From Bolinopsis microptera (Eukaryota > Ctenophora > Tentaculata > Lobata > Bolinopsidae), in NCBI RefSeq assembly GCF_026151205.1, contig NC_087076.1:20205919-20269918 (forward strand): a stretch of 64,000 nucleotides of DNA, given 5' to 3'. Position 1 is the stretch's first letter. Each line of letters begins with the position of its first letter. The notes under the pieces were generated by a model. It ran no database searches and was not told the DNA's origin. It saw only the letters and a list, made by a program, of their open reading frames with translations. Below, in pieces: positions 1 to 64,000 of the stretch. The position numbers and the translations under genes were made by a program.

Positions 1-2251
1 TGTGCAGTATACCGACGTATGTGTTCAAATATATTGAGTGTTCCTTCAATTATGAAAGAATACTCAGTATGTTTCGAGTGATATTCGATACCAAAATAAA
101 TAATTAAATTGTTTCATGGCACGACCAATTTTGTAGCTTGTTGATGTATTGCTTCTTTGAATCCCGTTCCTTAGAAATTATAAAAGTTTCGTTCGAGAAA
201 TTTCGCGGCTTTTCTTGGATAGATAAAAAAAGAACGCTACACCCACCACACAGAAAGTGGTTCTAAAGAATTATAGGTCACACCTTTCGTCTCAATAATG
301 ACTAACATCGCTTAAGGTGACCTGACTAATAAAAAGAACAATTCGCGTTCAATCGACCTAATAGTAATAGTAATACGGTAATACCGCACTCTTTCGCTAA
401 TCGTTAGGTTAAATTGTGTACTTCAACTTGGTACCGCTGTGTACAATGAGACTTTAGGGTTTGTCAAACTACAGTACGTGTCGAACTATAAGAGTGCTTG
501 TCGAACTAGAGTAGGTGTACCTTACCAAGCTCGCAATCCCTTTACAGATTGAAATTTAGTCACTTTATTTTAGTATGGTTAGTCGCTTATGCACACAATG
601 TTGTGGAATCCAATGTTGTAAAGTTACAATATCTGCCTCAAATATGCTAATCATCAGTAGAACATTTTAAGTTATTTGTTGTCTTAAACTCAACAATCGT
701 GTGAGTTAACGTTACGTGGCGAATGTTTCACCTTAATTGAAGTGTTTTTTTGTTTTTTTAATTTGCCTCACATAAAAAATGTAGGCCGCAGGTGCAGAAT
801 CGCACTATTCGCAAAATATTACCGCACCTACATGTCGCCTAAGCGTATGTAGCTGTGCTATACGAAGTAAAGTTGCATTGATGGACAGGACGCATTTGAA
901 TAATGACAATGTTAAACGGCTAAATTAATAAAGGACTTTGACTTTGTGTTTCACTGATTTGTAAACTGAAGACGTAAATATAGTCATGTTAGTGTTTTCT
1001 TGCGTAATAACTTTCTATTGATCCCGTTTGATGCGACAAGCAAAAGGCTGTTATCAGGAAAGGAATTATTCAACGTTTCAAAGTGACATGAACATCGTAT
1101 TCATGATCTAAAAATATTTCTATCAGAAATTCAAAACATAAACATTTCAAAAAACATAAATCTGAGGCAAAATTAGTGTATAATTATTTACTTTAAATTT
1201 AATCAACTTTATCCAAAAATGCGATACAATAAGTCTTAACAAAGATTAGTCCATACGACTACAAACTTGTATAGCAACTTCATTTCAACTATGCGACTCA
1301 TAAATAATATTCCAATCCGGATTTTACAATCATGATAGTAGCCAACAATATTTTTTAATCTTGTTCTAGATATAGTTATTAAATACAAATTGCATTTAAT
1401 AAGCTCTCTCTTAAGATAACTAAGTCTAGATGTCTCTAGTTTGGCTAAAAGTGGTCACATATGTACATTAGACTATATAGACTAGGTATAAAACGAAGTT
1501 TATACAACTAATATAATTCTACGTATCAAAATTCGGTATAGTTTTACTTTATTGACAGCCAAACTTTCGTCGGTTAATACTTTCAGTATCCTGTAATGAA
1601 CACGTTTTTAAAAATTGGTTAAAGGTACTTTAACATTAAAAAGTTTAAGTTTCACAATATTACTCAGTTTCTTTAAGTTCGTGAAGACTTCTAATAATCA
1701 CAATTTTGCATGAATAATTCCTTCGAGAGCGTGCTACCAAATACATAGCAACATCTGAAAACTCAGAAAGCTGTTGTAATGATTAGATAGTTGTAATTAT
1801 ACCGTATTTGTAAGTTAGGATGAGCTAGTATATTCGTTTTGCAGAGCGTGCATCAGATTTTATGTTGTTGTTGTCATGGTAACCAGTGTAGTTGTCATGG
1901 TAATGTACGGATCTGATTCATTGGTTATCAATATCACACTATCACAGGTGGGTAGATATTGCGTAATAATAATATTCAGCGATCTCTTGTAAAATTTCAG
2001 GGTTTTAAAGCTGTGGTGATCTTCAACAATCTCTACTAAAATAGCAATTTAAAGCCATAGTGTTACAGCGGAAAATGTTAAAATACATTGGTTGGTTGGC
2101 CTTATCGCTTTTGATTGCGAATAATGAGTCAAAATACAGAAATTAGTCCACTGAGCCTGGTTTTAAAGTTTCGTTTCTCTGTTTTTATTTTTACTAGTTA
2201 CGACACACTTTGTTATCGCTTATTTATAAAGTTTGGCGATTATACATATAT
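1..2251. other. Intergenic, no gene recognised
   Basis: AT-rich sequence. No open frame reads like protein. Around 1868-1902 the phrase GTTGTCATGGTAA occurs twice. Nothing else is supported. Confidence 0.6.
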
Positions 2252-3144
2252 AGCTTCAGTCTGATCTTGACAAAGTCACTGAGTGGTCATCAAGAAACAA
2301 CATGGCACTACATGAGGATAAGTTTGAGTACATATGCCATCTTGCCAACAAACGTAATCCTCTCTATGAGCTTCCTTTTGTCCATGAACAGTTCCAATAC
2401 AGAACATCAACTGGTACTATACTCAGTCCTGTGGATCAGCTCCGTGATCTCGGTATAACAGTATCCAGTGATACGTCCTGGACATCACACATACGATCTA
2501 GTTGTGATAAAGCGAGGAAGATGGCAGCATGGGTATTCAGTGTCTTCCACTCTCGCAATACTGGTGTTATGTTAACACTATACAAGTCACTAGTCCGTAG
2601 CCACTTAGAGTATTGCTCTCCTCTGTGGAATCCGGCGAAAGTGTATGAAATTCAGGAGCTTGAAAGTGTACAAAGAACTTTCACTTCAAAGATCCATGGT
2701 TTACAGCATCTCCATTATTGGGATCGCCTAAAAACCCTGTCCCTCATGTCACTTCAGAGGCGCAGAGAACGTTACATTGTCATGCACATGTGGAAAATCC
2801 TACATGGTTTCACATCCAACGACCTTGAAGTACAGTTCACAGTAAATCCACGATTGGGTACCCTTGCTAAGGTTCCAGCTGTCCGTACAAAAAGCTCAGC
2901 TGCTCACCAGACTCTATATGAAACATCATTTGGTGTAATGGGTCCCAGACTCTGGAACTGTATACCTTCACACATACGTGCAGTCTCCAAACATGATGGC
3001 TTCAAGCATCATATGACGGCATTCATGCTTTCCTTGCCGGATAAACCGCCAATCCGGGGCTTCACATCACCGAACTCCAATTCTATACTGGACTGGCGTA
3101 ACGATCGAGAGGCATCTTCTCTCTGGGGTGGTCAGCAACTCTGA
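2252..3144 (+). mobile_element. Non-LTR retrotransposon (CR1/jockey-like) reverse transcriptase, 3' fragment
   Basis: An uninterrupted frame of about 297 codons covers the thumb and post-RT tail of a LINE-type reverse transcriptase. It starts in frame at the codons for LQSDLDKVTEW, just after an in-frame TAG, so the catalytic FADD region and endonuclease are missing (5' truncation). Family hallmarks seen in order are a DLGI block, KARKMAAW, MLTLYKSLVRSHLEYCSPLW, a YWDRL / MSLQRRRERY block, and the terminal LWN-x-IP-x-x-IR-AVS segment. The same order is found at 43102-43950, which is about half identical by eye. Intact reading with no stop suggests a fairly recent insertion or domesticated use; insertion is more likely. 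After the stop, ATCAAAGG repeats briefly (about 3170-3190), as in CR1-type 3' ends. Confidence 0.85.
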
Positions 3145-3190
3145 TGGCCTGTCGAGTTTCGACGAAGCAGATCAAAGGTATCAAAGGTAA

Positions 3191-5752
3191 GGTATACGCT
3201 TACATTAGAGTTACAGTATCTTACAATCTACAGTTCATTTTATAGCTACAACCTATAGTACCTACATCCATTGTCATTGATCAAGTTCATTTGTCATTTT
3301 ACTTCATTACTAAACTCTGAGACCTAACAGTGTTATCACCGCTTGGTATCTCTATTTACTATTGCTCTATCATTTTGTTTTCACTAGAAGTTTTGGAAAA
3401 TTTCAAAAACCGCCACCGTTTCTTCAGCAAAAGAACATTTTTTTCATCTCGTAGCTGTTTTTTAAGACATGCAGTATCGCGCCGTCAGCCAGAGACCACC
3501 GCCGACAGATGTGAAGCGGCGAAAACGCGGCAATGCTAGTTATAACATTACTCGGTTCCCCACAGCTTCATTTATTAAATGCGGGAGAATTAACTTGTAT
3601 TGATTTGTATCATGGCTTATTTATGGGCTGTAAGCTGTTATTTGCAGAAAGACAGTAGCTTAGGTAGTTCAGACCGAACTGCAAACTGCAGTTTTCGTGA
3701 AGCAGAGATCGAAACTGGAATAAAGTTGGGTAAAATTGGGGCTGTTTTGTGTTTAGCTGTTTGTAGTTACTGGAACTGAGCATTTTTGTTGCGGAATGTA
3801 CATTCTTCTCATGGCTAAGAATTAAGAATTACTGGAATGCTGCTAGATGATGTCATGTTTGCCCTGCCTCCGAAAAATGTGCCGTAATCAATTATTATTA
3901 CGACACTACGTGTCAACTGACAACGTCTTAAAATGATATTACTTCATTTAACTCGTGATTCCAGAGGATCCAGCGTACAGAACATTTAGAGGGCAGTGGA
4001 AAAGATTATTCCTCAAATTTAATGTCATCGTTATCTTACGTAATTGACACGATACACTTTATTTAAATACTTTGGTTATAAGCCTCGGTGATCATTTCGT
4101 ATTCGTTGCTTAATGCTTTCTTCGATTGAAAACTGCTTAAAAACCAAATTCCTAGAGATTAAGACTAATCATTATTGATTATTTAAACGACTACCATTCT
4201 CCTTGATTAACAGGTAATAAGGGCAGTAGTATATAATAGTATAACATATCTTCTATCATATTATAGCTATATATAGCTATCATATATAGCTATATTGGGC
4301 AATCAATAACAATAATATTCCCAACTTATACATGGCAACTCGAAAGGTAATTGTATGTAATTATAGTGAATTAGTCAGCCAAACATAGTGCAAGTCAGTG
4401 TCACACTCCAGTTTGTAGGTAATTTGAGAGTGCCCAAATAAATGTTTGAATGAATGTTCGAATGAACAACTTACCTTTCTTGCCCTTCATTTGAATGTGA
4501 ATAAAGTTCGCCATACAAACCATACAAATTTGTTATTTTAATTTTTTTAAATAAAACTCTAAATTTTTTAAACGGGCCGTAAATTCAGTAAAGTTATAAT
4601 CTACGCTAGAAAGTAGTGTGCGCTAAAAAACTTGTTCAACTGCGAATTAATTAGCAGTAAGCATGATTAGTATGCATAAAATACGTTCTCTGCCCCAATT
4701 TCACAACAGTATCAATCTACTAAAAAGTAAGTATGATAGTAATTATCTACCTACCGTCGCGTCCGTCGGTTTACATTTTGATGAAACAGCGAAATTAGTT
4801 GTCCAGCGTTTTCAGTTGAAATTTACATGACAGTTACTGGTAATTTTGTGTCAGCGGTTAACGTTGGCGCAAAGCCAAAAATATAACTGCGATAATGCGA
4901 TTACGATGATTTTCATTTTGTATCTGATTCCTTGCCTACATGCGAAATGGCACAAAATTGAATTTCTTGTTCATATTGAATCTTACGCTTATTTTGAGTT
5001 CACTTGATCGCTTATACAACTACATTAACGTTTGATTTTCTTGATCAGTAATATTTTAGTGCGAACATGATCCGGATGATTACAGCAGGAATGATCAAAT
5101 ACAATACTTTAATTTTGTAACCTATGCCAGTACGCTAATTGTTGTACTTTTTGCACATAATTCACTTTTTTTAAAAATAATGCATACAATACGTATAATG
5201 CACATATAAATGCACAATATGGTGCAGTTTCTATCAGAACACTAAATTAATCTTCATCTATACTGCAATTGTTCTACGTTTTGCGTATAAAATTTATAAC
5301 AAGTCCCTTGCTCATCACAGACTGGTAAGTTTATTGATGTTATTGTCCACCTGTTTAATGTTTAATGAACAATTATTAGCCACGACTTAATTACCGGAAT
5401 TTTCCTTTATATTCCCTTATCTGTTCACTTATCTTTACAATTATCATAACAATAATTTACTTTAATGTCTCATTGTAATTCTTGAAATGAAAAGATTAGG
5501 CCATATTTGGGTTTCCCTCAGTTTCATTCTCTGTATCTATAGTTATAGTTTAAGTTCGTAACCATTGATTTGTGTCTCTGTATATATATTTTGCATGCGG
5601 TTTCTGCTGTTACATAAATTAGCGTGGTTTATAATAATAATTAATAATATATGTTTTAATTTTGAGTTACACTTTTGTTCACATTTCTCATTGTGGGGAA
5701 TTTCCCCCACAATCTCTCACATAGAACACAGTGTACCATTATCTTCCAACTC
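3191..5752. other. Intergenic, no gene recognised
   Basis: AT-rich. An imperfect TATAGCTA repeat lies at about 4262-4295. A 9-bp stem hairpin (ATTGTGGGG / CCCCACAAT) lies at about 5690-5713. The short frame at 3330-3539 has no family features. Confidence 0.5.
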
Positions 5753-6005
5753 GGTAGAATACAATATTGGACAATAAGCTAATAAGTAAGGATACTCAGA
5801 TGGATTTTAAACATTTTCAAGTCAATCATTTATCGTTACAACTAGTTATTGCTCGTGATAAAAGCAATCTAAATTTCACCTAGTGTACGTTTATTCAGAA
5901 ACTTGAGAGACTTCTATTATATCTTTGAATTCGGGAGAATTTGTGATAGAATACCGGAAAATAATAAATATAAGTCAGGATACTCAGATGAATTTTCAAC
6001 ATTTA
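5753..6005 (+). repeat. Diverged direct duplication, about 180 bp apart
   Basis: Two blocks (about 5753-5816 and 5932-6005) share GGATACTCAGATG followed by similar ATTTTxAACATTT sequence, and both are preceded by GG(T/G)AGAAT. This looks like an old tandem duplication of a non-coding unit. Confidence 0.5.
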
Positions 6006-6079
6006 TTTCATTGTTTACAGAATATGTTGTTAATTAATGCGTTATTAACTTAACCCTTTACCGTTACATGACAACTAGT

Positions 6080-6143
6080 GGTTCTTTTGTGATAGTATAA
6101 ACGCGATGGCTAGCCATCGCCAGTTAGCGTTAGCAAAAGAACC
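6080..6143. repeat. Nested double hairpin
   Basis: The outer arms are GGTTCTTTTG (6080-6089) and CAAAAGAACC (6134-6143). Between them is a perfect 18-bp palindrome, GCGATGGCTAGCCATCGC (6103-6120). No target duplication is apparent at the borders. Confidence 0.75.
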
Positions 6144-8343
6144 CGACTAACTTATTACATGAAATTTATACCTCATTTATATAGTCCGACACTTTATTTG
6201 TGCGATTCGAGGTCTATTTTAGAAGCCTTTATTTCTTAACAATATTAATTCATCACGAATATTATTAAGTGTGTACCACTAACCACACGGAGCAAGAACA
6301 TTAGCACCTTAATTACTAATACTAAGTCGGGGAAAGGGTCATAATACTTTAATATGGTAATGGTATACCTAATATTACCGTAATATTATGCTGCTTTAAC
6401 GCGGTTAGCAACCACTAGTTAAAGGACACGTTTCCTAAAACACTATTTACAAAAGCTTAGTTGTAGTGCACGTACGGAACGTTCACTAAAAATAGGATTG
6501 CTTCATTTTCTATCAGTCTGGGAAAATTAATAATTATCAGTTGGGGAAATTAAGATTTCAAAAATTGTATTTTCATGAATTTTTGTTTTTGATGATCACT
6601 GACGTTCACTATAAACGTAAAATAACGTTCACTACAAAATGACTGGAACGTGTTCAATACGTCAAAATCCACCGTTCACTACAACTAAGACAAAAATATT
6701 TACAACTAGCGACCACTATATAGTTACCTAACGTCTATGTTAAATTTCAGTTTACCCGTTTTTGTAGTGCTGTTTTACCGTGTTTAATGCTTTTATACGT
6801 CTGAAATCCTAACCCAGTCTCACTTGCATATGAGCATATTGGTAGCCGGTATTTATGTATTAGTCTTTAGTCTTTATTTCAGTCAGTTTTATTTCATCTC
6901 CATTAAAGTAACGCTCATTTTCTTTCTCTCGGTAATCATTCCACTAACACAGTAGATATAATCACCTTGTGAGTAGTAGTGCTATAACACCCAGATTTCA
7001 CCTGCAGCTTATACTTATAAACTGCTTGCATATTGCATATATCGCTCAGTAACGCTCATAGCGTTTAACAAGAGTTGAACACTAAGGGGACAGGTGGTAG
7101 AGTGGTAAACCAGGTCGTTAGTGAAGCAATCACCCGTACTACATGTGCAGTTACACCATTGTTTTAGGAGCCTATAGTCCGGGCATTGTAAAGTTGTGAG
7201 GACTCTAACTAGAGTGAAGAGGACGTTTACCTCCGCATGCATTTTTTGTTCTAATGATTGAGAATCTCGCTCAATGTGATATGAGATGTATTGTGTCTTC
7301 ACTGTTGCCGTTGGTAATGGTGGGTACACACCACATTATAGATGTACTGTATTTCAACAGTAGAGTCTACCCGTCGAAGGTGATTTTAGGGATTAAAGTT
7401 TGTGGATACATGATCCATCAGGTGTCCAAACAAACTGGCACTTTCATCACCTACCAAATACGACTGATCGGACCATAAAAGTTTTGTAATTTTGTGAAAA
7501 TTGCCAAAACTTGATGGTAAAATTACCGGAATGCCGGAATGATGTGCAATTTCTTTTAATCATGCCGAATTTTTGTTAGTGTTACGCTACTTGGATAAAT
7601 AGCACGCATTTGTTACCTACAAAAACGTCAACCTCTGACTCTGACTAGATACAACCAGTTTTACCACATTCAAGAATATTAATTCTGAATGTCAGACGTC
7701 CAAATCGATGATCCATTGCGATAAGTCTAGTTACAGTTCTGACAAATTAACTTTGATCTTTCATTCGGTCACACACAGATCTGTCAAAATTACACAACCA
7801 TATTAATGACTTTTTGTGCGCAATTTGCGTTATTTTTGCGCAATTTTCAAGGAATATTGCGTGGTTTGTCGTTTCCTGGAGTATTCATCTCGGACCGCCT
7901 ACCTCCCGACATCACTTATATCTTTCAGAACAACTTTTTCCGGCCAATTATATTATGTTTCGGACCTTTCAAATATACCTTTTAACATTCTAACGGAGAT
8001 TAACGGTTCAGGTGGAAGTTTCACTGCATCGCATTATTTATGAAAATATTTGCCGAATAACTTGTGGAATAGAATAAATCGCACAATTAAAAAAATTCTG
8101 CACTTTTTTAATAACACTGGCACTATTAATTATTATACTCCATATTCATTTCTATTCTTCACTTTTTGCCAGCTTGACGATTACTTGTACAATGTACATA
8201 CAATATTTACCATCGCATCTATATTTTCAGTACTACGTATTTAAAATTTAAAGGTATACGTTATTCAGTACGGATCTAATACCCGTCTTACGCGTGGCGT
8301 CTTTTTCTCGATTACAACAAATTTAATATTTCCCTGCGTATAA
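6144..8343. other. Intergenic, no gene recognised
   Basis: The phrase CGTTCACTA recurs four times between about 6478 and 6685. A tRNA-like box A (GGTAGAGTGGT) occurs near 7090 but no matching box B follows. The frames of 60-100 codons here have no recognisable domains. Confidence 0.5.
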
Positions 8344-8440
8344 CAAGGTGCCTTGACAACTTCCAACAAGGTAACTTCACAACCTCAAACATGGTACTTT
8401 GACAACCTCCAAAAACTCAAGAAGGTAGCTTTACAACCAG
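8344..8440 (+). repeat. Degenerate tandem repeat, about 26-bp unit
   Basis: About four diverged copies of a phrase of the type AAGGT-x-x-CTT-x-ACAACCTCCAA. Confidence 0.5.
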
Positions 8441-8834
8441 TTACAGTGTAAGTGTTGTTGTGCAATAAGATAGGTAGGATGCTAGTATAAGGAATGCGTG
8501 GTACTGCTTCTCGTTATATAACAGTGCACATAATAATAGTGCATCTGCTGCACTAGTAAACAGTATTGCAGACGTTTAGTGACGGTCTAACCACCCTAGT
8601 AGTAGATTTGGGCGTCTACTTTTTAACTTTAAGTTAATTACGAAGTTATAAAGTTGTAGCTTTGTAACTGTAAGTGCATTGGTTGGTCAGTATTTTGCAG
8701 GTTCATTTTATTTTTGTTGCAATTATTACTAACGTCATCCTTTCGTGCACGTCTTTGTCTTCTATGAGTTGGGTGGGGTCGAAATCGAATTATATACTAC
8801 GTTGCGCAATTAAGGTCACGTTGTTTTTAATCGA

Positions 8835-8956
8835 TCAATCTATTTAAAAAGGCAGATATAGTCGCTGCTATTACTTCTCAATCTATTTAAAAAGGCAGAT
8901 ATAGTCGCTGCTATTACTTCTCAATCTATTTAAAAAGGCAGATATAGTCGCTGCTT
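8835..8956 (+). repeat. Tandem repeat, 43 bp x 2.8
   Basis: Copies begin at 8835, 8878 and 8921. Each contains GGCAGATATAGTCGCTGCT and the copies are virtually identical, so the duplication is recent. Confidence 0.9.
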
Positions 8957-9063
8957 CTCCATACAGCACTCCGGGATGTAAAGTGTAAACAGTATAGCAC
9001 GCACTTGCGCAGGTTAATATATCGCGAATAATGAATATCTACACAAGGGCTTTGGCACGCCGG

Positions 9064-9200
9064 GTGGATATAGATATACAGCACGGACTACGGACTACGG
9101 AGGGCCCACCAGTCCGGAGTAGCTGTATATATTTACATCCCGGTGCACGAGGAGGGGCAGGTAAACTGGAGATATATACCGTGGATATATATCTCCAGTT
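9064..9200. repeat. Two adjacent hairpins
   Basis: An imperfect hairpin spans about 9064-9140, with GATATACAGC facing GCTGTATAT around a GC-rich loop. It is followed by a perfect 15-bp stem, 9164-9178 with 9186-9200 (AACTGGAGATATATA and its complement), closed by a 7-nt loop. Confidence 0.75.
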
Positions 9201-9812
9201 ACTTCATATAGAATGTAATGCTCGCTATTTCGTCAGATCGTGCGTTTTATAAACGTTTATAAATTATACGGTTGGAAAATCACTTTGTTATTTGATGCTT
9301 ACTATATTTTGTGGAGACGTTTTGTTGAAATGGGGGCGGATAAAGACACCACATGACATCATTTGGCCTCCTTATCAATCCTGTAAAATTGTCATTACTA
9401 CGGAATAAACTGCAACTGTTAAACTGTTATTTCTGCAGAATGTTATGTTAACAGTATATCTGTATATTAGTCCACACAGGCCGTGACATGATGGCTCTGT
9501 TGTTAACCATCATGTCACCTGTGTTAAAGCACTAGTTAAGTGGGTAACACTCTGTTGATATCTCTTTAGGGGGATTTGAGGTCTCTCAACCTTGCTTAGT
9601 TGAGTGTGTCCCACAACCAAGCACCTTGCCTAGAAGTCCGGCGTTATGTATTATAATGATCCTGGACCTATTAAGTGGCACGTAGCGGACTAACCTTGAC
9701 GTCTGGTCGTCTGCACTCTTATATCATGATTTATGATAAACTATAAAATATACATACGTTTATCTTATGAACCTTAAGAAGAAGCATTAAGGAACCTAAT
9801 TATGAAGGAACC
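9201..9812. other. Intergenic, with one hairpin
   Basis: The hairpin at about 9474-9530 has a 12-bp stem, GTGACATGATGG / CCATCATGTCAC, prolonged outward by ACACAG / CTGTGT across a 3-nt bulge. The final 40 bp, rich in GAACCTTAAG phrases, resembles the sequence on the far side of the piggyBac element (14302-14365). The element therefore appears to have inserted into a simple array. Confidence 0.55.
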
Positions 9813-10989
9813 TTAACCCTTAAACAGCGAAGCAAATATGTGCTTGTTAACGGCGAAGAGCACTCCATATGGACGGCCCCCATGTGACATACAATTTGGA
9901 TATCGATCCTTTGGGTCACGTGGTAAGATTTTTGGTCCCGTGTCATGAAATAACGTAATAATTTTCCCGCTAATATCTGAGGCATGGGCACTGTTCATAA
10001 AATTAGATCATCATTATATCCTGCAAAAGTAGAGCTACTTTAGTATCAATAACTCAATTATGCCCGTGTAAGCTATTACACTTTTCTAAGGTTGGCTCGG
10101 ATAAATTTAAATCTAGCAGTGTAGTTACAATTTGGAATCCTAGAAAGTGACCATCTTGAAATAAAACTTAGTCTTTCATCGGTTTTACTTTATATTTGAA
10201 GATTCGATATGTGTCAAAAGTGTACTAAACATCAGGGCCTTGGCACGGTGTACTTTAAAGTTAAGCTGTGTTAACGTGATAAGCATGTTACTCATATAAC
10301 TGTGTATTCTGTGTAGTGTGTTCTAGGTGACACTGGTGTAATGTTTGTTGATAAAATTGTGACAAATCTCCGTATATTAAGTATAACCAAGGTGAAAGAA
10401 AACACAACATAGGTACGTTGGTCAGTTGGAGAAACATTTCAGTAAAGTCACTAGCAACAGGCATATAAGACATCAACTTTGTATATTTATGTTCATGTCT
10501 CCGTAAATCATATCTTGATCTATGACTATGATTTTATTGGAACTATGATTATAAATTTATATTTTGACTAAAACTGTCGAAATTAGGTAATAAAAATACG
10601 AGGTTTTTTATTTAAAAAAGTTTTGTTCCCCCTTTTCAAAGCTTGAATATACAGCTCGTTTGTCCTAAAGGTTCATTAATGAAGCTGAAAAAGCCTTACA
10701 GTGACTAACTTTTCATTTTGCTTACCGAAATTTACCTTCGCTATCGGTAAAATGAAAAATCTTTGCCTAGTCACACACAGGCGTACCGTCAGCTTGCACA
10801 TTGCAGCTGGACTCGCAGTATCCAAAAATTGAATTTATACTGTTTTACAAATTGAAACACAGGATGACAAAAGTGTTCAGTAAAAATATTTTGGTGAATT
10901 ATCGTCATCAATTTATTCTCATTGTTATCATCATTTCAATGAATGATTTGTTTTTTGTAATAGTAATACTAAAAGTGTAGTGGTAACAA

Positions 10990-11640
10990 CAAACTAACAA
11001 AGCAAAATGGCTAGGGCTAGCAGTAGCAGTGGCAGCAGCCAGCGCTAGCAGTATAAGTACATAGTAGCAGCCAGCGCTCGTTAGCGCTAACAGTAGCAGC
11101 AGCCAGCGCTCTTTGTGCTAGCACTAGCAGTTGCAGCAGCCAGTGCTCGTTGGCGCTAGCAGCAGCCAGCGCTCTTTGCACTATAGCATTAGCAGTAGCC
11201 GGCGCCCGACGCTCGTTAGCGTTATCAGTAGCAGTAGCTGGCGCCCGATGCTCGTTAGCGCTAGCAGTAGCAGTAGCCGGCGCTCGTTAGCGCTAGCAGC
11301 AGCAGTAGCCGGCGCCCGACGCCCGTTGGCGCTAGCAGTAGCAGTAGCCGGCACTTGACGATTATTAGCGCTGCCGCTAGCAGTAGCAGTAGCCGGCGCT
11401 TGACGCTCATTAGCGCTGCCGCTAGCATGGTAGCAGTAGCCGGCGCTTGACGCTCATTAGCGCTGCCGCTAGCACGCCTAGCAGTAGCACTAGCCGGCGC
11501 TTGACGCTCATTAGCGCTGCCGCTGGCAGTAGCAGTAGCCGGCGCTTGACGCTCATCAGTGCTGCCGCTAGCACTAGCAGTATAAGCAGTAGCCGGCGCT
11601 TGACGCTCATTAGCGCGAGCAGAAGGAAGTGTAACTGTAA
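10990..11640 (+). repeat. GC-rich minisatellite inside the piggyBac element
   Basis: More than ten irregular units of about 38-53 bp are built from GCTAGCAGTAGCAGTAGCC, GGCGC(C/T)(C/T)GACGCTC and (A/G)TTAGCGCT. The motif is rich in the palindromes GCTAGC and AGCGCT. Open frames on both strands here (Ser/Arg/Ala-rich) are products of the repeat. Reverse-oriented AGCGCTAAC phrases continue to about 12005. Confidence 0.85.
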
Positions 11641-12609
11641 ATTAGCATTACTTGCGCTAGTTAGCGCTTACGGTAACGGCACTACTGTGCTTCATTTAAC
11701 TATGAGTATGGCTGCAATAATAATTTACTTGCTTATTGCTATTTACTTTCTACTGCCACAACTTACTTACTACCTATACTGTTACGTTGAGCTAGCTAAC
11801 GCTAATGATAGCACTAACTAGCACCTTCTAATTTACTGACAAAAGCGCTCACTAACGCCGGTTCGGGTTAGCTAACGATAAATATCGCAAAATCCCAGGT
11901 TCAATGTTGACAGTTTGTGGTACTGGTAGCTACCACTAACTATATGGAGAATAGAAAAGCGCACCCATCTAAATTAAAACTAGCGCTAACTAATTTCATT
12001 TAGCGCAAACATACTCTACCATAACCAAGGCGAGGGAAATTTAGTATCGAGAATTGAGGTACAAAGCTCCATTCTTTCTTAATCTTATTGCTTTATTGCA
12101 GAGCTTGGTCTTATTTTAGCCATGAGGCTGTGAGGTTTGAAAAATAAAATAACTTTTTCATGGTATCTTAGAAAATAAATGTTGTGAATATGCCACAGGC
12201 TAAATCAACGGCAACAATTTCGTCTATTTATTTTATAATCGGCTCATTTCATCACAGTTTGAAATTTAGAAATATGCAGCAATAATGGATCGTGCACACG
12301 ATATTTATAACTGCGTTAATTTTGACTGATAACTTGATAAGAAACAAAACAACATTATATGCTACAAAAGCAAGCGATCATAATTTCAAAGAATCTCAAT
12401 GATAAAATAAATAATAAACTAATAAACATATTTCGCAACCCTGGTTGTGTCGATACATGGATTTATTTGCCGAATTTTTGTAATAATTGTAGCCCATTTC
12501 TGTCAGTTTTTGCAAAGAAAACTTGATTGTTAAACATGGATAAATTCAAAAGACCCTAATTCACGGGTTGAAGATTTTAAACAGTTTGCACAACCAGGAT
12601 TGTGATTCA

Positions 12610-13076
12610 TTAGCAAGTTTCATAAAGCAAGAGGAGATGCACATTCTGCACCATGTGATGTTTATGGCAAATCCTATCACCACACAGTTCACACATGCTA
12701 TAAACAGCTGAAACCTTTTTGCTGTTTTTTATAGTCTTTCCCCTTACAGTTCGAGAGGCAGTCACGACACTGCTTCTTGCTTTCAACTTTCTTGGGGAAA
12801 CTAATCATGCTGTTTGGGACTTCAGCTGTCCTCCGAAATTTAGGATTCCCCGTTATGTTGAATGCTGCTGTCAGGACATGTGCTCTAACAGTCCAATGAT
12901 GGGCTTTTCTATTAGCCAAGGCTTCATGAGAGATAGCACTTATTCCACCTGAATGAGTCCACTCTGATGGATTGCTTAGTTGGACGACAGTGTGGATGTT
13001 CACCCTTGTGGTGTCCAGAATGTAATACCACATGCAGTGTTTCCACTTGTTGGATTTCACCTTGGTACTGTATCGA
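12610..13076 (-). pseudogene. piggyBac transposase C-terminal remnant
   Basis: Reading on the minus strand from 13076, just after an acceptor-like TTTCAG, the frame gives RYSTKVKSNKWKHCMWYYIL followed by a D-x5-N segment. This matches the piggyBac pattern of a KW(W) block and hydrophobic stretch ending in LD with a nearby N. Further on is a cysteine-rich end: QCRDC, then after a stop at 12698-12700 and a +1 shift, MCELCGDRICHKHH. The C-x2-C and CH-x-HH pattern fits the C-terminal cross-brace zinc domain of piggyBac transposases. The catalytic aspartate region is not found upstream. The piece lies within matching TTAA-flanked inverted repeats, which supports the assignment. Confidence 0.7.
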
Positions 13077-14301
13077 CTGAAACAAGAACATTTTTCATTT
13101 TGTGAAATATTTCTAAAATGTTCAGATATTATTATTATTAGTACTACGGTACTCGAGTAATACTACACATAATACATATAGTACTTTTTTAATAGGAATT
13201 TTAGTGACAATTAAACTAACCCTATCCTCTGATCCATCAAATCAGTTCCGTACTTAGTGAGGTCGTACAGCTTTCCGATCTGCATTCTGCGGCTTCTCTT
13301 TGTTATCGTCTTCTGTTACTCCTTTAAAATTAAATAGCACTGGTTTAATAACTATATTCTTGATGTTCACACGTACGTAATGAGAAAAGTGTGTCAAAGT
13401 ATCAGCTTTGAACGTAATTGAATAGATTGCAACACACAAAATAAATGGATTATTTTTACTGTCGATTTGAACTTAGCTGTAGCTGTACTATTTCAATAAA
13501 ATACCAACGTCCTTGTCCATAAAGGAGAATATAAGTGCTGAGCTGCAACTCTGAAACACAAAATGTATTTTAAATTGATTGCACAATACTGTTGTTTCAA
13601 ATGTAAAAATCTTTTTGTTGGCTACGAAGTGGGGATTCGCAATTTTGCAAAAAACGACATCAAACTATCAAATGAGAGCATCTGCCGAAATTATGCCAGC
13701 TATGAATGCAAATCACACTGAAGAACAATGAAGAAGAGCGGCCGATATCACAATCACAGTAGCCGGGTTTCTTTATAGGAAGACAAATACAGGAGCAAAG
13801 CATAAATCGTCGATGACAAATTACCGAATATTTTGATCCGGTTTCGTGATTCGTTAATATCAGTCACAAGAGAGAATCGTGCGCTCTCATTGGTTTTTAT
13901 ACTAGCGAGCAGTAGCTCAAAGGTGAAACTCAATAATTGAGTTATTTGAAGCTCCTCCGATTGGATTGCAATGCGCTTTGTGACATGACATGTGATCCGC
14001 TGTCCACGTGGTGTTTACTTACCAATCAGATCACTTTAAAGTAACATATACCTAGTCGTCCAACTGGACGGTTCTCCGCTAGACATATTTAATGCAATTT
14101 TTGGCCTTTTTTTAACTAATAATTAACCATAACTATGTTAAATAGTAATTTTTGTAAAAAACAGATAGTTTAGGCGATAGGTAGTGTTCTTGCCGATAGA
14201 TAGCTGGCGTATCACCGGTGTTGCTACTACATGTGGAACACAAATGGCAAAACATTGGAGGGGCACTCCACATGGAGTGCTCTTCGCTGTTTAAGGGTTA
14301 A

Positions 14302-14990
14302 AAAGGGGTCTTAAGAAGGAAACTTCAAAAATAAACCTTGAGATAGAACCTTAAGGAGGAATCGTAAGATGGAGCAGCCGGCGTGCAGGTTACTTTCAAC
14401 TCACAGTCACAGCGGGCAGCAAAGCTATATAACTGTGTAGATACACTCTTGCAGTGATGCACGCCACCACTACACTCTTGACCTACTATCTCGTGAGAAA
14501 ATAAGTGGGGATGCACTTAAAAATCTTAATAATATGAAATACTTACACTAGGATTGTCTAGGACATTTCTGCGGATAATAGACTTCTTTGAAGTCGGCCG
14601 AGAGTTTTATTTTTTATTGTTTGTCAATAGTTATTGAAACAATTCGCCGCTATTACTCGAGCCAGCTTTATATTATTTTTGTTAGTTATGTTAGTTTCCA
14701 AGCCGTTAATATTTTCTCTATTACCGAATCAGTAGTTCTACCCCTTTGAGGTTGAATAGTTGCACCAACAAAATATGACTTAAAAGTGTATCAGAAATCA
14801 GAGTACCACCGTCTCGGGCTGTTTCACTGCAATTTCCATATAGTTATACACTATTCAGTATGCACAGTTAATTAGCAAGTGGCAAGTCAAAAGGAGGAGC
14901 AGGTATTTACTTTCATTTCTTATTTTACATTCGATCGTGGGATCAGGTATTAAGTTCTGTACGTGACATCGACTAAGTGTCTTTTTGGAA
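14302..14990. other. Intergenic flank of the piggyBac element
   Basis: It begins with phrases of the type GAACCTTAAGGAGGAA that also border the left end of the element. The rest is AT-rich with nothing recognised. Confidence 0.5.
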
Positions 14991-14994
14991 TTTT

Positions 14995-15434
14995 GTCAAA
15001 AGACCCACCCACCCCCTTTGCGGTACTAACTGTTTTTAAGGATAATAATTAAGACACCCACCCCTTTTGCCGGTACTAACTGTTGAGAAATCACGGTACT
15101 TACTGTGTCTTGGTATATAAAATAAGATACCCACCCATGAATTGCTTTAAACAGCTCATTAAACAATGGGAAATTGGCAAATTATACCCATTATTTAGTA
15201 GGGGTTTTGTTTTCAATGAAGTCGAATTAGTTACAAAGTTACAAAAACAAAATAAAAAAAAACCCGAAAAAAAGCTCAAAACCCATTCCCAAAATTGAAA
15301 TTTGAGGTAAAGTGGGTTTTTTTTGGGGTTGGACACCCCCTTTGTACCATGTACTAACTGTTTTTCTGGGAAATGTACCATGTACTAACTGTGTTTTGGA
15401 AGAAAATAATGACCCCCCCCCCCCCCCCCCCCCC
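14995..15434 (-). mobile_element. Poly-C bounded repeat element (candidate)
   Basis: The phrase GTACTAACTGT occurs four times (near 15025, 15076, 15350, 15382), with A/C-rich CACCCACCCC near the left part. The right edge is a 22-C run (15413-15434). Read from the other strand the edge is G(22) then TCATTATTTTC, which resembles the ends of the element at 42144-42577 and the G-run at 18665. The left border and target duplication were not found, so extent and mobility are inferred. Short frames on both strands are low-complexity artefacts. Confidence 0.45.
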
Positions 15435-17712
15435 AAAGTCACGTACGATATTTACCATGTATGATCCCTCCCGGGTTACTGCACCTACAGTTATATTTTC
15501 ACGTGTTTAGTTGACAGATGTAATTTCCTTATTGTGCGTTTTATGAGCTCAATAATCATTCGGGGTTTGTTGTAAAAGTAAGATGACCACATTTTTAATT
15601 TTGAGCAGGTTTGTAGTAACAATAAGACGACCACATTTCTAATTTTAATCATCATGAAGTACAAATTTCCAAAACTGAAAGTCGAAATGATTTAATGACA
15701 TATCTATTCTCGGCTAACATTTATCCTCAGGTCATGCTTCGGAGGCTCCATCAAATCATGACCATATTTTACTCATTGTTGGTCACGTTAGTCGTTCTCT
15801 TTGATGTGACGAACGTTCTAGCTTCCTTTTACTCATGTTCAAACCATTACTATACGACCTGTAGAATCTTGTTGTGCAAATATCGCTTGAAGTTTAATTA
15901 ACGAGCTCGTTTATCATTTTAAAGAGCTCGTTTATCATTTTAATCCACACAACAAATCGTTTGGAATTTTAAATACAAAACAAGTCGTTGTACGTCCTCG
16001 CTCGTGAATTTATAACGAATTTATAACGACTTCTTATATAAATGGCTTACAACGACTTGTTTGGTCAGTTAGCTGTTATATGATAATCACATTGAGACTT
16101 TGAAAGCCTTGAAAAATATCACAGCGCTCACATCAAAGTAAAAATGTTCAGCTTCAAAAGGCCGCTTTAAATTTTCACAAAAGAAAACATGACCAAAAAT
16201 TGTTATTCTAAAGAGGGAACGCTCCAAGAAGGCCTAAGAAGGGCTTCCCGGGCTTTGTTCATAATATGCAAGGTATTTAGAGACTTCTATTTTTATCATA
16301 GTTTGAGTGAGTAACAGTGCATTATTGGTGGTTGCTTTGAAGGGGTGCTAATCAGGTCGCCGCTATTTATAACGCTTATTATCACGCTAATTTTGCCGTA
16401 TTTTGTCGTATGAGAATATACGAATATTCCTTTGCTTTCTCTTCGTCCATAAGACTGTACTTTAAAGGCCTGGCCGAGAGACATTAAGATAAATATTTGA
16501 ACCAATGTGTTTCGACTGCACTTTTAAAATTAAATGAGAGCACCCGGAGAAATGTTTTTATGGGAACTGGTGTTCAATTTTCATCTGGACAATGCCTTCT
16601 TGCCTGTACACTCAGGTTACCACGTAATACTAAGATATTCACTACCTTCATATGCATTGCACATTCTATATTCTATAGACTATATTCATAATATCAAAGT
16701 TTGTTTTGTGAGATATTTCTCTTAGTTTGTCGTTATCTGTATCATTCACTCGAATATACTATTCCTCCATATTTCACTTTGACACATTGTCGATAAAAGT
16801 CGTGACAGGTTGAGTGATGTCCTTATATGCTCCTTTGTAATATGCTCTTTTAACTTTTTAAATGCCCCGCCAATACCAGACACCCTTTCATTCTTGAGCC
16901 ATATTCTGGTGACAATTGACAAGCCCTCAGACGAGAAATATAACAGGATGGAGAATTGCATTGGATATTGACATGGTTCCTTGACGGTTTTAATGATGGG
17001 ACGGTTAAGCACGACACGTATTTATTCGATTATAAAAAAGAGAACCATCGGCATAATTTTTGCATTTTCGATGAAAAAAATTAACAATTGGCGTTTTAAT
17101 TTTTAAAGCTAGTGTTGTGAGTTGATGTTTTAAAACTTCTCATTTGCTGTTAAATACGTGGAATTCCACGTTTTTCGTCAAATAATTCGGCTAAACAATG
17201 GACATTGGACAATGCCTATTATTATGATGATCAATGATGGAACAACTTCCCAGATCGAACTAGATGTATTCCGCGAGCTGTACTCAACCGAGGATGGCCG
17301 TATCCAACACTCATGAAATTGAAGCCGCAATATTATTTGATGCATCGATCGGTTCATTTAAAGTAATAATTATGTATATATTTTTATAAATGAATGTACA
17401 TAGTTCTCGCAGACATCTTCCGTATTTCATTTTAAAGTGAATTTCGGGAGATATCGGCGAGAAATACATTTGCTTTTGTAAACAGAAAACGCTACATACA
17501 CTTACTTATCAGCACTGAAATTTTTATGGCGTTGTGCAATTTGCTTCTATACACCTAACACATTTCTCACTTGATGACAAATCTAACACTGTGGGCTCTC
17601 TTTCAAACAGCATGAATCTAGCTTACTACGCCCTTGCATCTATTCACAACAAACCCAAACACTACACGTAAAAGCGGGCCATAAACAGCTTGAAACTATT
17701 GTTTATCAGGAT
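15435..17712. other. Intergenic, no gene recognised
   Basis: A 23-bp duplication (AGCTCGTTTATCATTTTAA) lies at about 15903-15945. The frames at 16296-17012 carry no domain I recognise. Confidence 0.5.
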
Positions 17713-17856
17713 CTGTAGTTTGTAGTCTGTAGTCTGTAGTCTGTAGTCTGTAGTCTGTAGTCTGTAGTCTGTAGTCTGTAGTCTGTAGTCTGTAGTCTGT
17801 AGTCTGTAGTCTGTAGTCTGTAGCCTGTAGTCTGTAGTCTGTAGTCTGTAGTCTGT
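17713..17856 (+). repeat. Minisatellite, 7-bp unit (CTGTAGT), about 20 copies
   Basis: Almost perfect head-to-tail copies. A minus-strand frame reading repeated TDYRLQT is produced by the array because 7 bp cycles through three frames. Confidence 0.95.
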
Positions 17857-18664
17857 TCTAATCGTAAGATTAACACGTGTAGTTCTATGAGGGCAGGGCA
17901 TCATCCAAAATTTATCAACATCAGTGCTTTTCTACGTCGTTACTTTGTTGGTACCATGTGAGCGTTCTTTTTATACATAATTGGTATATAATTCGCATGT
18001 TTTCCTTTTATTACGCAAATATAATATCCGTAGTGTTATATTAGACAATGAATGGACACACAAGTGTATCACAACAGAAGACCTTCTGTGGAAATTTGTT
18101 TTAAAACACTGCGAATTAAATATGGCTTACCAGAGTCTGGTAACCAGACGTCTGAGTTCTAAATAATATGGACTATTTACGACTCGCGTGTTTCAAATCA
18201 TGGGGGTAGAATTGCAACAACATAAATGGAAACAGTTTATATTGAAACATATTTAAATATTAACGTGCGGGAGGCAACCGCCATCTTTGCCAAAACGTAG
18301 TTGCTGTACCGACTGTGCTGCAGTAAAAAAGGGATCTTTCATGAGACCTTGGTACCTTGGTATCTACTATCTTGGTTAATGAAAATAGAGGGTCTAGATA
18401 TATCGAATTTGAGATCGACAGTCTGGAGATACTGGTAGTATATAATCCAGGAGGATCAGGGCCGTAACAGTACTATTAATACAGTTAACAGTAGTGTTAC
18501 AGAATGATATCAATATTATGTAGGTACCTTTTTATGAAGTCCTTCATTACAAGATTAATTCTTCAAAACCCATTCAGTTGCATGAGCCTTCAATGTAAAG
18601 ATGTAAAATTCTGAACAGTCAGCTCCGTAATACCCTACCTGAACGGTACCGGACAATGTTCCAA
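17857..18664. other. Intergenic, no gene recognised
   Basis: Nothing beyond background AT-rich sequence was seen. Confidence 0.4.
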
Positions 18665-18815
18665 GGGGGGGGGGGGGGGGGGGATCATGTTATTTTTTGT
18701 CCGTTTTTGTCCGTTTTTGTCCGTTAATTTTTGTCCGTTTTGAAAATATAGCTGCCAAACGGACAAAAACGGACAAAAACGGACAAAAACGGACAAAAAT
18801 TGTAACTTTTGATTT
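18665..18815 (+). mobile_element. Poly-G headed fold-back element (candidate)
   Basis: A run of 19 G (18665-18683) is followed by ATCATGTTATTTTTTGTCCG. Four TTTTTGTCCG units are then mirrored, after a 15-nt spacer, by four CGGACAAAAA units (to 18800). The right edge, CGGACAAAAATTGTAAC then TTTTGAT, complements the left edge approximately, but a matching C-run is absent. It probably belongs with the element at 42144-42577. Frames on both strands here are products of the repeats. Confidence 0.55.
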
Positions 18816-18867
18816 ACATTTTCTCCACAATTTGCCCTTCCAAGGCATATACTTGAGTAATGAGTAT

Positions 18868-19048
18868 GGCCAGAGGTACATACTCGACTATGTCCCGCGG
18901 TACATACTCAAGTATGGACTGAGGTACATACTCGAATATGTTCCGCGGTAAATAGTCGAGTTTGGACCGAGGTACATACTCGAGTATGTTCCGCGGTAAA
19001 TAGTCGAGTATGGGCTGAGGTACATACTCGAGTATGGACTGAGGTTCA
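18868..19048 (+). repeat. Tandem repeat of about 36 bp with internal palindrome
   Basis: About five units each contain a version of CATACTCGAGTATG, separated by GACTGAGGTA or TTCCGCGGTA phrases. Each unit could form a 7-bp stem hairpin. Confidence 0.8.
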
Positions 19049-19655
19049 TATTAGATTGTGTGTACGACTGTAAGAACTTGTTAGGTGATCTCGAATAACA
19101 AGACACCAATAATTCCATCGTACCTGTATAATAATAAGCCTCTTACAGGATGACGTTACAATATGACGTCATGATAGGGTTCTGATACGATTATCAAGTA
19201 TACCCAATCAACTTCAATCCTTACACGTTTTCGCAGGGCACCGGGCATGTAGCCCTTGTTAGAGGTCTAATGATTCCATGTTAAAAATCACCAGAACACC
19301 ATATTTAACACCAGCGTAAAAGATTTATCACCTAAGTGGTTACATTTTGATTTGATATATTGTCAATGTTTCAGATTGCTTTAGAATAGATAGAATTGAA
19401 ATAGTATTATTGTTTTATCTGGCAACAGATGCTGTTGCATTTGCAGTTTCAATCTTTTCCTTTTTTCTCCAATTTCATGGTTCCAGAATTGTAATAGGAT
19501 CGCATCGAGTTTCGAATACGGACCACAGTTCGTACTCTGGATGTACCATTGAGATTTGAGTTAGACAGTCCAAAAGAAATTGGAGTAAGTGGACTGATAA
19601 AAGCAGAAAATTCTAGATGATGCATTCGTGGGTGATCGGAACAAGATCTTAAGCC

Positions 19656-20446
19656 TTCGTGAAGATCGAGTACTGCTGAAACCTTTAATTGTATACTTAC
19701 ATACTAGCACTTACATACTTATGGGGATCATACTAGGAATCAGAGCTTTCTCAACATGCACTAGATTGTTAGTCAACTTGCACTAGATTGTTAGTCAACT
19801 TGCACTAGATTGTTAGTCAACTTGCACTAGATTGTTCGTCAACTTGCACTAGATTGTTCGTCAACTTGCACATGATTGTTCGTCAACTTGCACTAGATTG
19901 TTCGTCAATTTGCACTAGATTGTTCGTCAACTTGCACTATAGATATTTCGTCAACTTGCACATGATTGTTCGTCAACTTGCACTAGATTGTTCGTCAACT
20001 TGCACTAGATTGTTCGTCAACTTGCACATGATTTTTCGTCAACTTGCACTAGATTTTTCCTTAACTTGCACTAGATTGTTCCTCGTGAAGATCGAGTACT
20101 GCTGAAACCTTTAATTGTATACTTACATACTAGCATGGCAGTTCAAAGGTTTATAGTGATACACTACGAGTTTATAGGGATCATACTAGGAATTGGAGCT
20201 TTCTCAACATGCACTAGATTGTTAGTCAACTTGCACTAGATTGTTGGTCAACTTGCACTAGATTGTTCGTCAACTTGCACTAGATTGTTCGTCAACTTGC
20301 ACTAGATTGTTCGTCAACTTGCACATGATTGTTCGTCAACTTGCACTAGATTGTTCGTCAACTTGCACTAGATTGTTCGTCAACTTGCACTATAGATATT
20401 TCGTCAACTTGCACATGATTGTTCGTCAACTTGCACTAGATTGTTC
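19656..20446 (+). repeat. 22-bp minisatellite in two higher-order copies
   Basis: The unit is CACTAGATTGTTCGTCAACT plus TG. The first array is about 19757-20083 and the second about 20208-20446. Each array is preceded by a shared leader with CGTGAAGATCGAGTACTGCT and, further on, GGGATCATACTAGGAAT, about 425-444 bp apart. Leader and array were therefore duplicated together. Variant units (CACATGATT, ACTATAGATATTTCG) recur in the same order in both copies. Confidence 0.9.
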
Positions 20447-20811
20447 CTCGTCAATCTGGTTGATGTAAAGAAATTATTTTTAAGTACAAAAATATTTGGG
20501 ACTGACTGGTAGGCTATCCCAATCTGTGAACATAGTTTTACCAGTGGATCCCTGACAAATCCATCCTTCTCAGCTGAACGTGGAACACTGTACCTTTACA
20601 ACTTTAGATAAACCCATCATAGTATCACGAATTGACAGGAATTACGTGAATTATAAAGGAGTAAAGGGTTGCGTGTGCACACGTCCATGCATACACTCAC
20701 TCATGGTCAGTTGCTTCGGGACATCCTATAGTTTATTTAACCAAGATTCTACATATTTCCACTTGTTTCAGTCTCTATAGTTCCAATTCATGGGAGTTTG
20801 CTGCTTGTATT

Positions 20812-21160
20812 CTAGCTCCCTTTCGTGAATTCCCGTCTACTGGGGACAATCGTATTTTTATACCGTAATTCAAACCGAAGTTCCCGTAAGGCGACTTGAG
20901 AAACCACCATGTAAGCAAATACACTGAATTCTGGTGATACCGCAAAATTGTTAGTTAAATTCTGAAGCTTTTCCGCCCAATAATCATACGCCTTGTCATG
21001 TGTTGTTTTTAATACTCGAAAAGCCGATAGAAATGCCAAAAAAGAGAGCAGTTGCCGCGGGTTGTTTTCCTTACCCGCGGTTTCAAGTCTCGTCGTAATG
21101 ACACTCATTAAACTGTTAGCGTTCAACGTGCCACTCACCCGCGAGAGAACGGGCTCACTG
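20812..21160 (-). CDS. Possible terminal exon, unknown protein
   Basis: On the minus strand a frame of about 116 codons opens after an acceptor-like TTAGTACAG near 21161 and ends at a stop at 20812. The composition is protein-like rather than repetitive: it includes RQLLSFLAFLSAFRVL and DYWAEKLQNLTNNF, suggesting amphipathic helices. There is a helix-repeat feel (leucine/alanine every 3-4 residues) but I recognise no family. An in-frame TAG sits shortly upstream, so if real it is one exon of a longer gene or begins at an internal methionine. The GC-rich E-box cluster at 22.75 kb could be its promoter; that is inference only. Confidence 0.35.
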
Positions 21161-22600
21161 TACTAAGTACTTCACTATCAAACCAACTGAAATCTTACGT
21201 TTAACACTCAGCTCTAGAATGATCAAGTCTGCTCCTTTTTTCTGGCAGACTGTGAAAATGCGGTTATCTTTGACTTTACCAATGAGTTACTATATCTGGG
21301 CTTGATCAGAAATCGCAATTTGAATCATTTTGACTCGTCGATGGAAGTCGCAATTTACCGAATAAACTTATAAGAATTTTGTTGAACCATACATCGGCGA
21401 ACATTTATTCGTGGGCGATTGATTATTGTTAATCGTGCTCATTTTCTTCGTATTGCAACTACTTGCCCGTCTCCCACTAACGTTTAATTGTACAACATTA
21501 CTTTAACGTAGGGAACCTGATCTGATTATAAGCACTAGCAAAGTCTACACTTTGATAAGACTATAAAATACTACAGTTACTATTAAAAGTACGCAGGACT
21601 CTCCAAACCACGCCGGTTTTAACAAAGCTCAGTGGTTTTGTGCGTCACTGTCCTGGAATATGGAGCGTCAGCAGTCAGCAATTCTGTACCTATGTCTTTT
21701 AAATATTAGTTGTTCTTTTGGATGATGTTCTTTTGAATCTGACTTAAATTCCTTTATTTGCTCTAATTCTCGTTTTGATAACACACTGAAAAAACAGACT
21801 TTCAGCCCCTCTGGAATAAGCGCAAATATTTATAACTATCTCGATCAGACTGATAGCCTCAAACACTTATTTTCCCCCTAAAAAAGTATATTCGCGATAA
21901 AACAGCGCCTTTAAAACCCAACATTCAATAATCTAAAATACCGCGGATCTAGATTATTCCAAAAGCCGAATGGTAGGTGTCAGTAAAATTTGCGATCATT
22001 AAGGGTATACCTACAGTCATTGCGATTTCGAGGTTGATTCTGATGTATTATTCATGTTGCGAGATGAGAATTAACGAATCACGCCGCCGCCGCGTTCAAT
22101 AAACTGCGTACACTTACGAGAACTCGTGCCATTTTAGTGCATACTGACACAAGGTACCACCTCATCGCATGGCACATGAAATTACCAAGATTAGAACGTG
22201 GTTAATGATTAGCAATGAAAGTGCACGGAACCACCTAGCCGTGTGGTGACACCAAATTATTCTACACAACGTAAAATATTAATGGCTTCCATCTACAACT
22301 ACAAGGCAATATAAGACGTAGGTTTTCGCGCTATAAGAGTATAAGCATTAGCCCTGCTTCGATGAAATTATAGGGAAATTGGATTCTTATTCGATTTCGG
22401 TATCAAATTCAAAATTACGATGAAGTGAAAGTTTCAGGCGCACTCGCAGGAATTTCTCAGAAAGTATCCAGCGGTTAAATTTGTTGAAGAAATCCATCTC
22501 ATACAGTATCACTGTACCTAGTTGCCATATCCTACGAACCGGAAACAGCGGCACTATCTCGGTAATATAATTGCTTTTAACAAAAAATCGATAAAGATTA
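21161..22600. other. Intergenic or intronic, no gene recognised
   Basis: AT-rich sequence without recognisable exons or repeats. Confidence 0.4.
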
Positions 22601-22639
22601 GCCCCTCATTTATAGTTCCTTTTTTAGGAGGTCTAACGT

Positions 22640-22990
22640 CCGCGGCAGCCGTGCCGGAAGGCGGGCCTGCCACTGAGCGGCTGCGTTACAGTGTTGTAGT
22701 CAGCCAGGCACTCCTAGCCGCCCTATATGGAATAATCGCCTGTGACGTGGGTCACGTGGGCAGCCCACGTGCAGCCCACGTGCGGTGCATTTTGTGAGTG
22801 TGTGCCAGCCACGTGGCTCCTGCGTGATTCGCATTGTCGTTTAGCAGAGCTGCTCTCTCGCGGCCCGGGCTCTCATGCCTATAGTTGCTATAGAGCTTAT
22901 TGCCGGCCTGCTGCCACCCATTCGGCCCGGACTGGCCGCTTCCGGATCTCCGGCCGGATCAGTCCGGGATGTGCCATCGTGTCCTTTAGC
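22640..22990. promoter_or_regulatory. GC-rich island with four CACGTG E-boxes
   Basis: GC content rises sharply over its surroundings. CACGTG occurs at 22753, 22766, 22777 and 22810. The first three are linked by GGGCAGCCCA and GCAGCC spacers, and a TGACGT lies at 22743. This is the kind of clustered site that bHLH-ZIP factors bind, but no gene start is proven next to it. The frames translated from this island do not look like protein. Confidence 0.4.
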
Positions 22991-23545
22991 GGTACAACCG
23001 CTGAATTATTGTTAAACATTTACCGTTTATCAATATCATGACACGGTATAAAATTACCGAGCGACCGTTACCATCCTTTCACGAAGTTAGCCTCGCTTTT
23101 TCCATACGGGGTCTCATACAGTCCACTCGCATCGAGTGGTAAATTTTCCAAAAGTCCGGCGAAATAAATGCGGCGAAAGTTTTTTTAATCTGGCGTGTTA
23201 ACGATAGTATTAAAACTATAAAACTCGCCGAGTTATTATTATTGTAGCGGCGAATGTCCTGACACCGGGCCTGTTCCACACAAATCGGGCTGCCACTAGT
23301 TGCTTATGTATACGTGTCATTGTATTTTAAAGTGTGGGATGAAGCTGCTTAGAACCTGATAATAATCCCGTCCTCGAGTTGCTGCCTCCGCACGCGTTTT
23401 GAGTACAGGAAGACCTGTATATACAGCTAAGCTTACATAAGTATAAGGATTATAATAATATGTAGCCTCGACCCTGCCTACCCGCTTCAATTTCGTTAAC
23501 TTAATTTGCCGGTTGCCCAGCGCCGATTACATTCAGCTCAATATC

Positions 23546-23630
23546 AAACCGTAACTAAGTGTAACTGTAACTGTAACTGTAACTGTAACTGTAACTGTTA
23601 CTGTTGCTGTTACTGTTACTGTTACTGTAG
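23546..23630 (+). repeat. Hexamer repeat, TGTAAC passing to TGTTAC
   Basis: About seven TGTAAC copies change to about six TGTTAC copies (one TGTTGC). It is not a standard telomere unit. Confidence 0.85.
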
Positions 23631-25337
23631 ATTAAGTTCTGTTTGGATATTCGGTCGTTTCTTATCGCATGTCAAATACAAGCATACTAAATTTACGAAT
23701 TAAGAAACATACAAAATGTACGATCTTGAAAATTGTGCTTATTGATTGTCATCCTAAATTCTAGTTAGCGAGTTTATAATGTAATCAAACCGAAGCAAAA
23801 TTTCGCACAACAGTTTATAGGTACGGATCAAGCTTATTAATATTAATGATATGGCAGCAATTATTTACAATTACGGATTACGTTACGACATGATAGCTCC
23901 ATAAAACAGCGTAATTTGACTCTAATGAGGTAGATCGGACAAAAATTCCGTATACATACCAACCAAATTCTATCCTTCACGAATATGTGCGTCCACAAAA
24001 AATTATAAAAATTCCTGAAATGTACGATTATTTTGTCTTATAAGCCTGACACACTACACACCCGCCCTGTTATATACCAACCTCTATAGTCTATACCTTT
24101 ATACTGCCAGGTACAGCCTTGCTTTCTTGTTAGTGCCGCTCTATGTAAATATGTAATGTTCTCACTCTCCTACAACCATTATTACAACTGGTGGTGGTTG
24201 CTAGTTTTACTGTTACTTGAGCGTGTACTCGTTCTAGTAAACTCTTTGTTGTACTTATCGCTTTTATCGCTATTGCGAAAGACCACTTTTCTTACTTTGC
24301 CGTGATTCTAGTCGTTAGTATTATTCGAAGTGATGCTGTTGCTTTGCCTATCGCAATGTTTGATTATATACCTACGATCTAAGACTAAAGTACTAGTAAA
24401 ACAGAGCGATAACGGCTGTAATAGTACCAATTGATACGTCGCTTTTTGTTATTCACGTCTGTTAGATTCGTTGATTTTACACAAACCATTAGAACGGTGT
24501 AAGTTCCAAACGATTGCAATATACGCACGTGCAAACGACTTAAATATTCGATTGTTCAACGCTGGGAAAAATATATTGTAGCCGCAATAGTCCGTTAATG
24601 TCATTGTTTAGACTTAAACTTTACTTTAAGTTAATATTTGGTGGGAATATAAACAAAAGGTGACTTATTAAACCGTGGTTAAATGTGGACCAGAGTAAGA
24701 AAGGATGTGACGAACGTGTAGTAGCCGGCAACCTCCAAATAATCAGACATTTACCAGTATCGCGAAAGAAGAGTCTCAAAATAGTGCGAAATTTTTTTTT
24801 CACAAACAATCATTTTTAGAATTCTGGGCACATTCTTCGCATTCCAAGGCGCTACGGAGCAAACCCTGCCGTTCCTCCGACCTTTAGGAGGCACAGAGAC
24901 TGTGACAAGCAGGTAGTCCGGACGCGAAGAAAACACATGGAGTGATAGGATTTTACTATTTGCACTGCAGACGGATACTCAAAGGCATATTTACAGTTTA
25001 ACCATCTCTTAGAGCTGGGAGTTCTTTGATGTATTTTACCTCCTGTGTTCCCTGTGTTACCTCATCGTGCATTTCTTCAGATCCATTTGTGTTCTCCCTT
25101 GTAAGGCTTGTCCATCAAATCTACTTTTTCAATATTGAGTTTCCTGCTGTAGTTACTTAACAGTTTCTCATTAATAAATATACTTTTTCAACACGAACCT
25201 TTTTTGATGTGTTACTTGTTACATTGAGTCTTTCAAGCAAATTTCTGATTTTTTTCTGAATGGACTCAGTTCCTAATAGTAATGATTTAATCAAGGTTAA
25301 TAGATAAATCACGTATCGACTATCGACATTTCTACGC
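23631..25337. other. Intergenic, no gene recognised
   Basis: Nothing supported beyond AT-rich background. Confidence 0.4.
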
Positions 25338-25339
25338 CA

Positions 25340-26066
25340 TATATACTCATACTCTGAATTGTGTTAATCGAATTAAAACTATGTAGATTCGCACTAAAAA
25401 TTTGACGACGAATTTTATTGTAACAAAATATACAACCTTGAATATTAAATACTGTAACGAAACCGGAGCAAATATGAACATAATACTGATAAAGCGTGTG
25501 AAATATGAGATAAAATAGATGTTAACGGACGGTAAAAAGTAAAATGTATACGATAATATTACTATTTACAGTGTACACGTTACTCAACTAAAATCTGTGC
25601 TAGATTGTTCGACTCTGTTTTTTCATATTTACTAAAGTTCGGGATTTTCTGTTAATAAGCGAAGTTTCTCTATCTTATAAGGTATACATCCTCAACACAA
25701 AGGTCCTCCAAAACTGGAACTTTAAATTGTCAATAGAGGAAGTTATTATCAGAAAAGTAGATTTTTAGTTGATAATAAACCAATGTTCAATGACAAAACA
25801 GAGTTGTAGTTGAGTGACGTGTAAATGTGTGACGTGTAAATAGTAATATTATCGTATACATTTTACTTTTTTACCGTCCGCGTCCGTTTATTTCTTTTCT
25901 CTCATATTTCACACTACACGCTTTATCAGTTTTTGTTCATATTTGCTCCGGTTTCGTTCAACTATTTTACGGTTATACATTTTGTTGGAAATCAAATTTT
26001 GTTCAATTGTTAGGGTGAATATAGATAGTTTTGATTCAATTAAATTATTTTAGAATATGAGTATGA
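25340..26066. repeat. Long imperfect inverted repeat (arms about 290 bp)
   Basis: The left arm (about 25340-25632) reads as the complement of the right arm (about 25790-26066). The core is nearly perfect for 40 bp: 25531-25570 against 25835-25874, containing TATACGATAATATTACTATT. A second block, CGAAACCGGAGCAAATATGA, is at about 25459 and complemented at about 25939-25958. Similarity decays outward through GAATTAAAACTAT and ATACTCATA. Overall identity by eye is 75-85 percent. This could be a long-TIR MITE or a hairpin-RNA locus; no target duplication was identified. Confidence 0.8.
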
Positions 26067-26271
26067 CGTGATTTGTCTACTTACATTCATTGGAACATTA
26101 TCATTACTGAGTCTATTCAGAAACAATCATCATCTTCGTGAAAAAATCATTAAATGAGACTTAAGGGGACATACACCAAAAGCTTTTATCCCCTGGCCCT
26201 GCTGTTAACTATATATTAAGAAAGTATACATCAAAACAATAAGATTTGATACATTAAAAATTATTTTTGAG

Positions 26272-26345
26272 AGCACGCACTTTCGAAAAAGAAAATATTT
26301 ATTTTTTCGAAAGTGCGTGCTTTTGTTTTGTTTTGTTTTGTTTTG
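26272..26345. repeat. 19-bp perfect hairpin followed by a TTTTG array
   Basis: AGCACGCACTTTCGAAAAA (26272-26290) is complemented exactly by 26303-26321 across a 12-nt loop. About five TTTTG units follow. Confidence 0.85.
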
Positions 26346-26441
26346 TTTAAGGAGCAAACTTGTGGCATATGTCCAGAATCTTAATATACAACCGGAAGTT
26401 TAGGCAAGGTGCTAGGATATAGGACACGCTCAACTACCGTT

Positions 26442-26461
26442 AGCAGAAACTAGTTTCTGCT
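26442..26461. repeat. 20-bp perfect palindrome
   Basis: AGCAGAAACTAGTTTCTGCT reads the same on both strands. Confidence 0.9.
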
Positions 26462-28285
26462 GTTGTTACTTAACAATTTCTCTTTCCAAAGTGCTGGAGA
26501 TGTATAGTTGTGTGTAGTTGTACGACAATACCACGTATTTGTGTTACATTTTCACATCAACAGCTTATAAACATTTACAACATACACACAATTCCTCCAG
26601 ACAAAACCCTTTCACTTGTTATCTTGGAACAGACCGGAAACTCGGCCGTCCGTATCCGGCTTATTTTATATCTTTGTCTTGTCAGGATATTTCGCATATT
26701 CTCCGGAAATACGGTCTAGTCCACCCACTAAATTTGGTCCGATAATGAAAATGGCGATCAGCTCGATTCTAAATCCTGTTATTGGTTTTTCCAGCCGCCA
26801 GGGTCTTGGCTTTTGCGGGAAGTAAGGTAGATATAATGTGAAGGCAAATGGCTGTTAATATATTGAGGTAGATGAGTAGCACTCTACTTATTTTGGTACC
26901 TGATGTCTGCCTAATGTCAAGGTCCAAAAGTGATAACACAAAACTATGAGCCCACACTTTCATCCAAATACCGTTAGCTAATTGTTTGTGAACAGATGAA
27001 TTGATAGTAAAACTTGCATTATCCATATTTTACAAAAATAAGACTGAAATTACCTTTCACGCTGCTAAAAACTAAGATAACCAATCAACGGTATTTCCTT
27101 ATTTTTATCGGCACAACTTCCGTTATGGACAAACCTTCTCACAGTAAGTTAAAGCGGATGATTTTAGACTGGGAGTCCCACTAAGATACTCTGCAGCGCG
27201 CACATGTGCTCCTTCATAATACCGCTAACGTAATAAACGTATTCCGTAATTAAAGTCGCACTTGGTAATGGTCAGGTTAAGTTCACTTCTCCCCCTGTAA
27301 CCCTGTTGTTGGTGATCTCATCCTAACTGAGGACATCCTCCGTCTACCTGAGTGATCTGACATATTCGCCAATTTGCACAATTATTCTCGTTCCACCCCC
27401 ACCATACATCAACACTTACGTCTAAACGATTCACTTTATTACGCTTTAAAAGACATACTCATATATAATATGTTCTCCTTCATAAATTTATCTTATGTCG
27501 TTTCACATAATATTATGCTTTAAAATACAAGCTCATAATATGTTCTCCTTCGTAAATTTATCTTTATCTTTTGAATTGAAATTGTTTTTTATAAGAATAC
27601 AATTTTATTTGTAATTTTATTCATAAAAATAGCACCCCCGTTCAGCTTGATAAGAAATAAGATAAAATTTTACATTTTATGTTGAAATAATGGTACGATC
27701 TGTGAACCTGCAGCAAAATCGGGAATGTAAGAATTTCTAATACAAAACTGTCTCCAGTTCTTTTCAGTTTATTCTTCTACATCTGCAGTATTTGAATAGT
27801 CATAGTCTTGAATATCATACTTATTTTAAAGCACTTTTTTATTGTGAAATATTTGAACGAAGCGTATTATGAAGGAGTATATTGCCCAGAATATCCCTCT
27901 CTAAATATGTATAGTTTTATATCATGTCGTTCGTCCACAATGTCGATATAGTATAATGTTAACCGTCCATTCCTCCGAAATGTATTAGCAGCCTCCCAGT
28001 ACATTGCCACTAAGATCAATGTTGGTGTTGCGACTCATAATTACAATCATTAATTTCACATAGAAACTGTGTGTATGTGTAACATGTAACGAAATAATTA
28101 TACCGCAAAAAGCTAGCCTCTAAATCTCGAGATTCTTATAGTTATACTGTATTTCTATTTCGAGTTTTACGCGGCCTTGCTACGCACTATCTATATCGTT
28201 ATAATGTAGTATCGTTGTTATTTTTAAATTGGGCATGTCTCTGCAAAGCCAGGTTGTTAGTTCGTATACCTCCTGTGTCTCCTGT
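26462..28285. other. Intergenic, with one duplicated segment
   Basis: Blocks at about 27446-27492 and 27512-27564 share ATGTTCTCCTTC and TAAATTTATCTT with a common TTTAAAA leader, a diverged direct duplication. No gene was seen. Confidence 0.5.
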
Positions 28286-28411
28286 TGTGTGACCTGGTCT
28301 GCTGTGTGACCTAGTCTGCTGTGTGACCTAGTCTGCTGTGTGACCTGGTCTGCTGTGTGACCTAGTCTGCTGTGTGACCTGGTCTGCTGTGTGACCTAGT
28401 CTGCTGTGTGA
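28286..28411 (+). repeat. Minisatellite, 17-bp unit, about 7.5 copies
   Basis: The unit is GTGACCT(G/A)GTCTGCTGT. The G and A variants partly alternate. Confidence 0.95.
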
Positions 28412-29073
28412 CTGCTGGATTACTCAGGACCACTTAGCCGCAGTTTCAATACGAGCTCTCAAGCTATGCGTGCTTTTGTTTTATAGTGTACAAGTTGCTT
28501 ACAAAATACAATCGTACAACATCTTTTACTGCTTTAATATTGTAAATAACCACTCCACTAGGCTTTAAAAACGTATTTTATACAGGCGAAAACAGTGAAA
28601 CATTTGATGAAGATGCAGATGAGTTTCTCAAACTTGACCCCAAAAAATTATACTTTTTCGGACCTTATCTAGGCAGAAATTTATTGGACGGCCATCACTT
28701 TGGTCAGTCATGATTATTGAAGCAAAAAATATCTTTGAACGTACTAATGAAGATGCGTGACTTCAATTGGGGCAGACATTACGTGGACACCGAGCCCTCT
28801 ACAGCGTCCACACAATTCTAAACAGAGTCTGATGAGGTATATCTATCTAAATAGAGGGTTATAGCATTATAAAGCTATCTGAATAGAGGGTTACCAGTGG
28901 TCAATGATTAGACAGGATTATTGTAATGATGGCGTCTGGACTTGCTACCAGCTAGACAGTTAACATTACATTAATGCCCTCTGATATATAGCTTTCTATC
29001 TAGTGAGTAGTGGGTTAATGGTTATAAAGCTATCTAAATTTAAATAGAGGGTTATATATATTATGACTAATAC
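28412..29073. other. Non-coding spacer with dispersed short repeats
   Basis: The phrase TATCTAAATAGAGGGTTAT and relatives occur three to four times between 28842 and 29060. No gene was seen. Confidence 0.5.
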
Positions 29074-30447
29074 GGCTAGTTGACTGCAGCCGGTTTATAT
29101 ACTTGGCTAGTTGACTGCAGCTGGTTTATATACTTGGCTAGTTGACTGCAGCTGGTTTATATACTTGGCTAGTTGACTTCAGCCGGTTTATATACTTGGC
29201 TAGTTGACTGCAGCCGGTTTATATACTTGGCTAGTTGACTGCAGCCGGTTTATATACTTGGCTAGTTGACTGCAGACGGTTTATATACTTGGCTAGTTGA
29301 CTGCAGCCGGTTCATATACTTGGCTAGTTGACTGCAGCCGGTTTAAATACTTGGCTAGTTGACTGCAGCCGGTTTAAATACTTGGCTAGTTGACTGCAGC
29401 CGGTTAATATACTTGGCTAGTTGACTGCAGCCGGTTTATATACTTGGCTAGTTGACTGCAGCTGGTTTATATACTTGGCTAGTTGACTGCAGCCGGTTTA
29501 TATACTTGGCTAGTTGACTGCAGCCGGTTTATATACTTGGCTAGTTGACTGCAGCCGGTTTATATACTTGGCTAGTTGACTGCAGCTGGTTTATATACTT
29601 GGCTAGTTGACTTCAGCCGGTTTATATACTTGGCTAGTTGACTGCAGACGGTTTATATACTTGGCTAGTTGACTGCAGCCGGTTTATACTTTATATACTT
29701 GGCTAGTTGACTGCAGCCGGTTTATATACTTGGCTAGTTGACTACAGCTGGTTTATATACTTGGCTAGTTGACTGCAGCTGGTTTATATACTTGGCTAGT
29801 TGACTTCAGCCGGTTTATATACTTGGCTAGTTGACTGCAGCCGGTTTATATACTTGGCTAGTTGACTGCAGCTGGTTTATATACTTGGCTAGTTGACTGC
29901 AGCTGGTTTATATACTTGGCTAGTTGACTTCAGCCGGTTTATATACTTGGCTAGTTGACTGCAGCCGGTTTATATACTTGGCTAGTTGACTGCAGCTGGT
30001 TTATATACTTGGCTAGTCGACTGCAGCCGGTTTATATACTTGGCTAGTTGACTGCAGCCGGTTTATATACTTGGCTAGTTGACTGCAGCCGGTTTATATA
30101 CTTGGCTAGTTGACTGCAGCTGGTTTATATACTTGGCTAGTTGACTGCAGCTGGTTTATATACTTGGCTAGTTGACTTCAGCCGGTTTATATACTTGGCT
30201 AGTTGACTGCAGCCGGTTTATATACTTGGCTAGTTGACTGCAGCTGGTTTATATACTTGGCTAGTTGACTTCAGCCGGTTTATATACTTGGCTAGTTGAC
30301 TGCAGCCGGTTTATATACTTGGCTAGTTGACTGCAGCCGGTTTATATACTTGGCTAGTTGACTGCAGCTGGTTTATATACTTGGCTAGTTGACTTCAGCC
30401 GGTTTATATACTTGGCTAGTTGACTGCAGCCGGTTTATATACTTGGC
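29074..30447 (+). repeat. Minisatellite, 31-bp unit, about 44 copies
   Basis: Each unit contains GGCTAGTTGAC, then CTGCAGCCGG or a variant, then TTTATATACTT. The main unit types are A (CTGCAGCCGG), B (CTGCAGCTGG), C (CTTCAGCCGG) and D (CTGCAGACGG). C occurs seven times and always directly follows B. One unit near 29685 carries a 7-bp insertion. The array ends abruptly at CACTGTCCCCC. There is no coding potential. Confidence 0.97.
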
Positions 30448-31836
30448 ACTGTCCCCCAACAAAGTGTCAATTTTAACTCATTACTAAGTAGTTTAAATCT
30501 GTCCGCACATTCAACTACAGAGCAGTAACCTAGTAACAGTAACCTAGTAACAGTAACTGAGTAACAACACCAAACTACAGTGCTCCTATCAAACTAAGTA
30601 ACTTGATGAAAAGCTGTACTTATTTCACGGCCAGTAATTCCCTCTTTGTCTTTGTTGTTAGAAATAGGTGTTTCTATGGTAACAGTTGTCGCGAACATTT
30701 GTCTTGTCTCTGTCATTTGCTAACCCCAAATAATAATATGAATCATTAAATTATTTTTGACAATTTTACCATTTACTAATGATTCGTTTTGTTGCTCCAC
30801 ATTAATGTTGCACGGATAAATCACCGCTTTGTTGTGACTGTTTTAATAACTGTAATGATCGAATATACCCGAAATAGATCCGCTCAAATTATCTACTTGC
30901 AGACTGATTGTGTGTTACGGATAATTGTGCTGGTTATTGATCACGTTAACGTGAGATGTTATAAACGTACCACTTCCCGGGTTTTTATAACTGTCTTGTC
31001 ATTATATTGCAAGGAAGTCATTTTAACGGGGGTGAACTACTGATTGAACCAACTACTGATTGAACCAACTACTGATTGAACCAACTCTATTAAGCTTGGA
31101 CATGACTTACTTCATTTCCAAGAAGTGCTCTGTTGTGCAAATGTAGCCTAATCCAACCATTACTTGCCAAGATCGAAATAAAACTGTCTTCCTCGTTAAG
31201 AGGAAGGCATTATATTCGGACTGTTAACAAACCAGACAGTTTATAAAGAGTCGGGTTTATGAGAGTAACGAGGGGATGGCGTGAGGGTATTCCCTGGATG
31301 TTTTTTAATTCGTCCAACTGAGTTGTGGCTAACCGGTAATATTTGTGGAAATGATGTTGGTCGTGAAAACTGAAAAAGTCACGGCCTGAATGATTAGATT
31401 TCCATATTTTCATTCGCTGTGCCCTCATATTATATGTGATTATTGTGATTACTAGAAGGAACCCGTCTAATTTAACCATAAAATGGTGTCAAGACTCAAG
31501 AGACTAAAATAATTGTTACCTATTTAATTCGCGTTTTTGACACCACTTGGAATTCCAAATTTTGGGCTCTAAAACTCCTATTTCTTGGCCTATTTTTATT
31601 TTTTCATGCTGATTTGGAGGCCATTAAAGCATTTGTCCCAGTCAAAAAAGTTTCAGTTGTATATCTTTTACGGTTTTTGCGGAAAGTCGCGTTAAAGTTG
31701 ATGCCGTGGTGTCAGTAAAATGGTACGGATCCATCCATAATCCATATACATATCGTCTCGCTTTATATATAGTAAGATATAATTGTGGGTGGCGTCGTCT
31801 GCTTACATGGTGCTCAATCGGCAAGCCGAGAGCTAG
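30448..31836. other. Intergenic with small repeats
   Basis: AACCTAGTAACAGT repeats at about 30526-30565, and a 17-bp unit (ACTACTGATTGAACCA) occurs three times at 31035-31086. A small hairpin, CTTCCTC / GAGGAAG, lies at about 31189-31207. No gene was recognised. Confidence 0.55.
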
Positions 31837-31970
31837 ATACAAAATGAAACGACCGGTTGAGTCAGACAAATGTTTCAATCATGATACAAAACCATGATAT
31901 CATCAGTGACAACTGAGGTATAGGAACTAAAGATAAAATTTCTGACTCAACCGGTCGTTTCATTTTGTAT
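31837..31970. repeat. Inverted repeat, perfect 30-bp arms
   Basis: The arm 31837-31866 (begins ATACAAAATGAAACGACCGG) is complemented exactly by 31941-31970, with a 74-bp spacer. Flanking direct repeats (TATCGTCTCGCTTT, TAGTAAGATATA) at about 31750-31780 and 31970-32002 suggest a larger rearranged or mobile unit. Confidence 0.88.
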
Positions 31971-33355
31971 AGTAAGATATATATATATATATCGTCTCGC
32001 TTTGCCTTTATATAGTTAGATTATTATTTGTGATCTGTTATGTTTCTACTTTCTATGTGATCTGTTATGTTTCGAAACGGATTGGCTAATAGTAATATTA
32101 TTAATGATAACGCGTACGTTTACCTAACCAGTTTGCTAGTCTTATTGATGATAACGATCACGGGAAAAACTGGTCGGGGAACCCGATCACTTTTTCCACC
32201 CTTAGACGAAGAGATTTAGAGGTATTTATTAATTGTTATCATACGTTTAAACGACGGATTCGTGTGATAATAATTTCGTTTATGTTTTATAAAATGTTTC
32301 CCACGACGTTACATTGAATAAATGACTACATTGTCGTAACTGTTTCTTCTTGATACAGAGTCTGTTCTACATCAACGTATCAAGCGTACGTTTATAATCT
32401 TCGTAAGTTGGGGTTAACTTTTTAAATATTGTAACCAAAATTGCTGTTAAAATGCAAGGAAAATTTGTTTAATTCGTGTTGGACGAAAAATTCTTTTATT
32501 CACACTGTTTTTTGATATAAATTAAAACACTATATTTGTTTCCTCACAGCCACAGTGGTGGAGTAATAGAGAAAGGTCGAGGGAGAATATTCGTGATAGA
32601 CTATATTATGTATATTTTACCTCTCTCGTTGGTTATTTAAATTTTAACCATACGATTTGATAATTTAAAGATTAACTTAGTTTTAAAACGGCAGCTGAAA
32701 ATTGCAATGTCAGCCCCGAGCAGATAACGGCGTATTGTCAACAGTGTGCCAGTGTGTAACCGCCACATCATGCTATACATATGATATCTTTACTTTTAGT
32801 CAGTGATCTCTGATGTCAGGCGCTAAATCTCACCTTGAGAAGTACCTGTTATACATTCTGTTGTTGCAACTCGATAATATCTCTCTTACATGAGACAATC
32901 TTAGGATCGGACGCGAGGGGATTAGGACTCTTTTTTACAACTCGATCTAATATCTTACATCTGCCTCTGTTGCTACTAGATAATATCTTTCCCCTCTATA
33001 CCTCAATTGCTACAATCCGTTTTCTGCACAGACGACTGCAGACATTATATAATATATACTGTATATCATTAAACTTAAAGACCACTGTTAACATCACACT
33101 GCAGTGTTGAGCTAGTAACAATAAGATCGCAGGTCAGTGTTCCTTCCTTAACGAACATCTCGTTGATAAGACACCTTCATTACCCATATCCTATTTCAGT
33201 TTCTACATCGACATAGTAGTTGCGTATTTTACCTTACTGCACTGCACTTTTCTCGAGTAGTCCACCTCGATCTGTGCTAGACACGTTAAGGTGTTGTGTG
33301 ATCAGTGTATTTTAAAAAAATACGTGGTTAATAGTGCAGTCACTATTAAGTTGTG
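31971..33355. other. Intergenic, no gene recognised
   Basis: A short TA run (about 31977-31991) and a duplicated TGATCTGTTATGTTTC (about 32031 and 32057). Otherwise featureless. Confidence 0.45.
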
Positions 33356-34065
33356 GTACGTGGTTTACAGTGCAGTCAGTACTTGAATACTTAAGCAGTA
33401 GTAGCTGTAATTGTTTGTTTGTTTCCGGGGCACTCGCTCTGCCTCAATATTGTATATATAGTACGTGGTTTATAGTGTAGTCAGTACTTGAATACTTCAG
33501 CAGTAGTAGCTGTAATTGTTTGTTTGTTTGCGGGGCACTCGCTCTGCCTCAATATTGTATATATAGTACGTGGTTTATAGTGTAGTCAGTACTTGAATAC
33601 TTCAGCAGTAGTAGCTGTAATTGTTTGTTTGTTTGCGGGGCACTCGCTCTACTTCAATATTTTATATATAGTACGTGGTTTATAGTGTAGTCAGTACTTG
33701 AATACTTCAATAGTAGTAGCTGTAATTGTTTGTTTGTTTGCGGGGCACTCGCTCTGCCTCAATATTTTATATATAGTACGTGGTTTATAGTGTAGTCAGT
33801 ACTTGAATACTTCAATAGTAGTAGCTGTAATTGTTTGTTTGTTTGCGGGGCACCCGGGCACTCGCTCTACTTCAATATTTTATATATAGTACGTGGTTTA
33901 TAGTGTAGTCAGTACTTGAATACTTCAATAGTAGTAACTGCAATTGTTTGTTTGTTTGTGGGGCACTCGCTCTACTTCAATATTTTATATATAGTACGTG
34001 GTTTACAGTGCAGTCAGTAGCAGTACTAGCACTTGTTTGTTTGTTTGTTTGTGGAGCCCCCATTC
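33356..34065 (+). repeat. Tandem repeat, 105-bp unit, about 6.7 copies
   Basis: Units begin with GTACGTGGTTTA at 33356, 33461, 33566, 33671, 33776, 33889 and 33994. The single 113-bp spacing reflects an 8-bp insertion (CACCCGGG) near 33851. Each unit also holds a TTGTTTGTTTG run and GGGGCACTCGCTCT. Confidence 0.97.
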
Positions 34066-34385
34066 TACCTAAATATCTAAGTAAAAAGGCTACGTCCACC
34101 GACTGACTGATGGGGTCCCTCTGATACAGGGATCGAGCTTGTACCTTAACTGTATCATTTCTAGTACTTGAACTGAGGACGGACCAAAGCGTGGTGTTTA
34201 AATACTCTTAAAACGTGAGTGTCATGTTGGAGTGATGTCAGGTACTGCCAACAATATAATCACTATAGTTAGGGGGTGATGTAAGACGTTGCTTTGAGTG
34301 ATCTTACGTTGTGAACACTGTTGTTTTATCGTATGGTCTGATGACCGGTACCCAATGTATACAGTGTGCAGTCTATATATTATAT

Positions 34386-34512
34386 CACGCATTGTAGTCA
34401 CTTATGTGTCACGCATTGTAGTCACTTATGTGTCACGCATTGTAGTCACTTATGTGTCACGCATTGTAGTCACTTATGTGTCACGCATTGTAGTCACTTT
34501 ATATGTCACGCA
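34386..34512 (+). repeat. Minisatellite, 24-bp unit, about 5 copies
   Basis: The unit is CACGCATTGTAGTCACTTAT plus GTGT. Because 24 is a multiple of three, several frames stay open through it (for example repeated RIVVTYVS). I regard these as artefacts. Confidence 0.95.
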
Positions 34513-35468
34513 TTATTGTCGAGGTTTTGTGTTCCATTTACTTCTATATTTTGTGATTTGTTATTGCTGTTGCGTTGTTTTGATCTTCTGTACTTCTGTA
34601 GTCGTGCAGTTGTTTTGTTCCATTTAGTTCTAACTTGAAAATAAGGCTAGCTACCAAACTAGCATCTGCAAATGTAAATCAGTCCTTTTGTTCGTAATAC
34701 GTATGTTACGATAGTTTTCCAATATTGCGTTCAAACTTTGATACTAATTCGTATATTCAGTTATTCATATCATTAATTTCCGAACATAAACTGGCTTTAT
34801 AATGAAATTTCACACACGCTAGAAACGAGGCTTACCCCGATATAACACTAAAACTATTTCATAATGCGAGTCGCATTATGCGACTTATAAATACTCATAA
34901 TCATAAATACTCATAATCATTTCAGTAATTAACTTTTGCTCGTAAAATCATCCTATGTTATACAGAATTGTAAGATTAGATTAACAAATGTTTCACCCAG
35001 AAACTTTCTTCTTGTTACTGGCTCGGGCCTATTCTGTAAATCGAGTTTGACAGCATATTATATAATAACAAAAATGATGTTCATACGTTTTGCTTATTTG
35101 AATATATATGTATGTATATCTTGTAATTTTCACTCATTTGAGTGAAATTGATTTGTTATTCGCTATCATTTGTCTATTGGTAATAGTATGATAAACATCC
35201 AGAGTTTTCATACTGTTTCCATGTTTTCATACTGTTTTAATATCTGCTTTTGTCATCAGAGATTTGTGTGAGTTAGTCTAATTTGATATGGACGTCGATT
35301 GATGAAGTAACCTAGAGGAACGTATTAGTGATCACGTGTTCAACATTCAGCACATCTTCTGATGAGACTGAAATACTTTCACACACTTTCAGATACGCGA
35401 ACTGTCGACTGCGTGTAAATACTTTCACTCGACTGTTTAGTGTTTAACTAGCATTATGTTTCGTTACG

Positions 35469-35533
35469 GTTCACTCCAGTCACTCCAGTCACTCCAGTCA
35501 CTCCAGTCACTCCAGTCACTCCAGTCACTCCAG
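35469..35533 (+). repeat. Minisatellite, 9-bp unit (TCACTCCAG), 7 copies
   Basis: Perfect head-to-tail copies. Confidence 0.95.
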
Positions 35534-36713
35534 TGCCCCACATATTCTCTCCGATTCGAACACACCGATCAAACCTGATTTACTTGTCAGCTCTGGGTCC
35601 CCAGTTTGCACTATTTTGTACCCATGTCACATAATCACACCATATATAGACTAACAGATTAATATTTCTGAGAGCATACACAACTAGTACTACTACTTCT
35701 AGAATGTAGAACTGACACTAGTCCTGGTCAGGGAAGATGACAATAGTTCTGACATGCTAATAGCTTCGTTAGTGCACATTGTTCACTCTACTAATGCCGT
35801 ATTGGTGAAGCACTTTACTCTGTCATCCTCAAAACTTCTCCATCTTTTTGTCATGAATATAATGGTAAGTTCTACTTACAGCTTACGTAGTGTAAAAAAG
35901 TAGTTCGTTTTAACGTTTGACAGGCTGTTTGAGAGTAATTTCAACTTATAACTGATGTGTAAACTTTAGCTGACACTTTCTGATGATACGTGTTGGTCTC
36001 ACACACTTTCACGCTAGAAACCTATGAAGGGTGTATTACAGTCCGTTATTAGTTGACGTTCTTAATGAACACACTTCTCATACTAATATCATTGTTCTTT
36101 GAGCAATTAACCATTCTGCACTTCAGCTCCGAGTTCAAGCTTTTCGAGACGTTGTACACAGAACAACACAGTATTCACCATTTCTGTAGCGACGTTTTGT
36201 TGAATTGTCTAATTCGAAGTGATGCCACACCATTTTAAGGTGTCGTTATAAAAGTGGCGTACAACAAAAACCAACTTAATTGCGTGATGTTTCCAGTCAC
36301 CAGTCACCAGTTAGAGTGCTTATAAACGCTGAGATTACACTTCTGACACGTTGTGGTTCACCCTGGTGATATTCCGGTATTGATGCTGTACATTGAACAA
36401 GTGATATCCACCAGCTTATGCCCTGTTCGGTGCAAGCTATTAAAATTAGGAGATCAGTATAGCTCGGTACAGCACTGGAATCCAGCCCATGAGGGGCGGG
36501 GAACACCACGACATATCCATGAGTAGATATGTGGAGTGAGACGCAAAAGTAGCATACCTTGTGGGAAAACCAAGTGATGAAATGAGATGTAGGTGATGAG
36601 CAGGGGAGGTATCACGTGACGCGATGACGTCACTGACTTGCACTCACAATACGGGATTTGAGGATCAGAACTCTCACACAAAGGTCCTTAGTTGAAGTGT
36701 GTGTGTGAAACTG
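35534..36713. other. Intergenic, no gene recognised
   Basis: The short frames at 36053-36681 lack domain features. Confidence 0.4.
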
Positions 36714-37075
36714 TTGGGTGGAGTAGCAGGGAGGATTGTGGGTGGAGTAGCAGGGAGGATTGTGGGGGGAGTTGCAGGGAGGATTGTGGGGGGAGTTGCA
36801 GGGAGGATTGTGGGGGGAGTTGCAGGGAGGATTGTGGGGGGAGTTGCAGGGAGGATTGTGGGGGGAGTTGCAGGGAGGATTGTGGGGGGAGTTGCAGGGA
36901 GGATTGTGGGGGGAGTTGCAGGGAGGATTGTGGGTGGAGTAGCAGGGAGGATTGTGGGGGGAGTTGCAGGGAGGATTGTGGGGGGAGTTGCAGGGAGGGT
37001 TGTGGGGGGAGTTGCAGGGAGGATTGTGGGGGGAGTTGCAGGGAGGATTGTGGGGGGAGTTGCAGGGAGGATTGC
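36714..37075 (+). repeat. Minisatellite, 24-bp G-rich unit, about 15 copies
   Basis: The unit is GGGGGGAGTTGCAGGGAGGA plus TTGT, with a minor GGGTGGAGTAGCAGG form at both the start and at about 36931. Strong G/C strand skew. Frames are open on both strands (GGVAGRIV on plus, SLQLPPQS on minus) because the unit is 8 codons; no start context or flanking exons support translation. Confidence 0.97.
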
Positions 37076-37958
37076 ATGTTACTATAGTACTATGTAACTC
37101 TGGTGGTAAACTACTGTCAGTATTTGATTGGTGCCTGGTTTGTTAGTTGGGATTATCAGACTTTACAGTACGGCGCAGTACACTTGACACACTGTGATCA
37201 TGAAAACAGGTCATTTCTACATCATAATTAGACCAAGGCTGCTTTAACTTTGAACAAATGCATTAAAATCGTTCCCACACAGAAATGCCATATATTTCAC
37301 CCGTATTGCAGCTTGTGTTCTATTGTACTTGTCTACTGTCCTCTAACTTTTACCCACATAGATTATAAGATTAATCTAAGGAGCTGTATTTTACTGTACT
37401 CAAGTTGTTGCAACATACTAAACTTAGTGCATTCATCCACGCCCGTCCGATTCATAAACCGCCACCGTGATTCCGTATTACAAGTAACCGGGCAGATCAC
37501 CTTATATGGGCATCACGTGAGATATCAAAATCCGTATTTGGATAATTTGTACTCTTAACTACAGATTTGCCATTTTTTCGTGTTTAAATCACGATACAGT
37601 TTAACACTGTACTAATTCCTTAGCGCAGCATTTAACACTTGGCGATCTGAACGGTCGCTTTTCGGGGATTTGATGTGTTCTTTGGGGTTTTATTAATATT
37701 CCCTTTGGAGTTTTGATAATATTCCTTATGGAGTTTTGATGTGCCATTCGGGGTTTTGGTGTGACCTTCTGGGCGTTTTTAAGTTGCCGTTTGGAATTTG
37801 CATGATCAATATCGATGAGGTTTAAGGTAAATGCAATATTCACTATTATAATAAGAACGACAACTATCATTATACACATAATATATATATATATCAATTT
37901 GTAATGTCAAGTAATGTTAATTAAATGATATCATAACTAATAAACTATGTGTCTAGGA
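37076..37958. other. Upstream region of the Polycomb-like gene
   Basis: It contains TTTTGATG(A/T) and GGGGTTTT phrases between about 37670 and 37775, and a short TA run near 37882. The last bases before the gene's ATG (GTGTCTAG then GA) look like a splice acceptor, so a 5' UTR exon may lie upstream. No clear promoter element was found. Confidence 0.4.
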
Positions 37959-38092
37959 ATGACAGAGCTGTTGAGTGCAGAGCACATGTTTATAGCAGAT
38001 CCTTCAGTTTTCACAGTGGAAAAGTTGCTGCGCAAACGAAAGCGGCACGGTTCATTCGAGTACTTGGTGAAGTGGCGGGACTACAACTTCAG
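37959..38092 (+). CDS. Exon 1: first half of the chromodomain
   Basis: 44 codons plus two bases (phase 2). After a short lead with MTELLSAEHMF comes VFTVEKLLRKRKRHGSFEYL and then VKWRDYNF, the beta-strand part of a chromodomain. The donor is CTTCAG/GTCAGT. Joined to 47915 it gives KWRDYNF-R-FNTWEP, exactly the residue count of CBX proteins between the KW and TWEP motifs. Confidence 0.85.
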
Positions 38093-41000
38093 GTCAGTAG
38101 GTTTACATTTTACTGTCTAAATTTCACTTTTCACGTTCACTGTCACTTTCAAATCCATTTCTACATTATTCATCTGAATTTATTTACACGTATTTACAGC
38201 GTGTTACAAAATGCATGACAGCTGGCGACCTTGCGAAGCGGAAAGTCGCCAGAATTAAAATAGTGCGACCTTCTAAGTTAAATTTGAATAACAAAACCCC
38301 TGATAGTTTTATCGATTTTTTATTCGACCTGTGAAACTTCGAAATTACAGTGCGTTAGAAACGAGAGCAGCGCCGTTTTAGCGCCGTTTTAACACTAGAA
38401 TAGCGCTTAAGTTAGGAAACGTCGAATTAATTAATTTAATTTGAAAACACATCTTACCAATTGGGTAGTTGTAACCTTTTGCGATGCATTCCTCGTTGAT
38501 ATTCTGGAACAGCAGACTATAAAACAATATGTTACGTTTAAAATACTCGCGCGTTTCAGACTAAAATAAAGATCTCGATCAAATTATTTATTTTGAATTT
38601 AAAAAACTTAGAACAGAATTACAGGACGATACTTCTATTCATACAAATACAAATTCAGCGGAGATTTGATGATTATTTTTTGCAACCGTTACGTGGCTTA
38701 CAATATGAATAATCGCAATAAGTAAACAATCACATAGATTAAAACAAGAAAACTATCTAATCTCGATAAATAATTAACTGCTTTGGTATAAATTGGTAAC
38801 ATATTGATATAACCACTGTTTAATAATTTGACAGTCGAATAAAAGGTTGGAGATCATTATAATATTATTTATGATAGAAGGAGGGGTGTATGCCTGCAAT
38901 GGAGATTGGAGGCTGATATTATTATTAAGTCGCTATAAATGTCCGATAGCACTCCTCTGTGTAAGAGTTACAATTAGTTACAGATACATTAAGTTGGTTA
39001 GCTGTTATCTTATTACAGCTAGCAGAGACGTGCACCACCGCGATTCGCCGCCGCTGCCAGATCAACAAATACATCAATAATATGTTACCGATAAATTTGT
39101 GATGGTCCTCAGTCCCAGCAAGTATTCAGGGTCTCTGAAAACTGATTTTTGTAGTGAATACAGACGTAATGCGTAATATTTTATTATGTCTCTGCCTAAA
39201 ACTAAAACTAACACGGTGCAAATCTCTGCTTTTTTTGAGAAGCTAATTCGATACTCTGAGTATGAACATGAATGAACATTAACAGACTGTAGTATGTAGA
39301 TTTACTGGCACACGCTATTGTTTCCACTTGTAGTTCAGAGGAAAGCTGGAGACTTGGGGGAATAGCAAAGGGCATGGCAGCAGTCTTGCACAATGAAATT
39401 GCTAATAGTTAACATTACTAATATTATTAGCAGTTATAGAGCAGTGTGAGTACACAGGTTGCACTAGGAGCTGTCAAACTGGGATGAGATGTTGCTACAG
39501 TGCAGTGGGCACATGTAATTGTACAGTACGTGTTTTTTGTCGATCTGAGTGCGGAATGATAATTATATCTTAATCTTGTTCTGTTTACTGTGGGACGTGG
39601 GTAGTTGTATGTGACATTGTGACAACGCAAGTAAACACAATTTCCCATACCACGTACGTAAACCATGTGTGTTACACAAGTTTCTTAGTGGCCCCACAGA
39701 TTTCTTGGAAAGTTCAAAACATCCCGTTATCTGGTATCCTGTTACGTACTGTTACAGAGTTAACTATAACTATTATAACTACTGTATTGTTATCTTACCT
39801 AAAGCTACTTCTGGAGTGGAAAGTGCAATATTTACAGAACTATCAAGGTATTGTAATTAATGAGTAATTTAAAATGATACAATCATAACTCAGGATGAAC
39901 TTACTCGGACTTCGGAGTCCGGACGTGACATTTGTACTGTACCCGTAGGACAAATATGGGATTGAAATAATCCAATTACAGTTTGATATTGTGGAATGAA
40001 CCATCCTTCCGCGGAACACATTTGCTGAATCTCATGGGATTCTTGATTCAATTCCAGTTAAATTAACTGTTGTATCCCGTACCATTCTGATTGAAAAACG
40101 GACAAGAGCTTTCGTTTTTCTGTTTCTGGAAATTGTCAGGAGCATATCGTGCAGATTGAGATAGTTCTCGTTGTTCAATGTTCATGCTGTTTTCGAAGTC
40201 ACGACTTCTTTTATAGTTTGCTGATTTGTTTATTTATTTTGAACTGACCTCAGCTTCTTTATAGCTGAAGAGTATTTAGTTTGAAGTTGAATTACTTTCG
40301 TTTTATTTTTACACGTTTCACACACGTACCGTTTCTCATTTACGACGAAAAGCCCCTTTTCGAAACGGGCTTTTTGGTTAGCTTGCAAAAAAAGGTAACT
40401 TAAAAAGCCCGTTTTCGTTTTGAAATGGGCTTTCCAAATGGGAAAATGGGTAAATGGGCTTTCCGTGAAACGTGTCAATTTGACAAACTGAAACAACGCT
40501 CCAGGGCTGTACTACAGTTTACTATTTGTACACAAATCTAAGCGAAATTATCTCAAAATAGCCAGCTGTTATTTAAATTCTCTGATCTCCGCAAACCCGG
40601 AAAATAATTAATTATGTTAAGGCCGTAAAAAACTGAGTTGAATGTACAGTTATTCCAAAAATGTGATTTGCTAATTACTGCTACACAGAAAAACACAGGA
40701 CCCAGTTACAAGTATGGCAGAGATCTCGTTAACTGAATAGGTATGGCCTAAATCAATTAAACGAGTTGACGGCCTACCATGGATATTGGACGGTTATATA
40801 AATAAGATCCCCGGGGTGTCTGAATTCTGGCTGGTTAGGAAGAGGCTTCCAAAGCCACGCAGCAGCTTTTAGTACAATAGGTACAAAATGTCAAATAATA
40901 CCTTTAAGGGGTTCACCCTAATCGTTTTGCATGGAATTCTCAAAATCAATGTAGAATCGTATATCGAACTCAAGTTTTGGAGTGGAATTTTGAGGTAAGC

Positions 41001-42545
41001 CTCTGGCCTTTAAAAAATTGGCGGCCAAATTATGAAATTGTCAGCTTTGTCATCCCGTGTGATATGACAAATCCTGACGGCATTATTCCACGTACACAGT
41101 GAAAATGTTAAGAGCTGGTATGGGGCTATGGAGCTGGTATGAAGATATCAGTATACTTCTGGAGAACTGGATATGGATTGGAATGTTTGCAGGGATCCCC
41201 CCTTCTAAATAACCTGCCCCGAAACTAGAGGAATAACGAGATTACAATCAGACACTGACTAAAATCTAATCTATATAATTATAAGGGCACAAACCAAGAC
41301 AGAAGTAAACCAAGACATTGCACATTACCACAAGCATTGCACCCTTGATTATCTTGCTAACTGACGGGTTATAATAGCACTTTTGCGTTTGGTTTTAAGA
41401 ACTCGAAATTTAAGGCTTTTTGGTACGCAGTGTGTAAGACTTGATCTGCTATGAATGTACGGAATATCTTATCAGTAACCGTATTCACACTCAGAATTGA
41501 GTTTAGTCATTTTCCGATACGAGATTGGGGACGGGTTCTATAAACAAACAAACAAGGGTGAAGCCGCAATTTCATTTAAGAATATCTAAATGTTTCCTGA
41601 GAAAAGTCAGCCTTGTTTTCCGTTTCCACGAAATCTACAGTCACGTTACGTTCGGTAATATCTAAAAACGGTGGAAACGAGAAACTTACCTGTCTAGTGT
41701 CTATTCTCAGGAAATATGTTTAATAATGCTTCCGTTGCTTGTAAAGATTTTCTACTCTTCTTGCTTTGAACGTTTAATTGACAGTGTCGGATGTTGAGTT
41801 GCTGCAATTAATTCATTTCAACTTGCCGATTTTACTTTCTATATAATAAGTAACCAGTTATTTTCACTTGCTTATTTTAGTTGTTACTAAAGTAACCTGT
41901 AGAAACGACCTATGAGGATGGCAATTGATTTCCCAGGGTGGGTCTGTCCAGCACCATCGTGTGAGACCATGTTCAGATACAGGGCGGATATAGACAAGCA
42001 CTTAAGGTAAGTGAAACGTTATTTATTTTATGGTAAGCGGACCGAATTCCTAACGCCAACCTGTTCAATCAACCTTACCAACCCGGTTTCATGTATATAG
42101 TTTTATATTGTACCCGTTTCGATACTGTCCATACACTAAAATAGGGGGGGGGGGGGGGATCACGAGTATTTTAGAGAAGTTTTGAATCTGAAAATTCGAC
42201 CATTTTCGCCGGGAATACTCAAAACTGTCTCAAAAATTATTTTTGAATCTGAGAAATCAGCATGGATTTCTCATTTTCTCAAAAATTGTCCGCTCAAAAA
42301 TCATTTTTGAATCTGAGAAATCAGCATGGATTTCTCTTTTTCTCAAAAATTGTCCACTCAAAAATAGCGAGATACCAAATCATTCTTCATATCAGTGCAA
42401 TGTGGTCCAAAAATTTAAAATACTCAAAATCAATTTTTGAGAATGAGTTTTCGCCTCTCCTGGAAACTTTTCTCAAAAATACTCAAAAATAATTTTTTAA
42501 AATGAGAATTTGGTATTTTCGTCGGGACTCTCAAAAATAGTCATG

Positions 42546-42582
<37 letters not shown>

Positions 42583-45500
42583 TAAGTGAAATTGGGCACT
42601 TTGAGGATCAGGAACATAACACTAATATTTACGTGTAAATAGTAACCTCGAACAGTCAGGTTAAGATTAAATAAACCACAGGAGCTCACACAGGGGTGAA
42701 AGACACGTAACCTGCAAGCCAGGGTGTGATGAGGTCTTTACAACATACGACTCTCAGAACAAGGTTAGGAGGTTTACTGTTAGAGCTGGCTGGCAGAGTG
42801 GCAGGTTGCTGAGCTGGTGATCGAGAGGTTGCCAGTTCGAGTCTCAGCTAGGGCACCTTACTCAAGACTATTATTTACAATACTGTAGTTTCTCAGCTGT
42901 TTGAATTGATAGTATAAGATTATTGTTGTGTCTGAGTATATATCCTGGTATTTCAGCACGCACTGGCAGTTCACAGGACCAAATTTTACAAATGTAAGGA
43001 ATGTGTGAAAACCAAGGAGTTCGCAACCCGATACAGTAAGTACTAAGTTACAGCGATTACTAAGTTACAGTGATTACTAAGTTATAGTAAGTACTAAGTT
43101 AGTCCTAGGACCGATCCTATTTATTCTGTATATCAACGATGACTTGAACAGCATTAGCTATAGTAACGGATTCAGCTTTGCAGACGACACAAAGCTGATT
43201 GGGGCTATCCGAGGAATGAGTATTGAGTAGTGTGGAGTTACTGCAAGATGATCTGAACATAGTCATCGAGTGGTCACGTGTTAACAACATGGAGCTACAC
43301 GAACAGAAGTTTGAGGTTGTAAACTACCCCCTGAACGGATCAAAAGCTCTAAGAGAGCTCCCGTTCTACCCAGAGACTGTTGAGTATACTACACCAAAAG
43401 GACACTCAATATCACCACAGGAAACTGTCAGAGACCTTGGAGTGTATGTTAGCAGCAGTAGATCATGGGGTCCTCACATTGAGAAGACAGTTCAAGGAGC
43501 TAGAAAAATGGCGGCTTGGACATTGAGCGCCTTTAGAGACCGGTCACAAGTAGTCATATGCTGACTTTATACAAAAGCATGGTTCGCTCCAAGCTAGAGT
43601 ACTGCTGTCCAGTCTGGAACCCTGCAAAAGTCACAGAGATACAAAAGCTGAAGACTGTACAGAGATCCTTTACTAGAAAGATATCTGGCTGCCGTGATCT
43701 CCAGTACTGGGACAGGCTGAAGAAGCTTACGTTGATGTCACTTCAGAGGCGGAGAGAGCGTTATTCTATTATTCATGTATGGAAGATTCTTAATGAACAT
43801 GCTCCAAACGATACGGGCTTCGAGTTCAAGTCTCATCAAAGGCATGGTATTAAGGCAGAGATCCCAGCCATGAACAAAAGCGCACAGTTGTCTGTAAGAA
43901 CAGATTACGACAACAGCTTTAGAGTTAGAGCAGCTCAGCTCTTCAACGTACGTACGATTACTAAGTTACAATAAGTACTAAGTTACAGTGATTACTAAGT
44001 TACAGTGATAACTAAGTTACAGTGATAACTAAGTTACAGTTATAACAAAGTTACAGTGATAACTAAGTTACAGTGATAACTAAGTTACAGTGATTACTAA
44101 GTTACAGTAAGTACTAAAATATATTGATTCCGTTTAAAACGGAAGATATAATATCATTGGACACATTAACCTGGTCTATCATACTATAATTAAAGTATGC
44201 TTTGTTACGAAGGATCTTGGTAACTGAGATGAGCTTCTTCTATATTATTTAATAGTAGTTTATTATTAGTAGTAGTATAATTTCACCTCAGGACTGACAA
44301 GGCACAAGCAAGAAGTACACACTAGACGACGATTTGCGTGCGTTCTCTGTCACTTGAAGTTCAAACAGAGTAAGCCAAGCTAGTTAAATTACATATTATA
44401 TACACACAGGTGTTGGAAAGTGCTTATCTAAAATACTAAAATAAGGGTCTCATACTTCTGATCACATAATCTGTTAAACAGTTCAGATAATGTTGTGTAT
44501 CAAAATGTCACTGTTTCCTTGCGAGATTGAACAATGTTTTATTCAGATAATTTGTAAATATAATAAGCTCTCAGTACTGTTTATTATACATATCATATAA
44601 GTTATGTTATAAGTAAAAATTCTTATCTGTCAAATTATTCATTTATCTTCTAGGAGGACATTTGAAGAGGCACCTTCGGCAGATCCATCATCATAAATGG
44701 TGAGCAAAATATTTTGTAAGACGATCATTTGGCACACTCTAGATGGTCACTTAACGGTCATTTGGCACACTCTAGATGGTCACTTAACGGTCATTTGGCA
44801 CACTCTAGATGGTCACTTAACGGTCATTTGGCACACAAAATGATTCATGTATAATTTCTCCAGAGTCTAGTTTAGTTTCAAAATTCTCCTTAACCGATGA
44901 ACTTAGCATCATTCTACGACATGTTATAGTAACATTCTCCCAATCTTAAAACGGTATTTTCTCTAATAACTATCGGAATAACAATTAACATATTCCATCT
45001 GGTCTTTATTCTTTTATGACAATCTAGGCAAACTATATATAAATATATAATGATAAATATATAATGATAAATATAAGAAAAATAAACTTATTGTTAAACT
45101 TGTCGGCATATTGGGATTTTAAACACGTTTACGAATGTTAACAATGAACAATATGAAGCTAAGGATGGGAATCATATATAGGCGTCATGAAATAAAACAG
45201 AAAATCGATCCTGCTGAAACTTTAAAGTTAGCTTGTATATCATTATATTTAATCTATAAATGAAATTTCAATGGTTGCAAAAATAGAGATGCCAACTTAG
45301 CAACTCTGCTGATTTCTAACTAAATTTGCCATTCGGAGACATTATATTAACAAGTTTTCACAACTTCACTATTTAATTTGCTGTGCTAATCAAGAGCTAA
45401 CTAACTAGAAATCTTAGTTACTATCCTTGACAAAGAGAATGGTTTATAAGTTCTAAAGAAAACTTACTGAAATATATCAAAATATATGGCTTCAATAAGT

Positions 45501-48500
45501 ATACTATCATTTAGTCTAGGTTATCTATTAAATTACATTTTGGAAATTAATTATGACGTATAAATGAGATTTACTAATTGACAAAAAGATGCCCAATATC
45601 AAACAAGTAATAGTAATAATTATACTCGAAACTTTCTAGTATTTAGATAGATAAATAATAGAGATACTTAATACGAAAAGGATGAGTATGTTAAATGTGA
45701 CTTTGGCTACGAAATCGTTGTTATATTAACTTGACGCAGTCAATATAATAAACAAACAACAATACGATAAACTATGTATAATAAATAAACAATAATACAA
45801 TAAACTAATAAAGAAATGAGAAATAACTCGCTCGGCTTTTGCTTGAATCATGAAACTTGATAACGGTGGCCTACTACCAAACAACATTGCGGAAAAAACG
45901 TTTTTATAAATTGAGTTATACATCTAAAAAATGAACTTGCCGAAAAATAAACATTCAATTATGAAGCAACCCTGTGCCGCCACGATGTTTCAACCGAACA
46001 GACACGCGTGAAATAATGTGCTCCACTCGCTTCATGGTTTCACACACCCCACAGTCAGTGTAGGTTTACTTTGGCGCGCTCGTTAGTCACGTGACTCAAG
46101 CTAGCCAATCAGGATGCAGCATTTCAGTCACGCGAGCCAATCATGAGCGCGCCAAATCGTCTGATGTTCGAACTTTCGAAGTCTCGAACGTTCGATCAAT
46201 TGCATTTGGTTTGGTTTGGTAGCAGTAAAGGGGGACGCGTCCCGCGAGGTAATTGTTCTACAGTCGTAAAATCCTTTTTATCACCATTTATGAATCTGTA
46301 GGCTTCACTTCGCCCTGGGTAGCGAAAAGTGATGTCACGACCGTTCAAGATATGTTCACTTGGATGATGGATTGTTGAACACAGTTGACGGATTTAATAT
46401 GCAGTATCATCAGCTTTTGAACTGTCTTAGATTTATCGCACCAAAGAATTTGTCTGCTCCGCTTATTAAATGAAATCATTTCTATCAGTTATAGTCACTG
46501 CTGGGTTCTAGCCTTAACCTTCCAGCCTTTTGAGCACCGACTCCTAGTTTGAACCCAATATTTTCCTCATTCTATGTGTCGAATTCATCATTAAACTTGA
46601 CGGTATTAAGTGCCATTCACCAAGACTTAACCATTATCTTTGATGAATTTATCAATCAAATCACAGAATTTCGATCAAGCGTGCCAATGCCCAATAATTT
46701 GTGCCTAAAAAATTTTCTGCTTGGAACTGTCAGCATCGAAAGTTCACTGCTTTGATTTTGTTTCCAAATAACCCCAAAGTTGGTTTGTTCTTACGGAACC
46801 TCTACAGTGCAAGTGTAGCCTCGATCTCTTAACTAATCGCATTTAATCTTTATCGTATTTTAAAACTTTATCTGCAGAACATATCTGGTGAATTGTTTTA
46901 CTGTACCTTTGAATTCTAGAACATCAGCTTGCTTCACGAAATGAACTGCCTAAATAGTACTGTTGTGTTTGGTAACACCCCCTGCCCGTGTATTTTTCGT
47001 GAATTGAACAAGAATTTGACTGCTCAGCTTTCCTTAAAATTCAAGGATTGTTGATTGTATTCAGATTGGTGCTGAGTTAACCTTACCTTTCATGAGTTTC
47101 ACTGCCAACCACAGGTTTTTTTTTGCCATCTTGGTTATATCTCTTGGTCATTGGTGCCCAATGCCCATTTCTCTCTCTGCTGATTTCTGCGTACACCCCA
47201 TTTTATAATTATATTTGATCGCCTTTCTAACTCACTGTGACAGATTTTGCCAGGCCATGTCAAATTCAGCCAATAAACCAAACACAATAAAGCTAGAAGT
47301 TGAAGAACCCCTTGAATCCCCTAAAGGAACTAAAGGTTCAGGAGATGTGAGTCCACTGAAGCCCCTGACTAAAGGAAGTGCTCGTAGAAGGAAGACCTCT
47401 GGAATGAAGCATGTGCGGTGTGATAACCTCTACTTCAGATCTAGCGGGAGGTTTACTTGGAGGGAGCTCTCCCTGAAAACTGCAAGGTAACAAGTTGGAC
47501 TGTTTTAAGGATTGTTCAGAGCCAGGTGGTTATAGAATACCATGTCAATTTGCTTGGTTTCCCGTCATTTGCCGGACTAGGAAGCATTGTATACGTATGT
47601 ATGACCGTATGTCATGGCTTTTGCGCCTACATTAGTTCTATTCTCCAAATAGCGAACATTTCGCGCCAACATTTTGAATCCAATCAACTTGATTGAAATT
47701 TTTTTTTTAATTTGGAAATTTTTCGGAAATTTTTTATTTCTTTAGCCTCCCTTGACCACCATAATTCGCGTCATCATACACAATGCACATTATTCATTCA
47801 ATTTATTCATTTATCAATCATTTTCAAGTTATCATATTTATAACCTGTTAGATTTATTTTATATTCATGACATTTGCTCATTGCTGCAGTATAATGAAAC
47901 GTCCCAATTTACAGGTTCAACACATGGGAACCAGAGTCTAACATACTGGATCAGAGGTTACTGGACGAGTTCGAAGATAGGTAGGCATTCTTCACATTTT
48001 AACCTAACCCATTTTATGTTGGAATTGTATACGCCTGTAAAGGGTGTTTCAAGAGTCCTGTAAGGATTTACTCTTTGATTATCATTTTCCTTTAAATTCT
48101 GGTACTTGTATCATCTGAAAATAAGACGTGTTTAAATAAAAATGGTTGTTGATTTTATGAAGGAGCAAAATTATAAAACGGGTTGAATGCGTCATTGAAA
48201 TTATTTTCTAACAAATTGAATTGTTACTGTTGTGCTGAATTGTTTTTGTAAATGATTAATATAATTAGAAAGAAACTCAGCAACCTTAATAACCAAAGCA
48301 CAAGAAATGCACGAAAAGCTCGAATGAGAAGAGTAGAATATCTCAAATCCATCGATGCTGACAAAATCTCTTTCAGATGCAGGAACTCCGGGGACCTCTT
48401 CATTAAAGAAGACGTAAGTAACTTTATCTGAGTTCGTTTGTTTTACTTTTAGTACTCGTTTATTTGTTTTTGTTTTGGGGATTTTGCTCGTTTTATTGTT

Positions 48501-49486
48501 AGAGCTGCTCGCAAGTTGTTCTGTTTGGCAGTGAAGTTGTTTGCCTTGTGTGATAATTGGCAGTGAATAAGCAGTTTAGTTTCTGAAGCTATTTTAGATT
48601 TGTCGTCATGAGCTAGCAGTCCATTCGTCATCACATTGTTTACATTCTTATAACGGAGAATAAACTGCTCGTCTAGTTTTGTCTTTTGCTTTTTTCAGTG
48701 ATTTAATAGCGCTGAGGTTTAGTTAGAGACCATTATCAACTTATTCCACCAGCCCTTGTTCTTTACGTTACTTTTCATGCGTATGCTAAGTCTTTGACAG
48801 TTTAGTCATTTTAGACAAAATTCGTGATTTCTAGACTATTTTTGAAATAAAGTCCACTTTCTATAAGGGGTGAAATATGATATAAGATGTAATAAGCATT
48901 ATGATATAATACCTTATTGCATGAAATGTATACCTCAATCAAGTGTTCCTCCAATGTTATGTAATAAGGTAAACGATAAACTTGTCATCACTTGAACGCG
49001 ATTTGTTGTTGTGTGTTCATTCTAGTATCTGACAACTATTTCCTTCTATATAATTATGACACTCACATGACTGCAGAATTTATCACCTAGAATTTGAGAG
49101 CACCTGAAATGTAATCCTATTAATTAATTAGCAGTAATTACCCTTAATTAGGGTCTGATAAGCGTGCTAACAGGCGTCTAACAGGGGTCTAACAGCACTA
49201 CAAAATATGTACACACTAATGAGCCAGTAATTAGGTAAGGAGCGCACTGTGAAGATAAGTATCCAATGACAAATACCGCCCCATTATTCCATATATGGTT
49301 ACATGTTTTGTGTTTGTGGGGCTCCCCTCTTGTAAATTAATTCGACCTATCTGCAATGTTGTGTAAGCTCTATTTCTGCTCTCCCGGAGGAGCCGGTCTC
49401 TCTGCCCCCCTGTGTGTGTGTTAGTGTGTTTGTAACTGTCCCCCTACTCGTTTAAATCAACATCCTAGCTTCACACTCCCACCACC

Positions 49487-49572
<86 letters not shown>

Positions 49573-52500
49573 CTAGTAGTAGCTGTGTGTATTAAACTGC
49601 TATAATTGCTGCACATGTAGACTAGTAGACTCGACCTGCACACGCGTATTATATTGTAAGCCTGCTTTGTGAGACGACTCAGAGAGAGGGAGCTTTGTTC
49701 GGCTTTGTAGTCTTAATTATAACTCTGCTGTTTTGTGCTCCCGGGATTTATAGTGCATTTTATAATAACTCGCCTGTTTTGTAGTGTATTTTACTATAAC
49801 TCGCCTGTTTTGTAGTGTATTCTACTATAACTCGCCTGTTTTGTAGTGTATTTTACTATAACTCGCCTGTTTTGTAGTGTATTTTACTATAACTCGCCTG
49901 TTTTGTAGTGTATTTTACTATAACTCGCCTGTTTTGTAGTGTATTTTACTATAACTCGCCTGTTTTGTAGTGTATTTTACTATAACTCGCCTGTTTTGTA
50001 GTGTATTTTACTATAACTCGCCTGTTTTGTAGTGTATTTACTATAACTCGCCTGTTTTGTAGTGTATTTTACTATAACTCGCCTGTTTTGTAGTGTATTT
50101 TCTCTATAACTCGCCTGTTTTGTAGTGTATTTTACTATAACTCGCCTGTTTTGTAGTGTATTTTACTATAACTCGCCTGTTTTGTAGTGTATTTTACTAT
50201 AACTCGCCTGTTTTGTAGTGTATTTTACTATAACTCGCCTGTTTTGTAGTGTATTTACTATAACTCGCCTGTTTTGTAGTGTATTTTACTATAACTCGCC
50301 TGTTTTGTAGTGTATTTTCTCTATAACTCGCCTGTTTTGTAGTGTATTTTACTATAACTCGCCTGTTTTGTAGTGTATTTTACTATAACTCGCCTGTTTT
50401 GTAGTGCATTTTATAATAACTCGCCTGTTTTGTAGTGTATTTTACTATAACTCGCCTGTTCTGTAGTGTATTTTACTATAACTCGCCTGTTTTGTAGTGT
50501 ATTTTACTATAACTCGCCTGTTTTGTAGTGCATTTTATAATAACTCGCCTGTTTTGTAGTGTTTTTTACTATAACTCGCCTGTTTTGTTGTGTATTTTAC
50601 TATAACTCGCCTGTTTTGTAGTGCATTTTATAATAACTCGCCTGTTTTGTAGTGTATTTTACTATAACTCGCCTGTTTTGTAGTGCATTTTATAATAACT
50701 CGCCTGTTTTGTAGTGTATTTTACTATAACTCGCCTGTTCTGTAGTGTATTTTACTATAACTCGCCTGTTTTGTAGTGTATTTACTATAACTCGCCTGTT
50801 TTGTAGTGTATTTTACTATAACTCGCCTGTTTTGTAGTGTATTTTACTATAACTCGCCTGTTTTGTGGTGTATTTTACTAAAACTGGCCTGTTTTGTAGT
50901 GTATTTTACTAAAACTGGCCTGTTTTGTAGTGTATTTTACTATAACTTGCCTGTTTTGTAGTGTATTTTTCTATAACTCGCCTGTTTTGTAGTATAAGTT
51001 GACAGTTAGATAGTTAAACATATTACCACCTCCCTCCTGTTCTCCATTGACATGTTCCCTGTGTACTGAGTGTATTGCAACTGTACTACAACAGTGTATT
51101 TAATAACTGTATCCCTGGAATCTGTCACATATTTCCATCTCATGTCAGCACTTGCAGAGCTCGTACAGTCCTGTTATATACAGTGCTTTATTGTATCTCT
51201 GTAAACTGTACTTGTAACTGCAGCTAGATATTAGTATTTAGTATACACCTCACAATACCTCTTTGTTTGCAGCAATACTACAGCTCTTGTAGCTCGTACA
51301 GCTTGTACAGCTTGTAGAGTTTCTAAAGCTTGTATAACCAGTGTCTTATTGTGTTTGACTAGTGCTCACTATCTTGCTCGCTGTATGTCATGCTCTGCAG
51401 CGTAGAAAGTAAGACAGATCTTAGTGTTTTGCTTGTGTTGAAGGTGTGCATCACGATGCTGGTCTGTGCAGCCGCTCTCTGTTAGTGCAGCTCTCTGCAC
51501 AGCCACTAGTTTACCGTCAGCTACACATTAGCTTCTGTTTTAAACACTAGATTAACTCTTATTTAGATTTCATGTTTGCTGTCTCTCGTTGTCAACAAAG
51601 CAGTTATTTTGACGAATGGTGGTTAACAGTTGTGAAATGAAACACCGTGTCTCACTGTCTCACTGTCTCACGGCTACAACCCCTCCTGAGGTCACCTATA
51701 AGATCTCTATTTTAACTAAGGTATCCATTACAATACCCTGACTAAAGTATTTCTCTGTTGTTGAAGTACAGAATTCTGTGCTGTGTCCCAGCTTATAGGA
51801 GCCGATCATATTACATAACATTATGTACAAACCCACCCGTCCATTTCACTAGCATTTGTATTGTTAGCTGATATTGAGACTCTCTCCAGTCGTGTAACAT
51901 GTGTTAGATTCAGACCCGACCCTGCAGTATGGGTATGTTTTATCACCAACATATGTAGTTTGTAGAAACTTTCTCTGATTATCATCCTGCTCAGGGTGTA
52001 CTCATTTAGAAATGGTGTTTTTTAGAATCTTTCAATATATTATTCAGCCAATAAAATACCCATTAAAATCAATCCAATCATTACCGGACCACTTTTGATA
52101 GATTTTTCGTTCTAAAGTACGTTTATTAGTAGTACAGTTTTCTGAAGTTGCTAGCATTTCAAGTAGAAATACCGTGAGACCCTCTATCATTATTATCAGA
52201 TATCTCAACCGCCAATTCTAAATCGTTCCGCCAATTCTAAATCGTTCCACTATACTCTATAGTTAGATTAGAGGACGTTCCCTAACTCTAGAGCCCCTGC
52301 TCCTCAAGAGCGATATCGTGGGATTATTTAAAGTTTCAATTGGATTAGTTGTGATAAGACCGTCGCTAAACTATACCCATATTCTTACATTTATTACTGA
52401 TTATGCTACGGATGCAGATTGCAATGCTCTAAAGTTTTTCATTGCTTGTAAAGTAGCGTTATTATTATTTCAGTCCACCTTGCTCCTCCTAGTATACCTG

Positions 52501-55500
52501 ATCTGATTCCGTGTTAATATCTCATTAATTAAATATATCTACATTACCCTCCATTTCACCTGTACCCAACTGTAGGTATACGACACAGAGATGTCAGATA
52601 CTGAGAACAACGAGCGCATTGCTAACAGGAGATCGGCTCCAGTTGTGCGCAGCACAGCAAAGCGCACCAAGAAGAAGCGCACTACCAGATCATCGTTCAA
52701 GTTGCGGGGCTCACGAGAGAAGCGTGCCCCTGTGGTGAAGTACGAGGAAATAGAGGATGAAGTGGAAGAGAAACTGTCTGACGAGGAGGAGGATCTGGAG
52801 GAGGGGGAGAAGAAGGAGGAGAAAGAGGAGGAAGTGAAGGAGGAGTTAACATTAGAAGAAGAGGAGGAGAAGGAGGAAGAAGCACCAGAATCTAGTGTAT
52901 CAGACCAAGAAGCCGGCTCGTCAGCAGCCAGTCCGGTGCGCAATCTCCGCAACAAGAAAGTAGCTAAACCCATCTCCCTGAGTACAGCCAAAAAGCGCAC
53001 CCCTTCCAGCAAGTTCTCCAGTCTGATGAAAAGGAGCAGGAAACAAGCCCAGTCGTACGGAATGCAGTTCAGCCGCAAGGAGCTGTCTAATACCAGCGTC
53101 TCACCTACCGCATCCTCTGCCAAGTTGTCCTCTGAAGATGGAGATGACCAGGTAGCCACCTTCACGTGCTGTAGCCTAACCTTATCTTTGCATGATTACC
53201 TTGTCTTATCTCTGCTAATCAATTCTTTAATTAACCTCTTGTTGTTAAAATCATTGTTTTGTGCCCCCTTTCTTCCCCCGTGTGTGGTCTTACCCTACAT
53301 TTCTGATTCCAAAGTGATTCTTTATGTGTACTGCTCTGAGTACTTATTATAAGTTCTTTTGCTGTGTTCTTGCTGCACCTTTTGTATTGAAAATGTACAA
53401 TTAATGTGGATATGATCATAACTTATATATGGCTGATTGGATTACCCTTTGCTGTTGTTATCTAATTTATATAAGAGTGTGCGTGTAATTCAATAATCGC
53501 TTAATCAAGAAAACGGTTAAAGTTATAGGACTGGTTTTTGCCGGCAAAACCCTCTAAGAAGCTAAATAATTAAATTTTTTTAGCTCGGCCAAGTGGTTTT
53601 GTCGATGGTTTTGTACTCAGTATGATACTAAAATTTCTCACTTCCAATTCCCCCTTTCTATCTCTCTCTCTCTCCTCCCATTACAGCCTAATTACCTGTA
53701 ATAAAATTACGGAATGAGCCCGCAGGCCGCCTGAGAGTATATTACAACATATTATATTTTATATCACTACATAATAATGTAATTTGGCAGTCGAACAGCA
53801 AGATAAATATAAATATAATGAGGGGCTATTGAATACAACACTCCGATAATTAGATCGGAACATTTTACCTCAATTTTCACTAGCCAGTAACAGTAGACAG
53901 GCTATGCACGTGCTCAATTCCCGCCAATCATTCCAAATGTTGCACCCTTTCGGCGTTCACAGGGAATGTTTGTTAAGTGCCCTGATCGCAGAGCACTGTA
54001 GTTATCTTTACTCTCGGAATTTTGTTATTGGCTCGGTTTTGTGTTTCTTAAAATTTGACAGACTTATCTTGATTCTTGATTGATCGGTCATTTTGTTGCC
54101 AGCTGATGCCTAGAGAGAATAATGGCAGGGGTAGGGGGATTAGGAGACGCCGGGGAACAGGAAGCTTTAGTAGAACTGTTAGAAAACGGAAACAGCGTCG
54201 TATCAGGCTCGATAATGAATCAGCAGAGCAAACAGAGCAGAAAAGGGAGCAAGATAGGTTGCGTCACAGATACGTGAGGGCACTTAGAGTTTACTTTAAA
54301 TGTGGATTGAGCGGGTTCATAATTTTGCACCGTTTTAACTGCAACAGTGGAATCCCGGCCGAAGGCCGGGTTGCACTAGTTAATATATTAGCCGGTTAAG
54401 TGTAGTGATCAAGATACTGGAACTGAATCATATCTGCAATCAAATAAAATAATGATGTCCTCTGATTTTCATGATCTTAAATCCGATTATCATAATTGTA
54501 AAGCTTTACAATAAAACATCTGACTCCGGACCAGTTTAAAGTCCAAACCAACCAAAGTTTTGCTTGGAACAATTTGATCCCAAACTTAATGCTCAGTTTT
54601 TAATTGTAACAATTCCAGGTCCGGAATTTAACTGATCTGGAGTTCGTTGTTTCACTTAGCCAAGTACCTGTAGTTACCTTTATGTCTGTTTGCAGGTTGG
54701 ATCTGACGAGCCTACCAGCGTGAAGATAGTGAAGACAAAAGAGCAGCCAAAACAGAAGAAGAAGAGAGCAGTGATCTTGTCAGAGGAATCTGGAGACTCG
54801 GGGAGAAGGAGAGACAGAAGAACGGATCAGAGGAGGGTGGAGACGAGGAGCTCAATATGGTGAGAGTTGGTTTATAGTCATTGTTTATCTAGGACATTTG
54901 TATACTGTGTGTTAGGGGGGAGGATTCTCTTTTTTATTTGGGTGGTTTCTATTGTTTTCGGATAGGGGTATAACTATCATGTCATCAAATTATCCCCTCC
55001 CCTACGTCAGCAATCCCCTCCATAGACCCGTTGTAATTGGTGCACTAAATCCTCATACCCCGACACTGTTAGAAAACTTATCTTATACGATGTGTCCAAA
55101 CGTATTTGGTGTCTGTCCAATAGACTGAAATATGATCCCAGGAATGTCACAAAAATGTCTTCGTGTAGTTGAATTCATATTATTATTAATGTGCGATGTC
55201 TTGATTATGACAGTAATGAAACCAACACTGTTTGGGGCATAAAATCTTAACCACAATTCACAAGATTACACACAAGATAACACACGAGATTACTCTGCTG
55301 AATTTTAACATCTAGGAAGCAGAAAGGCTGTATATCTTTAATTTTATTTGCCATTTAAATCTATTAATACCTGCGGAATGTCAGCTGCTCAACCAATAGA
55401 ACTCCAGCTCCCAGATCACATGCAAATAACCAGCCAACCCGGGAAGAGGAACCTAATTCCCGGACATGAATGTAGGAGGTGGGCTGCTCTATTACTTAAC

Positions 55501-58500
55501 TCTCTGCTTGCTCTTTGTTGTCTGGGTTTCTACTTGTTTTACATGACGTGAGAGGTTACACAGTTCCTGTATTAGTGCCCGCTAACATATATCATTTAGA
55601 GTTATTCTATGATTACACTTCTGAATTCTATGATTAAAAGTGCTCCTTTATAAAGATCACACTTCTGGAGCCTTTATAAGAATCGTAATATTGTGATGTA
55701 ATGGCGCTTTTCTCGTTTTGATTTCGTTAATTTATACTTGTGGCAGCTATGGCCTCTGTGGTAGATATTACTCCACTGGAACCCGTGAAACAAATAAAGA
55801 GGAGGAGACGGAATAAGATTGGAAGTAACCACGAACAGAAAGGACAGGGCCGAGAGAAGAGACCGAACATGACGGAAGAGGAGCAAGAGATTGAGATGGC
55901 AGACTCTTGGCAAAGGAGGCAGGATAATGTCAGTAGTATCTCTGAGTGGAAAAACAAGGCTCCTTTCTCAGTGTTCAGTGGAGACAATGTTCTGTTTCAG
56001 ACAGCTGCTAAATCAACGCCTGTTCACAGCACTGAGGTCCACAGAGATAAAAACAACCAGTCAGAGAGTTCTGAGCTAGAGCCGTGTGGGAGTGGGACAG
56101 GGAAAGAGGAGGAGACTGGAACGAGGAGAGAGGAGGAGGCAGGAACAAGGAGAGAGGAGGAGGCTGAAAAGGGGGTTGTTGGGAGGAAGGAGGATGTAAA
56201 GACGGGGTTCAGCTGGAAACTCTCCCAAGGAAAGACCCGGATAGTGGTTCTGAGCCCTCTTTCAGTACCACGCACCTGCTAAATCACCTGCTAAATCTAA
56301 GCGCAGATATAGGGTAAAAGTTTAGTTTATACTTTATAATAATAAGTTTATTACTTATATAATATGGTATTTGAATGACGGATAATCTTCTTTTTACTAT
56401 TCTACTTTCCTTAGTTCCGTCATTCATCTTGAAGCTTGATAATAACAACATGATGTATCTTTTAAATTATGTGAATCTTCAAATGTTAAAATATTCCACA
56501 CAAACGTTTTCATCAAGCTGTAGTGACAACATCTCAGTTGAAGGAATGTAGCCGTAACTTGTATAGCAAAATGTAACAGGCTGATCAGACCAAATTACTT
56601 CGGAATCATGATAATTACACCTAGTACACACAGTACACACCTCTTTCATGTGTCTTATAACTCATTAAAGCTTTGAAATCCGTATATAATCTGTATATCT
56701 CTGAATATCAAAAGAGAACCTGCACATGGGAATGTGGAGCTAATATTATATAGGAAGTAGAATTGGTCCCATCCGGTTATCCTCTCCTTTATCTGGTATG
56801 TTTACTTATGTAACACTGGCCAATCAGGAGCAGTACCTGAGGACACGTGATATTAGATATAGGGTTCCTCTGATAAAGTTCAGATCTGTGTGGAATCGAT
56901 AACTTTCTTGTTGTTGGCTTGTGTGTTATTTTTAAGGTTAAACAAAATGTTTTTGTGACTAGCATGTGTGCGATTGGGGAGTGCCCAGCAGTAAGTGGTT
57001 GGAGCCACTGGGTGTGTCTCTTTTGACTCTAAAATCAGCTGGTGTTTCGCACTATGTAGGGTGGTATCTGATCATAAAATTTCAACACTAACTGCCATTT
57101 TTGGCAATAAGTGGTGCTTTTCCTCCGAAAATATGGTTTACCTATAACTGTTAATGTTAGAAACTACTGTAATTTGAACAAGTCTAACCCACCGGGCACC
57201 TTGCTTATCTTCCTTATTGTGGTGTGTTTAGACTTGATTCATATCAGTCAACAGGTACTGGGGTCTATTTTTCTTGTCATTAACAGTCTCTATTTTGTTT
57301 TCGGTACATTTTAGTTTTATTTGGGTATATTTCGCTTTTAATGTCGTTTTATTTCAGTTTTAGTTTTATTTCAGTTTTAGTTTTATTTCAGTTTCATATC
57401 AGAACTTTGCTGATGTTTCCTTTTCTTTATTATCTTATTTCGACAAACTTTAAATATTAGTATGGTTGGGAGAGGAGGAGGTAGGACGAGGAGAATAAGA
57501 GGATCAGAATTCAGATATCTCTTCTCCAGAGCCACCAGACGAATACGAGGAGACCAAATGAGACCTAATGAGACCAAATGAGACCTAATGAGACCTAATG
57601 AGACCAAATGAGACCAAATGAGACCAAATGAGACCAAATGAGACCTAATGAGACCTAATGAGACCAAATGAGACCAAATGAGACCAAATGAGACCAAATG
57701 AGACGAGCAAACGAAACTGCTGAGCAAACAGAGGAAAAGCTACAGTAGATTATATCATTATCATAACCCCATTCCCCGCTCTACTTTCATGCTGGACAGT
57801 GATAACAGAGATCTAGTTTTAGGATCTCTTTTTTACATATCTGATGAGGCTATTGAAGCCATGGATGAGATCTATCAAACCTTCATTCCTCGTCAAACGG
57901 ACGTCAGAAAAACAGATTGAGCTATTAGAAGAGTGGGTGGGCAGGTACTTGCAGTGTGTTAAAGTTTCTCAGATGGAAAGGATAAGGAATTTAAATTGGC
58001 TAATGATATCACATTTGTACAGGAGGCTAGAAGGAGTATCTTCAATCTTTATTTGATTAATTGTTGAAACCAGTTGCTAATTGTAGGTCACGTGAACTAA
58101 CCTCGGCCTCTTGTGGAATTAAGGTTATTCAATCAGTACTTGCAACATAGATGATAGAATACCTGCAGTGCATGCACCAGCCGTCTCCAGCAAACGACCT
58201 CGATCTCTGGACGTCTCCAGCAAACATGTAACATCTGGGTCTTTTTGTGTCATGACAGTTATAGTGTTCTTTTATACTTCAACTATTAAAACTGTTTGAA
58301 TATTAAGTTTTTCACCTCCACTGTTTTTCCAAACCCTCAGCCTGCCCCAGTACCCCAATCCTTAATGCTTAACCTGATGTTGGATAAAGATAATATAGTC
58401 ATAGTGGGGACATACCAACACGGGTTGGGTAGACAGCATATTGGTCAATGATAAAACTTAAAAGTATGTTTTATTGAGCAGTTTCTCACAAACCCTAACC

Positions 58501-59367
58501 CCTAATTCCTCAGAAGAGGAAGCGGCCGGCCCGATCCTGCGCAGTACCCTCTGGTTTCTGGGACCCTGTAGCAGTGAAGATAGACAGTGGTATAGACTCC
58601 CACAGCGAGAACGAGGACCACAGTATCAAGGAGGAGGACATTATACGTGCTCAGAGGAGGATGAAGAACTTTGAACCTGCTCCTTCTAACCATGAGACCT
58701 GCTACACTGAGACCCCCACTGTAAGCGTACTTTATTTATAGTTCCACTTTTAATGTTAGTAATTCATTCTACTTCTTAAGTTGGGTAAGTTGGCTTGAAA
58801 TGTATTTCTAATCCTAATTTGCGACTTATTTGTAATTTTACATTCCGAAATTAGCGAATAACGTGTTTTATTTCACAGGAGTCGACTAACGGCTGTATAA
58901 ACGATTTGGGGGACTCCGTGTTTCCCAAGAAGAAGTTCTGTTTACGACCCCCCACTCTGGATCTCTCCAAGAGACCTATCTCAGACTTTGTCTTCAAGAT
59001 TGACGGTTTGTTCAAATACATCCTTCTCCTGAAAATTCGCTCTCATAAAGTTAACATTATTATGTTGACCTCAAATATGATGTACATATTCAATGCTGTG
59101 TTTGTATATAACTAGAATTTGTTTATGTAATCATCACAAGGTTAATTTAATGACACGTTAATTTAATGACACGTGGCTAAAACCACGTGACTAAAACCTA
59201 TTATCTCAGATCTGTGGGCCGATAAAGTGCACGAATCTTCGGTCAAAGCTCTTGGCTACAGTGTCAAGATCTTCGAGTGCAAATCAGCCAAAACTCTCTT
59301 CTCAAACTCAAAGAAATCTACCAAACTGAAAACAGAAGAATCAAATCAGGAACAACTTGGAACATAA
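37959..59367 (+). CDS. Polycomb/CBX-like chromodomain protein, multi-exon
   Basis: This gene likely encodes a nuclear H3K27me3 (or H3K9me3) reader of Polycomb repressive complex 1 type. Exons that join in phase: 37959-38092, 47915-47980, 48269-48413, 52576-53151, 54696-54859, (gap), 55747-56195, 56266-56313, 58514-58720, 58879-59005 and 59210-59367, about 690 residues. The N-terminal chromodomain (residues about 16-66) contains FTVEKLL, EYLVKW and NTWEPESNILDQRLL at family spacing. Cage aromatics are F18, W39 and Y42, the last a Tyr as in HP1. The middle is Lys/Arg- and Glu-rich with nuclear-localisation-like clusters and no domain. The last two exons resemble the Polycomb C-box loosely. One join (54859 to 55747) is out of phase, so a short exon is missing. 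The first intron holds another gene. The start is the first ATG, 17 codons before the domain, as in CBX proteins. Confidence 0.8.
40311..40475. repeat. Fold-back element with 11-bp inverted ends
   Basis: The ends are ACACGTTTCAC (40311-40321) and GTGAAACGTGT (40465-40475). Inside, GAAACGGGCTTTTT faces AAAAAGCCCGTTTTC, and several GGGCTTTCC phrases repeat. No target duplication was seen. Confidence 0.65.
41585..41725. repeat. Imperfect inverted repeat, arms about 45 bp
   Basis: TTTCCTGAGAAAAG and CCGTTTCCAC on the left are complemented by CTATTCTCAGGAAA and GGTGGAAACG on the right. The loop holds TCACGTTACG. Confidence 0.6.
41912..44703 (+). CDS. Small C2H2 zinc-finger protein, nested in the Polycomb intron
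   Basis: Five exons join in phase: 41912-42006, 42694-42763, 42957-43035, 44292-44369 and 44654-44703, giving 123 residues and a TGA. Four fingers are visible: C12-x4-C17-x12-H30-x5-H36; C39-x3-C43-x12-H56-x4-H61; C68-x2-C71-x14-H86-x4-H91; C98-x2-C101-x12-H114-x4-H119. Introns cut inside each finger. Spacings differ from the usual Kruppel array and only a GERH remnant of the TGEKP linker exists, so it may bind DNA, RNA or protein. An in-frame TAG lies 12 nt before the ATG, supporting this start. The last codons (TGG TGA) overlap a possible donor (ATG/GTGAGC), so it could be spliced onward. Introns carry a poly-G element, a possible SINE, a tandem array and a retrotransposon fragment. Each exon was found only by reading; transcripts are unverified. 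Confidence 0.75.
42137..42584. mobile_element. Poly-G/poly-C terminated fold-back element with target duplication
   Basis: The left end is a run of 15 G (42144-42158) then ATCACGAGTATTTTAGAGA. The right end is TCTCAAAAATAGTCATGA then a run of 31 C (42547-42577). The two ends are imperfect inverted repeats. The element is bracketed by TAAAATA at 42137-42143 and 42578-42584 (8 bp, CTAAAATA, if the last C is counted). The interior has two copies of a block of about 63 bp containing AATCAGCATGGATTTCTC and many CTCAAAAAT phrases. No protein is encoded; the open frames at 42243-42492 reflect the repeats. It is a non-autonomous DNA element by structure; the superfamily is unclear. Confidence 0.7.
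42783..42880 (+). repeat. Possible tRNA-derived SINE fragment
   Basis: It contains an internal promoter-like box A (TGGCAGAGTGGC, near 42791) and box B (AGTTCGAGTCT, near 42834), followed by GGGCACCTTACTC as in many SINE tails. The T-stem does not pair well, so it is not a functional tRNA. Confidence 0.4.
43030..44116 (+). repeat. 17-bp tandem array split by a retrotransposon fragment
   Basis: The unit is ACAGT(G/A)A(T/G)TACTAAGTT, or with AAC in place of TAC. It covers about 43030-43100 and resumes at about 43956-44116. The first unit coincides with the 5' splice site of zinc-finger exon 3 (ATACA/GTAAGTACTAAG), so many later units carry a copy of that donor plus a TACTAAG branch-like motif. 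Confidence 0.85.
43102..43950 (+). mobile_element. Non-LTR retrotransposon RT fragment, broken
   Basis: It begins at VLGPILFILYINDDL, then FADDTKL (catalytic motif C), so it keeps more of the palm than the copy at 2252. There is a stop and shift at about 43228, then DLGVYVSSS, ARKMAAW, another frameshift at about 43557, MLTLYKSMVRSKLEYCCPVW, YWDRL and MSLQRRRERY. It stops short of the LWN-IP-IR tail. Both ends abut the 17-bp array, so it is truncated at 5' and 3'. It is inactive. Confidence 0.85.
44735..44836 (+). repeat. Tandem repeat, 33-bp unit, 3 copies
   Basis: The unit contains CATTTGGCACACTCTAGATG then GTCACTTAACGGT. The copies are identical. Confidence 0.95.
44837..46069. other. Intron sequence, no gene recognised
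   Basis: AT-rich with short AAATATATAATGAT repeats near 45040-45075. The minus-strand frame at 45726-45923 shows no domain. Confidence 0.4.
46070..46250 (+). promoter_or_regulatory. Compact promoter: paired E2F-type sites, two CCAAT boxes, CACGTG
   Basis: TTTGGCGCGCTC (46070-46081) and its exact complement GAGCGCGCCAAA (46145-46156) flank GTCACGTGAC (46086-46095) and CCAAT at 46105-46109 and 46137-46141. Inverted E2F-like sites with CCAAT boxes are typical of animal cell-cycle or chromatin gene promoters. GC is raised against the AT-rich surroundings. A donor-like GCGAG/GTAATT at 46248 could close a 5' UTR exon that splices to 47244. The strand is inferred from that arrangement. Confidence 0.6.
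46251..47243. other. Putative 5' intron after the internal promoter
   Basis: T-rich sequence without recognisable exons. The frame at 46549-46755 has no domain. Confidence 0.4.
47257..47486 (+). CDS. Alternative first coding exon of the Polycomb-like gene
   Basis: Starting at ATG 47257 it reads 76 codons plus two bases: a hydrophilic lead (MSNSANKPNTIKLEVEEPLE), a KGSARRRKTSG basic patch, then VRCDNLYFRSSGRFTWRE. The acceptor is TGTGACAG at 47243 and the donor GCAAG/GTAACA at 47486. Both edges are phase 2, so it can join 47915 (giving KTA-R-FNTWEP) or 48269. A product starting here would lack the first half of the chromodomain and so the methyl-lysine cage. It lies 1 kb downstream of the 46.1 kb promoter, which fits an alternative promoter. 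Its C-terminal part loosely resembles the end of exon 3. It could instead belong to a separate gene. Confidence 0.6.
47915..47980 (+). CDS. Exon 2: second half of the chromodomain
   Basis: 66 bp, phase 2 in and out. It gives R-FNTWEPESNILDQRLLDEFED, the diagnostic TWEPE-x-NILD-x-RLL-x-x-FE motif of Polycomb/CBX chromodomains including the C-terminal helix. Acceptor TTTACAG, donor GATAG/GTAGGC. Confidence 0.88.
48269..48413 (+). CDS. Exon 3: basic linker after the chromodomain
   Basis: 145 bp, phase 2 to 0. It reads KKLSNLNNQSTRNARKARMR then RVEYLKSIDADKISFRCRNS and GDLFIKED. The basic stretch lies where CBX proteins carry an AT-hook-like basic patch. The ISFRCRNSG part resembles LYFRSSG of exon 47257-47486. 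Donor GAC/GTAAGT. Confidence 0.75.
48414..49486 (+). other. Intron 3 of the Polycomb-like gene, 5' part
   Basis: AT-rich. TCTAACAGG phrases repeat near 49166-49200. No exon was seen. Confidence 0.45.
49487..49569 (+). repeat. CT dinucleotide microsatellite, about 40 repeats
   Basis: A nearly pure CT run, polypyrimidine on the sense strand of the host intron. The minus-strand Arg-Glu frame is an artefact. Confidence 0.97.
49751..50993 (+). repeat. Minisatellite, 31-bp unit, about 40 copies, inside intron 3
   Basis: The unit contains TATAACTCGCCTGTTTTGTA then GTGTATTTTAC. A variant with GTGCATTTTATAATAACTC recurs (first unit, then about 50405, 50530, 50625, 50687). A few units are 30 bp through loss of one T. 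A degenerate unit precedes the array at about 49700. The period equals that of the unrelated array at 29074. Confidence 0.97.
50994..52575 (+). other. Intron 3 of the Polycomb-like gene, 3' part
   Basis: Contains short AGCTTGTACAGCTTGTA phrases (about 51285-51330). No exon was recognised. The frame at 52318-52506 has no domain. Confidence 0.45.
52576..53151 (+). CDS. Exon 4: long acidic/basic low-complexity region
   Basis: 192 codons, phase 0 to 0 (acceptor ACTGTAG, donor GACCAG/GTAGCC). It contains a KRTKKKRTTR nuclear-localisation-like cluster, then a Glu-rich stretch (about 52741-52890, many EEEKEEE runs), then SSAASPVRNLRNKK and a Ser/Lys-rich tail ending SSEDGDDQ. It is typical of the disordered middle of chromatin proteins. 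Frames on the opposite strand are shadows. GC content and codon use stand out from the AT-rich introns. Confidence 0.82.
53152..54695 (+). other. Intron 4, carrying Helitron-related sequence
   Basis: It begins at GTAGCC. The Helitron-like 3' fragment occupies about 54106-54379; the remainder is AT-rich. Confidence 0.5.
54106..54379 (+). mobile_element. Helitron-like fragment: basic N-terminal ORF part and 3' terminus
   Basis: From ATG 54106 the frame gives MPRENNGRGRGIRRRRGTGS, then an Arg-rich run and DNESAEQTEQKREQDRLRHR. This repeat-like charged segment resembles the region before the Helitron helicase/replicase. The DNA ends with a perfect 7-bp stem hairpin CCCGGCC-GAA-GGCCGGG (54354-54370), then 5 nt later CTAG (54376-54379) followed by T: the classical Helitron 3' end. 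The replication initiator and helicase domains are absent, so it is a deletion derivative. The 5' end was not located. A related coding segment occurs at 57462-57745. Confidence 0.6.
54696..54859 (+). CDS. Exon 5: basic linker
   Basis: 164 bp, phase 0 in, phase 2 out (ATATG/GTGAGA). It reads VGSDEPTSVKIVKTKEQPKQ, then KKKRAVILSEESGDSGRRR and an Arg-rich end. The other two frames are closed early, supporting this reading. Confidence 0.75.
54860..55746 (+). other. Intron(s) between exons 5 and 6, with a missing short exon
   Basis: The flanking exons differ in phase (2 out, 1 in), so at least one short exon must lie here or one border is wrong. A candidate is 55316-55329, GAAGCAGAAAGGCT, after ACATCTAG; it restores the frame (W-KQKG-S). 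Its donor (GCT/GTATAT) is weak. The frame at 55348-55551 is not supported by splice sites. Confidence 0.4.
55747..56195 (+). CDS. Exon 6: charged, Glu/Arg-rich region
   Basis: After acceptor GTGGCAG the frame gives MASVVDITPLEPVKQIKRRR, a basic patch, then MTEEEQEIEMADSWQRRQD and repeats of RREEEAGT near the end. It needs phase 1 input. If the 70-nt intron after 56195 is not removed the frame runs to a TAA at 56280-56282. Opposite-strand frames are shadows. Confidence 0.75.
56266..56313 (+). CDS. Exon 7: 48-bp exon with repeated APAKS
   Basis: It reads YHAPAKSPAKSKRRYR, phase 0 to 0. The acceptor is CCCTCTTTCAG, the donor AGG/GTAAAA. The preceding intron (56196-56265) would be only 70 nt, with donor GAT/GTAAAG in frame. 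The Pro/Ala/Lys repeat and matching phase with 58514 are the evidence. Confidence 0.55.
57462..57917 (+). pseudogene. Helitron-related coding remnant interrupted by a minisatellite
   Basis: It starts MVGRGGGRTRRIRGSEF and SRATRRIRGDQ, is interrupted by the 10-bp array (57549-57704), and resumes as ANETAEQTEEK, matching RRIRLDNESAEQTEQK of 54106-54290. After a shift, 59 further codons stay open (57741-57917; HYHNPIPRSTFMLDSDNRDL, then DEAIEAMDEIYQTFIP), of unknown identity. The array appears to have expanded at the RGDQ/NE codons of the gene. Confidence 0.5.
57549..57704 (+). repeat. Minisatellite, 10-bp unit (GAGACC[A/T]AAT), about 15 copies
   Basis: A and T variants are interspersed. The minus-strand frame reading LVSFGLIWSH is produced by the array. 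Confidence 0.95.
58514..58720 (+). CDS. Exon 8: KRKRPARS and acidic helix region
   Basis: 69 codons, phase 0 to 0 (acceptor TTCCTCAG, donor ACT/GTAAGC). It opens with KRKRPARSCAVPSGFWDPVA, then SGIDSHSENEDHSIKEEDII, RAQRRMKNFEPAPS and NHETCYTETPT. The basic start could serve as a nuclear localisation signal. Confidence 0.78.
58879..59005 (+). CDS. Exon 9: start of a C-box-like region
   Basis: 127 bp, phase 0 to 1. It reads ESTNGCINDLGDSVFPKKKF, then CLRPPTLDLSKRPISDFVFK and ID. In Polycomb proteins the C-terminal C-box contains an x-hV-F-x-x-(T/I)D segment; DFVFKID may correspond. Donor GACG/GTTTGT is weak but gives the right phase. Confidence 0.75.
59210..59367 (+). CDS. Exon 10: C-terminus, weakly C-box-like
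   Basis: It begins by completing an Asp codon, then LWADKVHESSVKALGYSVKI and FECKSAKTLFSNSK, ending in TEESNQEQLGT and TAA. The V-x5-h-x-V-x-I-x-ECK-x4-x-F pattern resembles the final strand of the Polycomb C-box that binds RING1, with extra residues in the loop. Similarity is by eye only. Confidence 0.7.
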
Positions 59368-60480
59368 AACGAAAACAATTTACCGTCGAATTCAGTTCGT
59401 CGGAATGTTCTAGATCGAGACTGGTTTTTATTCAAAATTGTTGTTTGTTGACCACAAGAAGAGTTGATGAAGTTGCTGTGCGCTTGACAGTAAGTTAACG
59501 GACTTAGTAATGTTTCTGCTATGTTTTATTTTACTGAATAACTCAGTTACGGGCTGCAATGAAATGATTATTGTTTGAAAGCCTACAAGACGTTAGGTGT
59601 GTTTGTTTTTATTATTTAGTTGTTTGTAACTGCTGGCCAGATTTAATCGAACCGAGAACAGAAAGTATTCAGGAATGTATCGTTGCAATGATTTGTCGTT
59701 GTTTGGTCATGTCGGAATTGAATTTTTTGGGAAAAACAATTTATAGTTAGTTGACTGAACAGATGTTTCTGATTGATTGTTTTTGATTAATTTCCTGTCA
59801 AGTTTTGATAAGATTTTGTTCAAGTTTTAGTTCTGAGCTATTGCCTGTATCCTTGGCAGTAATCAAAGTGGCAGTGGAAAAGCCTATGGATGTGTTGACG
59901 CATTTTTTCATAATCACGATTAGACAGATTAATTTTGATTGAACTTTTTTAATTGTTATTATTATTTTGGTTAATTGTTTTCCTATGAAAGTGAAGACTT
60001 GTTTTATTTAGACGTCAACTTTCTATTTCGTGCGGGCGTTTGTCTCACTAAACAGGCTACTTCCGGTCTTACTCCTTAATAATAAATGATTATGGATTAG
60101 CCACAACCAAATAAGCGTGAGAAAATGTTTCTCTAATTCCTCAGCGAACTGCTGGCATTGGCATTTTCAATGTTAGTCGCAGCCCGAACTTATATTGTAA
60201 AAATATTAATTTTCAATTTGTAAGTTACAAATTGAAATACAATAGTATCTGAGATCAATTGTCGATTGTCGCGGTACAATTGGGACTTTTTCGTTAATTC
60301 TGCCAAAATTTCCGGATTTTTATAATTTATAAAAATACGAGTTTAACCACCCGGCCCCCTCCCCTTGTCCGGATTTATCCGAAATTCTAAAACCATCCCC
60401 CTAGCTCCGTCCCTATTTGCCGGACGTCCTAAGAAGATGGCCCCAAAGTGGCGCGCGCTAATTCAAAAATTTTAGAAGAG
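59368..60480. other. 3' flank of the Polycomb-like gene
   Basis: A possible polyadenylation signal AATAAA lies near 60084. A near-perfect palindrome TTCAATTTGTAA-G-TTACAAATTGAA occupies 60212-60236. No gene was seen. Confidence 0.45.
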
Positions 60481-62300
60481 TATTTGATTCACGATGTGAA
60501 TTCTTCGAGCGTGCTAAATCACTCTACAGTCGATCTTCTGGTTGTGATAAACATTGTTTGATGCGCGGCGCAGCCCATGCAGTAGTGCATTGCGCTACAT
60601 AACAAAACAAAGATCATCCAGGCCATCGAATTCGAATGTCGAATGGTCTTGTCAGATCACTTAATCATTGATGATTGATTGATACAGCTTTTTACCGTAC
60701 CAGTGCAGGGGTTGTCATACGTTGTATGACCCGCCGCGCACGAAGTGCGCGGCTCCCCCTGTAGCGTCGAAGACGCTACAGTGAAGCTATAGTGAAGCGA
60801 CCGTGGGGGTCACCACGTGATACAATGCAGGGGAGTATTGTATTTTAATTATATGTTATTGTTGTGATTTAATTAATTCGGAATCAGCGTTCAAAATAAA
60901 TAATCCAACAATGCTTCTTGCAACCACATTTAATCTTTGTTAGATAAGCGAAATGCGCTATTAGGCCGCGCCGTGGCCGAGGCCCGAGCTGCAAAGAATT
61001 TACAAAGTCAATCAAAATTCGTTAATACACTTTGTTTAACGGGTGATACTCGTAAAATATTTGTTTCATTATCGTCGACGAGTCCAACTCGGCGCGCGTC
61101 TTAGTATAAGTTATAAACATACAACACTTTGTATACTTTTTAATTTATTTACTTTAATTGACGATGTCAATTCTTCGCAGCTCGGCGAGGCTCAATAGCG
61201 CATTTTGTCGATCTAGCGAGAAATTGATGAACTCCAGCAAAATACGCGCCAAAGACTCGCCGAGTCGCCGTTTTTGAATGATGTCAACGATTACTTTGAT
61301 CACACTGATACCGTTATAATTTAGCGTAACCGGTGATAGTCTGAAAAGGAAAACACATCTTTGAATTACAAAGCAAGAAGTATACGTTTGCAGGATTGAC
61401 TTTGAAGGTAGTGCTATAAACTTTCGTGCAAACTTTCGACTGAAAGGACGTGTAATTAATAATAAATTTTGGTTGCGAGAAGCATAATTGAGTGCGCTGC
61501 GCGGCCCAGTAACGCATCGCGCTACAAACTTTTACTCTATAGCACGCCAATCCAAATGCACGGCGCTCTTTTCGAGTAAGGTTGATGGTGGCTGGGGATT
61601 TTTGGGCATATTTACCATTTTTCGTATGAGCACATTGCACATTCATTTGACATTGGAAATGAAAACTATACTTTTTGCCGTCATGACGATGATTTGCGTT
61701 TTGCAATTGTAATGTATACCATTTTGATTCGCGATGTCAATCCTTCACAGCTCGTCGAAGCCCATTGGTGGTTGTGAAAAGTATTATTGGCGCGGCGGCG
61801 CGGCCCAGCTAGTAGTGCATCACGCTATTATATAACAATAACAGTATACCATTATAATTAACTTATTTAAAATTACCTGGGACCTTAGGCTATAACGTTC
61901 ATAGAAATTTGGTGGAATTTGTAGCGCAATGCGTTACTGTGCCGCTTCGCCCACTCAATGAGGATTCTCTCTAGATCGGCGAGATGCGCTACTTTGTGCC
62001 ACACCGAGCAGAGATGAATTGACATCGTCAATTAAGGTGGAATGAAATACTTGAGGCTGAGCGTTTTCCAGTATATGTGCAATGCGCTTCGAAAAAAATC
62101 GGTAGATCTGTTTTTGTTGCTAAACTTTGTATACCTTCAATCCATAATCTTTCGCGCGCGAAAAGAGGTATACAAAGAGTGTACATTTTTTTAAATTTGC
62201 AAAATGTTCGCCTCGTAAAAATTAACGGGTGGTACTCGTAAAATATTTGTTCCGAATATTGTTCCAAGACCGTCCACGAGTCCAACATGATATAACATGA
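60481..62300. repeat. Cluster of unclassified GC-rich repeat modules in both orientations
   Basis: Recurring modules are GACGATGTCAATTCTTCGCA plus GCTCGGCGAGGC (61160; variant 61730; inverted near 60955-61005 and 61965-62035), GCGCGGCCCAG with GTGCAT(T/C)(G/A)CGCTA (60565, 61495, 61795; inverted near 61920), and AACGGGTG(A/G)TACTCGTAAA plus ATATTTGTT (61037, 62224). They look like fragments of one or two non-autonomous elements, rearranged. Confidence 0.6.
60704..60833. mobile_element. MITE copy 1 with 8-bp target duplication
   Basis: TGCAGGGG flanks the element at 60704-60711 and 60826-60833. The 114-bp body (60712-60825) has ends TTGTCATACGTTGTATGACC and, complemented, TTGTATCACGTGGTGACCCC. 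Inside are two perfect hairpins: CCGCGCAC-GAA-GTGCGCGG and CTGTAGCGTC-GAA-GACGCTACAG. No coding capacity. The 8-bp duplication suggests mobilisation by a hAT- or P-type transposase, but the ends are not a standard hAT CAG-type terminus. Confidence 0.88.
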
Positions 62301-62425
62301 GCAAAAGTAGTTTTCAAAAAAACTTTGAAAATTGTGACTCATGTTCGGTAAAAAACCTGAAAAATATTTAACAATTTTTCTTCAAGCATTTTTAGAAACC
62401 TAAATCATAAATTAAAAAGTTGGCT

Positions 62426-62535
62426 CTTTTTGGTTGTATGACCCGCCGCGCACAAGTGCGCGGCTCCCCCTGTATCGTCGAAACTCCACTATAGTGAAGC
62501 GACAGTGGGGGTCACCACGTGATACAACTTTTTGG
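62426..62535. mobile_element. MITE copy 2 with 8-bp target duplication
   Basis: CTTTTTGG flanks the element at 62426-62433 and 62528-62535. The 94-bp body (62434-62527) begins TTGTATGACCCGCCGCGCAC and ends GTCACCACGTGATACAA. It shares the first hairpin with copy 1 (CCGCGCAC-AA-GTGCGCGG), while the second hairpin is damaged by a deletion. Same orientation as copy 1. Confidence 0.88.
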
Positions 62536-62613
62536 CCCCTTGCCCAGATTTATAGGGGGTGATGGCCTGGCCCCTGCCCACCTGCTTCCTACACCCCTGG
62601 CATTTGTATCACG

Positions 62614-62640
62614 TTGCAACCCCCACGGTCGTTTCACTAC
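62614..62640 (-). mobile_element. MITE copy 3, inverted terminal fragment
   Basis: TTGTATCACGTTGCAACCCC followed by CACGGTCG matches the complement of the right end of copy 1 with three mismatches in the first 20 bases. The other end is missing. Confidence 0.65.
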
Positions 62641-62779
62641 ATAAGATGGAAACTATTTCTATGGAGGAAATGGAAAACCTTTGATTAAATCTCAATTTTC
62701 TCCATTCTAAGCCATTGTGGTCCGGTTTGGTCGTTCCGGGCCAAAATATAATATATCTTCAACATAATCAAAACATTAT

Positions 62780-63029
62780 TAATCACGTGAGGCAGAAAAC
62801 TGCAATCTTTATACTCCTAAATCAAGATCTCACAAGGAGTTTAACTATCTAGGAACTAAGGCCTGGAACATATTACCAAAGTCCCTTAGAGAGTGTGACG
62901 ACGTTAAGAAATTTTCTAAGTTATACAAAGAAACTCTTATGAATATGGTGCTAACTGATGAGAATTACCAAGGGGATAACTCTTACGATAAATTCATGAT
63001 CCCACCCAACACTAGCCAATGTATCTAGG
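62780..63029 (+). mobile_element. Non-LTR retrotransposon tail fragment
   Basis: A frame gives LYTPKSRSHKEFNYLGTKAW, then NILPKSLRECDDVKKFSKLY. This is the W-N-x-LP-x-x-(I/L)R-x5-F-x-x-x-(L/Y) signature that ends CR1-like RT proteins. It closes with a TAG at 63027-63029. It differs from the other two copies, so belongs to another family. The 3' region (63301-63425) has two copies of a block of about 62 bp with TTTGAC(A/G)AAGGGA(T/A)TACGT. Confidence 0.75.
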
Positions 63030-64000
63030 CAGTTAAGTTATTTCAGTAAAGTTATCTCAGTACATAAGTGAATCCAATCTATCCCCTGCAATCAAAGTAT
63101 TTCCATGCCTATTAAGCTATTACAGGTAATTAGGAACATCAGTGGAAAGGTGCACTGTCAATCATTATTGCTCCATACCTCCAGTCCTCCTGTTATGTGC
63201 AATTCTCACTGCTATGTATGCTCCTCATTTGTATCAATTATATTGATGCTACATTGTTATTGAATATGAAATAATTTTCAACCGTATTAATTTATTAACT
63301 TATTGTAAATAGCAAGTTTGACAAAGGGATTACGTTTATTTTACCCGGAGTTCGTTTAAGTTTAGTATTGTAAATAGTTAATTTGACGAAGGGAATACGT
63401 CTATTTTACCCTGAGTTATGTTTTAGTTCAATCTTGACACAATTTTAAAATTACAATTTAATTATTTTATATATATGTATTGTCCATAACTAGGGTGGCC
63501 TGCTAACAGAACCATGATCTGCCTTGATTCATCCTTCAGCACAGAGAAAAGCTCCTTTTTTATACATTATGATTACAGAGGATCTGATATTTAGATATAT
63601 ATTGCTGTGCTGTAAAAATTGACTTTATTTATTTATTTATTTATTATTAAACGTCATCCGTTTTGCATTCATAATATTTTTTATATAAAATTATTCAAAC
63701 AATATACACATAATATAGCAATGACCCTATTATATATAAAATCAACCCTTAAAGAATTCAAAAAATTCCCTTAACAATCAAAAATTACCCTTGGCCTTGT
63801 GGCTCCAAGTTAAGATCTAGACTGTTTATATCAACAATGTTTTTTCTTGCACCATAATAGACTGTCGTCTGACCTAGCCCTGGCATTGGTTTGTATTGGT
63901 GTCCGACAACTTTAACCAATTTTTACCAAGTTCATATACAGTTAAACTTAACAGGGCACCCGATCAGCGAATTTTTGGTTCAACCTAAACTCAAAAAAAC
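63030..64000. other. Retrotransposon 3' region and unassigned sequence
   Basis: A duplicated block lies at about 63301-63364 and 63367-63425. An ATTT run lies near 63626-63645. No gene was recognised to the end of the window. Confidence 0.5.

Follow-up and report, generated by a model that had tools for sequence, protein, structure and literature searches.

Positions 42144-42577 of the window, i.e., the whole 64,000-nucleotide stretch of DNA analyzed here (C5:20205919-20269918), are probably a MITE-like, non-autonomous DNA transposon of 434 bp that belongs to a dispersed family and was mobilized in trans; its tip G tracts would be a mononucleotide microsatellite grown by slippage. The element matched non-autonomous terminal inverted repeat (TIR) transposons or MITEs in its TIRs, its short and near-fixed target-site duplication (TSD), its dispersal, its shortness and its absence of coding capacity; a list of open reading frames (ORFs) of at least 200 aa contained none over the element. 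All features named there by the initial annotation, i.e., G15, C31, an inverted subterminal sequence and TAAAATA outside both runs, were present (42137-42584; Table 1).

Table 1. Poly-G/poly-C runs of the window and features of its two elements with poly-G tips
Feature	Position	Strand	Basis
Long G/C runs of the window	15413-15434, 18665-18683, 42144-42158, 42547-42577		
Left TSD, TAAAATA	42137-42143	+	sequence; duplication also tested across family
Terminal G15 run, left tip of element	42144-42158	+	sequence
Left subterminal inverted repeat ATCACGAGTATTTTAGAGAA, family motif TCATGAGTATTTTTGAGA	42159-42178	+	sequence, motif search, random-pair test
AT-rich body, 388 bp	42159-42546	+	sequence
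Two 64-bp tandem copies within body, 95% alike	42229-42356	+	repeat comparison
Right subterminal inverted repeat, TCATGACTATTTTTGAGAG on minus strand	42528-42546	-	sequence, random-pair test
Terminal C31 run, right tip	42547-42577	+	sequence
Right TSD, TAAAATA	42578-42584	+	sequence
Left TTCCAA repeat of family-2 element	18659-18664	+	by eye
Family-2 copy, G19 ATCATGTTATTTTTTGTCCG ... TTTGCCC	18665-18837	+	sequence and copy comparison
Right TTCCAA repeat of family-2 element	18838-18843	+	by eye

With the runs included, the 34-nt inverted pair at the element ends was 88% complementary; without them, the subterminal 19-mers agreed at 15 of 19 positions, as compared to 14 for the best of 20,000 random pairs from the window. 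A 7-bp direct repeat at the element's spacing occurred in 0.55% of random placements. In the left TIR, G15 is separated from TCACGAG by an additional A. Where the target duplication ends is often ambiguous, as its final base could equally be a G of the run. As a single strand, the 448 nt from TSD to TSD, runs included, form a strong fold (z = -7.15, pairing of G15 with C31 counted in). Retroposition with a poly-C tail was ruled out, as the run occurs at both tips in inverted orientation. As evidence for a transposon, this single copy is suggestive; it is the family that is decisive.

The genome searched comprises 264.65 Mb in 232 contigs (approx. 258 Mb of it in 13 contigs of 15 - 26 Mb). A DNA search with the element gave 83 matches among the best 40 of 120 candidates, and, at a tolerance of 3 mismatches, the end motif matched the genome 128 times (65 + 63) as compared to once (1 + 0) for the reversed pattern, so that the earlier description of a mobile element is supported by dispersed copies. 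We fetched 88 loci of this family (family 1; 8 plus 80 of 83 planned). At the family tips, a short G tract precedes (A)TCATGAGTATTTTTGAGA.

Among the 27 two-ended family-1 copies, 13 were flanked by exact direct repeats of 6 bp or longer lying no more than 3 nt from the outer run edges, while swapping of flanks gave a mean of 0.54 and a maximum of 3.2 such repeats (500 rounds). Two of the repeat-bearing loci (L037 and L038) represent one duplicated insertion, leaving approx. 12 independent cases. The 14 copies without an exact 6-bp repeat include two with 5 bp as well as three (L010, L066 and L069) whose tips were misplaced in this test and which were scored as misses. Exact flanking repeats were mostly 6 or 7 bp, with some of 5 or 8 bp (e.g., TAAAATA, TAATTA (twice), TATTTA, TCTACA, ACTTTA and GATTTAT); in five copies a G lies directly right of the second repeat, so that the repeat is possibly 7 bp long, its final base having become part of the left run. 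The flanking sequence varies between copies, and in one of them (L045) a short TA repeat forms the left flank. Because exact repeats adjoin the outer run edges this much more often than under the null, the runs lie inside the target duplication, as had been proposed for the window copy. Further genomic copies with run ends and duplications were sought, and many were found. Insertion of the element into or between pre-existing poly-G tracts would suit a genome rich in poly-G; a target tract, however, would read alike on both sides and would lie outside the direct repeats, while here the two runs, one of G and one of C, are placed inside them, which refutes this explanation and leaves it with a negligible probability.

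Run length at a family-1 end was taken from the longest stretch of Gs in the 60 nt on its outer side, which gave values for 102 distinct ends (the G49 left tip of L057 was counted, while the G233 of the same locus, located beside a noise block, was left out of the evidence). At least 10 Gs were found at 61 of the 102 ends, 4 - 9 at 35 and fewer than 4 at 6. The lengths fall into two groups, 2 - 8 and 10 - 49, with exactly 9 at none of the 102 ends. Poly-G termini as the defining character of the family, an idea raised by the initial annotation, were thus not supported, as many ends carry short tracts and long G runs also occur in unrelated contexts (e.g., other repeats and minisatellites).

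A second family is represented in the window by a copy that looks like an internal-deletion derivative with its right tip shrunk to CCC. Family 2 had 932 candidates in the genome, of which the best 40, those scored, were 93 - 100% identical; this family is young and its architecture is the same as that of family 1. In fetched copies its tip reads G(n), then A or C, then TCATGTTATTTTTTGTCCG. Run lengths, measured in 36 of 37 copies, ranged from 4 (an interrupted run; L142, G6-T-G4, was entered as 4) to 43 with a median of 13; the remaining copy (L140) failed the pattern. In 13 copies with an identical 150-bp body, the G runs were 8, 9, 9, 9, 9, 10, 12, 14, 16, 20, 21, 23 and 25 bases long. Three full elements of 5,023, 3,701 and 2,074 bp carry tips of G23/C12, G20/C29 and G25/C47, respectively, and contain GGA-rich repeats; by eye, two of these are flanked by repeats (TCAATAC and AGGAAAC), while the third is without an exact repeat. 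GGA/GAGGA-rich internal repeats that differ in length from copy to copy were seen in three family-2 loci (L147-L149).

Eight further elements were selected as pairs of tips that face each other (family-2 tips in seven, family-1 tips in one). Exact abutting repeats of 6 - 7 bp were present in six of these (ATAACA, TAAATC, ACATTA, ATGTAAT, TAAGTA and GTCTTCC); of the other two, one shows a 5-bp repeat, TCTAT, while in the second, which nearly duplicates another element, there is a mismatch. With swapped flanks, 1 of 56 pairs reached 5 bp. One of four loci fetched around G15 places (L143, C1:638000-638500) reads ACTAATGT-G22 ... C17-ACTAATGT, with an exact 8-bp repeat, and is a possible third family with poly-G tips. 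At L091 (C1:107974-108774), a minimal element, AGTATAT-G32-ATTACTCATGAT-C24-AGTATAT places a 12-bp core between two runs within a 7-bp repeat. In the window, the C22 run at 15413-15434 follows ...GAAAATAATGA and has the look of a right tip that belongs to another repeat (15317-15434), which perhaps starts at 15317 with a 5-bp AAAGT repeat; by eye, two other loci (L089 and L165) contain sequence akin to this stretch, with G runs.

For 12 pairs of similar loci, sequence likeness was assessed after the runs had been collapsed; 5 pairs were at least 99% alike (4 dispersed and 1 tandem array). In the first dispersed pair (L013/L014) the runs were C29 and C23 and the remaining 942 of 942 positions were identical; the other three showed G27 and G8 (L084/L085), 25 and 43 (L111/L115) and 26 and 24 bases (L048/L049, in which interrupted short runs were equal). 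Among pairs with lower similarity (both 95%), C11 was found in both L018 and L019, while L034 carries C22 and L035 no long run. Because near-identical duplicated loci differ in run length, length changes after insertion, and tail addition during transposition, one of two explanations offered earlier, is therefore not needed. The other, slippage, fits the run-length variation best.

It is also conceivable that the runs are made at transposition, i.e., that end processing or gap repair adds or re-copies Gs and so sets a new length in one step. The very different runs on copies with identical bodies and the placement of the run between duplication and TIR agree with such a step, as does a weak correlation in length between left and right runs, which would not be expected if the two slipped independently (rho = 0.37, P = 0.055, n = 28; rho = 0.65, P = 0.06, n = 9; rho = 0.06, n = 23, when both ends have at least 4). 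However, lengths also differ between duplicated loci that share one insertion, 4 - 8 Gs are kept at many tips, and long G runs occur within other repeats and minisatellites, where there is no transposition step. We thus regard this explanation as quite improbable.

Some of the variation might instead reflect the assembly, if the true tips were short and poly-G had been inserted by a weak consensus or, during polishing, by reads that turned dark on meeting a hairpin and were called as G there. Reads entering a hairpin from either flank would yield exactly G on the left and C on the right, and the element does fold strongly. Moreover, the Bolinopsis assembly that is the probable source was built with wtdbg, so homopolymer lengths may be wrong; the passage of its description that states this also names pilon. 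Homopolymer-inflated blocks exist as well: at L104-L106 (parts of C1:584,817-589,269) and at L057 (C6) from position 521, which includes G233, the sequence is senseless and is probably assembly noise. These blocks, however, inflate all four bases, while the tips are affected in G/C only and have clean sequence on either side. Interruptions within runs are inherited by duplicated copies (C7-G-C5-T-C5 is common to L048 and L049, whose relative L047 has C22 in place of the interrupted run, and GGGGT is common to L037 and L038). A rough gauge of assembly noise is provided by the pair L155/L156, which is one tandem array (C1:8,855,558-8,858,580) of approx. 351-bp units with two steady C runs each (C15-C18 and C8-C10; the long run was C15-C18 in 8 of 8 units); where the two were aligned, the lengths of six runs differ by no more than 1, so consensus noise of 6 - 19 bases is not usual. 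Runs were also found in minisatellites and in sequence without a visible hairpin, and long poly-G tracts are established in C. elegans (PMC2211496). Overall, an artefactual origin seems unlikely. Not every run is unstable, as indicated by this array and by the C11 of L018 and L019.

Under the favored explanation, slippage, a transposase acting in trans would have moved the element, and a terminal tract of approx. 4 - 8 Gs would behave as a mononucleotide microsatellite that, past roughly 9 Gs, would grow and fluctuate through replication slippage. This slippage would be set in a poly-G-prone genome, in which poly-G is present at many non-element places. The run is part of the element without being a fixed sequence, and transposition would tolerate its varying length. 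The family-1 lengths suggest a threshold near 9 Gs; family 2, with five of 36 runs of exactly 9, lacks the gap at this length and does not sharpen the threshold. A more speculative extension, to which we give a rather low probability, is that poly-G of any length is a working tip: the transposase would recognize the subterminal repeats and cut at the edge of the unstable G tract (perhaps via a quadruplex), so that at least two families with differing bodies share G(n)-TCATG tips, and each insertion would seed two fast-mutating G tracts that add to the poly-G load.

That load is high. The genome contains 14,669 G runs of at least 15 and 9,555 of at least 18 bases (36 per Mb), with 3,959 of exactly 10 and 1,297 of exactly 18; A runs of at least 15 number 2,444, and many of the 100 listed sit in noise blocks. 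In the window, where A+T exceeds G+C, G/C runs reach 6 and then, after a gap from 7 to 14, recur at 15, 19, 22 and 31, while A/T runs reach 10. The pattern G12-V-TCATG (V = A, C or G) had 211 genome matches as compared to 17 for the reversed pattern, a count that leaves out tips with an interrupted run or with T in the V position; even allowing for such uncounted tips, G(n)-TCATG tips account for only a small share of the poly-G load. For example, 20 consecutive entries of exactly G18 on C1 included one family-2 tip, the rest being, by eye, other repeats, a minisatellite and unclassed sequence. In Caenorhabditis, poly-G/poly-C tracts are likewise dispersed G runs of at least 18 bases in great excess over chance; C. 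elegans has 396 of these in 100 Mb (PMC2211496), which makes the 9,555 in 264.65 Mb found here approx. 9 times denser. The words "transpos" and "repeat" are absent from the main text of that paper.

Several loci show poly-G in other arrangements. At C5:339,130-340,804, seven G12-ATCATG words lie on one strand inside 1.7 kb, perhaps a tandem array grown out of a transposon tip. At approx. positions 743-1164 of L005 (C3:545512-548875) there is a minisatellite with units of approx. CAACTATTACACG, each ending in a C run of varying length. Nearly bare G/C runs between direct repeats of 6 - 10 bp were seen at L090 (8 bp), L103 (10 bp), L062 and L166, the first two being striking and resembling minimal insertions. 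Bare G runs are nevertheless not claimed to be minimal insertions in general: repeats of at least 6 bp flanked 8 of 51 runs as compared to 0.71 expected, but 5 of these 8 are units of the L005 minisatellite. When 19 clustered runs were removed from the random-locus sets, 1 of 42 had a flanking repeat as compared to 0.38 expected, which is no clear excess; L103 is among the 42 yet was missed, as its run was not extended across its interruption.

MITEs of the hAT superfamily have TIRs, short non-coding bodies, 8-bp duplications and CAG-type tips. The present elements share the TIRs and the short non-coding bodies, while the 8-bp duplications and CAG-type tips of hAT MITEs were not seen; two 8-bp readings borrow bases from the run, and L143 has an exact 8-bp repeat. 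Domains of hAT transposases are abundant in the genome (profile search; best 150 of 366 candidates scored), and the present tips with a G run were found at none of the 8 such loci examined. A profile search of the genome with PF21787 gave no match, and its controls likewise gave none. By eye, no transposase-like ORF was apparent in the one full family-2 element with ORFs listed. No autonomous partner or transposase was thus linked to the elements by the PF21787 search, which had no working controls, or at the 8 of 366 hAT candidates. A 280-aa ORF elsewhere in the window (2302-3144) resembles, by eye, the end of a retrotransposon reverse transcriptase, with no Pfam match at 0.001.

Dada DNA transposons have 6 - 7-bp target duplications and use small RNA genes as targets, and Dada-U6 and Dada-U1 are without TIRs (PMC3706591). 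Duplications of 6 - 7 bp are common to both, while the present elements have clear TIRs and varied flanks. ARAGORN calls no tRNA in the 64-kb window; a stretch at 42789-42860 is, by eye, tRNA-like (SINE-like) with GGTTGCCAGTTCGAGTC. The combination of 6 - 7-bp repeats with TIRs fits neither hAT nor Dada as defined.

The closest likeness was found in the pineapple Ac-mMITE, a non-autonomous element in which the outermost bases of the TIRs, GA at the start and TC at the end, have grown into microsatellites; the resulting (GA)n 5' tip and (TC)n 3' tip have been ascribed to replication slippage after insertion (PMC8449440). Extension of terminal TIR bases into a microsatellite is likewise seen in the present families. 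The pineapple tracts, on the other hand, are dinucleotide and present in a minority of copies (22 and 16.5%), the main flanking repeat is the targeted (TA)n, and the element is called Mutator-like, with 9/10-bp duplications (PMC8449440); the present elements carry mononucleotide G, reach at least 10 Gs at most family-1 tips and have 6 - 7-bp duplications, and neither (TA)n insertion nor Mutator-like 9/10-bp duplications characterize them. Among the matches listed for open-access literature, no transposons with poly-G tips were described in titles or abstract beginnings, which is weak as proof of absence, and those listed for ctenophores described no homopolymers or MITEs of this kind. The kind of process is therefore already known from pineapple (PMC8449440), while poly-G at most tips of two families and the genome-wide density were not met in the titles and abstract beginnings listed.

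No part of a transposon is normally as constant as its tips; here, young copies that share one body carry outermost runs of between 8 and 25 bases. The variable tips offer a test of how much of the tip a transposase needs, and the many near-identical loci that differ in run length represent a natural assay of G-tract slippage. With its density of long G runs, this genome is a candidate model for the tolerance of poly-G by an animal.
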